Source: Candidatus Binataceae bacterium (GTDB lineage Bacteria > Desulfobacterota > Binatia > Binatales > Binataceae). From it: a stretch of DNA of 44,364 nt. Positions 1 to 44,364 of this stretch are shown in pieces (position 1 is the stretch's first letter; each line of letters begins with the position of its first letter). Location: positions 1 to 44,364 of the forward strand of contig JASHOJ010000016.1 of the NCBI GenBank assembly GCA_030041155.1, written 5' to 3'. A program made the position numbers and the translations under genes. Below the pieces are notes generated by a model that was given only the letters and a program-made list of their open reading frames with translations, searched no databases and was not told the DNA's origin.

Positions 1-251
1 AACTGGCCGATATCAATCTGCGGCTCGGCGATTCGGAAAGCGCGCTGATGGCGGCGAACGCGGGCCTCAGCAAGGACCCGCGCAACGCAAGGCTTTACAA
101 CGCGAAGGGGATGGCGCTCAACGACTTGCAGCGTACCGGCGAGGCCGCGGTTGCCTTTCGCAAGGCGCTCTCGATCGATCCGACGTTCCAGGTCGCGCGC
201 GAAAATCTGCAGGCGGTCAGTTCCGGCGGCAACAAAAGCGCGCACCATTAG
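1..251 (+). CDS. TPR-repeat protein, C-terminal fragment (cut by window start)
   Basis: The reading frame is open from base 3 to the stop at 249-251, so this is the tail of a longer gene that begins outside the window. The visible 82 residues show tetratricopeptide spacing: a repeat with the pattern ARLYNAKGMALNDL, followed by EAAVAFRKALSIDP, the usual A/G/Y/A/A/P positions of a TPR helix pair. The end is a short polar tail (SSGGNKSAHH). TPR proteins are scaffolds for protein-protein contacts, and nothing here identifies the partner. An internal ATG at 48 is available but cuts into a repeat, so it is unlikely to be the true start. The family call is firm; the function is unknown. Confidence 0.75.
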   Translation, partial: LADINLRLGDSESALMAANAGLSKDPRNARLYNAKGMALNDLQRTGEAAVAFRKALSIDPTFQVARENLQAVSSGGNKSAHH

Positions 252-299
252 AGTTTTCGCTCAGCTTTTCTTTGCACTCAAGCGATCCGCCCTTCGATT

Positions 300-545
300 A
301 ACGCGCGGAGGACCGCGCGGGATCCTTCGCCTGCGGCTCAGGATGACCTGACGCCAAATCTCATTGCGAGGCTGCTCTGAAATGCCCTCGCCCGCCGGGA
401 GAGGGAGAGCGGCGCGAGGCTTGCGTTCTTTTGTCGCAAGCCTCGTGACGCGAGGGTGAGGGCGTTGAACCTCTGCGGCGCTATTCCGTCATTCCCGCGG
501 GGCTCAAGTTGCCAGGCGCGCGAGGAATCCCGGATTTCGCGACCC
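300..545. repeat. gene-free stretch with REP-like palindromic repeats
   Basis: About 300 bases between the TPR gene and the next gene hold no convincing ORF. They contain a perfect 11-bp inverted repeat with a 9-nt loop (arms CGAGGCTTGCG at 415-425 and CGCAAGCCTCG at 435-445). Flanking it are CCCTCGCCCGCC (near 385) and GCGAGGGTGAGGG (450-462). Two motifs typical of dispersed intergenic repeats are also present: GGATCCTTCGCCTGCGG near 320 and GTCATTCCCGCGGGG near 488. There is no T-run after the hairpin, so it is not a standard terminator. This looks like a cluster of REP/BIME-type elements; copy number elsewhere cannot be seen. Confidence 0.45.
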
Positions 546-549
546 TGTC

Positions 550-1092
550 TCAATAATAGGCCGGGCCGCGATTGACCGATTTCAACACCAGGAACGGGCT
601 CGTGATATCGAAGACATAGCCCTGCACCTGGATCGGGCGCGAGGTATTGGCGGAGAAGATGATCTTCTCGCGCAGATCCTGCTGGCCAACGACCTCAATT
701 CGCTTGGCAAGAATCGAGCGGTACAGCTCCCGTGCGTAGTGCGCGTTCGGATCGAACTGAAGATCGGCGTTGTTGAGCTCGGTATCGAGCCGCATGTACA
801 CGTCATGGCCGTCGACGCGCAGATGCACGATTTGCGCGTTTCCCGGCAATTGCGACTCGCTCAGTCCAACGTCGCCGACTATGTCGAGCTGCCTGAAGCG
901 CTGCGGCGACTGGTTGGGCGTCGGATTTACCAACTGCGTCGTGTTAAGACTGCCGGTAGGATTGACCTGCGTGATGTGGATCGGACCCACCGCGCCGCCG
1001 GCTCCGATCTGAAAGGCTAGCGCTCCAGTGGCAAACGCGAGCATCAGTACCGCCGCTGAGAACCCGAACACGACCGCCTTAACGATGTTCAT
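550..1092 (-). CDS. exported protein of unknown function
   Basis: No family recognised. The chosen ATG at 1092 has GGAG seven bases upstream and gives a 180-residue protein. The frame stays open up to 1209, but that longer start would overlap the DUF971 gene and bury the signal sequence. Residues 1-27 form a clear signal peptide or anchor (MNIVKAVVFGFSAAVLMLAF, then ATGALAF). The mature part is polar with no obvious catalytic motif, and the segment near 120-145 (HYARELYRSILAKRIEVVGQ) is probably helical. A YY pair ends the chain. It follows the DUF971 gene on the same strand after an 80-base gap. A periplasmic or outer-membrane-associated role is inferred from the signal only. Confidence 0.7.
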   Translation of the reverse strand: MNIVKAVVFGFSAAVLMLAFATGALAFQIGAGGAVGPIHITQVNPTGSLNTTQLVNPTPNQSPQRFRQLDIVGDVGLSESQLPGNAQIVHLRVDGHDVYMRLDTELNNADLQFDPNAHYARELYRSILAKRIEVVGQQDLREKIIFSANTSRPIQVQGYVFDITSPFLVLKSVNRGPAYY

Positions 1093-1171
1093 GCTCGTGC
1101 TCCGCGGACGATCTTCTATCGAAAATGCTCCGAGCATCGGCGGATCATCGATCCGCTGATCACTGCCTAGA

Positions 1172-1507
1172 TCATCCGCCGGTGATAGGGCGCTCAGGCT
1201 CGGCCACACAATAGGCGCATCGGCAGATCGCCCGTAGTTGAGACATGGTATAGATCGTTTCGTGCCCGTCCGACCATCCTACAAAAACCGCCTGCTCGCC
1301 CAATCGCGAGAGCTGCGCCAGGCGTTGGCTCTGCGATGGAATTTCTCCCTGCACCGCGCCGTGACATACGTTGCACGGGCAATAGCGGCGCAGGTTCTCG
1401 AGCGGATAGATGCTGTCGTGGCCGTCGGTCCACTGCACGCCGATCGCGTAGCGGCCGACTTCGTTCAACCCCTTGATCTTTGGATTTTTTGGCTTGATAA
1501 GTGCCAT
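1172..1507 (-). CDS. DUF971 (GBBH-like N-terminal domain) protein
   Basis: A 111-residue protein with the two halves of the DUF971 fold: W-T-D-G-H-D-S-I-Y with LRRYCPCNVC near residues 26-50, then W-S-D-G-H-E-T-I-Y with LRAICRCAYC near 80-100. These W-(S/T)-D-G-H and C-x-C-x2-C patterns define the family related to the N-terminal domain of gamma-butyrobetaine hydroxylase. In that enzyme the domain binds zinc; small stand-alone members have been linked to Fe-S or metal handling, but no reaction is established. Length is normal. It is transcribed away from the flavin-reductase-like gene, with an 11-bp repeat array between them (1551-1594). Confidence 0.85.
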   Translation of the reverse strand: MALIKPKNPKIKGLNEVGRYAIGVQWTDGHDSIYPLENLRRYCPCNVCHGAVQGEIPSQSQRLAQLSRLGEQAVFVGWSDGHETIYTMSQLRAICRCAYCVAEPERPITGG

Positions 1508-1550
1508 GAGCTGTCTCGCGGCCTCATTATAGATCGCGCGTCAAGGATCT

Positions 1551-1594
1551 GAGAATGATCGGAAAATGATTAGAGAATGATCGAAGAATGCTTT
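1551..1594. promoter_or_regulatory. four tandem 11-bp repeats in a divergent promoter region
   Basis: Four consecutive 11-mers: GAGAATGATCG (1551), GAAAATGATTA (1562), GAGAATGATCG (1573) and AAGAATGCTTT (1584). The first and third are identical and the core AATGAT occurs three times. They lie between the start of the DUF971 gene (1507, minus) and the flavin-reductase-like gene (1655, plus). Eleven-base phasing puts every copy on the same helix face, as expected of a cooperative protein-binding site. The core resembles Fur half-sites, and TGAGAATGA recurs in the palindrome at 40887. The regulator is inferred, not shown. Confidence 0.45.
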
Positions 1595-1654
1595 CTTGCG
1601 CGTGCGCGCTCTGACCGCCAAAGTTAAGTCATACGATTTCGGAGGCTTCAAATC

Positions 1655-2131
1655 ATGGATGAAAAGGCAAAGAAACAGGCGCTCTTGATGATCCCTTACG
1701 GACTATTCGTGCTCGGCGCCGCAAATGCCGGCAACGCGACGGTTGCAACCGTTAACTGGGTGACCCAAGCCAGCTTTAATCCTCCTCTGGTTGCGGTCGG
1801 AATCAAAAAAGATTCCGGAGCGCACGGGATGGTCAAGGATTCGAAAAAGTTCGCCCTGTCGATGCTCGCGTCCGGACAGAAGGCAATCGCCGGCGCCTAT
1901 TTTCGACACGTTGAGCCAAAAGACGGCAAATTCGGAGACTACGCGTATCAGAACGGCGCCAATGGAACCCCGATCGTCAGCGATGCGCCGGCCGCGGTGG
2001 AGTGCGAGGTCGTCGGCTTCTACGAACTGGGCGATCACAGCGTCGTGGTCGGCCGCGTAACCGATGCCCATGTGAAGCGCGAAGCCGACGCGCTGACGAT
2101 GAAGGAGACCGGCTGGAACTACGGCGGATAA
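1655..2131 (+). CDS. flavin reductase-like (FMN-binding split-barrel) protein
   Basis: A 158-residue protein starting at an ATG with GGAGG nine bases upstream (1641-1645). It matches the flavin reductase-like family: the early G-x-F-V-L-G-A pattern (residues 16-24), NATVATVNWVTQASFNPPLV (28-47), a central LSMLASGQ segment, and the family's typical end (KETGWNYGG). Members bind FMN in a split barrel and move electrons from NAD(P)H or a partner protein to flavin or ferric chelates. The physiological partner cannot be told from sequence. It is a single-domain form with no fused rubredoxin. The upstream repeat array suggests regulated expression. Confidence 0.85.
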   Translation: MDEKAKKQALLMIPYGLFVLGAANAGNATVATVNWVTQASFNPPLVAVGIKKDSGAHGMVKDSKKFALSMLASGQKAIAGAYFRHVEPKDGKFGDYAYQNGANGTPIVSDAPAAVECEVVGFYELGDHSVVVGRVTDAHVKREADALTMKETGWNYGG

Positions 2132-2198
2132 TCGAGTCTCGCGCCCTGGCGTGCTGTCGGGCGGAATCCGGAATCGGGCAACGCCGTCGCGAAGCAGG

Positions 2199-2255
2199 CC
2201 TTAAGATTCCGCGACTCGGCGGGCGATGCTCACCACCGCGCTCGGAATGACAGAA
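2199..2255. repeat. possible dispersed repeat in the gap before the dehydrogenase
   Basis: The 137-base gap carries AAGATTCCGCGACTCGG near 2202 and GCTCGGAATGACA near 2239. This is an imperfect inverted arrangement of GATTCC/GGAATG similar in style to the intergenic repeats at 300-545. It lies between two same-strand genes and has no T-run. Low confidence, because only single copies can be compared. Confidence 0.25.
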
Positions 2256-2268
2256 CACGGAGAACAGC

Positions 2269-3336
2269 TTGGCGAATCAATCGGCAAACAAGACGGTCGT
2301 CGTTTTTCCCGGTGATGACGCCTCTCCGGAGGCGATGAACGCCGCGATGGAGGTGCTGCGCGCGCTCAGCCTGCCGATCAATTACGTTGAGTTCCCGCCG
2401 GGCGACCAATGGGTGCGCGGCGAGACCGACGTACGCGCGCGCGCGGCAATCGACGCCTCGGATGCGACTTTGTTCGGGTCCACCTCGGGCAAGACCACCG
2501 CGATAACCTATCTGCGCTGGGGCAAAGAGACTTACGCGAACGTGCGGCCCGCGAAATGGTCCAAAGGGTACCGAAGCCCGATGGCCAATCCCGACGGTAT
2601 CGATTTCGTTATCGTGCGCGAAAATCTGGAGGACCTGTACTTGGGGCTCGAAGGCCCGCTTGAGACGCTCGAGCCTTTGAAGCTCCACAGCAGAATCTTG
2701 AGGCGTCAGCTCGACACCCGCCAGCACGGCATCTATGCAATCAAAGTGATCACCGAGCGCAACACGCGCCGGATCGCGGATTTCGCGTGCCGCCTGGCAC
2801 AGAAGCGCAAGCGCGCCGGCGGCAAGGGCAAGCTTACCTGCACCTCCAAGTACAACATGCTGCCGGCTGCGGACGGCTACTTCCGTCAGATCGTGCAGGA
2901 AACCGCCGCGAAATATCCGGAGATCAGATACGAGCAGTTTATTGTCGACGATTTCGCGCGGCGGCTGGTCGCCTCCCCGCACGATCTGGATGTGGTCGTG
3001 ATGCCGAACCTCTACGGCGACATCCTTTCGGATGCTGCCGCGGGGATTATCGGCGGGCTCGGACTCGCACCCAGTGGATGTTACGGCGAAAATTATGCCT
3101 ATTTCGAGTCGGTGCACGGCACCGCGCCGGATATCATGGGGATGGGAATTATCAATCCCAGCGCGACAATCCTTTCGGCTGCCCTGATGCTGGAATATCT
3201 GGATTTCGCGGAAGCTGGACGGCGGCTGGAAGCCGCCGTCCGCAAGGTCTACAGCGATGGCCGGGTGCTCACGCCCGATCAGGGCGGAAGAGCCAAAACC
3301 GCCGACTTCGCACGCGAGGTAATTGCCAACCTTTGA
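2269..3336 (+). CDS. isocitrate/isopropylmalate dehydrogenase family protein
   Basis: A beta-decarboxylating dehydrogenase of 355 residues, starting at TTG (2269) with GGAG at 2259-2262. Family marks in order: YANVRPAKW (about 90), FVIVRENLEDLYLG (about 113-126, substrate-site region), the lysine/tyrosine region KYNMLPAADGYF (about 200), VVMPNLYGDILSDAAAGIIG (metal-binding aspartates, about 243-262), and FESVHGTAPDIMG (cofactor site, about 280). These oxidise a 2-hydroxy-acid (isocitrate, 3-isopropylmalate, homoisocitrate or tartrate) with NAD(P) and Mg/Mn, then decarboxylate it. The Y-A-N-V-R-P and R-E-N-L-E-D wording fits the NAD-dependent isocitrate-type branch, but the substrate is not certain. 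There are no leucine-pathway or TCA neighbours to help. It is a cytosolic enzyme of normal length. Confidence 0.88.
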   Translation: MANQSANKTVVVFPGDDASPEAMNAAMEVLRALSLPINYVEFPPGDQWVRGETDVRARAAIDASDATLFGSTSGKTTAITYLRWGKETYANVRPAKWSKGYRSPMANPDGIDFVIVRENLEDLYLGLEGPLETLEPLKLHSRILRRQLDTRQHGIYAIKVITERNTRRIADFACRLAQKRKRAGGKGKLTCTSKYNMLPAADGYFRQIVQETAAKYPEIRYEQFIVDDFARRLVASPHDLDVVVMPNLYGDILSDAAAGIIGGLGLAPSGCYGENYAYFESVHGTAPDIMGMGIINPSATILSAALMLEYLDFAEAGRRLEAAVRKVYSDGRVLTPDQGGRAKTADFAREVIANL

Positions 3337-3416
3337 CCGAACTCGCCGACCAGCCGCAAACCAGCCTCACCATAGCCCTTGAGACATGCGTTTAAAGCGG
3401 CCAACGGAGCGTTTCC

Positions 3417-3433
3417 TGCCGTTGACAACGGCA
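3417..3433. other. short perfect stem-loop downstream of the dehydrogenase
   Basis: TGCCGTT and AACGGCA form a perfect 7-bp stem around a GAC loop, 80 bases after the dehydrogenase stop. No T-run follows on either strand, so an intrinsic terminator is not well supported. It could be a transcript 3'-end stabiliser. The TTGACA inside it has no matching -10 box. Confidence 0.3.
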
Positions 3434-3484
3434 AAGTGGTATTGCACCCACGTCCGCGATAGCCAGCGGCCTTAAAATCGAATC

Positions 3485-3512
3485 TTGACTCTGGATAGGC
3501 CGGCGCTAGATT
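3485..3512 (+). promoter_or_regulatory. candidate sigma70-type promoter of a small unit
   Basis: TTGACT (3485-3490), a 16-base spacer and TAGATT (3507-3512) match the -35 and -10 consensus at five and four of six positions. The expected start would be near 3519, about 44 bases before the small ORF at 3563. The position in front of an ORF with a perfect Shine-Dalgarno and a downstream terminator raises its credibility. Consensus use in this organism is unknown. Confidence 0.4.
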
Positions 3513-3562
3513 AGCCAGAATCTTCATCAGATTCGGCAATTCACCAGAAGGAGGTGCTGCCC

Positions 3563-3628
3563 ATGAAAAACCAGAAGAATCGAACCTGCTCGGCAGGCGG
3601 CACTGCTTCCGCGTCTCTGACCAATTAG
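3563..3628 (+). CDS. 21-residue small protein with a perfect Shine-Dalgarno
   Basis: ATG at 3563 opens a 21-codon frame ending in TAG at 3626-3628. AAGGAGGTG at 3548-3556 is fully complementary to the standard 16S 3' end and sits eight bases before the ATG, stronger than any other ribosome site noticed in the window. The peptide is basic at the start (MKNQKNRTC) and small/polar at the end (SAGGTASASLTN), with one cysteine and no membrane segment. A candidate promoter (3485-3512) and a hairpin with a T-rich tail (3665-3690) bracket it, so it may be its own transcript. It matches no family I recognise. It could be a leader or a short regulatory RNA with an ORF; no maturation enzyme lies nearby to suggest a modified peptide. 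Confidence 0.45.
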   Translation: MKNQKNRTCSAGGTASASLTN

Positions 3629-3664
3629 TCAGCTTGCGTTAACATTCGGATAGCGGCCGCGGAA

Positions 3665-3690
3665 CCGTGGTTTTCCACGGCGTTTTCGCT
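3665..3690 (+). terminator. probable intrinsic terminator
   Basis: A perfect 6-bp GC-rich stem (CCGTGG, loop TTTT, CCACGG at 3665-3680) is followed by the T-rich tail CGTTTTCGCTTTTCC. It lies 37 bases after the small ORF at 3563-3628 and well before the RIO kinase, as expected for the end of a separate short transcript. Confidence 0.5.
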
Positions 3691-3813
3691 TTTCCTTTGT
3701 TAAACAAGAGCGGTAAGCCCTCGCCAGCCCTCAATAGAGGAGCGCGCGTCGCTGCGTCCAGCCTCGGAATCCGAGATGGATTAACTGAATGTCAACAAGA
3801 GGAGGAAAGCATA

Positions 3814-3915
3814 ATGCAAAACTCATTCGCAAATTGCGCAAATTGCCTCGAATTTCGATCAACTCCGTATCCATCAAACCGTGGAGCACCTGATGACCGA
3901 GAATCAGCAGATTGA
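3814..3915 (+). CDS. 33-residue leader ORF overlapping the RIO kinase start
   Basis: ATG at 3814 has GGAGG eight bases upstream (3801-3805) within a longer purine run, while the kinase start has only GGAG. The frame encodes 33 residues including FANCANCLEF, where a tandem 9-bp repeat (GCAAATTGC twice, 3829-3846) gives the ANCANC sequence, and ends at 3915. It overlaps the first codons of the kinase in another frame, which is the arrangement used for translational coupling. No family is recognised. It may be a regulatory leader peptide rather than a functional protein. An upstream in-frame ATG exists at 3667, but it lies inside the terminator. Confidence 0.4.
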   Translation: MQNSFANCANCLEFRSTPYPSNRGAPDDRESAD

Positions 3916-4639
3916 AGCAAGTAACGCACTCGAATCGTTTTTTGGCGATGGGCTCATAATGGAAGTCCTCTACATCGTTCGCAGCGGCAAGGAAGCGACG
4001 GTCTATTGCTGCCGCGCCGCGCCCGAGACCGGACACGCTCTGCTCGCGGCAAAGGTCTACCGCGGACTCGAACAGCGCGCGTTTCGCAACGACTCTATCT
4101 ACCAGGCCGGGCGTGGCGCGAATTGGGAGACCAGAAAGCTGCGCGCGTTCAAAAACAAGACCGCGCATGGGCGCGAGGTTCAGTTCGCAACCTGGATCGG
4201 CTCCGAATACCAAACCCTGCGCACGCTCTATGAGGCCGGCGCCGATGTTCCCCAGCCGATAGCCCGCGCCCGCAGTGCAATCCTGATGGAGTATCTCGGC
4301 GACCTGGACGGCGCCGCGCCGATGCTGGTGCGGACCGCTATGGAGGAGAGCGCGGCTCAGGCGTGCCTGCGCGCGATTCTTGAAAACGTAGCGCTATGGC
4401 TTGCGAATCATCTGATTCACGGCGATCTTTCCGCTTACAATCTTCTCTACTGGAACGATCGGGTGGTCGCGATTGATTTTCCGCAGGCTGTCGATGCGCG
4501 GATGAATCCCAATGCCCGCGCACTGCTAGGGCGCGATATCGAGAATGTCTGCGCCCATTTTCAGCGCTTCGGGCTTGGCGCGAACGGCGGTCGCATCGCG
4601 GAGCAGATGTGGCGCCAGTATCGCGGGGGAAGGCTGTGA
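3893..4639 (+). CDS. RIO1-family atypical protein kinase
   Basis: A 248-residue protein from ATG 3893 (GGAG at 3883-3886); a GTG four codons earlier is the alternative. It is a RIO-type kinase. The nucleotide-binding start VRSGKEATVYCC is near residue 25, with the lysine of AAKVYR near 48. The RIO1-like insert contains a run from NDSIYQAGRG to WETRKLRAFK. The catalytic loop is HGDLSAYNLLYW (about 178), and the metal-binding IDFPQAVD is near 196. The closing segment is RDIENVCAHF. In archaea and eukaryotes RIO1 matures the small ribosomal subunit; bacterial members are poorly characterised. All key residues are present, so it should be active as a kinase or ATPase. It is a single gene, probably translationally coupled to the leader ORF. 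Confidence 0.88.
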   Translation: MTENQQIEASNALESFFGDGLIMEVLYIVRSGKEATVYCCRAAPETGHALLAAKVYRGLEQRAFRNDSIYQAGRGANWETRKLRAFKNKTAHGREVQFATWIGSEYQTLRTLYEAGADVPQPIARARSAILMEYLGDLDGAAPMLVRTAMEESAAQACLRAILENVALWLANHLIHGDLSAYNLLYWNDRVVAIDFPQAVDARMNPNARALLGRDIENVCAHFQRFGLGANGGRIAEQMWRQYRGGRL

Positions 4640-4675
4640 CGCTACTTGCGATTCGGAAGAACGAGCGTCGGCGAA

Positions 4676-4861
4676 TCAATCGTCGCGCTGGCGAAGAGGC
4701 TCTGGATTGGACGCGGGCGCGGACACCGGCGGAGTTTTGCGGCGCGCCCACCAGAAGATGTCGCACAACACGCCGCACGCTGCGACATAGATGGGCGGCG
4801 GTTCGCGCGTTGGCTGCGGCGCCGTATCGTTTGCAGCAGTATCGTCGGGAGAATTGCGCAT
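4676..4861 (-). CDS. possible 61-residue protein downstream of the acyltransferase
   Basis: A minus-strand ORF that begins 41 bases after the LpxL-like gene ends on the same strand. The middle is hydrophobic (IYVAACGVLCDIFWWARRK) and the ends are proline-rich and polar. Third codon positions are GC-rich like the real genes here. No good ribosome site is visible before the ATG, and no family is recognised. The opposite strand also stays open across this stretch but reads as arginine-rich noise. Without homologues it may be non-coding; otherwise 4640-4902 holds nothing identifiable. Confidence 0.3.
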   Translation of the reverse strand: MRNSPDDTAANDTAPQPTREPPPIYVAACGVLCDIFWWARRKTPPVSAPASNPEPLRQRDD

Positions 4862-4902
4862 ACGTTACCGATGCTAGCTGTACACCGGGTTTCGGTAAAC
4901 GA

Positions 4903-5823
4903 TCAGTAGAATCGCGCTTCCCCTTCGGGCCGCGTCTTCCACCTTCGATGAATCCAATTCCAGTGATCGGGATGGGCTCGGATGATTTCCTCAATTGCTT
5001 TTACGAAGCGCTGAGTGTTTTCGCGATTGTCGGCTTCGCGGTCCTCGGTCTTTACGAGCTCGATCGGAGCCTTGATGGTGATCTTATGGTGGGAACTATC
5101 GCCCTCGCGCACCATGAAACAGGGCACCACCGGCGCGCCGGTGGCGCGCGCCAGCCGTGCAACCGCGTCGCTGGTCGAGGCAGGCTTTGAGAAGAAGTCC
5201 ACGAATACGCCGCGGCGCACGTCGAGGTCCAAGGCGACCCCCACCATCCAGTTGCGCCGAAGCGCCCTCATCGCGTCCATGCCGCCGTCGCGGCGCTCGA
5301 TTATGCGGTTTCCGAACCGGGTCCGCGCCTCCCGCACCGCGTGGTCGATAAAAGGATTTCGCAGCGCGCGATAGACGACTGCGATTCGGTAGCCATAAAT
5401 CGAGTGCGCGATGTTAAGGAGCTCGAAATTGCCGAAATGCGCGGTCAGAACGATTATCCCGCGCCCGGCAGACATGCGTTCCGCCTCATCCCAATACTGC
5501 TTGCCCTCATAGGTCGCGAACCGCTCGATATTGGAGCGGTCGAGTTCGCCGAGATGCGCCCATTCGGCCGCCATCCGTCCCCAGTTCCGATACACGCCGC
5601 GCAGCAGTTCGAGCCTCTGGGCCGAAGTCATGCCTGGAAAGGCAATTTCCATGTTCTTTATCGCGATCGGGCGGTTTGGCCGGTCGATCTCCATCGCGAT
5701 GCGGCCGAGACCCGAACCGATTCTGACCGCGCGAGCAAGCGGCAGCGCCCGCAGCGAGGCAATCCCAATCGAGGCGCCGGTCCATTCCAGGCGCGCGCTT
5801 ATGCCGCCAATCTGCCGAGGCAT
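4903..5823 (-). CDS. LpxL/HtrB-type lipid A acyltransferase
   Basis: A 306-residue member of the lysophospholipid/lipid A late acyltransferase family. The catalytic HX4E motif is visible as His129 and Glu134 in LTAHFGNFELLN. The family blocks YRNWGRMAAEW (about 78), VYRALRNP (about 151), the DLDVRRGVFVDFF segment (about 198) and ARATGAPVVPCFMVREG (about 223) follow, then the C-terminal HPDHWNWIHRRWKTRP block. These enzymes transfer an acyl chain from acyl-ACP to Kdo2-lipid A (or related lipids) at the inner membrane. N-terminal hydrophobicity is weak, so membrane attachment may be peripheral. The late-acylation role fits the lipid A cluster a few kilobases away; which position and chain cannot be told. 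The start ATG has AGGA just upstream. Confidence 0.88.
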   Translation of the reverse strand: MPRQIGGISARLEWTGASIGIASLRALPLARAVRIGSGLGRIAMEIDRPNRPIAIKNMEIAFPGMTSAQRLELLRGVYRNWGRMAAEWAHLGELDRSNIERFATYEGKQYWDEAERMSAGRGIIVLTAHFGNFELLNIAHSIYGYRIAVVYRALRNPFIDHAVREARTRFGNRIIERRDGGMDAMRALRRNWMVGVALDLDVRRGVFVDFFSKPASTSDAVARLARATGAPVVPCFMVREGDSSHHKITIKAPIELVKTEDREADNRENTQRFVKAIEEIIRAHPDHWNWIHRRWKTRPEGEARFY

Positions 5824-5910
5824 CGTCCTATAAAAGCCGCGGCGCGCGGATGAATCTCCGCGCGCCGCAAACCAGAGGAAGGAATTATCACATTCAGTTT
5901 GCGCACCTCA

Positions 5911-8532
5911 TCAGGGCGTCGCCGCTCTCGACGCGGCCGCAGTCGCGTCAAAAGAGTGCGCCGACGTCGCCGTCACCCCGGTAGTGGACGAGGCGACCGG
6001 TATCGCAGGTCCGCTGCTGGCTGGCTCGCGCATGCTCGAAGGGCCGATCTCCTCGGTATTGAACGGCGTATCGCCCGAGGATGATCCCGAAGATGATCCG
6101 CCGGAAGATTCCGGTGCGGACGGCGGAGACACCGCAGCCGGAGGCGAGGCCGGCGCAGTCCACCCTGCCGCGGGAGGCTCGCTCGGAACCGGGGCCGCGA
6201 CTCCATAGGACGATCCGAGATCCGCCGACGGAGGCACCGCGATCGAGAACGACGGCTTGTAGAGCTGTCTTATCCCCGACTTCGGCATGTCATGCATTTG
6301 CTTTTTGCCAATAGACTCAATGAATTTCTGCCGCTGGTCGAGCGATAGCGCTCTGAGCTGAGTTCGATTACGAATCACGTGCGGAGTTAGGAACACCAGC
6401 AAGTCGTCCTTCTGCCGGTCGGTTGACTTGAAGCTGAACAGGTTGCCGACAACCGGGATGCTGGAGATGTACGGGATGCCCTGGTTCTCGCGCGTATCCT
6501 GGCTCGAAAGCAATCCGCCGATAACCGCGGTGCGATGGTTTTGCACCATCACGGTGGTCGACGCGGAGCGGATCGTGGTCGTGGGCCCAAGCGAGTTGCT
6601 GGCGGTCGAAGCCACCACGGAGGAGACCTCCTCGTACAAGTCGAGCTTGATGTAGTCGCCCTCGGTCACCTGGGGGATGATATCGAGCGTGATGCCGACG
6701 TTCTGGCGGTCGACCGAGTTGAAAATCTGCCCGGGCAGGCCGGCGTTGGCGGATGCCGACCCGACGAACGGCACGTTTTCACCAACGACGATCATCGCCT
6801 CCTCGTTGTCGGCGGTGAGAAGCGTCGGCGCCGAGAGCACGTTGGTGTTTGAATCGGTCTCCAACGCCTCAAGCAGCAGCAAATCGCAGGGCGCGGTAAG
6901 CACGCTGGCCGCGGTTGTGGCTGTGGTGCTGCCGGTCGAGCTGGCCACTGAGGAAGGAATCGAGCACATGCTGCCGGAAGCCAGTCCCAGTCCGAGACCG
7001 GAGAGGCCGAGCGGATTTCCGAGCGCGTTCTGTAGATTGCCGTAGTTAAGCTGTCCGACGCCCAGGATGCTGTTGCTGATGCCGGAGGACGACTGGAATT
7101 CGACTCCGATCTGGCGGCTTTTCTCGGCGCTCACCTCAACAATGATCGCCTGCACGAAAACCTGCACGCGCGGCACGTCGAGCTCATCGATTATCTGCTT
7201 GAGCGTTTGCCAATCCTGAGGTGAGGCGCTGACGACCAGCGCATTGGTCGCGGGATCGGCGGTGATGCTCACCGCGTTGACAAAATTGGTGCCTTTGCCG
7301 CCTTCGGTACTGGCGGACGCAGGCCCGCTGCTCGAACCGGAGGATCCGCGCATCATCCCCATGCCGCCGCCGCCCATGCCGCCCATTCCACCCATACCGC
7401 CGCCCATGCCGCCCATGGAACTTCCCATGCCACCCATCGAGCTCATACCACCCATCGAGCTCATGCCGCCCATGCTGCTCCCGCCCATCCCGCCGAAGCC
7501 GGATGATGACCCGCCGTACATCCCCAGCGAACTGCCGCGGCCAAGAGATCCCTTGCCGGTTTCGGGCGACAGAGTGCTTGGAGCGCCACCGCCGTTGAGG
7601 AGGTTATTCATCACCTGCACCATCTCGGTCGCCTGCGCATTCTTGAGGCGGTAAACGTGAATGCGCGAGGTGATGTTGGGCGGCGTGATGTCGAGTTTGG
7701 CTACGATCTCTTTGATCTGGCGCATCTGAAGCGGACCGGCAAGGATGATAAGCGAGTTGGTCCGCTCATCGGGAATCACTTTGAAGTTGGTTCCGGATTC
7801 GCCGCCCGAAGCAGCGACGACACTAAGTCCCGGACGCGGAATCGGGGAGCGGGTGCTGGTATCGCCGCCGCGCGCCGCCATGATCTGCTCGATCTCGGGC
7901 GCAATCTCCTCTGCAAATGCGAGCTTCAGCGGAATGACAGCGACGTTCTGTTGCACGCCTTCAATATCCAGACTGCCGATAATCTGAAGCAGACGCTGTA
8001 CGTTGTACGCGTCATCGGTGATTATCAGCGTATTGTCCTCCGGATAAGCCGCCACCAATCCGTCGTGCGAGATCATCGGTTGCACGACGTTCACCAGCGT
8101 CGCCGCATCGACGTTCTTGAGCTTGATCATCCGGGTTACGTACTCATCGCCATGAGCTTCGACCGGCGCCTGCGATTCGGTCAGCGGCGCATCGGACCGC
8201 ACGTTGCGGGCGGGCACGATCTTGATGACCTTGCCGGCCTGGACGGTGGTGAACCCCTTGATCTGCAGGACCGACTGGAACAGCGAATAGGCCTGCTCCG
8301 GAGTCACCTTGGTTGGCGAGATGATGGTTACCTTGCCACGAACGCTCTCGTCGATGATGAAGTTCTTGCCGGTAATTTCGCTGATGAACTTGGCCAGAAC
8401 CGGGATATCCACGTTCTGGAAGTTCATCGTGATCTGGTCCTGGGACAGGTGATGTTCGACCGCGCTAGCTCTGGTTCCCCACGCACAGATCAGGAACACC
8501 GCGGCTAATACCGCGGGTAAATAGCGGTACAT
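5911..8532 (-). CDS. gspD: type II secretion outer-membrane secretin GspD with a Met/Gly-rich insert
   Basis: Outer-membrane pore of type II secretion. The ATG at 8532 is chosen because GGAGG precedes it and it begins a signal peptide (MYRYLPAVLAAVFLICAWG, cut near ASA); the frame extends 12 codons further. The N0 domain follows (about 30-110), then N1-N3, then the secretin barrel: VQAIIVEVSAEKSRQIGVEF, SAPTLLTADNEEAMIVVGE, and the closing VGNLFSFK and DDLLVFLTPHVIRN blocks. Residues about 337-395 form a low-complexity loop of GGM and SSM repeats with some 16 methionines. A Ser/Pro-rich tail of about 130 residues follows the barrel. No other gsp gene lies in the window, so the machine must be elsewhere or the secretin serves alone. 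It is transcribed away from lolC. Confidence 0.92.
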   Translation of the reverse strand: MYRYLPAVLAAVFLICAWGTRASAVEHHLSQDQITMNFQNVDIPVLAKFISEITGKNFIIDESVRGKVTIISPTKVTPEQAYSLFQSVLQIKGFTTVQAGKVIKIVPARNVRSDAPLTESQAPVEAHGDEYVTRMIKLKNVDAATLVNVVQPMISHDGLVAAYPEDNTLIITDDAYNVQRLLQIIGSLDIEGVQQNVAVIPLKLAFAEEIAPEIEQIMAARGGDTSTRSPIPRPGLSVVAASGGESGTNFKVIPDERTNSLIILAGPLQMRQIKEIVAKLDITPPNITSRIHVYRLKNAQATEMVQVMNNLLNGGGAPSTLSPETGKGSLGRGSSLGMYGGSSSGFGGMGGSSMGGMSSMGGMSSMGGMGSSMGGMGGGMGGMGGMGGGGMGMMRGSSGSSSGPASASTEGGKGTNFVNAVSITADPATNALVVSASPQDWQTLKQIIDELDVPRVQVFVQAIIVEVSAEKSRQIGVEFQSSSGISNSILGVGQLNYGNLQNALGNPLGLSGLGLGLASGSMCSIPSSVASSTGSTTATTAASVLTAPCDLLLLEALETDSNTNVLSAPTLLTADNEEAMIVVGENVPFVGSASANAGLPGQIFNSVDRQNVGITLDIIPQVTEGDYIKLDLYEEVSSVVASTASNSLGPTTTIRSASTTVMVQNHRTAVIGGLLSSQDTRENQGIPYISSIPVVGNLFSFKSTDRQKDDLLVFLTPHVIRNRTQLRALSLDQRQKFIESIGKKQMHDMPKSGIRQLYKPSFSIAVPPSADLGSSYGVAAPVPSEPPAAGWTAPASPPAAVSPPSAPESSGGSSSGSSSGDTPFNTEEIGPSSMREPASSGPAIPVASSTTGVTATSAHSFDATAAASRAATP

Positions 8533-8760
8533 TCGAGCCTCCACCGGTACGAATTTCCGCGTGAGCATATGGCACCCCCATGAGATAGTGCAACCGTAGA
8601 TGGCTACAAAATCCCTCGACGTTGCAAATCCCCAACGCGTCGCGGACTATAGACGAACCGCTTACGCGCCTGATTCAATGAACCTGGCTGATTTTTCTCG
8701 ATTCTGGCAAAAACCTCGTCATCCCGCGCATTTTATGCTCCGCGGACAGGGCTTACTCGG

Positions 8761-10041
8761 GTGCGCTTCGAATACCTGATCGGGTTGCGTTACCTGCGGG
8801 CGCGGCGGCGGGAGCGCTTCGTCTCGCTTATCGCGGTGATTTCTCTTACCGGGGTGACGCTGGGCACCTTTGCGCTGACCGTCGCGTTATCTGTGATGTG
8901 CGGATTCCAGGAGGATCTCAGGTCGCGCCTGCTCGCGTTTACGCCCGAAATAACTGTTGAGCGCACTGACTCCGCGGCGTGGAACGCGGGCGCGCTGGAG
9001 AAAAGCATCTCCGGCCTGTCATCGGTCTCGGCGGTTGCGCCGTTTGTCTCTTCGCAGATCATGGCGGTTTCCAGTTCTCCCTCCGGAGCGCCGGAGCTGG
9101 TCTCCGGCGGAATCCTGCGCGGCGTGGTGGCCGAGAATAATCCTGTCCTTAAGGAGCTAAAGCGCACGCTTCAGTCGGGATCGCTTGATTCGCTGGACAC
9201 CCCGCATCCGGTGAGCGTCGAGGATCATGGGAAAAAGCGGGTGGTCGATCTTCCCGGCGCGATTATCGGCAGGACGCTCGCCTTCGATCTGGGGCTCCGG
9301 ATTGGCGATCCGGTGATTCTGATTTCGCCGGCGAGCCTGGGCAGCGCAATCGGCGCGCCGCGGCTCAAACGCTTTGTCGTTTCGGGCTATTTCTTCTCCG
9401 GAATGTACGAATTCGACTCAACTTTGATCTTTGTCGCTCTGAAAGACGGGCGAGCGCTCTTGTCGGATGACGCCCAGCTTCAGACCGGGCTTGAAGTACG
9501 GCTGAAAGACATGTTCCGCGCGCCCGCGGTCGCGGCGCGAATCAGCACTATGGCGGGCAAGGACTTCAAGGTTTCCAACTGGACGCGCGCCAATGCGCCG
9601 CTGTTTGCCTCGCTGAAGCTCGAGAAACTTACGTATTTCCTGGTGCTGCTGCTGATTGTGCTGGTCGCCGCATTCAACATAATCGCCACCCTGGTGATGG
9701 TGGTGATGGAGCGGCGCAAGGAGATCGCGATCCTGCGCGCGATGGGGGCGCGGGCGCGCTCGATCGCGGCGATTTTCTTGTGCGAAGGCGCCGCCTTGGG
9801 AGTAATCGGCACCGGAATCGGCGTGGGACTGGGATTTCTCATCTCGTGGGCGATTGGCCGGTTCCATCTGATTCATCTGCCCGCGGATCTGTTCATGGTC
9901 AGCGCCGTTCCGGTTTGCCTTCATCCGATAAATTTCATCGCGGTCGCCGCCGCCTCGATTGTGCTCTGCCTTGCCGCGGCCTTGTATCCGGCAATTCACG
10001 CGCAGTCGCTCTCTCCGGTCGAGGTGATCCGGTATGAGTGA
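8761..10041 (+). CDS. lipoprotein-releasing ABC transporter membrane subunit, LolC/LolE family
   Basis: A 426-residue permease. The N-terminal RFEYLIGLRYLRARRRERF block, then a membrane helix (about 22-50), is the LolC/E signature. A large periplasmic domain follows, then three C-terminal helices (about 290-316, 338-368, 391-416), the first followed by MERRKEIAILRAMGA, the coupling segment that contacts LolD. The end PVEVIRYE is typical. With LolD it extracts outer-membrane lipoproteins from the inner membrane and passes them to LolA. Only one such subunit is present, so the complex may be a LolF-like homodimer rather than a LolC-LolE pair. The start is GTG with a weak ribosome site. It overlaps lolD by eight bases and is first in the envelope cluster, divergent from the secretin. 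Confidence 0.92.
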   Translation: MRFEYLIGLRYLRARRRERFVSLIAVISLTGVTLGTFALTVALSVMCGFQEDLRSRLLAFTPEITVERTDSAAWNAGALEKSISGLSSVSAVAPFVSSQIMAVSSSPSGAPELVSGGILRGVVAENNPVLKELKRTLQSGSLDSLDTPHPVSVEDHGKKRVVDLPGAIIGRTLAFDLGLRIGDPVILISPASLGSAIGAPRLKRFVVSGYFFSGMYEFDSTLIFVALKDGRALLSDDAQLQTGLEVRLKDMFRAPAVAARISTMAGKDFKVSNWTRANAPLFASLKLEKLTYFLVLLLIVLVAAFNIIATLVMVVMERRKEIAILRAMGARARSIAAIFLCEGAALGVIGTGIGVGLGFLISWAIGRFHLIHLPADLFMVSAVPVCLHPINFIAVAAASIVLCLAAALYPAIHAQSLSPVEVIRYE

Positions 10042-10753
10042 GGCGGCGAGCACCCAGGCGGCGGCAGTGCCGGCCCTTATCGAGGCGCATGGGCTGGTAA
10101 AGAATTTCCACGATGCCGAGCGGGAAATTCGTGTGTTGCGCGATCTCGACCTCACCGTCAACGCGGGGGAGGAAGTCGCAATCATCGGCCAATCGGGCGA
10201 AGGAAAATCGACCCTGCTGCACGTGCTTGGCAGCCTGGAGGAGCCGACCGCGGGCAAAGTGCTGTTCGAGGGACAGGATCTGTTCGCGCTCGACCCGAAA
10301 GAGCTGGCGGAGTTCCGCAATCTTCGCCTTGGCTTCGTCTTTCAATTCCATTATCTGCTCTCCGATTTCGACGCGCTCGAAAACGTGATGATGCCGGCGC
10401 TTATTGCCCGGATGCCGGATCGTGAGGCGTCGGCGCGCGCCGCCGAGATGCTCAAGCTGGTTGGACTCGGTGAGAAGCTTCATCGCAGGCCGGCCGAGCT
10501 TTCCGGCGGCGAGCAGCAGCGGGTGGCGGTGGCAAGGGCGGTGGTGCTGAAGCCGCGGCTGGTGCTCGCGGACGAACCGACCGGCAATCTCGATCCGCAT
10601 ACGGCGGACGAGGTTCACGAGCTTTTTCATCTGCTGAATCGCGAGCTCAAAGTGACGCTGGTGATCGCGACCCACAACGAACGGCTGATGCGCAGCATGG
10701 GACGCGCCTTGCGGCTCAAGGAGGGTAAGCTTTTGCCCGAGCCGCGGATCTGA
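10034..10753 (+). CDS. lolD: lipoprotein-releasing ABC transporter ATPase LolD
   Basis: A 239-residue ABC ATPase. Walker A is GQSGEGKST (about 53), the Q-loop [20 protein letters not shown] (about 105), the signature [14 protein letters not shown] (about 156), Walker [13 protein letters not shown] (about 177) and the H-loop IATHNE (about 215). The [20 protein letters not shown] stretch is characteristic of LolD among related ATPases. It powers the membrane subunit encoded just upstream, with which it overlaps by eight bases (ATG at 10034), indicating coupled translation. The first residues are a short low-complexity extension ([12 protein letters not shown]). Cytosolic face of the inner membrane. 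Confidence 0.93.
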
Positions 10754-10861
10754 TCTCTCGCGCAATAGTCAAGAGCCCGCACTGTTAGCTTAAAAGATCG
10801 ATTTTGGTTTACTTCACGGGATTGATTGGTTACGGTGCTTTCCGTTTTTCGGGGCTCTTCT

Positions 10862-13255
10862 GTGGCAATTCAACTTCGTAATGCTGGCGCGAGGCCCAAG
10901 CTCGCAGCTTGTGCTTCGACGGTGGCGCTCGCGTTTTTACTTCTCGCCGCAGCCGCTTTCCCGCAAACTCCTCCCGCCGCGCCGATCATCAATGAAATAA
11001 GAATCGAGGGTAATCAACGCGTCGAGACCGACGCGATTCGGATTCATATCTCGCAGCAGGCCGGTCAGCCGCTCAATAGCGCTGAGGTCGATCAGGACGT
11101 CAAGGGCATCTACAAGATGGGCTTCTTCGACCTGGTGACCACGCTGCTGGAGAAGGTCAACGGCGCCAACGTGCTGATCTACAAGGTCAAGGAGCGCCCT
11201 CAGATAACCGACGTTCGCCTTGAAGGGATGAAGGCGATTCGCACCACCGACGACAAGATCGTCTCCGCGACCCGGGTGCATCCCGGCGCGATCCTGGACC
11301 CGACTCACGTAAAGGACACTATCAACGGCATCACCAAGGTGTACCAGGACAAGGGTTATCTCGATGCCAAGGTTGCGTTCCACACGCTGCTGGAACCCGA
11401 CAACACGGCGGTCGCGATATTCCAGGTCACCGAGGGCCCGAAGGTCCAGATCACGCAAATCAAGTTTCACGGCAACACCGCTTTTTCCGATTCGGAATTG
11501 CGCTCGGTGATGGAAACCAAGACCCACATGCCGATCATTAGCTGGATCACGAGCGCCGGCGCGCTGGATCGCGCGAAGCTGCAATCCGACACCGACCACA
11601 TAACCGCTTTCTACTATGACGAGGGCTACCTGAACGTTCATGTCGACACGCCCAAGATCACGCGGGTCGGAAATTCGCTGCATATCCTGATCAATATCGA
11701 TGAAGGGCAACCGTATCGTCTTGGCCGCATCGCGCTTGCGGGAAACCTCGAGTTTCCGCATCACGAACTCGCAAAGCTTCTGACCTTGAAACGCGGGGAG
11801 CGCTTCCAGGGCGCGAAACTTCAGCATAACGTGCTGGTGCTGTCGGACTTTTACTCGAATCGCGGGTATGCGTTTGTCAATGTCGATCCGCGGACCCAGC
11901 TCGATCCGACCACCCACCGCATCAACATCACCTTCTTCATCAATCCGGGACACGAGGTCCTGGTCAATCGCATCAACATAACCGGCAACACCAAGACCTC
12001 GGACAAGGTTATCCGCCGAGAGCTGCGGATCCAGGAGCAGGAACCCTACTCCGCCGAGGCGATACGCGAATCGAAAGTCCGCCTTGATCGGCTGGGCTTC
12101 TTCACCGACACCCGCATCACAACCGAGCCGGCACAGCAGCCGGACCGGATCAACCTGAACGTCAATGTGTCGGAAGCAAACACCGCCTCGCTGTCGGTCG
12201 CCGGCGGCTACGACACCTATGCGGGAGTGTTCGGGAATTTCACGCTCGGCAATACCAATCTGTTCGGCGGCGGCGAATCACTGGTACTGAACGCGCAGAT
12301 TGGATTTCTGTTTCAGAATTATTCAATCAGCTATACCGAGCCGTGGTTTCTGGACATGCCGCTAAAGCTTGGAATCCAGTTATTTGACAACGAGTCTTAC
12401 CTCCTGAGCTTCAATCAATCGGCGGCCGGATTCAAGCTCATGACCCAATATCCATTGACCGAGCTTGGACTCAAACAAATCGGTCCTCTTTCGATGAAGG
12501 ACGTGAGCGCGGGACTTGGCTATCAGTTCGAGAGCGTTGGGATTACGGGACTGAATCCGCTGACGACGTACGATATCGCGCGCTACAAGGGCTACACGCA
12601 GACCTCTGAGATTATGCCTAGCATCCAGCGTTTCACGGTGGATAATCCGGTCGATCCGCGCACCGGCACCGTGCTGAGCTTCAATGGCGAGATCGGAGGA
12701 CTGGGCGGCGGCCAGTATTTCCTGAAGGGCGTTGCCCATGCGCGCTACTTCTATCCGTTCATCGAAAGCCCGACCTGGGGGAGTTGGGTCATATCGCAGG
12801 GCCTCACCTTCGGAATCGGAACCAATCTGCAGGGCGGCACCGGCGGAGAGTTGCCCTTGTACGAGAGATTCTTCCCCGGCGGCGTCGGAGGCTCGGCTGA
12901 TGTCCGCGGCTACGAGCTTTATTCTCTGGGTCCGCTGGTCACGATCTACAATGAGGCCGGCGAACCGATTAGCGTGCAGGACGTCGGCGGCAGCAAGGAG
13001 CTTATCTCGAGCAACGAGATCACGTTCCCGATTCTGTCCGGACTGGGGTTGCGCGGGGTGGTGTTCTCCGATGCTGGCCAGGCGTACACACTAAAACAAT
13101 CGATGGATCCGACCACGCTGCAGGCGTCAGTCGGCTTCGGAATCCGCTGGCGTTCGCCGTTTGGCCCCCTGAGCCTGGACCTGGCTTTTCCGCTCAATCC
13201 ACGACCCGCCGATCAGCATACAGTATTTGAATTCGGCGCAGGCTCGCCGCTCTAG
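10862..13255 (+). CDS. bamA: outer-membrane protein assembly factor BamA
   Basis: Central subunit of the BAM complex. The GTG at 10862 is chosen because it gives a normal signal peptide (basic start, then ALAFLLLAAAAFPQT); TTG 10826 and GTG 10835 are longer alternatives. Five POTRA domains span about residues 40-410 (first begins INEIRIEGNQRVETDAI; the last has ITGNTKTSDKVIRRELRI). The Omp85 barrel follows, with GGVGGSADVRGYELYSLGP carrying the VRGY lid motif, and near the end FGIRWRSPFGPLSLDLAFPL. The last residues are VFEFGAGSPL, ending in leucine rather than the usual Phe/Trp. It sits between lolD and skp, the classic envelope order. Confidence 0.93.
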   Translation: MAIQLRNAGARPKLAACASTVALAFLLLAAAAFPQTPPAAPIINEIRIEGNQRVETDAIRIHISQQAGQPLNSAEVDQDVKGIYKMGFFDLVTTLLEKVNGANVLIYKVKERPQITDVRLEGMKAIRTTDDKIVSATRVHPGAILDPTHVKDTINGITKVYQDKGYLDAKVAFHTLLEPDNTAVAIFQVTEGPKVQITQIKFHGNTAFSDSELRSVMETKTHMPIISWITSAGALDRAKLQSDTDHITAFYYDEGYLNVHVDTPKITRVGNSLHILINIDEGQPYRLGRIALAGNLEFPHHELAKLLTLKRGERFQGAKLQHNVLVLSDFYSNRGYAFVNVDPRTQLDPTTHRINITFFINPGHEVLVNRINITGNTKTSDKVIRRELRIQEQEPYSAEAIRESKVRLDRLGFFTDTRITTEPAQQPDRINLNVNVSEANTASLSVAGGYDTYAGVFGNFTLGNTNLFGGGESLVLNAQIGFLFQNYSISYTEPWFLDMPLKLGIQLFDNESYLLSFNQSAAGFKLMTQYPLTELGLKQIGPLSMKDVSAGLGYQFESVGITGLNPLTTYDIARYKGYTQTSEIMPSIQRFTVDNPVDPRTGTVLSFNGEIGGLGGGQYFLKGVAHARYFYPFIESPTWGSWVISQGLTFGIGTNLQGGTGGELPLYERFFPGGVGGSADVRGYELYSLGPLVTIYNEAGEPISVQDVGGSKELISSNEITFPILSGLGLRGVVFSDAGQAYTLKQSMDPTTLQASVGFGIRWRSPFGPLSLDLAFPLNPRPADQHTVFEFGAGSPL

Positions 13256-13367
13256 CGCCGCGGATGCAAAAACGGCTTTAATGTCCCACGCCGGATGCCC
13301 CGATCGCGGGATGTGGAAAAGCAGCGGTGCGGCACCGGCCTAGGGATCGAGGAGGATTTTCATCATC

Positions 13368-13994
13368 ATGAGGCCACGGTTCATAGCTGGCGCGCTCCTG
13401 TTGGGGGCGATGCTGGCGGCTCAGCCGGCACGCGCCGACGTGAGGCTTGCATACGTTGATGTCCAGCGCGCGCTGAATGAATGCGACGCCGGACGCCGCG
13501 CCAAAGTGGATTTCCAGACCCGGGTGCAGACGCTCGAGTCCAAATTGCAAAAGGAGCAGAGCCAAGTCCAGGCGCTGAAGGACGAGCTCGAAAAAAAGGG
13601 CGACCTGATGAATCCCGATCAGCGCCAGAGCCTGCAGGACCAGTACACCGCGAAAGCCAGGGACTTCGATCGCCAATACAAGGACGCCCGCGACGAGCTG
13701 CAGCAACGAGATAACGAGGTCACCGGCAAAATCGTGCACGACCTCGCGCAGATCATCCGCAGCCTCGGCGAGCGCAACGGCTACACGATGGTGATGGAGA
13801 AGGGATCGATTCTGTGGGGAGCGCCTGGAATCGACATCACCGATCAGGTGATCCGCACCTATAACGCCACCCACGCCAAGATCGGGACCCTCGGAGATAA
13901 CGGCGCCGGCTCCACTCCGCTTGCGCAAGCGGGCTCGACCGAGCCGAGCGGCTTCGGCTCGGAGGCGGCGCGGCGGTCCACGATATCGAAGTAG
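13368..13994 (+). CDS. skp: periplasmic chaperone Skp/OmpH family
   Basis: A 208-residue protein with a signal peptide (MRPRFIAGALLLGAMLAAQ, cut after ARA). It then has the OmpH pattern: VRLAYVDVQRALNECDAGRR, a long charged coiled coil (about 50-125), and the return strand segment IIRSLGERNGYTMVMEKGSILWG. Skp trimers hold unfolded outer-membrane proteins in their tentacles on the way to BamA. A tail of about 40 residues (Gly/Ser/Thr-rich, after TYNATHA) is longer than usual and looks disordered. AGGAGG lies 12 bases before the ATG. It directly follows bamA and precedes fabZ; lpxD, often found here, is missing. Confidence 0.9.
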   Translation: MRPRFIAGALLLGAMLAAQPARADVRLAYVDVQRALNECDAGRRAKVDFQTRVQTLESKLQKEQSQVQALKDELEKKGDLMNPDQRQSLQDQYTAKARDFDRQYKDARDELQQRDNEVTGKIVHDLAQIIRSLGERNGYTMVMEKGSILWGAPGIDITDQVIRTYNATHAKIGTLGDNGAGSTPLAQAGSTEPSGFGSEAARRSTISK

Positions 13995-14014
13995 GCTCGC
14001 CCCGGAGACTTGAA

Positions 14015-14485
14015 GTGGCCAAGCTCTCGGCCGGAGAGAATTCGCAAGCGGCGGATCTCCAGCGGGTATTGGAGGTTCTGCCGCATCGCTACCCCTTTCT
14101 ATTGGTGGATCGGGTGCTGGAGCTGGAAAAAGGCCGGGTCGTGACCATCAAGAACGTCACCTTCAACGAAGCATTTTTCCAGGGTCATTTTCCGGGGCGT
14201 CCAGTGATGCCTGGGGTGCTAATTCTGGAGGCGATGGCGCAGTCGGCGGCGATTCTGGCCCTTAGCGAAGTCCAGAACGATGCTCCGCGCCTGTTCATGC
14301 TTACCGGACTGGACAAGGTGCGCCTGCGCCGCCGCGTGATACCCGGCGATCAGATAAAAATCGAAGTTTCGCTCATCAAGGTTCATCGCCCGCTATGGCG
14401 AATGCAGGCCACCGCGACAGTGGATGGTGGATTGACGGCCGAAGCGGAACTCTCCGCGATGGAAGTCGAGGAGCAGGCAAAATAG
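14015..14485 (+). CDS. fabZ: 3-hydroxyacyl-ACP dehydratase FabZ
   Basis: A 156-residue hot-dog-fold dehydratase from GTG 14015 (GGAG seven bases upstream). Signature blocks are LPHRYPFLLVDRVLELE (about 26-42), FFQGHFPGRPVMPGVLILEA with the catalytic His (about 54-73, Glu in LEAMAQSAA), and LDKVRLRRRVIPGDQIKIEV. It dehydrates 3-hydroxyacyl-ACP in fatty-acid elongation and competes with LpxA for the same 3-hydroxyacyl-ACP pool, hence the common fabZ-lpxA pairing seen here. Its stop TAG overlaps the proposed ATA start of lpxA. Cytosolic. Confidence 0.95.
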   Translation: MAKLSAGENSQAADLQRVLEVLPHRYPFLLVDRVLELEKGRVVTIKNVTFNEAFFQGHFPGRPVMPGVLILEAMAQSAAILALSEVQNDAPRLFMLTGLDKVRLRRRVIPGDQIKIEVSLIKVHRPLWRMQATATVDGGLTAEAELSAMEVEEQAK

Positions 14486-15273
14486 GCGCAAAAATTCATC
14501 CTTCGGCGGTTATCGATCGAAGCGCCGAGCTCGACTCCGCGGTCGAGGTTGGGCCGGGCGCGATAATCGGATCGCGCGTGCGTATCGGCGAGGGAAGCTC
14601 GATCGGCGCTCACGCGGTTATCGAAAGCAACACCTGCATCGGCAGGAATAATCGTCTCTTTCCGTTTGCGGCGGTTGGGCTCGCGACTCCCGATCTCAAG
14701 TTCCGCGGCGAAGCCTCGATTCTGGAAATCGGCGACGACAATACGATCCGGGAGTTCACGTCGATCCACCGCGGCACCGAAGTCGGCGGAATGAAGACTC
14801 GGATCGGCAACTCCAACCTGATCATGCCGTATGTACACATCGCGCATGATTGCTCGGTCGGCGATCACTGCATCCTGGTCAACTCGACGCAGCTTGCGGG
14901 ACATTGCACGATCGAAGACTGGGTGAATATCGAAGGGATGTGCGGCGTGCATCAGTTCTGCCGCGTCGGCGCGCACGCGATCCTCGCCGCGGGAGCGAAA
15001 GCCGCGCAGGACGTGCCGCCCTACACGATGGTTGCGGGAGATCGGGCCCGGCTGGTGGGAGTCAATGTAATCGGACTTCAGCGGCGCAACTTCTCCCCGG
15101 CGACGATCGAAGCGCTGAAAGCGGCGGTGCGCACCCTCTTCTACTCCAAGCTGTTGCGCGAAGCGGCGATGGCAAAGGCGCTGGCCGATCACAGCGGAGT
15201 CGCTGAGGTGCGGCGGCTGGTCGAATTTATTGCGGCGTCGCAGCGCGGGGTGGTCGGCCGGGTGCGTGAATAA
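14482..15273 (+). CDS. lpxA: UDP-GlcNAc O-acyltransferase LpxA (probable ATA start)
   Basis: First lipid A step: transfer of a 3-hydroxyacyl chain from ACP to UDP-GlcNAc. The left-handed beta-helix repeats begin at KIHPSAVIDRSAELDSAVEV. HIAHDCSVGDHCILVN carries the catalytic-histidine region, EGMCGVHQFCRVGAHAIL is family-typical, and the C-terminal helices follow (LQRRNFSPATIEALKAA). No ATG, GTG or TTG lies in frame between 14395 and 14578. ATA at 14482 overlaps the fabZ stop, has GAGGAG about eight bases upstream and yields 263 residues, close to the 262 of E. coli LpxA. The alternative ATG at 14395 adds 29 unrelated residues translated out of frame from fabZ. The gene call is firm; the start is uncertain. 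Confidence 0.9.
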   Translation: MGAKIHPSAVIDRSAELDSAVEVGPGAIIGSRVRIGEGSSIGAHAVIESNTCIGRNNRLFPFAAVGLATPDLKFRGEASILEIGDDNTIREFTSIHRGTEVGGMKTRIGNSNLIMPYVHIAHDCSVGDHCILVNSTQLAGHCTIEDWVNIEGMCGVHQFCRVGAHAILAAGAKAAQDVPPYTMVAGDRARLVGVNVIGLQRRNFSPATIEALKAAVRTLFYSKLLREAAMAKALADHSGVAEVRRLVEFIAASQRGVVGRVRE

Positions 15274-16069
15274 ACTCGGATTAATCGCGGGCAACGGCAT
15301 CTTCCCAATCGAGGTCGCGGACGCGGCGCGCCGGCGTGGAATGCGCGTAATCGCCGTCGCCCATCAGAGCGAAACTCAAGCCGCCCTCGAATCCCACGTG
15401 GATGAAATCACCTGGATTAAAGTCGGCGAGCTGCAGCGCATGATCGACAGCTTTCTGACCAGCGCGGTGGACCAGGTCGCGTTCGCCGGCGGCATCTCGC
15501 GCGAGCGCCTGCGCGATTCGTTTGCGCCCGATGCGCGCGCGCTAAAGATGCTCTCCGGCCTTGCCCGAATGAGCGATGACGCGGTGCTGCGCGGAGTCGC
15601 GCGCGAAATCGAGGCCGAAAAACTGCCGGTGATCGACCCGGTTGTGCTGCTCGACGGCTGTCTGGCTCAAAGCGGCCTTGAAGCCGGGCCTCAGCCGACC
15701 GCCGCGCAATTGAGAGACCTCGATCTTGCCTTTGCGGTCGCGCGCCAGCTCGGCAGCTATGACATTGGACAGACCGTCGCGGTACGCGATGGGGTTGTGG
15801 CGGCGGTCGAGGCGGTGGAGGGAACCGACGCGGCAATCCGGCGCGCGGCGCAGCTTTGTGGAAAACGCCTGGTGATCGCCAAGACCGGCAAACCGGGGCA
15901 GGACCTTCGCTTCGATCGGCCCGCCATCGGTCCGGAGTCAATCCAGATGCTCGCCGAGGTCGGCGCCGCGGTGCTCGGGGTCGAGGCCGGCATAACTCTG
16001 ATCCTCGAACGGAAGCGAACTATCGCGAGCGCCGCGCAGTCAAATGTCACGGTTTATGGCCATGCCTGA
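15266..16069 (+). CDS. lpxI: UDP-2,3-diacylglucosamine pyrophosphatase LpxI
   Basis: DUF1009/LpxI family, 267 residues from GTG 15266, which overlaps the lpxA stop by eight bases. The family opening KLGLIAGNGIFPIEVADAAR is followed by VDEITWIKVGELQRMIDSF, then FAGGISRERL with an LP-VIDPVVLLDGCLAQ-type segment. The C-terminal part has DIGQTVAVRDGVVAAVEAVE, EGTDAAIRRAAQLC, LVIAKTGKPGQDLRFDRPAI and GPESIQMLAEVGAAVLGVEAG. LpxI hydrolyses UDP-2,3-diacyl-GlcN to lipid X and UMP, replacing the unrelated LpxH of E. coli. It is cytosolic, within the lipid A operon, and followed with an eight-base overlap by the Gfo/Idh gene. Confidence 0.92.
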   Translation: MNKLGLIAGNGIFPIEVADAARRRGMRVIAVAHQSETQAALESHVDEITWIKVGELQRMIDSFLTSAVDQVAFAGGISRERLRDSFAPDARALKMLSGLARMSDDAVLRGVAREIEAEKLPVIDPVVLLDGCLAQSGLEAGPQPTAAQLRDLDLAFAVARQLGSYDIGQTVAVRDGVVAAVEAVEGTDAAIRRAAQLCGKRLVIAKTGKPGQDLRFDRPAIGPESIQMLAEVGAAVLGVEAGITLILERKRTIASAAQSNVTVYGHA

Positions 16070-17012
16070 ACTGCGCGCCGCAGTGATCGGAGCCGGCCGG
16101 CTGGGCACGCTCCACGCGCGCAAGTACTCGGCGGTGCAGGGAATTCGCCTGGCCGCGATCGCGGATATCGACGCTGCGCGCGCGTCCGCGCTCGCTGCCG
16201 AGTGCCACGCGCAAGCGGCGCTTACCGACTATCGCAAGCTTGCCGGCAACGTGGATCTGGTGACCATCGCGTCGCCCGGAAGCACACACTTCGAGATTGC
16301 CGCCGCGATGCTGGAGGCGGGCGTCGACGTTTTGCTGGAAAAGCCGATGGCGACGACACTCGCCGAAGCGCGAGAGCTCGCCGCGATCGGCGAGCGATCG
16401 GGCCGAGTGCTGCAAATAGGTCATCTTGAGCGATTCAATCCCGCGATTGTTCGCCTGCGAAGGATTGTTGACCATCCGCGCTTCGTCGAGTGCCATCGCC
16501 TGGCGCCATTTACGGAGCGCGGGACGGACGTCGACGTCGTTTTGGATCTGATGGTGCACGACCTGGACGTGATTCTCTCGCTGGCGCCGTCGGAGCCGGC
16601 CGCGGTCGAGGCGATCGGGGTGAAAATTCTGACCGATTCGATCGATCTCGCGAACGCGCGCATCCGCTTCCAGAGCGGGCTAATCGCCAATATCAGCACC
16701 AGCCGGGTCGCACCCAGGCGCGAGCGCAAGATTCGCTTTTTTCAGCCCGACGCATATATCTCAGTCGATTACGAAGCGCGGCGGGTCCAGATTTATCGAA
16801 AAAATCCTCCCGCCGCCGGCGCCCGCTTTCCAACCATCTCGGCCGAGCAGATCGATCTTGAAGCGGGCGATCCGCTTGCCGACGAGGTGCACGCGTTCGT
16901 AAGCGCGGTTCGGACGCGATCCGCGCCCGCGGTCACGGCGCAGGACGGCTTGCGAGTCATGGAGCTTAGCGAGCAAATCAAGCGCGAAATGGCACGCGAG
17001 GGACAGCCTTGA
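16062..17012 (+). CDS. Gfo/Idh/MocA-family oxidoreductase in the lipid A operon
   Basis: A 316-residue NAD(P)-dependent oxidoreductase. ATG 16062 overlaps lpxI by eight bases; in-frame ATGs at 16044 and 16056 exist but are deeper in lpxI. The Rossmann motif is VIGAGRLGTLHARKY (residues 8-22), the EKP motif follows as LLEKPMATTLAEAREL (about 93), and the HLERFNPAI block (about 125) is typical of the members encoded between lpxI and lpxB. The family includes GnnA, which oxidises the 3-hydroxyl of UDP-GlcNAc so that GnnB can aminate it for amide-linked lipid A. No GnnB-like aminotransferase is nearby, so that role is only a possibility. It is the last gene before the copper block. Confidence 0.88.
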   Translation: MPELRAAVIGAGRLGTLHARKYSAVQGIRLAAIADIDAARASALAAECHAQAALTDYRKLAGNVDLVTIASPGSTHFEIAAAMLEAGVDVLLEKPMATTLAEARELAAIGERSGRVLQIGHLERFNPAIVRLRRIVDHPRFVECHRLAPFTERGTDVDVVLDLMVHDLDVILSLAPSEPAAVEAIGVKILTDSIDLANARIRFQSGLIANISTSRVAPRRERKIRFFQPDAYISVDYEARRVQIYRKNPPAAGARFPTISAEQIDLEAGDPLADEVHAFVSAVRTRSAPAVTAQDGLRVMELSEQIKREMAREGQP

Positions 17013-17045
17013 CCTATCGATGTTGCCGCGCAAACATTGTGAGCG

Positions 17046-17501
17046 ATGCGATTACGCAGTGCAAAAACGATCCTGGCGGCAATTGTGGTAGTGGCCGTCG
17101 CGGTGGTCGGATGGTTTGTGTTCGCCGCGCAAGCCCGATGCGTCCCGGTTTTCGGCGGCGCTTCGATCTCGATTAACGTGGCGAAACTGAAGCCCGGACA
17201 GGCACAGACCTACTGCTACACCACTGACGCCGGCCAGCGGCTTCGCTTTATTCTGGCGCGCGGCGCCGACGGCAAGGTCCGATCGGTCTTCGACGCGTGC
17301 CGGCAATGCTATGTTTATCATCGCGGCTTCAGCTTCTCTCACAATCAGCTCATCTGCCGCGTCTGCGGCAATCATTACCCGATGGAACACATGACCGAGG
17401 GCAAGGCCTCCTGCGTTCCGGCTACGCTCGCGCACGAAAGCTCCGGAGGCATGGTCATAATCCGGACGGCGGATCTGAAATCGGGTAAGTATCTGTTCTG
17501 A
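17046..17501 (+). CDS. DUF2318 membrane-anchored Cys-rich protein
   Basis: A 151-residue protein with an N-terminal membrane segment (about 8-28, ILAAIVVVAVAVVGWFVFAA) and a periplasmic DUF2318 domain: VFDACRQCYVYHRGFSF (CxxC, about 82-98), then LICRVCGNHYP (second CxxC, about 104-114), then the conserved VPATLAHESSGGMVII end. Such proteins (FtrD-like) are linked to iron or copper redox transport, probably through a metal or Fe-S site held by the four cysteines. Here it sits one base before the SCO1 gene, and copC/copD lie in the same block, favouring a copper role. It is the first gene of the block interrupting the lipid A operon. The metal bound is not shown. Confidence 0.82.
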   Translation: MRLRSAKTILAAIVVVAVAVVGWFVFAAQARCVPVFGGASISINVAKLKPGQAQTYCYTTDAGQRLRFILARGADGKVRSVFDACRQCYVYHRGFSFSHNQLICRVCGNHYPMEHMTEGKASCVPATLAHESSGGMVIIRTADLKSGKYLF

Positions 17502-17502
17502 A

Positions 17503-18144
17503 GTGGACCAGGCCAGCTCCAGTTGGTTTAAGGCGCGATTCCATTTGCGATACCGGCATCTATTCTGTGCGGCGCTGGTTCTCGCGCTTGCAGCAAGCCT
17601 CTCGGCATGCGCGGACAAGCCGGAACCGGGCTCTTACCCGGCGGCAAACAAGGCGCAATGCCTTCCGAGCGGTATCGTCCTGCTCGATCAGGCCGGCAAA
17701 AAGATTCGTCTTTCATCGCTGCATGGCACGCCGGTGCTGGTGGATTTCATATACACGACCTGCACTTCGACCTGCCCGCTGCTGACCGAGAAAATGGCGT
17801 CAGTAGCCAAACTTCTAGGACCGGAGCTTGGGCGCAAAGCGAAGATAGTCTCCTTCACTATCGATCCGGAACATGACGGCCCAGCCCAACTGGCAAACTA
17901 TGCGAAAGAAATGGATGCCGATGACACCGGCTGGTTGTTTTTGACCGGCACACCCGCGCAGATTCAACAGGTGCTCGCGATCTATGGTCTGCGACTCGGC
18001 CGCGAGCCTGACGGATCGATCATGCACATGACCGCCGCCTATCTGCTCGGCGCAAATGGCCGGCAGGTCCGGCAATACGACGGGCTGCAGGTGAGCGCGA
18101 GCACAATCGTGCGAGACATCAATCGAGCGGCCACAAGCAGTTAG
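17503..18144 (+). CDS. SCO1/SenC-family copper chaperone, lipoprotein
   Basis: A 213-residue protein from GTG 17503, one base after the DUF2318 stop. Hydrophobic residues 20-35 end in a lipobox (LSAC, Cys36). The thioredoxin-fold SCO domain follows: VDFIYTTCTSTCPLLTEKM, with the copper-binding CxxxC (about 90), FTIDPEHDGPAQL, and the copper-ligand His in MHMTAAYLL (about 180). SCO proteins deliver copper to the CuA site of cytochrome oxidase or to other cuproenzymes; no oxidase genes are nearby. All three ligands are present. It converges on hldD, with which its stop overlaps by four bases (18141-18144). Confidence 0.9.
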   Translation: MDQASSSWFKARFHLRYRHLFCAALVLALAASLSACADKPEPGSYPAANKAQCLPSGIVLLDQAGKKIRLSSLHGTPVLVDFIYTTCTSTCPLLTEKMASVAKLLGPELGRKAKIVSFTIDPEHDGPAQLANYAKEMDADDTGWLFLTGTPAQIQQVLAIYGLRLGREPDGSIMHMTAAYLLGANGRQVRQYDGLQVSASTIVRDINRAATSS

Positions 18145-19085
18145 CGCATCCCGCTCCATTGCGGAATAGTCTTCGCGATCCCATCTTCCAGCGGCGTGAA
18201 TACCGCTTGATATCCGGCGCCCCGAAGGCCGCTTAGGTCGGCTTCGGTAAAGCTCTGATACTTTCCCTTGAGGCTTTCATCAAAAGGGATGTACTGGATC
18301 TCGCCGCACTCGCCCATTTGATCGATGACAATCCGGGCGAGCTCATTGAAGCTGCGGCTTGCTCCAGTGCCGACGTTCAGGATTTCCTGGCGCGGCGCCG
18401 CGAACGCAAAATGCAGGTTTACTTTCACGATATCTCCGACATAGACGAAGTCGCGACGCTGCTCGCCACTCGCAAACCCGCCGGTTCCCTCGAACAGGCG
18501 CGCGACACGCGTTTCCCTTATCTGCCGAAAGAGCTGATACGCCATCGAGGCCATCTTGCCTTTGTGCGCCTCACGCGGGCCGTAAACGTTGAAATAGCGC
18601 AACCCGACAACTGTACTGGCACCGTCGCGCGCGGCGGATCGCACATGATTGTCGAACGCGAGCTTTGAAAATCCGTAGAGGTTCAGAGGCAGTTCGTTCG
18701 CTTGATCAACCCGAGTTGCGCGGTTGGAGCCGTAAACGGCGGCGCTGGAGGCAAAGACAAGGGGAATCTTGTGCTTCAGCGCGAACGCCAGCAGATCGCG
18801 CGAGAAGGCGAAGTTATTCGCCATCATGAATCGTCCATCGGTTTCGGTGGTGTCCGCGCAGGCGCCCTGATGAAAAATCGCGTCAATCTTGTCCGGCAGC
18901 GAATCTCTTTGAACCAGCGCGCGAAATTCTTCGGGCTCAAGAAAATCTGAAAAGCGCAGGTCGGCCAGGTTTGCGAAATTCGATCCGATCCGATCGACCA
19001 CCAGGATATCGGTGTCACCACGCTCATTCAGCGCGTGAACCAGATTGCTGCCGATAAAGCCCGCCCCTCCGGTAACGACCAGCAT
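18141..19085 (-). CDS. hldD: ADP-L-glycero-D-manno-heptose 6-epimerase
   Basis: A 314-residue short-chain dehydrogenase/reductase. ATG 19085 is preferred over GTG 19088 because GAGGA lies at better spacing. The NAD(P) site is VVTGGAGFIGSNLVHALNE (about 4-22), followed by IFHQGACADTTETDG (about 70), FASSAAVYG (about 111), LPLNLYGFSKLAFD with catalytic Tyr/Lys (about 133), RYFNVYGPREAHKGKMASM and RRDFVYVGDIV. The MAS and CADTTE wording is diagnostic of HldD. It inverts C6 of ADP-D,D-heptose to the L,D form used in LPS core, the donor for the GT9 enzyme at 35594-36706. It lies opposite to the surrounding genes and converges on the SCO1 gene. Confidence 0.93.
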   Translation of the reverse strand: MLVVTGGAGFIGSNLVHALNERGDTDILVVDRIGSNFANLADLRFSDFLEPEEFRALVQRDSLPDKIDAIFHQGACADTTETDGRFMMANNFAFSRDLLAFALKHKIPLVFASSAAVYGSNRATRVDQANELPLNLYGFSKLAFDNHVRSAARDGASTVVGLRYFNVYGPREAHKGKMASMAYQLFRQIRETRVARLFEGTGGFASGEQRRDFVYVGDIVKVNLHFAFAAPRQEILNVGTGASRSFNELARIVIDQMGECGEIQYIPFDESLKGKYQSFTEADLSGLRGAGYQAVFTPLEDGIAKTIPQWSGMR

Positions 19086-19108
19086 CACGGTTCCTCTACG
19101 ATGGCCAC

Positions 19109-19152
19109 GCGGATCATCCCAGGCGGATCATACGGGGTGATGCGCGGATGAT
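19109..19152. repeat. three GCGGATCAT-type repeats upstream of hldD
   Basis: GCGGATCAT at 19109-19117 and 19123-19131 (14-base spacing) and GCGGATGAT at 19144-19152 lie just upstream of hldD. The same GGCGGATCAT string occurs at 1139-1148. This may be a binding site or simple repeat drift. The rest of 19086-19400 has no recognisable gene. Confidence 0.25.
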
Positions 19153-19399
19153 AAACCCTGCCTGCGCTAAATTTCGTTAAGGCTGGATAATCGCGCTGCC
19201 GTATAGCAATTCTGATCCGATGGGGCAGCGCATCTTCGCGGCAGAATCCGCGCCGCTTGCGAGGCCGGCGACCTGGTCGTCCGCGACTCTCCTAATTCCT
19301 GGCGGTCCAGCCTCTGAATTCATCTCAAATCCAGTTTCCAAAATTGTACTGACGCCCCACCCTCCGCCTCCCAAACTGGCCGCTTGCGGCGGAGCGGCC

Positions 19400-19737
19400 T
19401 GGCACGAGATGTTTGCGGACAACGTAATCGAATTCTCACTTCCATATCTCAGCAACGATATAAAAGACATCGGGCTTAAGTCGCCGCTGCGCAACATGTA
19501 TCCGTATGTCGAATTCAATTACGACCAGGTGATCACCGGTCCATCGGGCCAGACCTTTCCGCAATTAACATCACTCCCGGCCTCGCCTTCATGAATTACT
19601 ATCTGGAACTGAGCATCGCGACGCAGTTCTCTATTAACCGAGCTACGGTTCCCAATAACCACGCGGCGATAATCGGGCTCCGGGATCTGTTTATCGACGA
19701 TATCGTGCCGCAAACTAATTGGACGCCGTTCAGATGA
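19400..19737 (+). pseudogene. frameshifted, N-truncated remnant of an outer-membrane protein gene of a cop operon
   Basis: One frame gives a run beginning MFADNVIEFSLPYLSND and continuing through KSPLRNMYPYVEFNYDQV and GPSGQTFP to about 19563. The sense continues only in another frame: INITPGLAFMNYYLELSIAT, then FSINRATVPNNHAAIIGLRD and LFIDDIVPQTNWTPFR, ending in TGA at 19735-19737. A single-base deletion near 19563 explains the break. Upstream of 19400 the frame reads as unrelated Pro-rich sequence, so the N-terminal half is also missing. The pattern (short beta strands, G-x-T-x-P, I/L-D-D-L/I-x-P end) resembles barrel-like proteins often encoded in front of copC. Its stop overlaps the copC ATG. 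The decay is seen directly; family identity is tentative. Confidence 0.6.
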
Positions 19738-20114
19738 GACTCGAAATCCTGCGAGCGGCCGTCTTCTGCGTCGCGATTGGCATCGCGATGCCGGCGTTGC
19801 GCGTGTTTGCGCATGCGTTCCCGTCCGCGGAAGAGCCCAAGGTCGGCTCTTCGGTTTCGACGCCGCCTCCGCAGGTCGTTATCCATTACGACAATCGGAT
19901 CGAACCCGTCTTCGCCAAGCTCGCGGTGGCCGACTCGAAAGGCGACTCGGTCACCGCGGGCGCGCCGGTGGTGAGCACCGATCGACTCTCACTCTCAGTG
20001 AAGCTCGGGAAACTCTCGTCCGGCGCCTACACGGTCAGTTGGGCGGTCACCGCCGAGGATGGCCATCGCACGCAAGGGTCGTATCAGTTCACCGTGACAG
20101 GAGCATCCAATTGA
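19734..20114 (+). CDS. copC: CopC-domain periplasmic copper-binding protein
   Basis: A 126-residue protein from ATG 19734, which overlaps the TGA of the preceding remnant (ATGA). A signal peptide (about 1-27, ending VFA) is cut before HAFPSAEEPKVGSSVSTPP, so a histidine would be at or next to the mature N-terminus, the first copper ligand of CopC. The Greek-key beta domain continues with VVIHYDNRIEPVFAKLAV and LSSGAYTVSWAVTAEDGH, whose DGH carries the second Cu(II) ligand pair, and ends GSYQFTV. CopC binds copper in the periplasm and works with CopD, encoded next with a four-base overlap. Confidence 0.88.
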   Translation: MRLEILRAAVFCVAIGIAMPALRVFAHAFPSAEEPKVGSSVSTPPPQVVIHYDNRIEPVFAKLAVADSKGDSVTAGAPVVSTDRLSLSVKLGKLSSGAYTVSWAVTAEDGHRTQGSYQFTVTGASN

Positions 20115-20977
20115 CTGCGTTGTATGGGCTGGCGGCGACCGAGTGGCCGATCCTTGTCACCTTGCTCGCAATTTTCGGTACATCACTTTTCGCGCTCGTC
20201 TTCGCGCCAGGTCAGAGCACTTTCGACCTGACCGCGACGCTCACTCCCGCATGGCGATGGCTCGCGGCAATCAACCTAGCACTCTATCCGATAACGATCG
20301 TAATTGAGGGCGCAAATCTCGCGGGAGTTCAGTATTCGCAAGTCCTGCCGCTGATGGGCGAGGTCCTTGCCGATACTCACGCCGGAAGGCTTTGGCTGTG
20401 GCGCATTCCGATCGCAATCGCGCTGATAATCGCGGTATCGGTGCCAGCCGCCCGCCGGTTTCGCGCGATCGCCGCCTGCGTGCTGAGCGCGGCATTGCTG
20501 CTGATTCAGAGTCTCGCCGGTCATGCGATCGACCACGGAGCATTGTCGGTAGCGATCTATTTTATTCACGAACTCGCCGCCGGCACGTGGATTGGCGCGC
20601 TCGTGGCGTTTTTTCTAGCCTCGATTGCGCAGGCCGACCCTCGATGGCTCGAGCGCGCGGCGCACCGCGTCTCGACGGTTGCCGGAGCGATGGTCGCGAT
20701 CTTGATTCTTTCGGGCGCGTGGAACGCCTTCGAGGTGATCGGGGCGCATCCTCACCTCCTGATCGATTCCCTCTACGGCAGAACCTTGCTCTGGAAACTG
20801 GCCGCGGTGGCGGTGGTTCTGCTGATGGGAGCCTGGAATCGATTTCGTGTGATTCCGACCGTCGCTTCGCCGGACGCGCAGTCGTCGCTCGCGCGCAATG
20901 TCGGGTTTGAGTGCCTGATTCTGATCGTGGTGCTGGGAATCACGGCGCTGCTGGCCAATTCGCCGCCGCCGCATTGA
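20111..20977 (+). CDS. copD: CopD-domain copper-resistance membrane protein
   Basis: A 288-residue integral membrane protein. TTG 20111 is chosen because it overlaps the copC stop (TTGA); the frame extends upstream through copC without a better start. About eight hydrophobic segments are visible. The CopD domain includes LIQSLAGHAIDHGALSVAIY, then FIHELAAGTWIGALVAFFL with conserved His residues, SGAWNAFEVIGAH and LYGRTLLWKLAAV. CopD is thought to move copper across the inner membrane together with CopC. Last gene of the copper block; lpxB begins 52 bases later. Confidence 0.88.
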   Translation: MTALYGLAATEWPILVTLLAIFGTSLFALVFAPGQSTFDLTATLTPAWRWLAAINLALYPITIVIEGANLAGVQYSQVLPLMGEVLADTHAGRLWLWRIPIAIALIIAVSVPAARRFRAIAACVLSAALLLIQSLAGHAIDHGALSVAIYFIHELAAGTWIGALVAFFLASIAQADPRWLERAAHRVSTVAGAMVAILILSGAWNAFEVIGAHPHLLIDSLYGRTLLWKLAAVAVVLLMGAWNRFRVIPTVASPDAQSSLARNVGFECLILIVVLGITALLANSPPPH

Positions 20978-21029
20978 TGCAGGCGCGGGTGGATGGTGCG
21001 GCGGCTGATTTTCCATCACAATTCCGGCA

Positions 21030-22217
21030 ATGTCCCGAGCATCCGATTCCATGACTGTGGACGGTCCGCATCCCGGCGGCGCCGCGCTTAGCAAGCGCAT
21101 CATGATTGTCGCCGGCGAAGCCTCAGGCGATCTTCATGGCGCGGACCTGGCGCGCGAAATTCTGTCGCGCGATCCCGCGTGCGAACTGTTCGGAATCGCG
21201 GGCGCTCGGATGCGCGCGGCCGGCGTACATGCACTGGTCGAGATGGAACAGATCCATGGCCTGGGACTGTCGGAACTGGCGGCAACTATCGGCCGCACCG
21301 TGCGCGCCTTTCTTCAACTTAGGCGCATCATCCGCAAGCAGCCACCGGACCTCCTGATCCTCATCGACTACGCGGAGTTCAACCTGATTCTCTCGGGGGT
21401 CGCGAAACGCGCCGGCGTGAAAGTGCTGTACTACATCACGCCGCAGGTATGGGCGTGGCGGCGCGGACGGGTAAGAAAGCTCAGCGATCGCGCCGAGCAT
21501 CTTGCGGTGGTGCTTCCCTTCGAAAAAGAAGTGTTTGCAAAAAGCGGCAATCGGGTCAGCTTCGTGGGCCATCCGCTGCTCGATCGCGTGCGCGCGGACT
21601 CGTCACGCGCGCAGATTCTGCAGCGCCACAGCCTGCCCGCAAACGCGCGGCTTATCGCGCTTCTGCCGGGCAGCCGCCATGCCGAGGTGCGCGCGATGCT
21701 GCCGGGGTTCGCGCGCGCCGCTCACATCTTGTCACAAGACCACGAGCTTACGCCGGTGCTCGCGCTCGCGCCGACTTTGTCGTCCGACCGGATCGCCTCG
21801 GAGTTTAGAGAAGACCTTGGCGGGATTCGTGTAATCCAAGGCGATACCTATAGTATTATCGCCGCAAGCGAAGTGGCTCTGGTCGCATCCGGGACCGCGA
21901 CTTTGGAAACGGCGCTGCTCGGCTGTCCGATGGTGATAGCCTACAAGGTGTCGCTCTTGACCTATGTTCTTGGGAGGATGCTGATAACTGGTGTCGATTT
22001 TATCGGCATGCCTAATATCCTGGCGGGCCGGAGAATCGTGCCCGAGCTGATACAGGGCGAAATGACGGCGAAAAACCTCGTCCGAGCGGCTGAACCGCTG
22101 TTGACCGCTACGATACGATCGCAAACAGTGTCGGAGCTTGCGCGTTTGCGCTCGATGCTAGGCGAACCCGGTGCGGCGGCGCGCGTGGCGGCGCTCGCAC
22201 TCGAGATTTCCGCATGA
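21030..22217 (+). CDS. lpxB: lipid-A-disaccharide synthase
   Basis: GT19-family synthase, 395 residues. Conserved blocks are IMIVAGEASGDLHGADLARE (about 25-44), LILIDYAEFNLIL (about 110), VLYYITPQVWAWRRGRVRKL, LPFEKEVFAKSGNRVSFVGHP (about 165), IALLPGSRHAEV (about 210), VASGTATLETALLGCPMVIA (about 288) and PNILAGRRIVPELIQGE. It condenses UDP-diacylglucosamine with lipid X, the product of LpxI. The usual IDxPDFN motif reads IDYAEFN here; the essential first Asp is kept. The N-terminus before IMIV is about 15 residues longer than usual and a later ATG (21051) is possible. It shares ATGA with msbA. Confidence 0.94.
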   Translation: MSRASDSMTVDGPHPGGAALSKRIMIVAGEASGDLHGADLAREILSRDPACELFGIAGARMRAAGVHALVEMEQIHGLGLSELAATIGRTVRAFLQLRRIIRKQPPDLLILIDYAEFNLILSGVAKRAGVKVLYYITPQVWAWRRGRVRKLSDRAEHLAVVLPFEKEVFAKSGNRVSFVGHPLLDRVRADSSRAQILQRHSLPANARLIALLPGSRHAEVRAMLPGFARAAHILSQDHELTPVLALAPTLSSDRIASEFREDLGGIRVIQGDTYSIIAASEVALVASGTATLETALLGCPMVIAYKVSLLTYVLGRMLITGVDFIGMPNILAGRRIVPELIQGEMTAKNLVRAAEPLLTATIRSQTVSELARLRSMLGEPGAAARVAALALEISA

Positions 22218-23986
22218 CGATCTTTTCGCCGCCCCACCGGCGCCTCTTCAACTATCTGCGCCCATACCTTTTTCCCTACACGGCTCTGCTCGGAGTCGCG
22301 ATGCTCGCGCTGGCGGGAGCGAACGCGGGAATTCCGTTCGTTATCAAGCACTTCGTCGACGATCTTACTCACACTCAGTCGATCGGCGGCCTTCACGAGC
22401 TCTCGATAGTTCTGGCTGCGCTTTTTCTGGTGCGCGCGGGAGGCAATCTCTCGGACGATTATCTCAGCTCGTACATTTCGCAGAAGCTCGTGTTGGACAT
22501 GCGCGCGGACCTGAACGAAAGCCTGCAAAGGCAATCGCTCAGCTTCTTCAATCGCACTCCCACAGGCACGATGGTTTCGCGAGTGCTGAACGACGTGAAC
22601 GTGGTCGTCCAGACTCTCAGCAACGGCGTGTTCTCGCTGTTCGGCGACGGCTTATCGCTGGTAGCGCTGGTTGGGGCAGCCTTCTACATGGATTGGCAGC
22701 TCGCGCTGGTGGCGTTTATCGGATTTCCGATAACGATCGGCCCGATCGTTTCGTTTTCCAAACGTGTGCGCAAGGAAACCAAGAACGCGCAAAAGCAGCT
22801 CGGCGGCCTGCAGGCGCTTCTGCAGGAGACTTTCCAGGGCAACCGAGTCGTGAAGGCGTTCGGGATGGAAGACTATGAGCGGCGCAGATTCAATGCCGAG
22901 TTGCGGCGCCTGTTTCGCATCTACATGCGAGTGGCAAGAATCAAGGCCGTAACCGGACCAATGATCGAGGCGCTCGGTGCGGTCGCGGTGGTGGTTGTCG
23001 TATGGTGGGCGTTCCCCTCGGTCGCCGCGGGAACCCGCACGCTAGGTTCATTCGCCGGATTCTTCACCACCATGTTGCTGGTCTACAGCCCGTTCAAATC
23101 CGTGAGCAAAACCAACAATACGATTCAGCAGGGACTTGCCGCCGCCGAACGCGTGTTTGAGATGATGGATGAGCCGACCGAGGTGCCGGAGTATCCGGGC
23201 GCTTTACAGATCGAAGACGGAGCGCACAGCATCCGGTTCGAACATGTTGGTTTCCGCTACGGCGCGGATTGGGTGCTGCGCGACATCAATTTGGAAATCG
23301 GCGCCGGCAAGGTCGTGGCGCTGGTGGGGATGAGCGGCGGCGGAAAATCCACCATGGCGGATCTCATTCCTCGTTTCTATGATGTGCAGGAGGGCCGCGT
23401 CACGATAGACGGAATCGACGTGCGGCGGCTGACGATCGCGTCTCTGCGCGCACAGATCGGGCTTGTCACCCAGAGCACATTTTTGTTCAACGACACGATT
23501 CGCGCGAATATCGCGTATGGCTCGGAATCGCGCAAACTCGAACCGGTAATTGCCGCGGCAAAGCTTGCCAACGCGCACGACTTCATCATGCGTCTGCCAA
23601 ACGGATATGACACGCCGGTCGGCGAACTGGGGGTGCGGCTAAGCGGCGGCGAGCGCCAGCGAATCGCTATCGCCCGGGCGCTGCTCAAGGACGCGCCGAT
23701 CCTGATTCTTGACGAGGCGACTTCGTCCCTGGATTCCGAGGCCGAGCGCTCGGTGCAGGAAGCACTTGAGCTTCTGATGCGCAATCGCACCACCCTGGTG
23801 ATCGCGCATCGCCTTTCCACCGTTCGCCGCGCAGACAGAATAGTGGTCGTGGTTCATGGACGAATTGTCGAAGAGGGCACCCATGATGAACTCTTCGGGC
23901 GCAGCGGCGAGTACCGGAAGCTGTACGATCTTCAGTTCGCCGCCAATGATGACGACTTGCCGATCGAGAGCGGGATGATTAATTAA
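22214..23986 (+). CDS. msbA: lipid A flippase MsbA, ABC exporter
   Basis: A 590-residue half-transporter. Six membrane helices cover about residues 15-310, with the family segment FFNRTPTGTMVSRVLNDVNV (about 113). The ATPase domain then has Walker A MSGGGKST (about 373), Q-loop GLVTQSTFLFNDT, signature LSGGERQRIAIARALLKDAP (about 476), Walker B ILILDEATSSLDSE (about 497) and H-loop VIAHRLST. It flips core-lipid A from the cytosolic to the periplasmic leaflet. It starts at the ATGA overlap with lpxB and is followed by waaA, the usual order in this pathway. A general lipid or drug exporter is the only alternative; context favours MsbA. Confidence 0.92.
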   Translation: MTIFSPPHRRLFNYLRPYLFPYTALLGVAMLALAGANAGIPFVIKHFVDDLTHTQSIGGLHELSIVLAALFLVRAGGNLSDDYLSSYISQKLVLDMRADLNESLQRQSLSFFNRTPTGTMVSRVLNDVNVVVQTLSNGVFSLFGDGLSLVALVGAAFYMDWQLALVAFIGFPITIGPIVSFSKRVRKETKNAQKQLGGLQALLQETFQGNRVVKAFGMEDYERRRFNAELRRLFRIYMRVARIKAVTGPMIEALGAVAVVVVVWWAFPSVAAGTRTLGSFAGFFTTMLLVYSPFKSVSKTNNTIQQGLAAAERVFEMMDEPTEVPEYPGALQIEDGAHSIRFEHVGFRYGADWVLRDINLEIGAGKVVALVGMSGGGKSTMADLIPRFYDVQEGRVTIDGIDVRRLTIASLRAQIGLVTQSTFLFNDTIRANIAYGSESRKLEPVIAAAKLANAHDFIMRLPNGYDTPVGELGVRLSGGERQRIAIARALLKDAPILILDEATSSLDSEAERSVQEALELLMRNRTTLVIAHRLSTVRRADRIVVVVHGRIVEEGTHDELFGRSGEYRKLYDLQFAANDDDLPIESGMIN

Positions 23987-24018
23987 GTCTCGCGATCGTT
24001 GTTCGGTTCGGGTTCCAG

Positions 24019-25278
24019 ATGCTTCGAATTGTTTACAATGCGCTTTGGTATCCGGCGCTGCCGTTCGCCCTGGCCGCTGCCGGCGCGCGAAACAAACAGG
24101 ACCGGCGCGAGCGGATGGGCTCGATTGTTCCGGCCCCCGACGGCGACGGCCCCCGCATCTGGATTCACGCCTCGTCGGTCGGAGAAATCGAGGCGGTTCG
24201 GCCGGTCGCAATGGGCCTGCATCGCGAACTCGAAGGCGCCCGCATGGTTATCACCACCATGACCACGAGCGGGCGCGATGCGGCGCGCCGCCGCATTCCA
24301 CACGCGGCTCTCTGCGCTCTGGCTCCGCTCGATTGTCCGGCAATAGTTCGCAAGTTCCTGCGCCGAGTTCGCCCGCGGGTGGTTCTAATCGGCGAGACCG
24401 AGCTGTGGCCGAACTATTTCATTGAATCCCGCAAAACCGGAGCGCGCGTCGCAATCATAAATGGACGAATCTCCGAGCGTTCGCTGGCGCGCTATCGCAA
24501 AGCGGGCTCGTTGTTCGGACGCGCTCTTAGATCGGCGAATCTGATTCTCGCCCAGACCGAGGCAGATGCTCATCGCTTCGCCGCGCTCGGAGTTTCAGCC
24601 TCTCAAATCGCGGTTACCGGCAACACCAAGCTCGACTTCTCGCTAATCGACAAGGAAGTGGACCTTCGCGACGCGCTCGCCCGATTTACCGCGGGCCGCA
24701 CGATCATGGTTGCGGGTTCGACTGCCCGCGGGGAGGAGGCGGTGGTGCTGGAAGCGTGGCAAACGCTGCGCGAGCGTTTTCCGGAGCTCGTGCTGGTCAT
24801 CGCGCCGCGCCATCCCGCGCGCGCCTCCGAGGTTATCCAGGCGCTCCACGCGGCCTCGATTCCGTTTGTCCGCGCAAGTTCGCTCGATTACGCGGGAGAG
24901 GCGGACGTTCTGTTGCTCGATACCATCGGAGAGCTGCGCGCGGTTTACTCGCGTGCCGCGATTGCGTTCGTAGGCGGCAGCATGATTGCGGGCCGCGGCG
25001 GCCAGAATATCGCGGAGCCGGCCGCGATGGCGACGCCGGTGCTGTTTGGCCCATATCACGAAAATCAGCGTCAGATGGCCGAGGCCCTGCTCGGCGCTGG
25101 CGGTGCGGCCGTGGTCGACAGCGCATCATCGCTGGCCGATCAATGCGCACGCTGGCTCGGCGACGATGCACTGAGGCGCGACGCGGGCGCTCGGGCGAAA
25201 GCCGCGGTTGATAGCGCGAGCGGCGCCACTCGCGCGACCGTGGAGCATCTGTGCCGGCTCGCCGCTAACTCGCAATAG
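24019..25278 (+). CDS. waaA: 3-deoxy-D-manno-octulosonic acid (Kdo) transferase
   Basis: A 419-residue GT30 enzyme. Signature blocks are WIHASSVGEIEAVRPVA (about 51-67, with the catalytic Glu in the GEIEA region), LIGETELWPNYF (about 122), IINGRISERSLARYRKAG (about 145), LILAQTEADAHRFAALG, VTGNTKLDFSL (about 200), and FVGGSMIAGRGGQNIAEPAA with VLFGPYHENQRQMAEALLG near the C-terminus. It adds one or more Kdo residues to lipid IVA from CMP-Kdo at the cytosolic face, tethered by the hydrophobic N-terminus. Number of sugars added cannot be inferred. LPS-kinase genes nearby would suit a mono-Kdo plus phosphate core. It lies five bases ahead of lpxK. Confidence 0.94.
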   Translation: MLRIVYNALWYPALPFALAAAGARNKQDRRERMGSIVPAPDGDGPRIWIHASSVGEIEAVRPVAMGLHRELEGARMVITTMTTSGRDAARRRIPHAALCALAPLDCPAIVRKFLRRVRPRVVLIGETELWPNYFIESRKTGARVAIINGRISERSLARYRKAGSLFGRALRSANLILAQTEADAHRFAALGVSASQIAVTGNTKLDFSLIDKEVDLRDALARFTAGRTIMVAGSTARGEEAVVLEAWQTLRERFPELVLVIAPRHPARASEVIQALHAASIPFVRASSLDYAGEADVLLLDTIGELRAVYSRAAIAFVGGSMIAGRGGQNIAEPAAMATPVLFGPYHENQRQMAEALLGAGGAAVVDSASSLADQCARWLGDDALRRDAGARAKAAVDSASGATRATVEHLCRLAANSQ

Positions 25279-25283
25279 AAGCG

Positions 25284-26456
25284 ATGCCGTCCGTCCACGC
25301 CGGCCGTTCCTCTCTCGAACAATTCTGGAACACCAAGCCGTCGGCCCTTCAAAAGATCAAGGCCATTCCATTGCGCGTTGCCGCGCTCGTGTTTCGCCTC
25401 GTGATAGCCGTGCGAAATCTGTTCTGGCGATTTGGCGCGCGCGATGCCGGCGTCTGCGTTATCAGCGTTGGTAATCTGACCGTCGGCGGAAATGCCAAAA
25501 CGCCGATGGCGCTGTATCTTGCCGGTCGCCTGCGGCAGCAGGATCTCCGCGTCGCGATCGTAAGCCGGGGCTATGGCCGGCCTGATTCAGCAGGCGCGAT
25601 GTTGGCCGCGGATCGCGCGCTGACTGCCGAGCCTGCGGCGCTTGGTGATGAAGCTGCGATGATGACGCGGAGGTTTCCAGGTCCCATCGCTGTCGCGAAG
25701 CGAAGAATTGATGCGATCAACCTGCTCAAGCAATCAAGTCCGATCGACGTGGTGATTCTTGACGATGGATTCCAGCACGTGCGCCTGCGGCGCGATGTTG
25801 ACCTGGTCATGGTTAGCCGCGAGCGCGGGTTCGGCAATGGTTGGATGCTGCCCGCCGGTCCTATGCGGGAACCGCTTAGCAGCCTGCGTCGCGCTGACGC
25901 TGTGATTATCGTCAGCTCCGAAAATGATGCCGCCACCCAAATTTCCGGGTTGGATGCGGAGCGGATTGGATGCTCCCGTGTACTTCACGCCTCGATTCGT
26001 CCGTGCAGCCTGGTTGTTGCGGAGGATGGCAATTGGCGCGAGTTGCCGCTTTCGCTGGCGGGCCGGCGCGTGTTGGCGGTGAGCGGGCTCGCGAATCCGG
26101 CAGCTTTTCACGCGATGCTTCGGGCGATCGGCGCCGACCTTGTGGGCACATTCGAGTATCCCGATCATCATCGATACTCCGAAGCCGATTGCCGCGAGAT
26201 CGCGGCCGCCGCGCAAACCGCGGACCTTATCGTCACGACCGAAAAGGACCTGGTAAAACTCGAACGGTTTCCGTTCCCATGCGATTCCTTGTACGCTTTG
26301 CGTCTTGAACTAACGATGCCGGAAGCCGATGCGCATGCGCTGGACGAACTGATTCGATCGCGCTTGCGCCGGTCGCCGTCCGCAGAGCCGACCACGGTGG
26401 AGGTTTCTCGCGATGCCAATCAGCAAGGAATTACTCGACATTCTAGCCTGTCCTAA
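25284..26456 (+). CDS. lpxK: tetraacyldisaccharide 4'-kinase
   Basis: A 390-residue kinase. It has a membrane-proximal N-terminus (residues 28-50), then VISVGNLTVGGNAKTPMAL with the P-loop at 68-74, VSRGYGR (about 95), LGDEAAMMTRR with the family's Asp/Glu pair, VVILDDGFQHVRLRRDVDLV (about 156), LLPAGPMREP-type segment as MLPAGPMREPLSSL, FEYPDHHRYSEAD (about 291) and VTTEKDLVKLERF. It phosphorylates the 4' position of lipid A disaccharide. The P-loop has Ala before the Lys (GGNAKT) where GGNGKT or GGTGKT is usual. The C-terminal 40 residues (after LRRSPS) are extra and encode in another frame the start of the Trm112 gene. Confidence 0.92.
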   Translation: MPSVHAGRSSLEQFWNTKPSALQKIKAIPLRVAALVFRLVIAVRNLFWRFGARDAGVCVISVGNLTVGGNAKTPMALYLAGRLRQQDLRVAIVSRGYGRPDSAGAMLAADRALTAEPAALGDEAAMMTRRFPGPIAVAKRRIDAINLLKQSSPIDVVILDDGFQHVRLRRDVDLVMVSRERGFGNGWMLPAGPMREPLSSLRRADAVIIVSSENDAATQISGLDAERIGCSRVLHASIRPCSLVVAEDGNWRELPLSLAGRRVLAVSGLANPAAFHAMLRAIGADLVGTFEYPDHHRYSEADCREIAAAAQTADLIVTTEKDLVKLERFPFPCDSLYALRLELTMPEADAHALDELIRSRLRRSPSAEPTTVEVSRDANQQGITRHSSLS

Positions 26457-26583
26457 ATGCAAAGGTCAGCTAACTCTGGCTGAAGCCGGAGACGGACTGA
26501 TCTGTAATGGATGCCGTCTCGTCTACCCGATTCGCGAAGACATACCGATCATGCTGATCGACGAGGCGCAGCCGCTCAAATGA
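26413..26583 (+). CDS. Trm112/YcaR-family small zinc protein
   Basis: A 56-residue protein not usually found by length-limited searches. It opens with KELLDILACPKCKGQLTL, then LICNGCRLVYPIREDIPIML: the two CxxC pairs (residues 13-16 and 34-37) and the Y-P-I-R-x-D-I-P-I-M-L ending are diagnostic of the Trm112 family. E. coli YcaR, a family member, is also encoded right after lpxK. The role in bacteria is unclear; eukaryotic Trm112 activates methyltransferases. It starts inside lpxK (44-base overlap in another frame), an unusually long overlap, and is followed by GT87 after 44 bases. Confidence 0.88.
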   Translation: MPISKELLDILACPKCKGQLTLAEAGDGLICNGCRLVYPIREDIPIMLIDEAQPLK

Positions 26584-26627
26584 AGCGGAGTACAACCTGC
26601 CGTTCGCGTTCGTTCTAACCAGCAGCG

Positions 26628-27863
26628 ATGATTCAGTTTCAGGCCGAGCGTGCGCGCCGGTTAGCATGGCTCGCGCTGGCTATCTACATAGTCGGCCTCG
26701 CAGTTTCCGCCGTTCTGCGCCAGCAGGGCGACTTCAACGTGTACTATCGCGCTGGACATCGCGTTCTGCACGGGATGGCGATTTATCCGCTCGCCGACAA
26801 AGACCGCTTCCTCTACGCGCCAATCTTCGCGATCTTCATGGCGCCGTTCGCGTTGCTTCCAAGACATGCCGCGCAGGGCGCCCTCTTTATCGTCAGCGCG
26901 TTCGGATTGATCGCGTTCATTGCGGGCTCGGGTGTGATGCTATTCGGACGCAGCAAGCGCCTCACGGCCGAATTGATCGTCGTTCCGGTGCTGCTGACTT
27001 GCATTTTTGTCGACAACAACGTCGAGCACGGCCAAGTCAATCTTCCGGTGCTCGCGTTATGTGTTTGGTCGATAATTTACGCGCGTGAGGCGCGACCGCT
27101 TTCGGCCGGCGCGATGCTTGCCGCGGCGGCCCTGATTAAACCGTTTGCGGTGCTGGTCGGACTCTATCTGCTGATTCGCGGCAAATTTGCCGCGCTTGGA
27201 TGCACTATCGCAGCCGCGATAATTCTGCTGGCCGCGCCGATCCTGGTTCTTGGACCTCACGGGCTTGTCGAGCAAACTATAGGTTACGTGCAATCCATAG
27301 CCGCCGTGAGCGGACGCTATCGCACGATGCTCACGAATCAATCGGCGGTCGCGTGGATCGCGCGGCTCGAATTGAGTTCCGGCGGCCAAGCCGCGGCAAA
27401 CGGGCCAAGGCCGCTGTGGATGGGCATGGGATTCGAAGCGATACTGCTGGCGCTTGAAGCGCAATGGATCTGGCGCGCGGCGCGGGCGGGCGAGCGTGAA
27501 ATCCGCTCCGATCGATCCGCGCTGGCGGGACTTTTCTGCGTGATGCCTGGCTTCGCGCCGATCTCGTGGAAAAGTTACTTCGCCGCGCTGCTCGTTCCCT
27601 ACATGCTCCTGACATCGGTGATTGTCACGAAGCCCGCGGAGGATGCGCGGATCCGAGTGCGCGCGATCGTGTATCTCGCGATCTCGATCGTGCTCAACTT
27701 TGTTCCAGGGCGTCGTCTTGGAAATCTTGCGCTCTTCTACTCAGCGCATTTTTTGTCGTCGCTGGCTGCGTTCTTCGCCGTAGCCACCGGCGTATGGCAA
27801 GTCCCGGTTCACGATCGATCCGGCGTAACCGCACTTCAGCCGGGCAAGCGCGCGCAACATTGA
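26628..27863 (+). CDS. GT87-type (DUF2029) membrane glycosyltransferase
   Basis: A 411-residue polytopic protein, with about ten hydrophobic segments from residue 10 to 385. Marks of the GT87/DUF2029 family (GT-C fold) are QGDFNVYYRAGHRVLHGMAI (about 33-52, with the catalytic-type Asp after the first helix), YAPIFAIFMAPFALLP, VEHGQVNLPVLALCVW (about 130) and AALIKPFAVLVGLYLL (about 165). These enzymes use polyprenyl-phosphate sugars on the periplasmic side; known members are mannosyl- or arabinosyl-transferases. The acceptor here may be lipid A/core or another glycolipid; unknown. The end of the gene overlaps or abuts the LPS-kinase start, indicating one operon. Confidence 0.78.
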   Translation: MIQFQAERARRLAWLALAIYIVGLAVSAVLRQQGDFNVYYRAGHRVLHGMAIYPLADKDRFLYAPIFAIFMAPFALLPRHAAQGALFIVSAFGLIAFIAGSGVMLFGRSKRLTAELIVVPVLLTCIFVDNNVEHGQVNLPVLALCVWSIIYAREARPLSAGAMLAAAALIKPFAVLVGLYLLIRGKFAALGCTIAAAIILLAAPILVLGPHGLVEQTIGYVQSIAAVSGRYRTMLTNQSAVAWIARLELSSGGQAAANGPRPLWMGMGFEAILLALEAQWIWRAARAGEREIRSDRSALAGLFCVMPGFAPISWKSYFAALLVPYMLLTSVIVTKPAEDARIRVRAIVYLAISIVLNFVPGRRLGNLALFYSAHFLSSLAAFFAVATGVWQVPVHDRSGVTALQPGKRAQH

Positions 27864-27874
27864 GGCTGGCCGGA

Positions 27875-28618
27875 ATGAGACGCCACGCAGAGATGGAATG
27901 GCCCGATGCCGAGTTCGTACGGATTCGGCTCGGTCAGCGCGTGCTTGTGCTTCATCGCGATTTGCTTGCCTATGCTCCCGCGCTTACAGGCAGGTTGCGC
28001 GAAATAGCCGCCGGCCATCAAAGCGGCGAAGGTAACCGCGGCAGCGGATACCGCGTCTTCCTTGGACACGGGCCGGAACTGTTTATTCGGCGCGCGCAGC
28101 GCGGCGGCCTGATGCGATTTTTCTTTTCCTCGACTTTCTTTGGTGAAAACCCACGCCCGTTCCAGGAACTGCTGATCGCCTCGGAGGCGCGGCGCCGCGG
28201 CGTTGCTCTACCGCAGCCGATGGGAGCGGCCGTCGATTGGATTGCGCCCGGCGTTTACCGTGGATTTTTTCTGACCCGCGCGCTCAAGGGCATGACCATG
28301 TGGGAGTTCGTGCGCGCCGACGACGACCCGGTGGTTCGCGCCCACGTGATGCTCAAAGCGCGCGCCGCGGTGGCGACCATGCATAACGCGGGCGTGTTCC
28401 ATGCCGACTTGAACCTGCACAACCTGATGGTCACGCAGGCTGGCGAGAGCTTCGTGGTGATGATTCTCGATTTTGACAAAGCGCGGCTTTACGATCATCC
28501 GCTGTCGGCGGGGCTGCGCCACAGAAACGCGCAGCGCCTGCTGCGCTCCGCGCGCAAGCTCGACCCCGCGGGACGCTACTTCGACGCGGCCGCGCTCAAG
28601 GTGCTCGACGTCAGTTAG
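27875..28618 (+). CDS. LPS/Kdo kinase family protein
   Basis: A 247-residue kinase-fold protein of the KdkA/WaaP (lipopolysaccharide kinase) family. ATG 27875 has GAGG eight bases upstream; TTG 27860, overlapping the GT87 stop as TTGA, is an alternative. Visible are FLGHGPELFIRRAQRGGLM (nucleotide-binding strand and lysine-equivalent region), RPFQELLIASEARRRGVALP (alpha-C segment), the catalytic loop HADLNLHNLMV (about 172) and the metal site ILDFDKARLY (about 196). This is close to KdkA, which phosphorylates Kdo on lipid A. It is the last gene of the plus-strand envelope cluster. Substrate is inferred from family and context. A second kinase of the same kind lies at 34720-35574. Confidence 0.83.
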   Translation: MRRHAEMEWPDAEFVRIRLGQRVLVLHRDLLAYAPALTGRLREIAAGHQSGEGNRGSGYRVFLGHGPELFIRRAQRGGLMRFFFSSTFFGENPRPFQELLIASEARRRGVALPQPMGAAVDWIAPGVYRGFFLTRALKGMTMWEFVRADDDPVVRAHVMLKARAAVATMHNAGVFHADLNLHNLMVTQAGESFVVMILDFDKARLYDHPLSAGLRHRNAQRLLRSARKLDPAGRYFDAAALKVLDVS

Positions 28619-28655
28619 CCGCTACTGGACGGGCGGGACGCGGCGTGATGAACGC

Positions 28656-29039
28656 TCAGGCAGCGCTAACAGCGGTCACTTCGATCTCGATCTTCGCCCT
28701 GCGCGGAAGCGCGGCAACCTGAACCGTCGAGCGTGCCGGATACGGCGCCTCAAAATGCTCGCCGTAAATCCGATTTACGATCTCAAAATCGCCAAGATCG
28801 GCCAGGAAAATCGTGGTTTTGACCACCTCGGCAAAACCGAGTCCGGCTTCCGCGAGCACCGCGCGAATGTTCGCGAGCGCCCGCCGAGTCTCCGCCTCTA
28901 TTCCGCCGCTTACCAAAGCGCCGCTATGCGGATCGAGGCCGATTTGTCCCGAACAGAACACCGTGGTCCCGCTCTCGATCGCTTGTGAGTATGGGCCAAT
29001 AGCGGCCGGCGCCTGTTTGCTTTCGAGTGATCGCTTCAT
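28656..29039 (-). CDS. ridA: RidA/YjgF-family enamine/imine deaminase
   Basis: A 127-residue protein of standard RidA length. It carries PAAIGPYSQAIESGTTVFCS (residues 11-30), GQIGLDPHSGALV, the QTRRAL-type ETRRALANIRAVLAEAGLG, VVKTTIFLADLGDFEIVN, and the conserved ARSTVQVAALPRRAKIEIE, whose Arg binds the substrate carboxylate. RidA trimers hydrolyse reactive 2-aminoacrylate and related imines made by PLP enzymes. It is encoded 21 bases after the rel/spoT gene on the same strand, a pairing seen in E. coli-like and many other genomes. Cytosolic. Confidence 0.93.
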   Translation of the reverse strand: MKRSLESKQAPAAIGPYSQAIESGTTVFCSGQIGLDPHSGALVSGGIEAETRRALANIRAVLAEAGLGFAEVVKTTIFLADLGDFEIVNRIYGEHFEAPYPARSTVQVAALPRRAKIEIEVTAVSAA

Positions 29040-29060
29040 CGCATGCTCCAGACGAGAGCG

Positions 29061-31283
29061 TCAGGCCTGATGCCGAGATCCGTTTTGATAACCGATGCGC
29101 GACACGCGCATCACGCCGTCGATCGCGCCAATTGCGTTCATCAACATGTTCAATTGGCGCGCGCTCGACACGCTGACCTCGAAGACTGATAGCGCGCGCC
29201 CGTCCGAGCCATGGGTCTTCACTTCAGCGGTTGAGATGTTCACGCCTGCACTGGCAATAGTCCGTGTCATCGCGGCCAGTAGCCCGGGCTGGTCGACGCA
29301 CAGCACCTCAAGCCGAATCGGACGCGGTGCTTCCTCGCCGTCCTTCCATACTACCGGCACTCGGCGCTGCGGGTCGGTGCTGAGCGCAAACTGGCATCCC
29401 GCGAGGTGAACCGTAACGCCGCGACCGCGGGTGATAAATCCGGTTATCGTCTCGCCCGGCAGCGGATTGCAGCATCGCGCGAAGCGCACCAGCACGTCGC
29501 CGATTCCCGACACCACCACCGCGCCGCTGGCCGCCTTGCGCGCCGCTTTCTCGCGATCGCGAGCGGCGGTGGGCGCCGGCGGCGGCGCCAGTTTACCGTC
29601 GCGGTACAGCTTCAGCTCATCCGGGTTGAGCAATTTTGCGAGCAGTTGCCCGGGTGTGATGATTCCGTAACCGATCGCGGCCAGCAGGCTGTCGACATCG
29701 CGCTGGGAGAATTCTTTCAGCATCGGCTCGATCCGTTTCGCCGTGCGCAATTGCGAGACACTCAAATGAAGGGGCTCAAGCTCGCGATCGATCAACTGGA
29801 TTCCCAATTCTCGCGAACGCTCAGCCTGCTGCGCGCGCAGCCACTGCCGAATGCGCGACTTCGCACGCGCGGTCACGCAAAAGTTCGCCCAGTCCTTGCC
29901 CGGAGCCTGCCGCTCGGAAGTGGTGACCTCGACGGTGTCGCCGGATTTGAGCCGATAGCGCAGCGGAACGATGCGTCCGTTTACCCGCGCGCCCGACAGA
30001 TGCGCGCCCACTTGCGAATGGATCCGATAAGCGAAATCGATAATCGAAGATCCTTGCGGAAAATCAAGAACGTCGCCCTTGGGGGTGAATACAAACACCT
30101 CCTCCGGAAATAAGTCGTCCTTGATCGTGGACAGGAATTCCTGCGGATCCTTAAGGCTCTGCTGCCACTCGATAAGCCTGCGCAGCCACGCGAATCGTTC
30201 GGTGTCTTTCAGGTCGCGAGGCCGGGTGCCTTCCTTGTAACTCCAATGCGCGGCGATTCCTTCTTCCGCGACTTCGTGCATCTCGCGGGTGCGAATCTGC
30301 ACTTCCATCCGCTGCCCGCGCGGTCCGATGACCGTCGTGTGCAGCGACTGGTACATGTTCGCTTTCGGCAGCGCGATGTAGTCCTTAAAGCGGCCCGGCA
30401 CCGGTTTCCAGTTGGCATGGATCACGCCCAGCGCCTCATAACACTCGCGCACGGTCGCCACCGTGATCCTGAAAGCGACCAGATCGAAGATTTGATCGAA
30501 CGACAGGTCCAGCTCCTGCATCTTGGAGTGGATCGAGAAGAAATGCTTGGGGCGGCCTGTCACCTCGGCCTTAACGCCCGATTCTTCGAGCCTGCGGCTG
30601 AGAATCGCGATTACATCGCGAATGTATTCCTCGCGCTCTCTGCGAGTTTTCGCGACAAAGGCCTTTAAGGTCGCGTACGAAGAGGGGTTCAGATATCGAA
30701 ACGCGTGATCTTCAAGCTCGGACTTGAGCCAATAGATGCCGAGGCGGTGTGCGATAGGCGCGTAGATTTCAATCGTTTCGCGCGCGATCTCAAGCTGCCG
30801 CTCCGGCGGCAGCGATTCGAGCGTGCGCATGTTGTGGAGCCGATCAGCCAGTTTGATCAGCACCACTCGGATGTCATGCGACATCGCGATGATCATCTTG
30901 CGGAAGTTTTCGGCCTGTTTTTCCGCCCGGCTCTGAAACGTGATCTTCGAAACCTTGGTCAGCCCGTCAACAAGCTGCGCCACTTCAGGACCAAACCGGG
31001 CGCGCACCTCGTCGAGCGGCGTCGCGGTATCTTCAACCACATCGTGCAAGAGCGCCGCTACCACCGACGGCACATCGAGCTTAAGTTCCGCCGCGATCAT
31101 CGCAACGGTCAGGGGATGAGTTACGAAAGGTTCTCCCGAGACGCGGGTCTGTTCCCCGTGCATTCGGGCCGAGAACTCATACGCGCGCCTGATCAGAGCT
31201 GTATCGGCGGCAGGGTTGTAGGAAAGGACCCGGGTCAGCAGCGGAGCCAAATCGTCGGGCGTAGTTTGGCCTAACTCTTCCAC
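29061..31283 (-). CDS. spoT: bifunctional (p)ppGpp synthetase/hydrolase, Rel/SpoT family
   Basis: A 740-residue RSH protein from GTG 31283, with AGGGG eight bases upstream and a 13-base overlap with gmk; the frame runs 40 more codons into gmk but reads as noise. Domain order is: HD hydrolase (FVTHPLTVAMIAAELKLD and catalytic LLHDVVEDTATPLDE, residues about 54-92); synthetase (TGRPKHFFSIHSKMQELD, FDQIFDLVAFRI, GRFKDYIALPKANMYQSLHT, about 240-340); TGS (VFVFTPKGDVLDFPQGSSII, about 390-450); a zinc-finger-type segment (ARCCNPLPGE); and a C-terminal ACT domain (LEVLCVDQPGLLAAMTRTIA). Hydrolase and synthetase residues are all present, so it likely both makes and degrades (p)ppGpp. It sits between gmk and ridA. 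Confidence 0.94.
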   Translation of the reverse strand: MEELGQTTPDDLAPLLTRVLSYNPAADTALIRRAYEFSARMHGEQTRVSGEPFVTHPLTVAMIAAELKLDVPSVVAALLHDVVEDTATPLDEVRARFGPEVAQLVDGLTKVSKITFQSRAEKQAENFRKMIIAMSHDIRVVLIKLADRLHNMRTLESLPPERQLEIARETIEIYAPIAHRLGIYWLKSELEDHAFRYLNPSSYATLKAFVAKTRREREEYIRDVIAILSRRLEESGVKAEVTGRPKHFFSIHSKMQELDLSFDQIFDLVAFRITVATVRECYEALGVIHANWKPVPGRFKDYIALPKANMYQSLHTTVIGPRGQRMEVQIRTREMHEVAEEGIAAHWSYKEGTRPRDLKDTERFAWLRRLIEWQQSLKDPQEFLSTIKDDLFPEEVFVFTPKGDVLDFPQGSSIIDFAYRIHSQVGAHLSGARVNGRIVPLRYRLKSGDTVEVTTSERQAPGKDWANFCVTARAKSRIRQWLRAQQAERSRELGIQLIDRELEPLHLSVSQLRTAKRIEPMLKEFSQRDVDSLLAAIGYGIITPGQLLAKLLNPDELKLYRDGKLAPPPAPTAARDREKAARKAASGAVVVSGIGDVLVRFARCCNPLPGETITGFITRGRGVTVHLAGCQFALSTDPQRRVPVVWKDGEEAPRPIRLEVLCVDQPGLLAAMTRTIASAGVNISTAEVKTHGSDGRALSVFEVSVSSARQLNMLMNAIGAIDGVMRVSRIGYQNGSRHQA

Positions 31284-31903
31284 GGCGCGAACCCCTCGCG
31301 CTGGCGTGCGGCTCGAAGACGTTCCGCAAGCACTATTGCCTGAAGCTGGGCGATGGACCGATCGACCTCGGCGTTGATAATCAGGAAGTCGTATGCCGTC
31401 CACTCGCGTGCTTCCTCGCGAGCGCGGATCAGCCGGCGCTGGATGCCAGGCTCGTCCTCCGTTCCGCGGTGACGCAGGCGTTCTTCGAGATCCTCAAAAC
31501 TCGGCGGAAGCACGAATATGCCAACCGCGTCGCGCGGATATTTCTCCCGAATCTGCTTGGCGCCGGAGATATCTATCTCGAGCAGGATGTCGCGGCCCTC
31601 TCGCACCGCCCGATCGAGCGGACCCCGCGGAGTCCCATATGATGCTCCGAAATGACGGGCATGCTCCGCCAACTCGCCCCGCGCCCATCTGGCTTTGAAT
31701 TCCTCTTCGCTCACAAAATGATGATCGACGCCCTCAACTTCGCCCCCTCGGGGCCCGCGCGTGGTAAGCGAGACCGACAGGTCAAGCTCATCGATCGCGG
31801 TCAGCGCCCTGCGCCACAGCGTGGTCTTGCCCGCTCCGGAGGGGGCGGAAAGTATGAATATTATACCGCGTCTATGCGGCTCATGATGCTGCGAGATCGA
31901 CAC
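31271..31903 (-). CDS. gmk: guanylate kinase
   Basis: A 210-residue P-loop kinase. The P-loop is FILSAPSGAGKTTLWRR (about 16-32), the GMP-binding region SLTTRGPRGGEVEGVDHHFV (about 45-64), then FKARWARGELAEHARHFGASYGTPR split across 69-93, DILLEIDISGAKQIRE (about 104), and the lid/arginine region EERLRHRGTEDEPGIQRRL. Gmk phosphorylates GMP to GDP, feeding GTP and (p)ppGpp synthesis; co-transcription with the Rel/SpoT gene, which overlaps it by 13 bases, makes sense. The common rpoZ gene between them is missing. yicC lies 44 bases upstream on the same strand. Confidence 0.94.
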   Translation of the reverse strand: MSISQHHEPHRRGIIFILSAPSGAGKTTLWRRALTAIDELDLSVSLTTRGPRGGEVEGVDHHFVSEEEFKARWARGELAEHARHFGASYGTPRGPLDRAVREGRDILLEIDISGAKQIREKYPRDAVGIFVLPPSFEDLEERLRHRGTEDEPGIQRRLIRAREEAREWTAYDFLIINAEVDRSIAQLQAIVLAERLRAARQREGFAPWKS

Positions 31904-31947
31904 AATTACGAGCGTCTGGCTTCTACAAATGCTGTTTTATAGCACGC

Positions 31948-32823
31948 CTATTCGACGTTCTGCACCTGCTCCCGCATCTTTTCCGCTTCCGCCTTGACCT
32001 CGACCGTTAGTTGCGAAAGCGCGGCGTTCTGCGACTTCGATCCCATCGTGTTCACTTCACGATTTATTTCCTGAAGTAGAAATTCTATCGATTTGCCTAC
32101 CGGCCCTTTGCGATCGAGCAACGAATCCAAGCCGTCGAGATGAGCCTGAAGCCGAGTGATTTCTTCGCTAATATCTCCGTGTTGCGAAACGATTGAGGCT
32201 TCCTCATAGAGTCGTTTCTCGTTCACTGGAGCCGTGCTCAATAATTCTCGAATCCGGGACTGGAAATTCGCCAGAATTTCGGCTCGGGTCTGCTCGGCAA
32301 GCCGCTGGATGCGTGGAACCGCCGCATGAATTCGGCGGACGCGATCGCCAAAATCCTGTCGCAGGCTCTTACCCTCGCGCACCCGCTCAGTATCGAGCGC
32401 TCTGAGCGCACTCTTCAGCGCGGTTAAGCCCAATCTTACCGCCGCTCCGACGTCATTTTCCTCTTCGATCACATGAAAAATCTCGGGCCGATTCATTATA
32501 ACTTCGATTCCCGGATTACCATTAAGATTCAGCCGTTTTCCGAGGCGGCGGAGCTCCGCGACGTATTGATTCGCCAGTCTTTCGTTTATTTCCAGACGTG
32601 CGGACGAAGGCTTCGTCGCTGCGCTCTTTATGAAAATCTCGACCCGGCCTCGCGCAACGCCAGCCTGAACTGTTTTACGGATCTCTGACTCGTATTCGCC
32701 CCATCCCCGAGGCAGATTCAGCTTCAACTCGAAGAAACGCTGATTCAACGAACGAACTTCCGCGACGATTCGAATCCCGCCCCGCTCGACAAATGCTCGC
32801 CCGAATCCAGTCATGCTGCGCAT
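31948..32823 (-). CDS. yicC: YicC-family endoribonuclease
   Basis: A 291-residue protein of normal family length. The N-terminal block is RSMTGFGRAFVERGGIRI, then VRSLNQRFFELKLNLPRGW; the C-terminal DUF1732 domain has HGDISEEITRLQAHLDGLDS, GPVGKSIEFLLQEINREVNT and MGSKSQNAALSQL with the closing KMREQVQNVE. YicC proteins are RNases that act on small RNAs or mRNA in E. coli and B. subtilis. The gene lies directly upstream of gmk, the common arrangement, and four bases after the GT4 gene ends, so it is probably in the same transcript. Confidence 0.93.
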   Translation of the reverse strand: MRSMTGFGRAFVERGGIRIVAEVRSLNQRFFELKLNLPRGWGEYESEIRKTVQAGVARGRVEIFIKSAATKPSSARLEINERLANQYVAELRRLGKRLNLNGNPGIEVIMNRPEIFHVIEEENDVGAAVRLGLTALKSALRALDTERVREGKSLRQDFGDRVRRIHAAVPRIQRLAEQTRAEILANFQSRIRELLSTAPVNEKRLYEEASIVSQHGDISEEITRLQAHLDGLDSLLDRKGPVGKSIEFLLQEINREVNTMGSKSQNAALSQLTVEVKAEAEKMREQVQNVE

Positions 32824-32827
32824 CGTT

Positions 32828-33994
32828 TCAGTCCTTCTCCCTGTTCGTTTCCAGGCAAGCGCGGTACAACGCTAGGGTTTTTGCAGCCATCGCACCCATG
32901 GAAAACTTCTGAACGACTCGCTCTCGCGCCGCAACCCCCATCTGAGCCCTTTCCGCAGGCATTCGCGCCATCCGAGCGATGCCGGACGCCATCGCGCCCG
33001 CGTCCCTTGGTGCTACGAGCATACCCGTCACGCCATCCAATACCACTTCGCTAATTCCGCCGGCACGGCTCGCCACTGACGGCAGACCGCTGGCTGCCGC
33101 TTCCAGAATGGCAACACCCAGGCCTTCGTGAAACGAAGGAAAGACGAAGATATCGCCTGCGCGAAGAACTTCGCGCACATCATCCATTCTGCCCAACAGG
33201 CGTATGGATGGTGAAACGTCTAGTTCCTGCGCAGTCTTTTCGAGGACCTGGCGTTGACTTCCATCCCCCACAATCAGGCACACGAGAGGCAGCGACTCAT
33301 GCTTGATGAGGTGTGCCACGGCCTCCACAAGATAGCGATGGCCTTTGCGCTCCTCCAGAGCGCCGACCGAGACGAGTACGAGGGCGCGCTCATCGAGCCC
33401 GAGAGCCGCTCTGGCGCGGGCGCGTTCATCGGCATTGGCGGGATGAAATCGCTCGCAGTCAACGCCACTTGGTACAATTGTCACCCGCTCGCGGGGAATC
33501 GATGATTCCGCGAGCGCATCCGCTACCGAGGCCGAGATAGCCGCGACTCCATCGACCGCGCGATTGAAGAGCAGCGATGCGAACAGCCGATTCGGCCGAT
33601 AATCCATCCTGCGGGTGACAATCAAGGCGCGCCCATAACCTCGCGCGAACGGCGCCATGGCATGAGCCCGTGCAGTATGGAAATGCACTACATCGTAGCG
33701 CTCGCGATGCAGGATTCGGCGAAACCGAATTGCCGCGCCGAGATCGACCGAATTGTGTATTCTCAAGCCATGACAGACGATTCCCAGACTCCGCGCGCGT
33801 TCGTAGAGGCGCCCGAAGGGATCGCAGATCAGTTCGGCACGATGACCAAGCTTGAGTAGTTCGAGCGTCAGGCCAAGCACCTGGCTCTCTCCGCCCGCAA
33901 AACCGTGTTCGGGATCAACTCCGGCAATCTTGAGCGGTTCGCCAGGTTCGTTGTGCAGCGTGTTGCTCGGATTTTCCTCTGAATGGTTCTCCAC
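32828..33994 (-). CDS. GT4-family glycosyltransferase
   Basis: A 388-residue GT-B fold enzyme. The donor/acceptor N-terminal domain includes AGVDPEHGFAGGESQVLGL (about 24-42) with the Gly-rich loop, VVHFHTARAHAMAPFARGYG (about 100) and VTRRMDYRPNRL. The C-terminal domain has VPSGVDCERFHP (about 180), VSVGALEERKGHRYLVEAV (about 215), and FPSFHEGLGVAILEAAASGL (about 290), whose E-x7-E motif marks the nucleotide-sugar site of GT4 retaining enzymes. Substrate unknown; the LPS neighbours suggest a core or O-chain sugar. It is in the minus-strand LPS cluster, 36 bases after GT2 and four before yicC. Confidence 0.88.
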   Translation of the reverse strand: MENHSEENPSNTLHNEPGEPLKIAGVDPEHGFAGGESQVLGLTLELLKLGHRAELICDPFGRLYERARSLGIVCHGLRIHNSVDLGAAIRFRRILHRERYDVVHFHTARAHAMAPFARGYGRALIVTRRMDYRPNRLFASLLFNRAVDGVAAISASVADALAESSIPRERVTIVPSGVDCERFHPANADERARARAALGLDERALVLVSVGALEERKGHRYLVEAVAHLIKHESLPLVCLIVGDGSQRQVLEKTAQELDVSPSIRLLGRMDDVREVLRAGDIFVFPSFHEGLGVAILEAAASGLPSVASRAGGISEVVLDGVTGMLVAPRDAGAMASGIARMARMPAERAQMGVAARERVVQKFSMGAMAAKTLALYRACLETNREKD

Positions 33995-34030
33995 GAGGTC
34001 TCTTTGGCAAAGGACGGGATACGGCGGCGC

Positions 34031-34723
34031 TCAATCCCAAAACCGATAATAGATGATCGCGCAAATAGCGGTTATCGCGTCACGCCATCCGATTTTCTTG
34101 CCTTCTTCATAGGTTCGCCCGGAGTACGAGATGGGCACCTCGTATATTCGCCATCGCGCGCGAGCCGCTTTTGCCGTGATCTCGGGTTCAAACGTGAATC
34201 GATTTCCTGAAAGCCTGAGCTCCATCAGCTTCTCGCGCACGAACGCCTTCTGTCCAGTTTCCATGTCGCTCAAATTCAGATCGCTCATGATGTTGGAAAT
34301 CAGGGTGATGAGCCGATTGCCTATGTAGTGCCAGAAGAACAGCACGCGATGCGGCCCTCCGAGAAAGCGCGAACCATAGACCATGTCCGCGCGGCCGTCG
34401 GCAAGCGGTACGATCATGCGGCTGAAATCCGCTGGATCATATTCCAGGTCGGCATCCTGCACGAACACGTACGGATTGGTCGTGGCGGAAAAGCCTAGCC
34501 TGAGCGCCGCGCCCTTGCCTTTGTTCTTAGCATGAAAAAAGCATCGGACGTGCGGATGCTCAAATCTCTGCAGATATTCGCGCGTGCCGTCGCTGGAGCC
34601 GTCATCAACCACTATTACCTCGGCATCGAAACCACACTTGAGCACGCGATCTAGCACCAATCCGATTGTCCGAACCTCGTTGAATACAGGAATCACGATG
34701 GAAATCTTCTGCTCGGGTGTCAT
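34031..34723 (-). CDS. GT2-family glycosyltransferase (dolichol-P-mannose synthase-like)
   Basis: A 230-residue single-domain GT-A enzyme. Blocks are ISIVIPVFNEVRTIGLVLDR (7-26), VIVVDDGSSDGTREYL (about 37), NKGKGAALRLGF (about 66), the DxD-type VFVQDADLEYDPADF (about 86), YGSRFLGG, DMETGQKAFVREKL and the acceptor-side GNRFTFEPEITAKAARAR. This group transfers a sugar from a nucleotide donor to polyprenyl phosphate, which could supply the GT87 enzyme at 26628-27863; that link is inference. There is no membrane anchor after the catalytic domain. Its ATG overlaps the stop of the upstream kinase gene by four bases. Confidence 0.87.
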   Translation of the reverse strand: MTPEQKISIVIPVFNEVRTIGLVLDRVLKCGFDAEVIVVDDGSSDGTREYLQRFEHPHVRCFFHAKNKGKGAALRLGFSATTNPYVFVQDADLEYDPADFSRMIVPLADGRADMVYGSRFLGGPHRVLFFWHYIGNRLITLISNIMSDLNLSDMETGQKAFVREKLMELRLSGNRFTFEPEITAKAARARWRIYEVPISYSGRTYEEGKKIGWRDAITAICAIIYYRFWD

Positions 34724-35574
34724 TTCAGCCTCGCGATTTTCTGCTCAGCTACGCGAGAGGCGCGCACCGTCACGATCGCGCCGTCACGCGCGATTCGTTT
34801 CTTCAGCATCCGCAGAATGCGCTCTAGCTCGGCTTTGCGCCGGACGCGCGGAAGCTCGCCCGCGTACGCCTGCCACACTCGCATCCTGTCCGTCGCGGTT
34901 ACCCCCGCGAGCTGGAATCGCGCGAGCTGAACCATGTTTCTGCGGCGCTGGCGAGCGGCAGAACCAAATCGCGCGACGCGGGTCCGCTCGTGATCGATAA
35001 ACGTGATGTCCGGCGGTGCGCTCTCATTTGCGATTATATTGAATGGGGTCAAATCGCCGTGGATAAATCCCGCCCGATGCATCCGCGCTACAGCAGCGCC
35101 GATCGCGCGCAACAGAACCCGTTTGCGTGCGAAATCGATTTCGGGGTTGCTGAGCTGGCGCGTGATCATCACTCCGTCCGCGCGCGGCGTTACCGTGAGC
35201 TCGCGGCCGCTTCTTGACTCGCGCCCATAGAGCACGACCGCGGGCGCATTGAGTCCGTGAGCGCGCAGTGAATTCGAGATTGCCGCCGCTCTTGAACCGC
35301 GCGGCCTTTTGATTGTACGCGCAAACCATCCAGCAGCAGGAGGATCGGTCAATTTGATAAAAACTACCGCGCCTTCAATTCCGCGCAGCTCGGCGCGAAA
35401 GGTTGTCGCGCGGCGTGAACGCCGTACCGCCGGCTCGATCCGACCCTCGGCGGCATCCAGCGCGCGCTCAATAACCGCTTCGCGAAGTTCCGGCGGCAGC
35501 ATCGGTGCCTCAGCGACCGTCAATCGCCATCCGCGGCGTTCGAGCATCATTCCTCTGCCGTTCGCCTTCATCAT
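34720..35574 (-). CDS. second LPS/Kdo-kinase-like protein
   Basis: A 284-residue kinase-fold protein from ATG 35574 (the next codon is also ATG); the frame extends 37 codons into the GT9 gene as arginine-rich sequence. Visible are VVFIKLTDPPAAGWFARTIK (about 75, lysine strand), AAAISNSLRAHGLNAPAVVL (alpha-C helix), the catalytic loop FIHGDLTPFNIIA (about 168) and the metal site ITFIDHERTRVARFG (about 188). The IDHE wording replaces the DFD-type motif, with Asp kept. The C-terminus is a basic helix. It resembles WaaP/KdkA-type sugar kinases and is flanked by GT9 and GT2 genes, so core-heptose or Kdo phosphorylation is likely but unproven. Confidence 0.75.
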   Translation of the reverse strand: MMKANGRGMMLERRGWRLTVAEAPMLPPELREAVIERALDAAEGRIEPAVRRSRRATTFRAELRGIEGAVVFIKLTDPPAAGWFARTIKRPRGSRAAAISNSLRAHGLNAPAVVLYGRESRSGRELTVTPRADGVMITRQLSNPEIDFARKRVLLRAIGAAVARMHRAGFIHGDLTPFNIIANESAPPDITFIDHERTRVARFGSAARQRRRNMVQLARFQLAGVTATDRMRVWQAYAGELPRVRRKAELERILRMLKKRIARDGAIVTVRASRVAEQKIARLK

Positions 35575-35593
35575 TTGCGCGCTGGATCTAGAG

Positions 35594-36706
35594 TTACGCG
35601 CGAGAATCGAGCCGCGCCGCGGCTTCCATATCGCCTCTGCCGCCGAGCGCGCGCCATACCATTTCCGCCACTTCCGACGGTTCAATTCGCCTCATGCATT
35701 CGCGGCCGACGGGACATTCACGCAGGTAACAGGGATGACACGGAATCGCGCCCGTGATCGCAAGGTCGGCGAAGCCCCATGGCGCGGATCGTTCCGCAGC
35801 GGTTGCGCCCCAGAGCGAAACGATTGGGCATCCGACCGCCGCCGCGATATGCATTGGGCCGGAGTCGGGCCCGAATGCCGCCGCGCACTCGGGAAAGATT
35901 GCGATCAGATCTCTAAGCGACGTGAACCCGGCGAGGTTGAGTGCGGGCGGATCCAGATGGCGCAACACCGCGGTTGCGATCTCCATCTCATCCGGACCGC
36001 CGAGCAAAACCGGATACATCGGCGCCAAGCCATCCGCACCTTGCGCAAGACGCGCGATCGCATCCGCGATCGCCTCGGGAAAATAGATTCGGCTCGGCCA
36101 CGACGACCCGAGAATCACGCCTAGTCTCGGATGCGGAGCGCCAGCCATCAATTCGCGCGCCCGCGCCCTCTCCTGCTCCGATGCCTCAAGCCCGAACTCG
36201 AGAGGCGCGGGCGCAAGCCCGAGCAGGTCGCCGAATTCCTGGTACTGAAGCAGCTTGAGCTTGAGATTCGGCTGAGGCGAAATTCGGAGCGTTGAAAAGC
36301 GATGGTTCAGCTCCTTTGTGTTTGCCGCATCAAATCCGATCCTGCGGCGCGCGCCCGAGATCACGCCGGTCACGGCGCTTTTCAGATGACGCTGCAGATC
36401 GATCACGAGATCGAAATGCCCCTTGCGAACCGCCCTGAGAAACGGCACGAACGACCACGGCGCGCGCGCGCGATCGTACAGGATTATCTCGTCGATCCAC
36501 GGATGCGCCTCGATGATTGGAGCCGATTTCGGCTCAATCGCCCATGCGATGTGGGTATTCGGGCGCGGCCACGCGCGGCGCATCCGGCAGATGAGCGGTA
36601 GCGCGCGCACCACATCGCCGATTGCGCCGTGAAGCACGATCAGCACGCGGCTCGGTACGGAACCCGGCATAGTAACGCTCGCGGTCATCGGATTATTTGG
36701 GAACAA
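35594..36706 (-). CDS. GT9-family ADP-heptose:LPS heptosyltransferase
   Basis: A 370-residue GT-B enzyme of family GT9 (WaaC/WaaF/WaaQ). Blocks are VLIVLHGAIGDVVRALPLIC (about 21-40), FDLVIDLQRHLKSAVTGVIS (about 100), GVILGSSWPSRIYFP (about 196), and the donor-binding FGPDSGPMHIAAAVGCPIVS with LWGATAAERSAPWG (about 280-314). A cysteine-rich PCHPCYLRECPVGRECMRRI segment near the end is common in GT9. It would use ADP-L,D-heptose made by HldD (18141-19085). First gene of the minus-strand LPS/nucleotide cluster. Later ATGs (residues 7 and 13) are possible starts. Which heptose it adds is not resolved. Confidence 0.9.
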   Translation of the reverse strand: MFPNNPMTASVTMPGSVPSRVLIVLHGAIGDVVRALPLICRMRRAWPRPNTHIAWAIEPKSAPIIEAHPWIDEIILYDRARAPWSFVPFLRAVRKGHFDLVIDLQRHLKSAVTGVISGARRRIGFDAANTKELNHRFSTLRISPQPNLKLKLLQYQEFGDLLGLAPAPLEFGLEASEQERARARELMAGAPHPRLGVILGSSWPSRIYFPEAIADAIARLAQGADGLAPMYPVLLGGPDEMEIATAVLRHLDPPALNLAGFTSLRDLIAIFPECAAAFGPDSGPMHIAAAVGCPIVSLWGATAAERSAPWGFADLAITGAIPCHPCYLRECPVGRECMRRIEPSEVAEMVWRALGGRGDMEAAARLDSRA

Positions 36707-36817
36707 TCGCGGCGGCGCGCGTGATTCCCCGCACCCGATGATATCGGCGTTGCAGCTTCTGGTATAGCGGACTTTATCGGGACTTCCGCCCGAAATTTCA
36801 GGCTGATTCGGCGCGGG

Positions 36818-37666
36818 TCATGCCTGGGATGCCACAAATTCTCTAATCACTTCGATCGCTCGCCGTGGCGCGTCAGTCACGACTCCATGACCGGCATTGG
36901 GGAAACGCTCGAACCGCACCAGTCCCTCCGGCAGCGCCGCGACGATGTCCTCGGACTCGCTGATCGGCGTCACGGGATCGTCTTCGCCGGCAAGCACCAG
37001 GGTCGGGCACCTGATGCGAGAGAGAGCCGCCAACATGTTCATGGTGCGCTGCTCGCCGCCCGCAAAGTGCGTCGCCACATCGATATTCCACTTGACCCGG
37101 CCCATCTTCTCGCCGCCATCGCGATTGCGCGTGTAGAGCGGCATGCACACCTTTAGGTAGACGGCCGCGTGCTCGGGCGTCGGATCCTTCCAATATGATT
37201 CGGCAATCGCGCGCGCCTCTGGGCCGCCTAGCCGCTCGAACTCCGCGAAGACGCGCTCCATGCGCCATCTCGCCGCGGTGCTGCACAGGATCAGTTTTCC
37301 CGGATGCTCCGGATGCCGCGTCGCATACGCCATCGCAGCCATCCCGCCAAATGACGTACCCATCACCACCGGATGCTCGATTTCGAGCGCTTCGCAGAAC
37401 GCCACCACATCATCCGCCCACGCGGCAAGGTTCCAACGCTCGGGACCGGTCCGATCGCTGCGGCCCTGGCTTCGATGCTCTAGGTAAACGACCTGCGCAA
37501 CATCGATGAGTTCGCTCATCTCGGGCTTGAATGTCGTGTGATCGCCCCCCGGACCGCCGTGCAGCAGCAGCAAGGTTGGGCGCTCGCGCATCCGAGGACC
37601 ATCGGGCACCAACTTTGCGCCTTCGACATCAAAGAACAGCCTGCCATCGCCGACTTGAACTCTCAT
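36818..37666 (-). CDS. alpha/beta-hydrolase, proline iminopeptidase-like
   Basis: A 282-residue hydrolase from ATG 37666 (begins MRVQVGDGRLFFDVEG); the frame stays open to 37750 but that part is arginine-rich. The oxyanion-hole motif LLLHGGPGGDHTTFKPE (about 30-46), nucleophile elbow VVMGTSFGGMAAMAYA (about 101), acid AGEDDPVTPISES (about 225), and the C-terminal catalytic His in NAGHGVVTD (about 255) form a full triad. HGGPGG is typical of proline iminopeptidases and related esterases; the substrate is unknown. Single gene, divergent from the M28 peptidase. Confidence 0.85.
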   Translation of the reverse strand: MRVQVGDGRLFFDVEGAKLVPDGPRMRERPTLLLLHGGPGGDHTTFKPEMSELIDVAQVVYLEHRSQGRSDRTGPERWNLAAWADDVVAFCEALEIEHPVVMGTSFGGMAAMAYATRHPEHPGKLILCSTAARWRMERVFAEFERLGGPEARAIAESYWKDPTPEHAAVYLKVCMPLYTRNRDGGEKMGRVKWNIDVATHFAGGEQRTMNMLAALSRIRCPTLVLAGEDDPVTPISESEDIVAALPEGLVRFERFPNAGHGVVTDAPRRAIEVIREFVASQA

Positions 37667-37815
37667 GGAACGAATAACTACGGCGCGGCGCGCGTAATCG
37701 CAACTCGCGCGCAATCGCCCGTCCCGCGGCTGAAAACTCCTCTCTGTCATTTTCGTGCGTTGCTGCCGCGCGAATAATTCTGACGTTCCCGCAGAAGAAA
37801 ACCCGCGGGATAGAA

Positions 37816-37833
37816 GCTTCGCGCTTGCGAAGC
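37816..37833. repeat. perfect hairpin in the divergent gap
   Basis: GCTTCGC, loop GCTT, GCGAAGC: a perfect 7-bp stem between the hydrolase and the M28 peptidase genes. Nearby sequence (TTCCCGCAG...CCCGCGGGAT) resembles the REP-like elements at 300-545. It is probably a dispersed repeat or operator-like palindrome, not a terminator, because both genes are transcribed away from it. Confidence 0.3.
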
Positions 37834-37878
37834 GCGCTTACGCCCATGTAGAAGTGCCCTTACCCTCGCGGGCCTCTG

Positions 37879-40287
37879 ATGTCGCCTGAGTCATCTGCAT
37901 CGCCTCCCGCCCGACAGCCACAGGCGCTCTCAAGCGGGCCTATCGTATTGATCCTGCTGATAGTGCTCGCGTTCGCGATCGCACAAAAAGACGGACCGCC
38001 GCCGGTGGTTGGATCGACCGCGCCTTCCTCCCGATTCTCCGCCGCGCGCGCGATGCGCGATGTGCGCGCGATCGCGAAGTCGCCGCATCCGCTCGCGTCG
38101 GCCGCCGACGCAAAAGTCCACGACTATCTTGTAAACCGCCTGAAGGAGTTCGGGCTTGCACCCGAGATCGAGACCGCGATCGTGGCGGCGAAGAGTCGCG
38201 TCGGACCCGAAACTTTCGCAACCGTCCACAATATCATCGCGAAGCTGCCCGGCGCCGCGAGCACCGGCGCGGTCATGATGGTCGCACATTACGATTCGGT
38301 GCCGAGCGGCCCTGGCGCCGCCGACGATGCATCATCGGTCGCGGCGCTGCTGGAAACCGTTCGCGCTCTCAGAACCGCTCCGCCGCTGCGCAACGACATA
38401 ATCGTGCTGCTCACCGACGGCGAAGAACTTGGGCTGCTCGGCGCGCGCGCATTCGTCGAGAACTATTCCGGACTTCGCGGCATCAGGGTTGTGCTCAACT
38501 TCGACATGCGCGGCGATTACGGACCGGTCCTGATGCTCCAGACCAGCCCCGATAACACCTGGATGATTCGTGCGCTCGCGAAAACCCGCTACCCGCGCGC
38601 GAATTCGCTTGCGGCGTCCATCTACAAGCGGATGCCCAACGAGTCCGATTTCTCCGTGTTCCTGCACAGGGACCTGGCAGGAATGAATTTCGCCGCGATT
38701 CGCGGCCTGGTCCGCTATCACACGAGACTCGACAACGTCACCAATCTCGATCCTCGTTCGGTGCAGAACCAGGGCAGCTACGCGCTCGCGCTCGCACGAG
38801 ACTTTGGCGCGATGGACCTGCGCGCGGCGCATCGCGGCGACTCGGTGTTCTTCACTCTCGGCCGCCTGTTTCACTATCCCGCGGGGCTTGCGCTGCCGCT
38901 TGCGATCATCACCGCCCTGATCGTGATTGGCGCGCTTACCGCCGGCAATCGCCTCGGCAGGATGCCGCCGCTTGGTTTAACTTTCGGCGCTCTGATCTTC
39001 ATCGGAGCCCTCGTGATTGCGATTATCGAGGGCGAAATCGTATCCGCGCTGATGCGATGGATTTGCGCGGCCGAGATGCTGCCGAGCGGAACCACCTACG
39101 GCGGTTTCTGGTTCGCGCTCGCCTCGACTTTTATCGTCATCGCGTCGCTGCTCGCGTTCTACTTATGGATGCGGCGATATGTGTCGCGCGCGAACCTCGG
39201 CGGCGGTGCGCTCGCGATCCTCGCGATAATCGCGCTGGTCGCCGGCGCCGACTTTCTGTCGGGCAGTTATTTGATCGCATGGCCGGTCCTGTTTGCCGCT
39301 TTTGCGATTCATTACCGATGGACCAGACTGGGCGGCGATGATCCCTTGTTCTCGATTTTTGCCGCGCTCGCCGCGCTGATTCCGTGCACGATCTTGATCG
39401 CGCCCGGGCTCTTTACCAATGCCGAGGGCACTCGCGGCGCGATGCTGCTTGGCGTGATCATGATTGCCCTGCTGTTCGGGTTCTACATCCCTTACACCGA
39501 TCTCCTGACCGAGAGACACGAGCGGTCTGTCTCGGTCGTCCTCGCGATCGCGGCGGTGCTCTGCTTCCTCGGCGGCATCGGCGCGAGTCAATTCAGCAAG
39601 GCTCATCCGCGCCCCGACAGCATCTTTTATCTTCTCGATTCTGATAGCGGCAAAGCGACCTGGGAGAGCCTCGATCGTGCGCCCGACCCTTTCACCGCTC
39701 AGTTCTTTCAGAATCACGTGCGCAGAGGCTCGCTCGCGATTGTCACCGGGATGAGCGAGCCCGCGTTGAAAGAAGCCCCGCTACAGGCGAAGTTCAACCA
39801 CGCGGCGCTCTTCAGCAGCCTGAGCGACGGCGCGACGATCGAGGGCGATGCGCCCGCCGCGGAGCTTGCGCCCCCAACTCTCGAGGTTATCGGCGACACA
39901 AGTACCGCTGGCTTGCGAACTCTGCGCCTGCATATCGCGTCAGCGCGAGGCGCGCCGATAATCTGGATCGCGATACCGCGCGCCGTAACCGTGCTCAGCT
40001 CTTCGATCGATGACAAATCAAGCGATGCGGGACCAATCCCCGGCTATACGGCATGGGTTTGGGGAGTATCGCAGGCCGGTTTCGATTTCACGCTCACCAC
40101 CCGGTATCCCGATCTCTTTCCGGTGACAATTATCGATCAGACCGATGGTTTGCCGGCACTTACCGCGATGAAAATCCATCCGCGCGGCCCGGCGCAGATG
40201 CCCTCGCCCGACTTGTTTTTCGATTCCGCCACGCTGGTAAAACGAACGTTTATCCCCGGCGCACAGATGACGACGCCCAATGCCTGA
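37879..40287 (+). CDS. membrane-anchored M28-family zinc metallopeptidase
   Basis: An 802-residue protein. An N-terminal membrane anchor (about 19-36, GPIVLILLIVLAFAIA) precedes an M28 catalytic domain. Zinc ligands are visible: His in VAHYDSVPSGPGAADDASS (about 135, His and Asp), the Glu pair in LLTDGEELGLLGARAF (about 177), Asp in LNFDMRGDYGP (about 206), and His in VRYHTRLDNVTNLDP (about 279). Then come about eight membrane helices (about 335-580) and a beta-rich extracytoplasmic domain of about 220 residues. This layout matches the eukaryotic ER metallopeptidase (ERMP1/Fxna) type, with bacterial homologues of unknown substrate. Single gene; not linked to the neighbours. Confidence 0.88.
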   Translation: MSPESSASPPARQPQALSSGPIVLILLIVLAFAIAQKDGPPPVVGSTAPSSRFSAARAMRDVRAIAKSPHPLASAADAKVHDYLVNRLKEFGLAPEIETAIVAAKSRVGPETFATVHNIIAKLPGAASTGAVMMVAHYDSVPSGPGAADDASSVAALLETVRALRTAPPLRNDIIVLLTDGEELGLLGARAFVENYSGLRGIRVVLNFDMRGDYGPVLMLQTSPDNTWMIRALAKTRYPRANSLAASIYKRMPNESDFSVFLHRDLAGMNFAAIRGLVRYHTRLDNVTNLDPRSVQNQGSYALALARDFGAMDLRAAHRGDSVFFTLGRLFHYPAGLALPLAIITALIVIGALTAGNRLGRMPPLGLTFGALIFIGALVIAIIEGEIVSALMRWICAAEMLPSGTTYGGFWFALASTFIVIASLLAFYLWMRRYVSRANLGGGALAILAIIALVAGADFLSGSYLIAWPVLFAAFAIHYRWTRLGGDDPLFSIFAALAALIPCTILIAPGLFTNAEGTRGAMLLGVIMIALLFGFYIPYTDLLTERHERSVSVVLAIAAVLCFLGGIGASQFSKAHPRPDSIFYLLDSDSGKATWESLDRAPDPFTAQFFQNHVRRGSLAIVTGMSEPALKEAPLQAKFNHAALFSSLSDGATIEGDAPAAELAPPTLEVIGDTSTAGLRTLRLHIASARGAPIIWIAIPRAVTVLSSSIDDKSSDAGPIPGYTAWVWGVSQAGFDFTLTTRYPDLFPVTIIDQTDGLPALTAMKIHPRGPAQMPSPDLFFDSATLVKRTFIPGAQMTTPNA

Positions 40288-40353
40288 GCGTGCCCACCCG
40301 TTAGATCTTGCCTGATGCTCTCGGACACCAGTCGCTCCAACGATGCACGAGGC

Positions 40354-40779
40354 TCAGGCCGGGACGTAGCGCAGATAGCCGGCGATTCGATAGCTGCCGT
40401 CGCGATCCTTCGGATGGGATATCCCGTCATTAACCGGCACCTCGGCGAAGTCGAACGGGCTCACGCCTTTCAGGCACGCGGCGTTGATCCCGTACTGCCT
40501 GGGATTCGAGCGGCGCCGGTGATGCGTATAGATGCCGCAGTTGGAACAGAAATAATGCTCCGCCACGCGGGTATTGAACTGGTACCGCGTTAACGCATCC
40601 TCGCCCGCCTCAAAAGAGATGTCGCCGAGTTCGGCGGACACTGCGACCGCGCCTCTCATCCTGCAGTAGGAGCAGTTGCATCTGCGGGCCGTTTTGAGAC
40701 CGTCCGTCAACTTTACTTTGAAACGCACCGCGCCGCAGTGGCAGGCACCTTCCATTTCGATTCGCTCGTTCGCCGCCAT
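40354..40779 (-). CDS. GFA-family (CENP-V/GFA domain) zinc protein
   Basis: A 141-residue protein with the GFA fold: GACHCGAVRFKVKL (about 11-24, C-x-C), RRCNCSYCRMRGAVAV (C-x-C-x2-C, about 32-47), FCSNCGIYTHHRRRSNP (C-x2-C, about 77-93), and NAACLKGVSPFDF. These cysteines bind two zinc ions. The founding member is a glutathione-dependent formaldehyde-activating enzyme, though most relatives have unknown roles. ATG 40779 has GGAGG about ten bases upstream; ATG 40755 (MEGACHCG) is also possible. It diverges from the multicopper oxidase gene. Confidence 0.88.
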   Translation of the reverse strand: MAANERIEMEGACHCGAVRFKVKLTDGLKTARRCNCSYCRMRGAVAVSAELGDISFEAGEDALTRYQFNTRVAEHYFCSNCGIYTHHRRRSNPRQYGINAACLKGVSPFDFAEVPVNDGISHPKDRDGSYRIAGYLRYVPA

Positions 40780-40886
40780 CTGTCACGAGCCTCCAGCTAG
40801 TCTGACCGTGCACGCGGTCAGGTCCGCAGATCAAGGCTGAAGCCACAGTTCCCCACGAATTATTGACAAGCCTCACCCGTTATGAG

Positions 40887-40905
40887 ATTGAGAATGAGTC
40901 TCAAT
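40887..40905. promoter_or_regulatory. Fur-box-like palindrome before the multicopper oxidase
   Basis: ATTGAGA (40887-40893), spacer ATGAG, TCTCAAT (40899-40905): perfect 7-bp arms, extending with one mismatch to 40884-40908. Spacing and core (TGAGAATNA-TCTCA) resemble Fur boxes of the AATGAGAATNATTCTCATT type. It lies 44 bases before the oxidase ATG, with a TTGACA (40863-40868) upstream, where a repressor would block transcription. The regulator is inferred. Confidence 0.5.
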
Positions 40906-40948
40906 TTCAGAGATGCTCACAGCGAGCGAACGCGCGGGGGTGGATACA

Positions 40949-42775
40949 ATGCGAATCTCTCTGCTGACTCTTCTGGCGTCTGGACTTGCACTATCGATGG
41001 CCGCATGCGGCGGCGGTTCGTCCGCAGGATCATCGTCGCCCCAGCCAATTCCGCCGATCGCCAATGCGTGTCAACGTCCGGCGGCAGGGAGCGTCGTCTC
41101 GGATCCGCCGGATCTGTTCAGCAAAAACGGCGTGCTCAAGGTTGATTTTTCTTATCAGACCACAGTAGACGCTGACGGCCGGAACCTGTTCTGTTTCATG
41201 ACCCCCGATGGGCTGGAGAATCCAACCCTGCACGTGAACCCGGGCGACCATCTGATTATCAACCTGACGAACAACACACCCGCGACTCCGGTGGTCCTCA
41301 AGATCGATAAACCGAACTGCGGCGCCAAAGTGCTTACCGGCTCATCCGTCAATATACATTTCCACGGAACCAACACGTCCCCGAGTTGCCATTCGGACGA
41401 AGTGATAAAGACGATGGTGAATTCCGGGCAGGCCTTTCATTACGATGTCCACTTTCCCAAGGACGAGCCGCCGGGCCTGTATTGGTACCATCCGCACGCG
41501 CACATGCTGGTGGAATCGGCCCTGCAGGGCGGCGGCTCTGGCGCGATCGTAGTTGAAGGCATCCAGAATTTCGTTCCGTCGGTCGCGGGCCTGACTCAGC
41601 AAATTTTCGTGATGCGGGATCAGAACGTCGCCGGCAATCCGACACCGGGTGGCGATATCCCCTCCTGGGACGTGACGATCAATAACGTCCCGATCGCATA
41701 TCCCGCTGAGATTCCGGCGATAATCCAGATGGCGCCTGGCGAGCTTCAACTATGGCGCGTGTCCAACTCTTCAGCCGATACTATTCTCGATCTGCAAGTT
41801 CAGTATGACGATGCGCCGCAGACGGTCCAAATCGTAGCATTCGACGGCGTGCCCGCGGGCTCGCAAGACGGCACGATGACGGGTTCGCCAGTGCCGGCTA
41901 CTGACGTTCTGCTGCCGCCCGCGGGCCGCGCGGAATTTATCGTCAATCCGCCTACCGCCGATGTCACAAGCGCTACCCTGGTCACGCTGGGAGTCGCAAC
42001 CGGTCCCGATGGCGATAACGACCCGCCGCGAACGATCGCGAATATCGAGACGGTCGCTTCCGACGATTCAGCCACCGTCGCCACGACTAATGCCACGGCC
42101 CAAGGGGTGTCGTCTTCAGGGGCGTCTTCCGTCAGCAAGGTGCCGTCGACAATCGGTCCGAAATGGAGCCAGCGTTTCTACGGACTGGCGGCCGCCAAGC
42201 CAGTTAAGAGCCGCACGTTATATTTCTCGGAAAATAATCCACTCTCGGAATTTTACATCACCGAGCAGGGCGCCACTCCCGTCCTCTTTAGTCCCAACAT
42301 TCCGCCGGCGATCGTGACGACACAGGGTTCGGTGGAGGAATGGACGATCCAGAATCAATCAGAAGAAAACCACGAGTTCCACATTCATCAGCTCCATTTC
42401 CTGGTCGAATCACAGGATAATTTCACTGAGAATGGCAGCACCCCCGATCCTTCCATCGACGGTCAGCTTCTCGACACCATTCAGGTGCCTTATTGGGACG
42501 GGAACGTCGGCGATCCATATCCTTCCGTCACGCTCAAGATGGACTTCCGCGGTCCCGACACTGGGGACTTCGTCTATCATTGCCACATCGCGGAGCATGA
42601 AGATGGCGGCATGATGGCGATCATCCGCGTTGAACCATCCAGCACCGCGGCCGCATTGGAACGGGCGAAGCTATATTTGGCATCATTCGAGCAATCATTC
42701 GGCTTCACTCGCGGGCCGGAAATGATGCAACCGGAAAATATGGACAATATGAAACGTATCCTATTTGAACGATAA
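40949..42775 (+). CDS. multicopper oxidase, probable lipoprotein
   Basis: A 608-residue secreted oxidase from ATG 40949 (a G-rich ribosome site is just upstream; the frame is open 12 codons further). Hydrophobic residues 1-19 end at a lipobox-like MAAC (Cys20), followed by a Gly/Ser linker. Three cupredoxin domains carry all copper ligands: HFHG (about 136), LYWYHPHAHMLVESALQGG (about 175), HEFHIHQLHFLV (about 474) and YHCHIAEHEDGGMMAIIRV (about 542), where Cys, His and Met make the type 1 site. It should oxidise a metal ion (Cu+ or Fe2+) or organic substrate with O2 at the outer face. No Met-rich insert of CueO type is seen. Context: a Fur-like site upstream, and a copper module elsewhere in the window. 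Confidence 0.9.
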   Translation: MRISLLTLLASGLALSMAACGGGSSAGSSSPQPIPPIANACQRPAAGSVVSDPPDLFSKNGVLKVDFSYQTTVDADGRNLFCFMTPDGLENPTLHVNPGDHLIINLTNNTPATPVVLKIDKPNCGAKVLTGSSVNIHFHGTNTSPSCHSDEVIKTMVNSGQAFHYDVHFPKDEPPGLYWYHPHAHMLVESALQGGGSGAIVVEGIQNFVPSVAGLTQQIFVMRDQNVAGNPTPGGDIPSWDVTINNVPIAYPAEIPAIIQMAPGELQLWRVSNSSADTILDLQVQYDDAPQTVQIVAFDGVPAGSQDGTMTGSPVPATDVLLPPAGRAEFIVNPPTADVTSATLVTLGVATGPDGDNDPPRTIANIETVASDDSATVATTNATAQGVSSSGASSVSKVPSTIGPKWSQRFYGLAAAKPVKSRTLYFSENNPLSEFYITEQGATPVLFSPNIPPAIVTTQGSVEEWTIQNQSEENHEFHIHQLHFLVESQDNFTENGSTPDPSIDGQLLDTIQVPYWDGNVGDPYPSVTLKMDFRGPDTGDFVYHCHIAEHEDGGMMAIIRVEPSSTAAALERAKLYLASFEQSFGFTRGPEMMQPENMDNMKRILFER

Positions 42776-42822
42776 AGACGCCGCGTCCCCTGACTTCCGA
42801 TCAGGCGGAGAGCACGACTCAG

Positions 42823-42856
42823 CGACGGCAATTCATCGACGGCAATTCAGCGACGG
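42823..42856. repeat. 14-bp tandem repeat at the end of the carboxylesterase gene
   Basis: CGACGGCAATTCA at 42823-42835 and 42837-42849, then CGACGG at 42851-42856 (period 14, about 2.4 copies). The esterase stop codon (42847-42849, minus strand) lies in the second copy. Probably slippage at a convergent gene end. Confidence 0.5.
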
Positions 42857-44364
42857 ATAGACTGCCACAGCGCGCACTGATGCACTTTGTAGAAGTTCGA
42901 TTCGTAACCGATCGCGCCGGGTGCAAGCGACAGGACATTGGACGCATGAGCGCTATAGCGCGTCCACTTCGGACTGTGCGCGCCGGGCTCGCCTGAGGTG
43001 ATGAATCCGATCCAATACTCCATCATCTGATCCGACAATTTCCGCTGCGCGGGTGACATCGCCTTATCGTCGCCGAACACATACTGAATCTCAGAACTGT
43101 GATAGGCACCATACGGAAACGATGCTTTCGGCAGCCAGTCAGCAACCGGTGCGTTCCGATCGTTGAATTCGTAGGCGTAGACCGGCACGAATTTCGACAG
43201 CAGCCCGCTCTCATCGATTATTGTACAACTGAAAATCGCGTCGGTGAGTAAAGCGGCGGCCGCTTGCGAGGGCGAAGCGTAACCGCTTAGCGAATAGGCC
43301 GTCATTACTCTGTCCGCCTTGCCGCCGAGCCGCTTGCGCACCTTTTCCTGGTACTGCCTGGCGTCGACTGGAGCAAATCCTACCGCCGTTGTGCCCTCGT
43401 CGCGATTGGAACCATTGATCGCCGGCACTCTGTTGAACCGGCCCGTCGCGAAAGCCTTCGTCGGTTGGATCGGCAGCACCTTGCCGTCAATCGTCGGCTC
43501 CCACACCAGCGGTCCGTCCGAGTTCACGTCGCCGGGGATCGCTCTGACGATCGCAGCGGCGTCCTTCGCGCGCAGGCAGCCCGCTACATCGGACGCTTTG
43601 CCGCATCCGAGCTTGTCGGCAAACTTTGCGCCGCGCTCCTCCGCTTGCTTGAGCGTGGCACGTGGAAAAAACGGGCCGCTCTCCATGATCGCGCGTTCGA
43701 ACAATCCTTTCGCCTGCGGCGAGACCATCTGCAACGCGATGCTGATAGCGCCCGCCGACTCGCCCATAACGGTGACATTGTTTGGATTGCCGCCGAACGC
43801 GCCGATATTCGCCCTAACCCAGCGCAGCGCCGCCTGCTGATCGAGCAGACCGTAATTGCCCGAAACGTGATCCGGGTTTTCCGCGTCGAGACTCGGATGC
43901 GCAAGGAAGCCGAGCGCACCCAATCGGTAATTGATGGTGACGACGACCAGCTTTCCCCTGGCGGCGAGCCGGCTTGCGTCGTACCACGCGCCCGCGCCAA
44001 TCAGGAACGTCCCGCCATGAATCCACACCATCACCGGAAGCCCTACTGCGGCGGCGCTCGGCGTGTACACATTCAGGTACAGACAGTCTTCCGAACCCTT
44101 GACCTGGCCGCGCGAGTCCAGTTGCGGACACTCATTGCCGGGACGGGTCGCATCGATGATGCCGATCCATTTCGGATGAGGCTCGGGCGCGCGCCATCTG
44201 AGTTTACCCTCCGGCGGCGCAGCGTAAGGGACGCCTAGAAATTCGCGCACACCTTGCTTGACGACCCCGCGCACTATCCCCTGCCGCGTAGTCACGATCG
44301 GCGCGGTACTCGCGGCGCTTGCCGTTAGCGGAGCAAGCAGCAAAGCCATCGTAGCGATCGCAAG
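42847..44364 (-). CDS. type-B carboxylesterase, 5' end cut by window
   Basis: A protein of more than 500 residues; the frame is open to the window edge, where the hydrophobic leader LAIATMALLLAPLTASA shows a signal peptide whose start is probably just outside. Family marks are TRQGIVRGVVKQGVREFLGV with PYAAPP, SEDCLYLNVYTP, MVWIHGGTFLIGAGAW (oxyanion hole), the nucleophile elbow VMGESAGAISIALQMVSPQA, the acidic member NGSNRDEGTTAV and the His in GAYHSSEIQYVFGD. All three triad positions are present. An exported esterase or lipase; substrate unknown. It converges on the multicopper oxidase. Confidence 0.9.
   Translation of the reverse strand, partial: LAIATMALLLAPLTASAASTAPIVTTRQGIVRGVVKQGVREFLGVPYAAPPEGKLRWRAPEPHPKWIGIIDATRPGNECPQLDSRGQVKGSEDCLYLNVYTPSAAAVGLPVMVWIHGGTFLIGAGAWYDASRLAARGKLVVVTINYRLGALGFLAHPSLDAENPDHVSGNYGLLDQQAALRWVRANIGAFGGNPNNVTVMGESAGAISIALQMVSPQAKGLFERAIMESGPFFPRATLKQAEERGAKFADKLGCGKASDVAGCLRAKDAAAIVRAIPGDVNSDGPLVWEPTIDGKVLPIQPTKAFATGRFNRVPAINGSNRDEGTTAVGFAPVDARQYQEKVRKRLGGKADRVMTAYSLSGYASPSQAAAALLTDAIFSCTIIDESGLLSKFVPVYAYEFNDRNAPVADWLPKASFPYGAYHSSEIQYVFGDDKAMSPAQRKLSDQMMEYWIGFITSGEPGAHSPKWTRYSAHASNVLSLAPGAIGYESNFYKVHQCALWQSIRR

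Follow-up and report, generated by a model that had tools for sequence, protein, structure and literature searches.

Gene organization

The window is the whole 44,364-nucleotide stretch of DNA that was analysed, from a Candidatus Binataceae bacterium. Near its 5' end, a promoter, two short upstream open reading frames (uORF1 and uORF2), each with its own Shine-Dalgarno (SD) sequence, and a terminator hairpin precede the gene of a RIO1-like protein kinase. The features are as follows, segments 1 to 4 being the stretches whose pairings are discussed below:

3485-3512, forward strand: sigma70-like promoter TTGACT-16-TAGATT, assigned from sequence
3547-3562, forward strand: segment 1, which contains SD1 AAGGAGGTG (3548-3556) and extends to the base before the start codon; predicted 5' arm of the anti-antiterminator, assigned from pairing
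3563-3628, forward strand: uORF1, 21 codons, encoding MKNQKNRTCSAGGTASASLTN followed by a stop, assigned from the ORF and its SD; peptide not conserved
3595-3613, forward strand: segment 2, complementary to segment 1 through 3596-3609 and to segment 3 through TTCCGCG (3607-3613)
3658-3700, forward strand: segments 3 and 4, made up of CGCGGAA (3658-3664), the terminator hairpin CCGTGG/CCACGG (3665-3680) and a T-rich tail, assigned from sequence and pairing
3800-3915, forward strand: SD2 AGGAGG (3800-3805) and uORF2 (ATG at 3814, 33 codons, 3814-3915), out of frame with the kinase gene and overlapping its start
3893-4639, forward strand: RIO1-like protein kinase, the putatively regulated gene; ATG at 3893 with an in-frame GTG at 3881 as a possible start, 248-252 aa

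An earlier note on this DNA had described the promoter motif, the SD, the 21-codon ORF and the hairpin with its T-rich tail, and each of them is found at these coordinates. The -35 element TTGACT (3485-3490) and the -10 element TAGATT (3507-3512), separated by 16 nt, match the consensus at 9 of 12 positions and would place the transcript start near 3519. The hairpin reads CCGTGGTTTTCCACGG and its tail CGTTTTCGCTTTTCC. Promoter-type sites (2 found per 9 kb, 2.8 expected from shuffling) and terminator-type hairpins (11 found, 8.4 expected) are both within chance when taken alone, and minimum free energy folding alone, with z -0.09 for the window, makes overall stability no evidence either.

The GGAGG of SD1 ends 8 nt 5' of the ATG at 3563. 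This is the sole forward-strand start in the 44-kb window that combines a strong SD with an ORF of 8-25 codons; by the same mechanical criterion, the only other strong-SD short ORFs of the window lie at 37894 and 44197 on the reverse strand. The remark that no other gene in the window has an equally complete anti-SD match holds as well, with AAGGAGGTG occurring once in 44 kb, both strands counted, and AAGGAGG twice.

The unit of promoter, SD, ORF and terminator is indeed one that annotation would overlook, and its predicted terminated transcript is about 150-170 nt long. The description of this unit as self-contained did not survive, as the AGGAGG at 3800 would drive the ORF at 3814-3915, which runs into the start of the downstream kinase gene. 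From sequence comparison, positions 3485-3915 are almost certainly a conserved leader at the 5' end of the RIO1-like kinase transcript. The overlap of uORF2 with the kinase start suggests a second, translational layer of control, with coupling or repression of the kinase as candidate roles for uORF2.

Membership of the kinase in the RIO family follows from its match to PF01163 (2e-34, 119.3 bits against a gathering score of 22). SGKEATVY, HGDLSAYN and IDFPQAVD, read directly from the protein, look like the RIO1 catalytic motifs. The nearest NCBI family, the PA4780-family RIO1-like kinases (NF041645), shares the RIO domain with the window kinase, which scores 175.9 bits against a cut-off of 350 bits and is therefore no PA4780 equivalog; in addition, the inspected proteobacterial plasmid homologues (L118 and L119) are without a leader. 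Eukaryotic RIO kinases have a role in the maturation of the small ribosomal subunit. No paper on the function of bacterial RIO kinases was found in the library searched.

The uORF1 peptide

The earlier note had proposed a real small protein as one of two possibilities, and this one is not borne out. A search of 54 related genomes with the uORF1 peptide gave chance matches only, and among close Planctomycetota relatives the pN/pS of uORF1 is about 2.2, a value at odds with purifying selection on the peptide. The uORF1 peptides of homologous leaders are 10-31 residues long, are unrelated between groups and share no repeated residue; even within the window's own family, the peptides encoded at this place do not resemble that of the window. 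A free peptide is what would be expected if the position of the ribosome is what gets read.

Lack of conservation of the SD-ORF in close relatives had been named in advance as grounds for refutation. It is observed, and it counts against the protein; it leaves the leader untouched because the kinase itself is missing from these relatives. What is conserved is the position before a RIO kinase gene, the SD, the start codon, the pairing of SD and anti-SD and, in many cases, the terminator, which is the pattern of a cis-acting leader.

Distribution of the kinase and its leader

A DNA search with positions 3480-3720 across 57 genomes returned no match other than the window itself, not even within the family. 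The kinase is sporadic, being present in the window's genome and two others of the family among 54 related genomes, which explains why leader DNA and peptide find no match in relatives. Three other kinase copies of the family (L006, L007 and L008) are preceded by a promoter, a strong SD, an ORF of 20-21 codons, a CCACGG/CCGTGG terminator and a second SD-ORF; the spacing is similar to that of the window, and the sequences have little in common with it. Matching anatomy was found on a contig filed as Dehalococcoidia (L003) and before Planctomycetota relatives of the kinase (at least 40% identity).

The architecture shared by these leaders consists of a strong SD, a uORF1 of 10-31 codons, a hairpin terminator (in most), a second overlapping uORF and the kinase gene. 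Of 32 leaders, 30 pass a strict SD-uORF criterion, for which the background rate is about 0.01 per 450 nt. Promoter-like -35 and -10 elements were seen by eye 5' of SD1 in most homologous leaders, and most have a uORF2 counterpart with a strong SD, 59-97 nt 5' of the kinase start, that overlaps this start in another reading frame. The terminator stands at the equivalent relative position in 21 of 32 homologous leaders, the window included; about a third of these first 32 are without a convincing one, among them several from Planctomycetota with no obvious terminator.

A later draw of 400 genomes from the phylum of the Chloroflexota record contained 93 with kinase relatives. Among the top 30 loci, the majority again had the leader, and the leaderless ones include a group of kinases with an extended N-terminus; in all 17 Chloroflexota leaders analysed, an intrinsic terminator lies between the uORF and the kinase gene. 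The architecture apparently extends to a Deinococcus, since the plasmid copy of Deinococcus radiophilus, like L114, has an ORF with a strong SD and, further downstream, complementary bases (both judged by eye and kept outside the statistics). A tree of 44 kinases has a branch with 100/100 support that separates the kinases with a leader, L114 and the Deinococcus copy from ten leaderless kinases. No kinase relatives were found in phages and viral contigs. By this survey, the leader stands before nearly all inspectable kinases of one clade that spans several phyla, with unrelated DNA and peptide sequences.

A covariance model of the Planctomycetota leader scored the kinase leaders of 13 Planctomycetota genomes at 61-110 bits and everything else at 36 bits or less. 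When 17 genomes were searched for the leader 5' of other genes, the strong matches were kinase leaders only, under a clade-specific model that divergent leaders could escape.

In some relatives (L055, for example), genes for an isopropylmalate-dehydrogenase-like (IPMDH-like) protein and an LpxL-like acyltransferase are convergent and 39 bp apart. The corresponding gap in the window is about 1.57 kb (3336-4903) and contains leader and kinase; other relatives carry 1.1-2.7 kb of different DNA there. This suggests that leader and kinase arrived in the window together. Across the compared loci (L055-L068), the gap ranges from 39 bp to 2.7 kb and resembles an insertion hotspot. Of these loci, only the window has the kinase in it, and in G029 (L052) a kinase gene also adjoins the LpxL-like gene.

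Alternative pairings in the leader RNA

Segment 1 of the window pairs with 3596-3609 at -21.2 kcal/mol (z -2.45 against shuffles) and favours its own downstream partner over those of all 31 foreign leaders. The position of segment 2 differs from leader to leader, being late in uORF1 or just past it. Between SD and ATG the sequence changes freely from leader to leader, and the complementary stretch changes along with it, as in GGTGCTGCC/GGCGGCACT in the window, GGCGCAC/GTGCGCC (L008), GGCGCGTT/AACGCGC (L091), GGTCTCG/CGAGACC (L107) and GACAACG/CGTTGTC (L090). Own pairing exceeds foreign pairing for 1:2 by at least 6 SD (permutation p of at most 5e-5), both in 32 leaders and in the 20 that are not close to one another; in the Chloroflexota set, p is 0.017. 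Compensatory changes tell the same story, with 11 double-changed cells for 1:2 in the Planctomycetota alignment against 5.0 +/- 1.7 after shuffling, and fewer on sliding.

The pairing of segment 2 with the 5' arm and loop of the terminator (2:3) is specific at p=5e-5 in 19 leaders and 3e-4 in 12 diverse ones, and at p=0.001 in the 17 Chloroflexota leaders, which were obtained after the hypothesis had been formed. Shared ancestry is only partly removed in these permutation tests, and the diverse subsets agree with the full sets; anchors and terminators were chosen by eye, ahead of the statistics. RNAalifold recovered only the terminator from the Planctomycetota alignment because segment 1 is misaligned by one base in some rows, and counts for named structures and per-leader permutation were used in its place.

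Pairings 1:2 and 2:3 are mutually exclusive and both are kept by covariation, as is demanded of an attenuator. The predicted structures 1:2, 2:3 and 3:4 are an anti-antiterminator, an antiterminator and a terminator, respectively.

Modelling of ribosome occupancy

The effect of a ribosome was modelled by ensemble folding in which covered bases were barred from pairing; this is an equilibrium treatment that ignores the kinetics of transcription. Over 16 leaders, the terminator had a probability of 0.77 in the ribosome-free state; placing a ribosome on the start codon lowered this to 0.22, placing it on the stop codon raised it to 0.96, and a control with the upstream part shuffled stayed at 0.95 in all states. 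For L096, terminator probability was 0.00 as long as the ribosome sat on any of codons 1-4 and at least 0.96 from codon 5 onward. In this model, the Planctomycetota leader resembles a sensor of ribosomes that are held up on the start codon or close to it.

The behaviour is not uniform. The leader of the window shows no switch at equilibrium (1.00/0.99/0.99 for none, start and stop), L007 is near flat (0.87/0.81/0.87) and the response of L006 is modest (0.86/0.60/0.71). A clean start-stall switch as a general rule failed on the fresh set of 17 Chloroflexota leaders, whose means are 0.72/0.65/0.74, and this polarity is clean only in most Planctomycetota and in L003. In the weak responders, segment 2 lies inside uORF1, and kinetics, another ribosome position or translational control may decide the outcome.

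Proposed mechanism and alternatives

Control by attenuation through uORF1 can be held with reasonable confidence, and positions 3485-3915 probably act as a transcription attenuator that responds to ribosomes and controls the RIO1-like kinase gene. With uORF1 free of ribosomes, 1:2 would form and hide SD1, the terminator would fold and transcription would stop after a short RNA of about 170 nt. A ribosome held at or just past the start of uORF1 would occupy segment 1, so that 2:3 pairs and RNA polymerase continues into uORF2 and the kinase gene. Where segment 2 lies past the stop codon, a ribosome that reaches the stop would cover segment 2 and restore termination. The leader would then respond to initiation or early elongation that is slowed or arrested, as might be caused by initiation-arresting antibiotics, cold or faulty ribosomes. 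That stalling at the start means expression is an even bet, and a poorer one for the window's own copy.

An unlikely reading, for which several observations nevertheless speak, is translational or temperature-like control, in which the SD1/anti-SD hairpin limits uORF1 translation, the terminator ends a constitutive short RNA and the kinase is made through its own or uORF2-coupled translation. Sequestration of the SD is the best-conserved pairing, some leaders have no clear intrinsic terminator, the kinase start in most leaders falls inside the out-of-frame uORF2, and the terminator of the window is predicted to be stable in every state. Yet pure SD sequestration has no need of 2:3, which is specific in two separate sets, and the strong ribosome-mask switch in Planctomycetota speaks against it as well. 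The short RNA could also be the product itself, a trans-acting or dual-function small RNA that ends at the terminator independently of the kinase. The predicted terminated product is about 170 nt long, and fragments of 5' leaders are able to act in trans; a seed region without sequence conservation, a position that is always 5' of the kinase and the absence of an Rfam match make it very improbable.

That a 21-residue protein acts in trans is barely credible. The SD is near-ideal and the ORF is probably translated, but there is no relative of the peptide in 54 genomes, the peptides in the same place are unrelated and differ in length, pN/pS among close relatives is about 2.2 and the position 5' of the kinase is fixed. 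The leader ORF and the mutually exclusive hairpins also recall the trp and ilv leaders, as would suit a classical amino-acid attenuator; the uORF1 peptides have no common repeated residue, though, and the kinase is tied to no single amino acid. A ligand riboswitch should have a conserved aptamer-like core, and none is seen where conservation comprises only SD, ATG and complementarity. Neither of these two forms of control is at all to be expected here.

Relation to known systems

The ribosome-responsive attenuator proposed for the RIO leader has its closest counterpart in logic in the vmlR leader of Bacillus subtilis. There, a very short uORF lies inside the anti-antiterminator hairpin, and a ribosome stalled on it blocks this hairpin, so that an antiterminator forms in place of the intrinsic terminator; the encoded peptide can differ (MIN, MDN, MDK) (PMC9226507). 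The likeness lies in this logic and in the variable peptide. In vmlR, the SD is unpaired and the gene encodes an ABCF resistance factor, whereas in the RIO leader the SD is the 5' arm of the hairpin, the gene is that of a RIO kinase, the hosts are of other phyla, the uORFs have 10-31 codons and a second, overlapping uORF follows. The uORF toiL before topAI-yjhQ of Escherichia coli senses translation arrest, with tetracycline and retapamulin stalling ribosomes at its start codon (PMC12121999), which is the kind of signal modelled for the RIO leader. Control of topAI is by translational repression with Rho-dependent termination (PMC12121999); it differs from the RIO leader in not using an intrinsic terminator, and the genes are unrelated.

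No Rfam 15 covariance model matched the window or 20 homologous loci above its gathering score, and no such element was found in the open literature, which was searched to the exclusion of subscription journals. Compared with vmlR and toiL, the new points are the SD as an arm of the switch, the free uORF sequence, the RIO kinase as target and the span of several phyla. It is conceivable, if on balance doubtful, that these leaders form a multi-phylum class of regulatory RNA in which the signal is a ribosome sitting on a start codon and not a peptide or ligand, in which the SD serves as an anti-antiterminator arm and through which RIO kinases are linked to translation-initiation stress. If so, the little-studied bacterial RIO kinases would be translation-stress or ribosome-maintenance factors. 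A conserved leader that apparently senses ribosomes also yields a prediction, open to direct test, of the conditions in which the kinase is required. As its sequence is hardly conserved, the leader is missed by homology searches; that it is detectable only through gene context and covariation suggests that similar leaders have been overlooked elsewhere.

Further features of the leaders

Some features recur in parts of the set. In many Planctomycetota leaders (L096-L107), TTGAC-NN-GTCAA, an almost perfect palindrome about 45-60 nt 5' of SD1, makes up the -35 region, and a repressor operator on top of attenuation is possible. The uORF1 of Planctomycetota (L092-L109) frequently has AACAAGGCC at its end. 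This sequence matches the terminator's 5' arm, with which it could vie for the 3' arm GGCCTTGTT. In Chloroflexota leaders (L153-L166), a second, tandem terminator-like hairpin with the recurrent core GAGGCCATGAGCGTGATGCTCATGGCCTCTTTT and variants of it lies 60-120 nt past uORF1, and L003 has a second hairpin too.
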